Assembly (NCBI GenBank): GCA_001839685.1
Contig: MLAK01000629.1
Span: forward strand, 77,657-90,301
Source of the DNA: Tritrichomonas foetus
Taxonomy: Eukaryota > Parabasalia > Tritrichomonadida > Tritrichomonadidae
Direction: 5' to 3'
Length of the DNA stretch: 12,645 nucleotides
Shown: positions 1 through 12,645 of the stretch, in pieces
How the letters are laid out: each line of letters begins with the position of its first letter
Numbering within the stretch: position 1 is the stretch's first letter
Program-made: the position numbers and the translations under genes
The notes under the pieces: model-generated
Database searches by the model: none
What the model saw: only the letters and a program-made list of their open reading frames with translations
What the model was told of the DNA's origin: nothing

Positions 1-568
1 ATGGTATCAAAGGTGAAACGATTAAAAATTGTGGTAATTTAAATTTAGGAGGACAAGAATTTGATTCACGTTTAAGTTCAATTTATTATGATCCACTTGA
101 TGAGAATGAATTAACACCAGAAGAAATTGAGAAAGAGAAACAACGTCGATTGAGAGATAGTGAGAATGCGAAGATTGAATTAAGTTGTAATAACAAAACA
201 TTTTTAAATAATAAACCAATTACACGTTCACAATATGAAGAAGAATGTCAAGATTTAATTTCTAAATCGATTCAACCAGTTAAAGATTTATTTAAGAATG
301 ATAATTCAACAAATAATCCGACATCAAAATATATTTCTAAACAATCTATTGATAAAGTTATTTTGAATGGAGGTATGAGTCAAACACCAAAAATCATTGA
401 TGAAATTCGACGTTTCTTTGGTGATGATGTTGAAATTGTTAATAGTCAAGAAGATGATCTTATTAGTCGTGGCTGTGCAATTCAAGGTGCTATTACTAAT
501 GGCAGTGAAGATCCCAGTATCAAAGACCTTCATATCATAGACAAATATCCACATAAACTATCAATTGA
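1..568 (+). repeat. Identical intragenic tract, copy 1 (unit A), clipped by window edge
   Basis: Every base from 1 to 568 equals 1597-2164 (offset 1596 bp). Bases 1-421 also equal 4882-5302. The identity ends abruptly after the codons for LSI and the first two bases of an Asp codon. The tract encodes the second half of the ATPase domain up to the start of the substrate-binding domain. The left end is unknown because the window starts inside it. Confidence 0.97.
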
Positions 569-962
569 CTTTTCTGGTGACGGAGATGATCCTATTGTTG
601 CAATTCCTAAAGGTTCAGAAATGCCTACAACTAAAGGTGAAAAGACAACAACTAATTCTGATAACCAAAAAGAAATGTTTGTAGATATTTTTGAGACCCC
701 TGGTGGAAACAGTAAAAATCAAAATTCGCCTGCTGGCCTTATCAAGATATATGATATTCCTCGAGATAAAAAGGGAATGAATGATATAGAAATTACTGTT
801 GGTGTGAATGATGAAGGAATGATAGAAGCTTCAGCAAAAGAAAATAATCGAAAGTTTATTTTACCAACCGAAATTATTAATCCTGATAGTTTAAATGATG
901 AGGATATTCTGAAACTTAAGGAGAAAGTTGAAGATGCTAAAAAGAATATAAATGCATTTAAA
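1..962 (+). other. HSP70 unit A (partial): second half of ATPase domain plus substrate-binding beta domain
   Basis: Residues 1-320. The window opens just after the phosphate-2 loop, at a point equal to residue 533 of unit B. It covers subdomain II with the SENAKIELS segment, the NGGMSQTPK adenosine-binding segment and the GCAIQGA segment, then the linker around residues 176-186 and a beta substrate-binding domain (about 186-300) with the TTTNSDNQ signature. A short charged helix (about 297-318) leads directly into unit B, so there is no lid. The first 568 bases are identical to part of unit B. Confidence 0.85.
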
Positions 963-3900
963 TCATCAGTTGGAATTGACTTTGGTTCAGGAACTTGTAA
1001 GTATAGTGTTTATTCACCCAATGATGCAATGGAATTAATTTCAATTCCATCAATAGTGGGAATTAAAGGTGGAAACCAAAAACTAGTTGGTAACATTCCA
1101 CCTTCTGTTCAAGAATTAAAGCGTGTAAAAATTGTTGATGATATGAAAAGAGTTTTGGGTCATTCATTTAATGAAGTAAGCTTTGAAAAAATGTTAAAGA
1201 ATTTTTCTTTCTCTATACAAGAAGAAGAAAATACAAGACGTCCAATTATAAAGCAAAATAATACGAGCATTCCATTTGAAAAAATTACTGAAATGTTATT
1301 AGCTCATGTAAAAATGTCAATTACCAAAGAAACTAATGAGAATATTGATGATGCTATAATAGCTGTACCTTCGTTATTTACAGATTCACAGAGAAGAGCC
1401 ATGAAAGATTCAGCGTATATAGCTGGATTTACAAATGTTCGAATTATTAGTGAACCAGTGGCTACAGTCTTAACAATAAACAAAAATGCAAATGCCATTG
1501 AAACTAACAAATTAAATAATGAGGAAATAGAACAAAAAAATTATGTTATCTTTGATATGGGAGCAGGAAAGGTTGAAGCAACAATCATTCAAACAAATGG
1601 TATCAAAGGTGAAACGATTAAAAATTGTGGTAATTTAAATTTAGGAGGACAAGAATTTGATTCACGTTTAAGTTCAATTTATTATGATCCACTTGATGAG
1701 AATGAATTAACACCAGAAGAAATTGAGAAAGAGAAACAACGTCGATTGAGAGATAGTGAGAATGCGAAGATTGAATTAAGTTGTAATAACAAAACATTTT
1801 TAAATAATAAACCAATTACACGTTCACAATATGAAGAAGAATGTCAAGATTTAATTTCTAAATCGATTCAACCAGTTAAAGATTTATTTAAGAATGATAA
1901 TTCAACAAATAATCCGACATCAAAATATATTTCTAAACAATCTATTGATAAAGTTATTTTGAATGGAGGTATGAGTCAAACACCAAAAATCATTGATGAA
2001 ATTCGACGTTTCTTTGGTGATGATGTTGAAATTGTTAATAGTCAAGAAGATGATCTTATTAGTCGTGGCTGTGCAATTCAAGGTGCTATTACTAATGGCA
2101 GTGAAGATCCCAGTATCAAAGACCTTCATATCATAGACAAATATCCACATAAACTATCAATTGATGAAAACAAGAGAGCCAAACTTCCATCGACTATCAT
2201 TCCTAAAGGATCATATTTACCATATTCTAAACAATCAAGAACATCAACAGACTCAGATAATCAAAATCAAATGGGAATCGAATTATTTGAAACTCCGGGA
2301 GGAAATAATGAAAATGAAAAATTGATTCAAATGATTCAAATTGATAATATTCCTAAAGATAAGAAAGGTGCTCCAAAGATTGATTTTACTGTTGCTGTTA
2401 ATGACGAAGGAATCCTAGAAGCGAAGGCAAAAGAATTAAATCGAGGATTCATACTTCCAGCCAAAATTATTGCTCCTAACAATATCAAAGAAAAACAAGA
2501 TATAGATCAATATGCAGAAGAAATTAAATCAATGAATAATATCGATTTAAATGATATTTCTGAAGAAGAAGAAGAGAAAAAGGAGGAGATAATACCAATG
2601 AAAGAAGAAGAAGAAATTTACGAAATGAGTGAAAGTGAAAGTTTTGATGAACCAAAGATGGATATTGATGATAGCAAACTCTCTGTTGGAATTGATTTTG
2701 GTTCTAAAGCCTGTAAATATTGTGTATATCCATTTATACTTGATTCTAAAAATGTTCCAAAAACAATTCAATCAGCTATATGCTTTAAAGGTGATCACAG
2801 AATCGCTGGTAATATAACTGAAAATATTATTGACTCAAGTGAAATTAAAGTAATTAGTGAATTCAAGCGAATTTTGGGACATACTTTCGCTGAGAAAGAA
2901 TTCAAAAATAAACTTCGAATTATTCCATTTCAAGTTCTGGAAAACAATGAAAATCATCGCCCTTATGTTCAACATAATAACAGAAATGTTCCATTCGAAC
3001 AAATGACAGGAGAGTTATTTTCAAAAATTAAAGATGATGCTAGCAAAGAAGCTGGTGAAAAAATTGAAAGTGTTGTTGTTTCAGTTCCAACTATGTTTAA
3101 AGATTCACAAAGGAAAGCAGTTAAAAATGCTGCAACAATTGCTGGATTCAAATACATCAGATTGATTAATGAGCCAACAGCATATTCAATTGCATTTAAT
3201 AAATATGATCTTGAAAAAGATAGCACACTCATTAAAACCACAAATAAAAATAACAATGGTGAAACAAAAGCAAACATAGTTTTCTATGATATTGGTAGTG
3301 GAAAAGTTGAAGCAGCAATAGTATCAACAACAAATGGAACAATCAGTGAAATACGAAAAAATAGTGGTAATTTGAACTTTGGTGGAAGAGAATTTGACAT
3401 GAGGTTAGTTTCAAAGTATTTTGAACATATTCCAAAGAAACATAATATGAACCAAGAAGAACTGGAAAAAACCTTACATGAAAGGTTATCAATCTGTGAA
3501 AAAGCTAGAATTGATTTATCTTCAGATGAAAAAACTCGGTTGAATGGTAAAACATTTACTAGAAATCAATTCGAAGCTGTTTGCTCCGATTTATTAGAGT
3601 ATTCAATAAAGCCTCTCAAACAATTGTTCATTGATGGAGAAATTTCGAAAAACGATATTAGTCTTGTCATTGTTAGTGGTGGTGTTAGCCAAACACCAAA
3701 AATTCAAGAAGAAATAAAACTATTTTTTGGAGATGATATGAAAATCATTTCAAAAGTGCATGAACATAATATAAGTAAGGGCGCTGCAATTTATGGTGCC
3801 ATAACTAAAGGTATTGATGATACTAGGATTAAAAATTATCGCTCAATTAATCATTTGCATGAACCAATTGGAATTAAACACAAAAATGGTATAAATTCTA

Positions 3901-6900
3901 TTGTCTTTAAACCAACAGCTGTATTACCATTTAGTAGAAACACATTGGCTACAACAAGTGAAGATAATCAATCAAATATCTGCTTTGATATTGTTCAAGG
4001 AAATAGAAAAATGGCTGATGACTGTATCACTATTGGTGTAGTTAAAGTTGAAAATATCAAGCCAGCAAAAAGATGTGAGCCAAAAGTAGAAGTTTGTATG
4101 ACTGTAGATGATGATGGAATATTTAGTGTGAAAGCTAAAAATAAACTAACTGGGAAAATTATGCCTGCAAATCTGGTATCTGATGCAAATATGGAAAAAT
4201 TAGATGTTGATGAACACCAAATTGAACTTGATGATTATAAATTGTATAATGACTATGTAAAACCATCTGTTGGTATAGATTTAGGATCAAGTAAATGTCG
4301 ATATGCTGTATTTAGGAAAGATGAACTTTTGAAGAATTTCCCTGCAGTTGTTGCGTTTAAGGGTGAAAGACTTAATATTGGAAATGTCCCAACAAATGTA
4401 AGAAATTCCAAAGAAACAAAAATAATTGATGACATGAAGAGAGTTGTTGGCCATTCATTTAAAGATAGTGAGTTTGCAGAAAGATCAAAAGAATTTACCT
4501 TTAAAATTTCCCAAGAAGATGACACTCAAAGGCCAATTTTTATTAATAATGAAAATGGAATACCATTTGAGCAATTAACAGGAATGATGTTTTCAAAGGT
4601 TAAAGAGGATGTCAGTCGTGAGGCAAATGAAAATGTTGAAGATGTTGTTATTGCAGTTCCATCAATATTTTCGGATGCACAAAGAAGATCAATTAGAGAT
4701 TCAGCATTAATTGCTGGATTCAAACATGTAAGACTCATTAATGAACCTTCTGCCTCAATTCTTGCGATTAATAAAAATGAAAATGATATTAATCCAAATG
4801 AGGAAAAGAAACACAAGAAGAAAAATTATGTTATCTTTGATATGGGAGCAGGAAAGGTTGAAGCAACAATCATTCAAACAAATGGTATCAAAGGTGAAAC
4901 GATTAAAAATTGTGGTAATTTAAATTTAGGAGGACAAGAATTTGATTCACGTTTAAGTTCAATTTATTATGATCCACTTGATGAGAATGAATTAACACCA
5001 GAAGAAATTGAGAAAGAGAAACAACGTCGATTGAGAGATAGTGAGAATGCGAAGATTGAATTAAGTTGTAATAACAAAACATTTTTAAATAATAAACCAA
5101 TTACACGTTCACAATATGAAGAAGAATGTCAAGATTTAATTTCTAAATCGATTCAACCAGTTAAAGATTTATTTAAGAATGATAATTCAACAAATAATCC
5201 GACATCAAAATATATTTCTAAACAATCTATTGATAAAGTTATTTTGAATGGAGGTATGAGTCAAACACCAAAAATCATTGATGAAATTCGACGTTTCTTT
5301 GGAAATAATGTAGAGATTGCCACAATAGACAGTAATGATCCAATAATTAGTAGAGGTGCAGCAATTCAGAGAGCCATTGAAAATGGCTGTTATGACCCAG
5401 AAATCAGGAATTTACAATATAATGAAAAATATCCACATGCACTTTCTGTTGATGATGTAAAGAATGGAAAACCAGATTTTCTTGTGATCGCGAGGGATTC
5501 ACCAATTCCAGTTCAAAATAATACTGATACTACAACAAGCGAAGACAATCAAAAAGATCTTAATCTTGATGTTTTGGAAGATAGTGATAAATTAGAAAAT
5601 AATGATATTAATCCTATTGGATATGTGGAAATTAAAGAAATACCTGATGCAAAGAAAGGTGAAGCTGATATTGATGTTACAATGGGCATTAATAGAGATG
5701 GTCTTATTGAAGCTTCATCAATCGAGCAAAGTAATGATGTTGATATGCCAACCAAATTTGTGAATAATAGTTGTTTAGACGAAAATGATGTTGATAAGTT
5801 GAAACAAGAACTTGAAGAAATAATGAATAGAGAAAGACTAAATAGTGTTGTTGGTATCGATATTGGAACATGTTCATGTAGATATTCCTTTTATTCACAT
5901 GAAAAAAGGAAAGCATCAATGTTTCAATCTGTTATTGCATTTAAAGCAGGAGAGAAATTTGTTGGAGCTGTTCCTCCTAACATTTTGCAAGCTGACAAAG
6001 CAATTATTGCAACTGACATGAAAAGAATTATTGGTAGAGATTTTAATGATGCTAATCTTGTGAAATTATCAAGTCAACTAACTTATAAAATAGATAAAGA
6101 TATAAATAATAATAGACCGTTTGTCAGAATAGATAAAGAGAAATATTCTTATGAAGAATTAACATCAATGTTACTATCGAAAATTAAAAAGAATATTGTT
6201 CGTGAAATGGATAAAGAAGTATATGATATTGTAATTTCTGTTCCAGGTTTCTTTCCAAATGCACAACGCCAAGCAATTCGAGATGCAGCAAGAATATCTG
6301 GTTTTAATGTCCTTAGAATGGTAAATGAAACTGCTGCTACTGCAATGACATATAATACAAAAGAAGAACTACGAGATAAAAATAAGAAAAATGTCGTTGT
6401 ATTTGATATGGGAGGAGGTAAAGTTGATACATCATTAATCGTATTAGAAGATGGAGTTTGTACAACTATAAATAGTGCTGGTGATATGAACTTAGGAGGA
6501 AGAGATTTAGATTATAGACTTACATCACACTATCTTACTAAAGGTAAAAAATTACCCTTTAACGAACTAATAAAAGATATGTCTGATTCTGAAAGAGCAA
6601 AGATTGAATTATCACTTCGAAATTCCACAACATTGAATGGAACTGAAATAACAAGACAAGAATTTGAAGAGACATGTAATGATCTTCTAGAAAAGACTAT
6701 TGATCCACTTAAGGAATTATTTGTTGGAGCACCAATAACAAAACATGAAGTTCAGCAAGTTATTTTAACCGGAGGTTGTACTAAAATACCAAAAGTTCGA
6801 GAACTTGTTGAAAAATTCTTTGGTCGAGATGTTCAATACATCTACGCAGATGATTTACATTCTGTTGTAAATGGAGCTGCAATGCAAGGTGCTGCAATGA

Positions 6901-7592
6901 GATGCAAGAATTTAGAAGAATTAAATGGTGTGGAGGTAAAGAATACACTCTTGTTATCAGTTGGCATTAGTCAAGCAAATGGAATTAATTCTATTATTAT
7001 TCCTCATGGAACAATTTTACCTGCTGAATTTAAAGTATGTGCAACAACAAGCTATGATGGACAAAATGATGTTTCTTTCGATATTATTCAAGGAGAGCGT
7101 AAAATGGCAGCAGACTGTATTTTCCTTGGACATGTAACAGTAGATGGAATCGGGGTTGCTTTACGCTGTGTACCAAAAATTGAAGTGACAATGAAAATTG
7201 ATGAAGATGGACTCATGTCAGTAAAGGCTAAGGATCTAAAAACTGGAGCATCAATGACTACTTCACTTTATTCATCATCAAACTTGAATGAAAGTGACAT
7301 TCAGAGAATGTATGATGAAGCTGAATTACTCAAAACAGAGGATGAAAAGAAGATGAAAATTGCTGAAGAATTAGGAGAACTTCATTACGGCTTAGATAAA
7401 GCTGAACATCTTCTTCGAGAACAAAAACTACCTCGAGATATGAAGAAACAAGCTAGAAATATGATTACCGAAATGAAATCATGGATTAAAACAAATGATG
7501 AATCTGATCCTGAAGAATTTATTAAGCAAAGAAATACTTTGTCTAATTTACTAAGCACCATAGCACCATCAGGAGAAGAAGATAATGTGTAA
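1..7592 (+). CDS. Poly-HSP70: tandem HSP70-like multi-unit protein, 5' end missing
   Basis: The frame is open from position 3 to a TAA at 7590-7592, followed by a second in-frame TAA, giving 2529 visible residues (residue n starts at base 3n). The true start lies outside the window. Five HSP70-like units follow each other: A (residues 1-320, partial), B (321-893), C (894-1421), D (1422-1947) and E (1948-2529). Each complete unit shows the phosphate-1 motif (GID-x-G), the MKR/FKR-xxG lysine segment, an xVPxxF...QR box, the NEP-like box with its glutamate, phosphate-2 (D-x-G-x-G-K), a GGxxxxPK adenosine segment, then a beta substrate-binding domain with TTSxDxQ and DxDGxxxVKA-like signatures. 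Ordinary HSP70 has one such unit of about 640 residues; here units are 526-582 residues and only E has the alpha lid. Chaperone ancestry is clear. ATP-driven folding activity is uncertain because every visible phosphate-2 loop has Lys for Thr. Neither a KDEL-like nor an EEVD terminus is present, so cytosol is the default guess. Confidence 0.93.
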   Translation, partial: GIKGETIKNCGNLNLGGQEFDSRLSSIYYDPLDENELTPEEIEKEKQRRLRDSENAKIELSCNNKTFLNNKPITRSQYEEECQDLISKSIQPVKDLFKNDNSTNNPTSKYISKQSIDKVILNGGMSQTPKIIDEIRRFFGDDVEIVNSQEDDLISRGCAIQGAITNGSEDPSIKDLHIIDKYPHKLSIDFSGDGDDPIVAIPKGSEMPTTKGEKTTTNSDNQKEMFVDIFETPGGNSKNQNSPAGLIKIYDIPRDKKGMNDIEITVGVNDEGMIEASAKENNRKFILPTEIINPDSLNDEDILKLKEKVEDAKKNINAFKSSVGIDFGSGTCKYSVYSPNDAMELISIPSIVGIKGGNQKLVGNIPPSVQELKRVKIVDDMKRVLGHSFNEVSFEKMLKNFSFSIQEEENTRRPIIKQNNTSIPFEKITEMLLAHVKMSITKETNENIDDAIIAVPSLFTDSQRRAMKDSAYIAGFTNVRIISEPVATVLTINKNANAIETNKLNNEEIEQKNYVIFDMGAGKVEATIIQTNGIKGETIKNCGNLNLGGQEFDSRLSSIYYDPLDENELTPEEIEKEKQRRLRDSENAKIELSCNNKTFLNNKPITRSQYEEECQDLISKSIQPVKDLFKNDNSTNNPTSKYISKQSIDKVILNGGMSQTPKIIDEIRRFFGDDVEIVNSQEDDLISRGCAIQGAITNGSEDPSIKDLHIIDKYPHKLSIDENKRAKLPSTIIPKGSYLPYSKQSRTSTDSDNQNQMGIELFETPGGNNENEKLIQMIQIDNIPKDKKGAPKIDFTVAVNDEGILEAKAKELNRGFILPAKIIAPNNIKEKQDIDQYAEEIKSMNNIDLNDISEEEEEKKEEIIPMKEEEEIYEMSESESFDEPKMDIDDSKLSVGIDFGSKACKYCVYPFILDSKNVPKTIQSAICFKGDHRIAGNITENIIDSSEIKVISEFKRILGHTFAEKEFKNKLRIIPFQVLENNENHRPYVQHNNRNVPFEQMTGELFSKIKDDASKEAGEKIESVVVSVPTMFKDSQRKAVKNAATIAGFKYIRLINEPTAYSIAFNKYDLEKDSTLIKTTNKNNNGETKANIVFYDIGSGKVEAAIVSTTNGTISEIRKNSGNLNFGGREFDMRLVSKYFEHIPKKHNMNQEELEKTLHERLSICEKARIDLSSDEKTRLNGKTFTRNQFEAVCSDLLEYSIKPLKQLFIDGEISKNDISLVIVSGGVSQTPKIQEEIKLFFGDDMKIISKVHEHNISKGAAIYGAITKGIDDTRIKNYRSINHLHEPIGIKHKNGINSIVFKPTAVLPFSRNTLATTSEDNQSNICFDIVQGNRKMADDCITIGVVKVENIKPAKRCEPKVEVCMTVDDDGIFSVKAKNKLTGKIMPANLVSDANMEKLDVDEHQIELDDYKLYNDYVKPSVGIDLGSSKCRYAVFRKDELLKNFPAVVAFKGERLNIGNVPTNVRNSKETKIIDDMKRVVGHSFKDSEFAERSKEFTFKISQEDDTQRPIFINNENGIPFEQLTGMMFSKVKEDVSREANENVEDVVIAVPSIFSDAQRRSIRDSALIAGFKHVRLINEPSASILAINKNENDINPNEEKKHKKKNYVIFDMGAGKVEATIIQTNGIKGETIKNCGNLNLGGQEFDSRLSSIYYDPLDENELTPEEIEKEKQRRLRDSENAKIELSCNNKTFLNNKPITRSQYEEECQDLISKSIQPVKDLFKNDNSTNNPTSKYISKQSIDKVILNGGMSQTPKIIDEIRRFFGNNVEIATIDSNDPIISRGAAIQRAIENGCYDPEIRNLQYNEKYPHALSVDDVKNGKPDFLVIARDSPIPVQNNTDTTTSEDNQKDLNLDVLEDSDKLENNDINPIGYVEIKEIPDAKKGEADIDVTMGINRDGLIEASSIEQSNDVDMPTKFVNNSCLDENDVDKLKQELEEIMNRERLNSVVGIDIGTCSCRYSFYSHEKRKASMFQSVIAFKAGEKFVGAVPPNILQADKAIIATDMKRIIGRDFNDANLVKLSSQLTYKIDKDINNNRPFVRIDKEKYSYEELTSMLLSKIKKNIVREMDKEVYDIVISVPGFFPNAQRQAIRDAARISGFNVLRMVNETAATAMTYNTKEELRDKNKKNVVVFDMGGGKVDTSLIVLEDGVCTTINSAGDMNLGGRDLDYRLTSHYLTKGKKLPFNELIKDMSDSERAKIELSLRNSTTLNGTEITRQEFEETCNDLLEKTIDPLKELFVGAPITKHEVQQVILTGGCTKIPKVRELVEKFFGRDVQYIYADDLHSVVNGAAMQGAAMRCKNLEELNGVEVKNTLLLSVGISQANGINSIIIPHGTILPAEFKVCATTSYDGQNDVSFDIIQGERKMAADCIFLGHVTVDGIGVALRCVPKIEVTMKIDEDGLMSVKAKDLKTGASMTTSLYSSSNLNESDIQRMYDEAELLKTEDEKKMKIAEELGELHYGLDKAEHLLREQKLPRDMKKQARNMITEMKSWIKTNDESDPEEFIKQRNTLSNLLSTIAPSGEEDNV
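963..2681 (+). other. HSP70 unit B: complete ATPase and substrate-binding beta domains, acidic tail linker
   Basis: Residues 321-893. Phosphate-1 is GIDFGSG (Hsc70 Thr13 position is Ser). K382 matches the catalytic Lys71 and E484 matches Glu175. Phosphate-2 is FDMGAGKVE, with D518 kept, Lys523 at the Thr204 position and Glu525 at the Asp206 position. The substrate-binding beta domain runs from about 718 to 832 (STDSDNQ, VNDEGILEAKA). About 60 linker residues follow, including E854-E858 and several more Glu runs, before unit C. Functional matches are by alignment to remembered HSP70 family motifs. Confidence 0.85.
1536..2164 (+). repeat. Identical intragenic tract, copy 2 (unit B)
   Basis: Bases 1536-2017 equal 4821-5302 in unit D (482 bp, offset 3285), and 1597-2164 equal 1-568 in unit A. 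The two identities have different right ends (2017 and 2164), so copy 2 carries the union. Read line by line, I found no mismatch, synonymous sites included. Confidence 0.97.
2682..4265 (+). other. HSP70 unit C: complete ATPase and substrate-binding beta domains, divergent from A/B/D
   Basis: Residues 894-1421. Phosphate-1 is GIDFGSK. K955 and E1057 match Lys71 and Glu175. Phosphate-2 is YDIGSGKVE with D1096 kept and Lys1101 replacing Thr. Its phosphate-2 to adenosine region does not belong to the identical tract found in A, B and D. The substrate-binding beta domain (about 1287-1397) has TTSEDNQ, an RKMADDC segment and an RCEPK segment that resemble unit E rather than units A, B and D. About 24 linker residues follow and there is no lid. 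Confidence 0.85.
4266..5843 (+). other. HSP70 unit D: complete ATPase and substrate-binding beta domains with an inserted identical tract
   Basis: Residues 1422-1947. Phosphate-1 is GIDLGSS. K1479 and E1581 are the Lys71 and Glu175 equivalents. Phosphate-2 is FDMGAGKVE with D1613 and Lys1618. From base 4821 to 5302 the DNA is identical to unit B, and identity stops abruptly inside the motif after RRFFG. The linker (NLQYNEKYPHALSV) lacks the DLLLLD pattern of canonical HSP70. The substrate-binding beta domain is about 1814-1925, followed by a charged helical linker of about 22 residues. Confidence 0.85.
4821..5302 (+). repeat. Identical intragenic tract, copy 3 (unit D)
   Basis: These 482 bp equal 1536-2017. 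On the left the identity begins in the AAAAATTATG preceding phosphate-2. On the right it breaks after TTTCTTTGG, where unit D continues with AAATAATG and unit B with TGATGATG. Flanking unit D sequence is only a diverged homologue of unit B. Confidence 0.97.
5844..7589 (+). other. HSP70 unit E: C-terminal unit, the only one with a helical lid
   Basis: Residues 1948-2529. This is the most HSP70-like unit: phosphate-1 is GIDIGTC with the Thr13 equivalent kept (T1956), K2007, E2109 in NETAAT, and a phosphate-2 loop FDMGGGKVD with all three glycines and both aspartates (D2135, D2142), but Lys2140 in place of Thr204. The substrate-binding beta domain is about 2316-2428. Residues about 2430-2525 are charged and helical, starting with the family-typical DIQRMYDEAE segment and containing EMKSWIK, matching the HSP70 alpha lid. 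The chain ends in GEEDNV, not EEVD. Confidence 0.88.
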
Positions 7593-7608
7593 TAATGTAT
7601 TGTTTTTT

Positions 7609-7614
7609 AATAAA
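7609..7614 (+). terminator. Putative poly(A) signal of the poly-HSP70 gene
   Basis: AATAAA lies 17 nt after the TAA stop. Trichomonas mRNAs are known to use UAAA-type signals at or shortly after the stop codon, and this fits. The cleavage site itself cannot be seen. Confidence 0.5.
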
Positions 7615-7730
7615 TTTGTTAAATTATTCCTCTATTGTTTTTTCATTCTAATCTTTTATTGACAATTAATAATTCAGAATAAAGTTTGGAAATAATATTA
7701 TGAAAAATGAATTTACATGACCATGTTATT

Positions 7731-7736
7731 TTTATT
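7731..7736 (-). terminator. Putative poly(A) signal of the CAP surface-protein gene
   Basis: TTTATT on the plus strand reads AATAAA on the minus strand, 17 nt past the TGA stop at 7754-7756. Position and word fit trichomonad-type 3' ends. It is a short AT-rich word, so chance is possible. Confidence 0.45.
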
Positions 7737-7753
7737 ATATATAATTAATATAT

Positions 7754-10700
7754 TCAAAGTTCTTTATCTGAATTTGATGATTCATCTTGATCATCAAGTT
7801 TGGTTTCTTCTTTATCATCTTGTTGGTCTGACTGTGTATTATTAACTTTTTGATTGTTTGGCTTGATAACTACAACATAAACAACAATACCAACTACAGC
7901 ACCAACAACAACTAAGCATGCAATAACAATTCCTGCAATGGCTCCTGGGGCAAGTCCTTTCTTTTTCTGATCATCTCCTATTTCACTATCTGAATCATTA
8001 CCAGAAGTGATTTTACTATCATTATCCGAAGTGATAGTACTATCAGAGGTGATGTTACCATCATTACCAGAAGTGATAGTACTATCAGAGGTGATGTTAC
8101 CATCATTACCAGAAGTGATAGTACTATCAGAGGTGATTGTACCATCATTCGTGTGAGTAGTTTTACTAACATTTTCGGATTCAGATGATGAATCTGGAGT
8201 TGGATCAATAGTTGTTGGGTAACTTGGTGGAACAACAGTAACATCATCATCACTACTTGAATCGACTTTGTCTTGGTTCGTGATATAGATAGTTGTTTTC
8301 GAAATGGAACAAAGTGGTTTCAAACCGGCAGGAGCATTATTAAGGGCAATTTTGGATTGAATTTGGTCACAATTGCTGCTGCTCAACCCTGAAATAAACA
8401 GATATGCTTCGTCTTGTGTTGCTAAAAGTTTGGCTGGTGTTGCTTCAAATGAGACAGCAATAGAATCTGGATTGAAAGTTCCATTAACAATAGAAATGGT
8501 TGGCCATTCAGATTGACGTTTTATGGTGATTTTTGATCCCGTTGTAAGGGTACAATCATTGAGAGTCAATTGAGAATCAATCATTTCCAATTCTTTATTA
8601 ATTGTTAGTGATTTAAATGATGCTGTAACTGGAGACACTGAGACACTATCTGCTCCAATATTTTTTGTTGAAAGATGAGATGAAGATGTAATTGAAATTT
8701 TTGGATAAGTAATCTGTGTGTCTGCTTCAAGAGATGTACTATCACCAGTGCTAATAACTAAATCATTAACTGGTTGATCAATTCCTGACATCGTATATTT
8801 TCCAATATTGATAAGATAAAGACCAAGATCGACATTCTTCCATTCAGCTTTAAGAGTAAGATCTTTATAATTCGCAATATAAAGTTTTTGTCCATTTTTA
8901 GTGTTTGGTAATAATTTATCTTGTTGGCCATCATAATATGAATAGGAAGACAATTTAACTGGAATATCTTCTTTACCTTCTTCTGGTTGAACCATAACTG
9001 CGGTATATGTACCTGTTTCAACACGAACTTTATATTCTGGACATTTGCCTGATGTGGTGAAAAAGCGATGTTTTTCATCGTTAACAGTACCTGGTGTTAA
9101 AATACAATCACTGCCAATATTATGATCATCATAAAATGCAAATGAGCCTCTATCATCAAAGACTTTCTTCGCTTTTTCATCTCCATCAAGTTTCGGCATA
9201 TAATATCCTGTTTTATCAACTGTTTCTTTTTCTGCACAATCAATGATAGTTAATGGAAATCCAATCATTTTTCGTTGATAAATTGCTTTCATAGGGTATG
9301 GAAATGTGATGGATGCTTCAATTGTTCGTTTGTCTGTTTCACCTTCAATATAATTTGGTGAAACTTTGAGATGTTTAATCAATTTATCCATTCTATAATC
9401 ATATTTCAAAATCCATTGACGAGCACCTGGTTCAAGCAATAATTCATAGTTCATTGGACGATCTTTAACAACATTATCAATTGTAAAAGCATTATAATCA
9501 TTAGAAGCTGGTTGAATTAAACGAATTGTACGACGATTCATATTATATTTCATAATATCAGAATTATTAGCAATGATTGTATATGTATCTCTTAGTCGAC
9601 CACATTCTGTTCCTATTGTGATACAAAATTGATATAATTGTGTAACATATTGATAAACAAGAATACCATGTGTGGAATTACTTCGAATACCAAAAACATA
9701 ATCAGCAATATCATCAGAAAACTTTTGTTGATTAAATCCAATATATGAAAGTGGTCCTGTATAAACAGTACGTGTTAAATATTTACCTGATGTTGGTGTA
9801 TCTTTAATATCAATAGAAATAGATTTACTTTCTTGACTTGTTAAATATTGTCCAACTGTTAATTTTGGTTGATTATATAATTCGAGAATAATTGATGTTA
9901 AATTTGGATTTTCAATATCAACTTTTGTTTTATTACCAATAATAATTGTTCCAGAAATTGTAGAACCTTGAATAGAAACTTCAGGACTTTGATCTAAACG
10001 AAGTGTTTCTGTTAATGTAATTGGTTCTACAACTGAAATAATATAACGTGAATTTGTCTGACCTGTTGTTGATGTTGATGATGTTGAAGTAGGAATTTTA
10101 GAATATTCTTTAGGTCCAAGTTTATATTGTGATGTAGAACTACATTTATTAGAATCCGTTGAATAATAACAAATTTCAATATCAGTGCTTTCATCAAAAA
10201 TTGTAAATGAATATGTTAAATATTGTAATGGTGTTCTTTTTTGAATATATACTTTAACAGTAATAGTACTACCAACAACACAATATGATAATGCTTCTGT
10301 GGTCATTTGAATAATTAAACAATCAGATGTTCCTTTCGTTGAACGACTAATAAGATGTTTCTTTGTTGGAAGAGTTGTACCATCTTGACGTGTAATTTCT
10401 ATAATTAAATCTTCTGCTTGAATTGATGAATCTGAAAAAGCAGGATAATTAATAGACCAAACACTTGGAATGTGTGCGATTGGGAATGGACCAGCAGATG
10501 GCCATGAAATAAATTGAAGATCATTTTCATATTTAGATGGTGAAAGTGGAGCATTTGGTTCTTGAAATTTGACAACAGAAATTGGTGGAAGATAATTCGT
10601 TGAATTTACGTTTTCTGCTGGATAAAAGCCAACACCAATCTCTTTTAATGATGGATGAAGAAGCCAACGACGATGACCAACTTCTTCTGCATTATTACTT

Positions 10701-11956
10701 CCTTCATCACGAATAAATCCTGAAATCGATTCCCAACAACTTGATTCACCTTGTGCAAGATTACTATTTTTCGCTGTTTCACGTGTTTTATCATCTGTAC
10801 AATTATTAAAATCTTTTGGAACATCATGTGTAATTTGACCATATTGATGAAGTGATAATGCTGCATTTTGACATTCAGAATTCCATGAAATTTTATTGGC
10901 AATATTTGTTGATAATCCTGCAAATTGACGTAATAAATTTAAAACACGAACTGAATCTTTAATATCTTCAGGTGAATGTGTTCCAACTTTACATTTTCCT
11001 GAATCATGGCCAGTAACAATTTCATTAGGTGATGTTTTAGGAAAGTTTTGAAGATAAAGACTTTTCATTTCAGATATTTTACGTGCTTCAAGTTTAGAAT
11101 TTCGAATAGGTGAATATTCTGGTGTTTGTTTAGGTGGTGGTGGTGGTAAAGGTGTAACAACTGGAATAGGAATGTCTAATTTAACTGTTGAACTTTCTAG
11201 TTTCGAAATACGTGCAAAAATAGTTTTACCTAAATCAGAAACAGGAATATCTCGTGAAATCTTTAAACGATCTCCACCTCGTTTATATATAATAGATGAT
11301 GTTTCTGTAGAGCCCCATCGTTTACATTCATTTGGATAAATAGAACAATCAAGATAACCAAATGAAACTCGGTCATAATTATTAAAACTTTCATTAACAA
11401 CATTGGCATAATTTCCTAACCATTTCATATCTTCACGACATTCTCCATTATAAAAGAGAAAAACACTAAATTCGTTGGATTGATAAAATTGTTCTGTTGA
11501 TTTGTTAGTTAATGAAATCATTGGAAGATCAACTGGTGACATTTTCAAGTGTTCACGAAGAAGATCTTGATAATGTTGACTACTTTCTGTAATTGATATT
11601 GGTGTATACATCTTTGTTTCTTTAATGGTTTTACCATCTTTGGCGATAATATGTGAAGGTGTTGCAAGTGCTTTATCGTCAATAACTTTCTTACAAAAAT
11701 CCGCATTACCGAAGTTAATACAATCGATTTGAACAAAATGAACTTGTGGATAAGAAATGGAAACTTCTTCCCAATAAGGTTGTGAAGCTGGAGATGCGAT
11801 ACAACCAGCGAATGTTAATCTGAAAAAGATTGGTTCTCCGCTATCTAATAATTGCTGTGCTTCTTGATGATTCATAATTTCGATTGGTTTGTAAGGGGTG
11901 CATTTCTTTTCTTGGCTATTTGAAACAACCAAAGTCGCCAATAATCCAAAAATCAT
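7754..11956 (-). CDS. Type I surface protein: two redox-dead PDI/thioredoxin-like domains, CAP/SCP domain, repeat stalk, membrane anchor
   Basis: 1400 residues, complete. Order: short signal peptide (about 1-14); thioredoxin-like domain 1 (about 25-140) with only C52 at the CxxC position, the PDI-like DC...C pair C79/C88 and a candidate cis-proline P100; thioredoxin-like domain 2 (about 155-250) with C173 alone, the C204/C211 pair and no cis-proline; a proline run (270-275); a CAP/SCP domain (about 330-450) with H377, E409 and H428 in a VGHRRW segment as candidate site residues; a Ser/Thr linker (620-636); a beta-rich region (about 640-1230) with no family I recognise; a 14-residue repeat stalk (1270-1319); a transmembrane helix (about 1337-1364); and an acidic cytosolic tail of about 36 residues. 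At least a dozen N-x-S/T sites (such as N151, N188, N385, N451, N675) fit an exported ectodomain. CAP proteins elsewhere are secreted lipid-binding or immune-interacting proteins; the role here is unknown. The start is supported by the signal peptide and initiator words just upstream. Confidence 0.9.
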   Translation of the reverse strand: MIFGLLATLVVSNSQEKKCTPYKPIEIMNHQEAQQLLDSGEPIFFRLTFAGCIASPASQPYWEEVSISYPQVHFVQIDCINFGNADFCKKVIDDKALATPSHIIAKDGKTIKETKMYTPISITESSQHYQDLLREHLKMSPVDLPMISLTNKSTEQFYQSNEFSVFLFYNGECREDMKWLGNYANVVNESFNNYDRVSFGYLDCSIYPNECKRWGSTETSSIIYKRGGDRLKISRDIPVSDLGKTIFARISKLESSTVKLDIPIPVVTPLPPPPPKQTPEYSPIRNSKLEARKISEMKSLYLQNFPKTSPNEIVTGHDSGKCKVGTHSPEDIKDSVRVLNLLRQFAGLSTNIANKISWNSECQNAALSLHQYGQITHDVPKDFNNCTDDKTRETAKNSNLAQGESSCWESISGFIRDEGSNNAEEVGHRRWLLHPSLKEIGVGFYPAENVNSTNYLPPISVVKFQEPNAPLSPSKYENDLQFISWPSAGPFPIAHIPSVWSINYPAFSDSSIQAEDLIIEITRQDGTTLPTKKHLISRSTKGTSDCLIIQMTTEALSYCVVGSTITVKVYIQKRTPLQYLTYSFTIFDESTDIEICYYSTDSNKCSSTSQYKLGPKEYSKIPTSTSSTSTTGQTNSRYIISVVEPITLTETLRLDQSPEVSIQGSTISGTIIIGNKTKVDIENPNLTSIILELYNQPKLTVGQYLTSQESKSISIDIKDTPTSGKYLTRTVYTGPLSYIGFNQQKFSDDIADYVFGIRSNSTHGILVYQYVTQLYQFCITIGTECGRLRDTYTIIANNSDIMKYNMNRRTIRLIQPASNDYNAFTIDNVVKDRPMNYELLLEPGARQWILKYDYRMDKLIKHLKVSPNYIEGETDKRTIEASITFPYPMKAIYQRKMIGFPLTIIDCAEKETVDKTGYYMPKLDGDEKAKKVFDDRGSFAFYDDHNIGSDCILTPGTVNDEKHRFFTTSGKCPEYKVRVETGTYTAVMVQPEEGKEDIPVKLSSYSYYDGQQDKLLPNTKNGQKLYIANYKDLTLKAEWKNVDLGLYLINIGKYTMSGIDQPVNDLVISTGDSTSLEADTQITYPKISITSSSHLSTKNIGADSVSVSPVTASFKSLTINKELEMIDSQLTLNDCTLTTGSKITIKRQSEWPTISIVNGTFNPDSIAVSFEATPAKLLATQDEAYLFISGLSSSNCDQIQSKIALNNAPAGLKPLCSISKTTIYITNQDKVDSSSDDDVTVVPPSYPTTIDPTPDSSSESENVSKTTHTNDGTITSDSTITSGNDGNITSDSTITSGNDGNITSDSTITSDNDSKITSGNDSDSEIGDDQKKKGLAPGAIAGIVIACLVVVGAVVGIVVYVVVIKPNNQKVNNTQSDQQDDKEETKLDDQDESSNSDKEL
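8000..8149 (-). repeat. 42-bp tandem repeat encoding a Ser/Thr/Asn/Asp stalk
   Basis: Three 42-bp units (8108-8149, 8066-8107, 8024-8065) plus a partial one (8000-8023) encode NDG(T/N)ITSDSTITS(G/D). The units differ by only a few bases. They sit just outside the membrane helix, contain NIT glycosylation sequons, and probably form an extended, glycosylated stalk that may vary in length between strains. Confidence 0.9.
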
Positions 11957-11966
11957 AGTGAAGTGA
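11957..11966 (-). promoter_or_regulatory. Trichomonad-type initiator (Inr) words at the CAP gene start
   Basis: Read on the minus strand, the bases before the ATG are TTCACTTCACT. TCACTT (11966-11961) and TCACTA (11961-11956, overlapping the A of the ATG) both match the Trichomonas initiator consensus TCA(+1)YTW. They would give 5' UTRs of 8 and 3 nt, in or near the very short range known in Trichomonas. This supports both the chosen ATG and the lineage. Confidence 0.6.
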
Positions 11967-12056
11967 ATTGTTTACATTTCTGAATTCTTCAACATTTTTT
12001 ATATTATTTCTTATCAAATCCTAAAAGTATTCAGAAAAAGTTAATTTATGTATCGC

Positions 12057-12070
12057 TTCAGAGCTCTGAA
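12057..12070. promoter_or_regulatory. 14-bp perfect palindrome, possible regulatory site
   Basis: TTCAGAGCTCTGAA is its own reverse complement and lies about 100 bp upstream of the CAP gene start. Its half-site, close to TTCAGA/TCTGAA, recurs several times in the same spacer. It could bind a dimeric regulator, but no such factor is known to me for this sequence. Confidence 0.35.
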
Positions 12071-12358
12071 TCTTCATTTAAATCAAAAGATATCCATTGA
12101 AAAAAATTCAATTCAAGAAATTCTAGAAATAATGATTTAACAATATATGAAAAACTTCTTCTGAATATTTTCTATATTTTTCAGAATTTAATTATATAAA
12201 AACACGGTTTCTAAGAAATCCGATGACAATAATTAACTTTTTTTAGTGAAGGAAATGAGTTATTTTATTTTTTTCATGATTTCATTGATTATATAATTAA
12301 AAAACAATATTATCCTCTTAGAAATAAAGTGTTTTAATGAAATACTAAAAGAGATATT

Positions 12359-12373
12359 AAAAAAAAAAAAAAA
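12359..12373. repeat. Homopolymer run of 15 A
   Basis: Fifteen consecutive A residues in the intergenic region. It could be a nucleosome-excluding tract, a retroposed poly(A) remnant or simple slippage. No target-site duplication or retroelement sequence is evident beside it. Confidence 0.8.
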
Positions 12374-12426
12374 TAAATTCAAATTCTGAATATTCTAAAG
12401 TTCAATCAAGAAATTTCAATGCATAT

Positions 12427-12448
12427 TTGAATTATATCTATAATTCAA
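12427..12448. repeat. Short perfect hairpin (10-bp arms, 2-nt loop)
   Basis: TTGAATTATA and TATAATTCAA flank TC and pair perfectly. It lies 7 bp left of the larger inverted repeat at 12456-12532, so the two may form one structured element. Confidence 0.7.
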
Positions 12449-12455
12449 TATATTA

Positions 12456-12532
12456 ATCGATCCAATTTTTAATGATGATAATTTTCTCCATATTTGAGAA
12501 AGCATATTATTATCATTATAAATTGGATCGAT
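12456..12532. repeat. Long inverted repeat with 27-bp arms, 25 of 27 matched
   Basis: The left arm 12456-12482 begins ATCGATCCAATTT and the right arm 12506-12532 ends AAATTGGATCGAT. The arms pair at 25 of 27 positions. Inside, TTTCTC (12483-12488) and GAGAAA (12496-12501) add six more pairs around a 7-nt loop. It is too regular to dismiss as AT-richness because the GC-containing ATCGATCC core is conserved. It may be a cruciform, a tiny foldback element or a transcribed hairpin. Confidence 0.8.
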
Positions 12533-12638
12533 AAAAATTTTATGAAACTTCAACACAATCATATAAATAAAATTTCTCAAAAAGTAAACGATTAGATGTA
12601 TACAAACAAAAGTACACAACCTGGAAATACGTTTATTT

Positions 12639-12644
12639 TCATTA
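12639..12644 (+). promoter_or_regulatory. Possible initiator of a plus-strand gene beyond the window
   Basis: TCATTA matches the TCAYTW initiator consensus and sits right at the window edge. If real, an ATG should follow within about 5-20 bases outside the window, giving a divergent arrangement with the CAP gene. The word is common in AT-rich DNA, so this is weak. Confidence 0.2.
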
Positions 12645-12645
12645 A

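What the first reader, a model, noticed from the sequence alone, without database searches (positions are those of the whole stretch)
1..7592. A beads-on-a-string HSP70: at least five chaperone-like units in one polypeptide
Seen: one uninterrupted frame encodes five successive sets of HSP70 ATPase and substrate-binding motifs, more than 2500 residues, still open at the left edge. Known: HSP70 and Hsp110 proteins are normally single-unit. I know of no described poly-HSP70 of this kind. Inference: a covalent multimer could act as a multivalent holdase or scaffold.
Basis: partly seen in the sequence, partly recalled or inferred. Interest (0 to 1): 0.88.

Follow-up and report, generated by a model that had tools for sequence, protein, structure and literature searches.

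The report
Chain of fused HSP70 chaperone units
A cattle parasite's genome carries one uninterrupted reading frame of 2,529 codons that encodes five HSP70 chaperone-like units in a row (the first cut by an assembly gap), where HSP70 normally comes as one unit per protein; the product is likely a cytoskeleton-linked chaperone chain or scaffold, but that role is untested.

Summary
Confirmed, with limits. Window 3-7592 is one open frame of 2,529 codons with five HSP70 units. Units 2-5 have complete ATPase and beta substrate-binding domains; unit 1 is cut by a 2,508-N gap at the window's left edge. The genome is Tritrichomonas foetus, probably strain K, a short-read draft. Exact repeats of 421-568 nt inside the array leave copy number and some joins uncertain, but all four unit-unit junctions lie at least 398 nt outside them. 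Left of the gap, another unit follows a coiled-coil frame, with an in-frame TAG between.

The units belong to a trichomonad HSP70 family whose single-unit members carry a calponin-homology (CH) domain. A second T. foetus locus has three units; an unnamed source has CH, two extra ATPase domains and a full HSP70, apparently a separate expansion. Inner units keep core ATP-site residues but lack lid and hydrophobic linker; the last unit has a lid. Best reading: a covalent, multivalent, cytoskeleton-tethered holdase or scaffold. Role, expression and an intact start are untested.

The parts
3..7592 (+). Poly-HSP70 open frame, 2,529 codons plus TAA; 5' end lies beyond the assembly gap at the window's left edge
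3..965 (+). Unit 1 (partial): C-terminal half of the ATPase domain plus beta substrate-binding domain
   Evidence: profile positions 215-518
966..2681 (+). Unit 2: complete ATPase domain, beta substrate-binding domain, long acidic linker; no lid
2682..4265 (+). Unit 3: complete ATPase and beta substrate-binding domains, no lid; predicted fold matches DnaK (TM 0.86)
4266..5843 (+). Unit 4: complete ATPase and beta substrate-binding domains, no lid
5844..7592 (+). Unit 5 (terminal): complete HSP70 including the alpha-helical lid; closest to trichomonad CH-HSP70 proteins
1..568 (+). Repeat R, first copy in the window, 100% identical to 1597-2164 and to contig C239:74581-75148 left of the gap
1536..2164 (+). 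Repeat R in unit 2 (1597-2164 exact to copy 1; 1536-2017 exact to 4821-5302)
4821..5302 (+). Repeat R in unit 4 (482 nt exact to unit 2)

Best explanation
The frame encodes a chain of five HSP70-like units (the first cut by the gap) from a trichomonad CH-HSP70 family, which likely works as a multivalent, cytoskeleton-tethered holdase or scaffold. Shown: the open frame, the units, junctions outside the repeats, kept core ATP-site residues, loss of lid and hydrophobic linker in inner units, a full lid only on the last unit, and paralogues with an N-terminal CH domain. Inferred: the inner units bind ATP but are poorly coupled allosterically and act as beads that bind client segments or fix a conformation; the last unit is the one able to clamp a client; an N-terminal coiled coil (this locus) or CH domain (sister genes) holds the chain on a filament; recent copying between units (gene conversion) keeps part of the ATPase domain uniform.
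For: Open frame and five HSP70 stretches. Junctions at nt 966, 2682, 4266 and 5844 lie 398-555 nt from the nearest exact repeat. Second locus C370 with a CH region plus three units, and P0123/P0124 with CH, two extra ATPase domains and a full HSP70 from an unnamed ENA source. Trees: terminal units of C239 and C370 are sisters (99 and 100, 100); inner units of both loci separate from the rest at 100, so the inner-plus-terminal layout is probably older than the split of the two genes. Motif blocks: D10, K71 and D199 equivalents kept in all array units where visible; lid only in unit 5; inner linkers lack the hydrophobic run. pN/pS 0.27/0.61, 0.35/0.62, 0.32/0.73. Unit 3 model pLDDT 86.4, pTM 0.88, best PDB match ATP-bound DnaK 4b9q TM 0.86. 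The upstream frame has strong heptad periodicity, 0 of 500 shuffles as high. CH and HSP70 share one frame at C206, C370 (761 aa), C537 and C723 (the C723 frame is read through an N run).
Against: No expression, protein or localisation evidence was available. The array's start is unresolved: a 2,508-N gap, and an in-frame TAG between the coiled-coil frame and the unit before the gap, with no in-frame ATG before that unit's first phosphate loop. The C370 array also changes frame once. No CH domain was found on this gene, so cytoskeletal tethering here rests on sister genes and a coiled coil that may not be joined to it. Threonine 204 is lysine in all array units where visible, so ATP hydrolysis may be weak or absent. 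Units 1, 2 and 4 also lack the QGxR loop of the substrate-binding domain. The tandem model of units 4-5 was poor (pLDDT 63.9, pTM 0.46) and says nothing on unit packing. Relatives with extra ATPase domains elsewhere have lost core ATP residues in them.
Confidence: 0.5

Rival explanations
1. Assembly artefact: separate single-unit HSP70 genes were joined through near-identical repeats by the short-read assembler.
For: Illumina plus 454 assembly with gap filling in a genome estimated at 62% repeats. Exact 421-568-nt repeats within the array; the left sub-contig ends exactly at the repeat's end and the right one starts exactly at its start.
Against: All four unit-unit junctions sit in sequence at least 398 nt outside the repeats, unit 3 with a junction on each side lies in one repeat-free stretch, and every join keeps frame. 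An independent locus (C370) and proteins from an unnamed source (P0123, P0124) have multi-unit frames.
Confidence: 0.1
2. The array is real DNA but a recently dead or partly dead gene; the open part is a remnant.
For: In-frame TAG upstream of the unit before the gap, and a frame change in the C370 array.
Against: 2,529 codons without an internal stop, conserved ATP-site residues, pN well below pS. Both breaks lie outside the window in a draft assembly.
Confidence: 0.15
3. A polyprotein that is cut into single HSP70 units, like polyubiquitin.
For: Head-to-tail units joined by linkers of very different length.
Against: No shared cleavage-like motif in the four linkers (by eye); the five units differ (28-78% identity, ten pairs) and inner and terminal units fall apart in the trees and are kept in both arrays; inner units lack a lid.
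Confidence: 0.1
4. A purely structural HSP70-fold polymer with no chaperone cycle, for example a cytoskeletal ruler or cross-linker.
For: Lid and linker lost in inner units, T204 replaced by lysine; HSP70 chains are part of solved ciliary central-pair structures, PDB 7n6g and 7sqc; in P0123/P0124 the extra ATPase domains have lost the K71 equivalent in 4 of 4 and the D10 equivalent in 3 of 4.
Against: D10, K71, D199 equivalents and much of the beta substrate-binding domain are kept in the T. foetus units; the last unit is complete.
Confidence: 0.25

Closest known systems
Trichomonad CH-HSP70 proteins (for example T. foetus 'Heat shock protein SSA3', P0004; C370 761-codon frame; P0002)
   Same: Unit 5 is 52% identical to the C370 single-unit member and 42% to SSA3, and 36-43% to the database hits P0002, P0003, P0004, P0005, P0006 and P0008; lysine in place of T204 is shared.
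   Different: Those have one HSP70 unit behind a CH domain (P0003 shows no CH match); here there are five or more units and no CH domain was found.
Canonical HSP70/DnaK
   Same: PF00012, ATP-site core, predicted DnaK fold of an inner unit.
   Different: Many units, no lid or hydrophobic linker in inner units, T204 to lysine.
P0123/P0124/P0125 HSP70s with extra ATPase domains (unnamed ENA source)
   Same: More than one HSP70 ATPase domain per protein, complete HSP70 at the C-terminus; P0123 and P0124 start with CH.
   Different: Extra domains lack a substrate-binding domain and the K71 equivalent (tested in P0123 and P0124), and cluster with their own terminal units (85), so probably a separate expansion.
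Hsp110/Sse1
   Same: HSP70-fold relative with altered phosphate loops.
   Different: Units fall outside the Hsp110-like branch of the same genome; lower fold similarity of unit 3 (2qxl TM 0.76-0.77 against 0.86 for DnaK).

Membership tests
HSP70 superfamily (PF00012) | Profile match above the curated cut-off over ATPase and substrate-binding domains | tested here: met
   1208 bits against 20.6, five stretches; units 2-5 matched over profile 1-520 or more of a profile built from the units
HSP70 superfamily (PF00012) | Core ATP-site residues D10, K71, D199 (bovine Hsc70 numbering, recalled) | tested here: met
   Kept in units 2-5 and in the unit before the gap; not visible in unit 1 (motif blocks; the numbered columns of that table beyond about 100 are one off and were not used)
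Canonical, allosterically coupled HSP70/DnaK | Hydrophobic interdomain linker (VLLLD type, recalled) | tested here: not met
   Inner units carry polar or histidine-containing sequence there; unit 5 keeps a leucine run
Canonical, allosterically coupled HSP70/DnaK | Alpha-helical lid after the beta substrate-binding domain | tested here: not met
   Absent in units 1-4, present in unit 5
Canonical, allosterically coupled HSP70/DnaK | T204 in phosphate loop 2 (recalled) | tested here: not met
   Lysine in all array units where visible and in the CH-HSP70 rows except C723
Hsp110 | Clusters with Hsp110-like proteins of the same genome | tested here: not met
   Two Hsp110-like loci (label mine, from recall) form a separate branch, support 100
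Trichomonad CH-HSP70 family | HSP70 unit nests with CH-HSP70 proteins | tested here: met
   Unit 5 with C370 terminal unit (99), then single CH-HSP70 and P0002 (93); the repeat-region tree places the last two elsewhere (86)
Trichomonad CH-HSP70 family | N-terminal CH domain | tested here: inconclusive
   None in the window frame or the upstream coiled-coil frame; the true N-terminus is behind a gap and an in-frame stop
Polyubiquitin-type cleaved concatemer | Near-identical units with a common cleavage site | tested here: not met
   28-78% identity between the five units, no common linker motif by eye
Chaperone function | ATPase and client binding | not testable with these tools
   needs purified protein

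The most novel reading that the evidence does not exclude
Trichomonads have turned HSP70 into a modular repeat, at least twice independently: CH- or coiled-coil-anchored chains of ATP-gated HSP70 beads, with gene conversion keeping the ATPase core uniform and one lidded clamp at the end, forming a chaperone-based cytoskeletal cross-linker or ratchet of a kind not known elsewhere.
Probability: 0.3. Interest if true: 0.85.

Novelty: new variant of a known kind. Interest (0 to 1): 0.62.

Why it matters
HSP70 is among the most conserved proteins known and is taken to work as a single unit whose two domains talk through a linker and lid. A natural chain of lidless, linker-altered HSP70 units with one complete unit at the end would be a ready-made test of what tethered multivalency does to a chaperone and of which HSP70 parts can be lost. 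If tied to the cytoskeleton, it may bear on the large, poorly understood filament structures of trichomonads.

Tried and rejected
Hsp110 identity: rejected by the tree. A spliceosomal intron removing the upstream TAG: none of the motifs ACTAAC, CACACAG or ACACAG occurs in C239:73300-74100, and one GTATGT does (73408), so no clear intron (the motifs are recalled from T. vaginalis). A stop read-through signal: the TAG is followed by CTAG, which recalls a known leaky context for UGA (recalled); noted as chance until tested. Search for other long poly-HSP70 proteins with the whole window protein: 1 hit among 7,977 scored candidates, the window itself; that search did not list P0123 or P0124, which lie within its length range and were found with a single clean unit (22 hits of 7,981 scored, the window protein included), so its silence proves little. 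Plasmid collection: no match, and not informative for a protist. Tandem fold of units 4-5: too poor to use. Sister relation of unit 3 and C370 unit B: 80 and 74 in two trees but not recovered in the ATPase-domain tree (where 69 goes against it), so left open. Literature on T. foetus genome, costa, cytoskeleton and CH with HSP70 in trichomonads: searches (15 of 33 listed; 8 of 13; 12 of 4,979; 1 of 1; 10 of 13; 10 of 22) show no title on this protein; ten papers were opened in all, nine at passages only and one, PMC5399258, as part 1 of 2 of its text. Only an open-licence library was searched.
Full report
What is there. The window is contig C239, bases 77657-90301, of a 63.7-Mb eukaryotic assembly. 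A protein on a contig of exactly the length of this genome's C370 (191,554 nt) is named TRFO_05911 of Tritrichomonas foetus, so the organism is T. foetus, probably strain K; the held assembly (1,064 contigs) is somewhat smaller than the published one (68.5 Mb, 1,573 scaffolds). The published draft used Illumina and 454 reads, AllPaths-LG and GapFiller, with a genome size estimate of 161 Mb and 62% repeats (part 1 of 2 of the paper text read).

Check of the observation. Frame 3-7592 runs 2,529 codons to a TAA. The longest open stretch in 200 Markov sequences was 207 aa. Pfam HSP70 matches in five stretches. A profile of the units gives U1 1-315 (second half of the ATPase domain onward), U2 322-881, U3 894-1418, U4 1422-1946, U5 1949-2520 in protein coordinates. 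The visible product would be 284 kDa.

The left edge. Window base 1 follows a run of 2,508 Ns (C239:75149-77656). Left of the gap, one more unit (ATPase domain) begins near 73935. It lies in the same frame as, and directly behind, a 597-residue frame starting at 71997, with a single TAG at 73788 between them and no in-frame ATG before the unit's first phosphate loop. The 597-residue frame has no Pfam match at E 0.001 but a strong 3.5-residue hydrophobic periodicity over its last 447 residues (0.772 against a shuffled mean of 0.203, 0 of 500 shuffles as high), that is, a likely coiled coil.

The repeats. Window 1-568 equals 1597-2164 and C239:74581-75148; 1-421 equals 4882-5302; 1536-2017 equals 4821-5302. 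Outside them, 50-nt bins aligned without gaps fall to 0.22-0.66 identity, against 0.29 for random pairs. The left sub-contig ends exactly at the repeat's last base and the right one starts at its first, so the assembler probably handled it as one collapsed node (inference). The copies must be nearly identical in the cell (recent gene conversion) or were made so by the assembler. Either way the junctions between units, at nt 966, 2682, 4266 and 5844, are 398, 518, 555 and 542 nt away from the nearest repeat copy, and unit 3 with both its junctions lies in one repeat-free stretch (2165-4820). If the repeat copies on both sides of the gap are one and the same, the gene has five complete units; if the gap estimate is right, about seven (inference). 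A search of the held assembly with the 568-nt repeat scored 6 matches: three full and exact, one at 91% over the full length (unit 4), and two partial ones at 71% (C370) and 69% (C239) (such counts are lower bounds).

Other arrays. C370 holds a single CH-HSP70 (761-codon frame, minus strand) and, divergent from it, a CH region plus three HSP70 units on two overlapping frames (20023-21957 and 21786-26624), with a frame change in an A-rich stretch; the CH region is 55% identical to that of the single-unit gene, although it missed the Pfam threshold. CH and HSP70 also share a frame at C206 (811 codons), C537 (1,239, Gly-rich spacer) and C723 (1,417, charged repeat spacer with an N run). In the protein database, limited to 887-2821 aa, 22 of 7,981 scored candidates matched, the window's own protein among them. 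P0123 (1,532 aa) and P0124 (1,502 aa), each with a longest contig of 7,575 nt (perhaps the same one), have CH, two ATPase domains without substrate-binding domain, and a full HSP70; P0125 (993 aa) has one such domain and a full HSP70. The remaining 18 matches were not examined beyond the listing, except that P0126 shows one HSP70 stretch.

Relationships. In a tree of 26 chosen rows with the repeat region left out, inner units U2, U3, U4 and C370B separate from the others at 100; U5 and C370C are sisters at 99; these join the single CH-HSP70 and P0002 at 93; canonical and Hsp110-like proteins of the same genome lie beyond a 99 branch. The repeat-region tree agrees on U5/C370C (100) and on the inner units (100) but moves the single CH-HSP70 and P0002 next to the inner units (86). 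In the ATPase-domain tree of 27 rows the extra domains of P0123, P0124 and P0125 join their own terminal units (85), not the T. foetus inner units, which suggests a separate expansion. U3/C370B as sisters has 80 and 74 in two trees and is not recovered in the third.

Anatomy and mechanism. D10, K71 and D199 equivalents are kept in every array unit where visible; T204 is lysine, as in the CH-HSP70 rows except C723; inner units have GAGK or GSGK, then V or I, then E where HSP70 has GGGTFD (motif blocks). Residue numbers and roles are recalled. Inner units lack the lid and the hydrophobic interdomain linker; U5 has both a lid and a leucine run. Units 1, 2 and 4 lack the QGxR loop that units 3 and 5 keep (by eye). 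An AlphaFold2 model of U3 (31 sequences) has pLDDT 86.4 and pTM 0.88 and matches ATP-bound DnaK 4b9q with TM 0.86; the model of units 4-5 together was poor. HSP70 in solved ciliary central-pair structures (7n6g, 7sqc) appears among the matches, a precedent for HSP70 as part of a cytoskeletal structure. I infer a tethered chain in which inner units hold client segments or act as spacers and the last unit can close on a client. pN below pS between paralogous units (0.27/0.61; 0.35/0.62; 0.32/0.73) argues for function, though pS is near saturation.

Novelty. The listings (open-licence library only; parts of the longer lists seen) show no title on a poly-HSP70 of this kind. The millet and sea-bass remarks (passages) are domain counts in gene-family surveys. 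I rate it a new variant of a known kind: HSP70 units in a new covalent architecture, with the assembly and expression caveats above.

Noticed in passing
window 7754-11956 (-): Convergent 1,400-codon frame with a weak CAP/SCP domain match (E 7e-5) and a 42-nt tandem repeat (3.5 copies, 8002-8149) coding a Ser/Thr/Asp-rich stretch before a likely membrane helix (by eye) near the C-terminus.
   Followed up: no
G000:C239:73788 (outside the window): In-frame TAG between a coiled-coil frame and an HSP70 unit, followed by CTAG, a context that recalls leaky stop codons; could be chance, an assembly error or a real stop.
   Followed up: partly
L042 (G000:C537:109001-118000): One 1,239-codon frame joins a CH domain, a long Gly/Ser-rich repetitive spacer and a complete HSP70; C723 has a similar layout with a charged Lys/Glu-rich spacer.
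   Followed up: partly
L034, G000:C370:16530-18815: Database entry TRFO_05911 (362 aa, 'hypothetical protein') covers only the C-terminal half of a 761-codon CH-HSP70 frame, so the annotation looks truncated.
   Followed up: no
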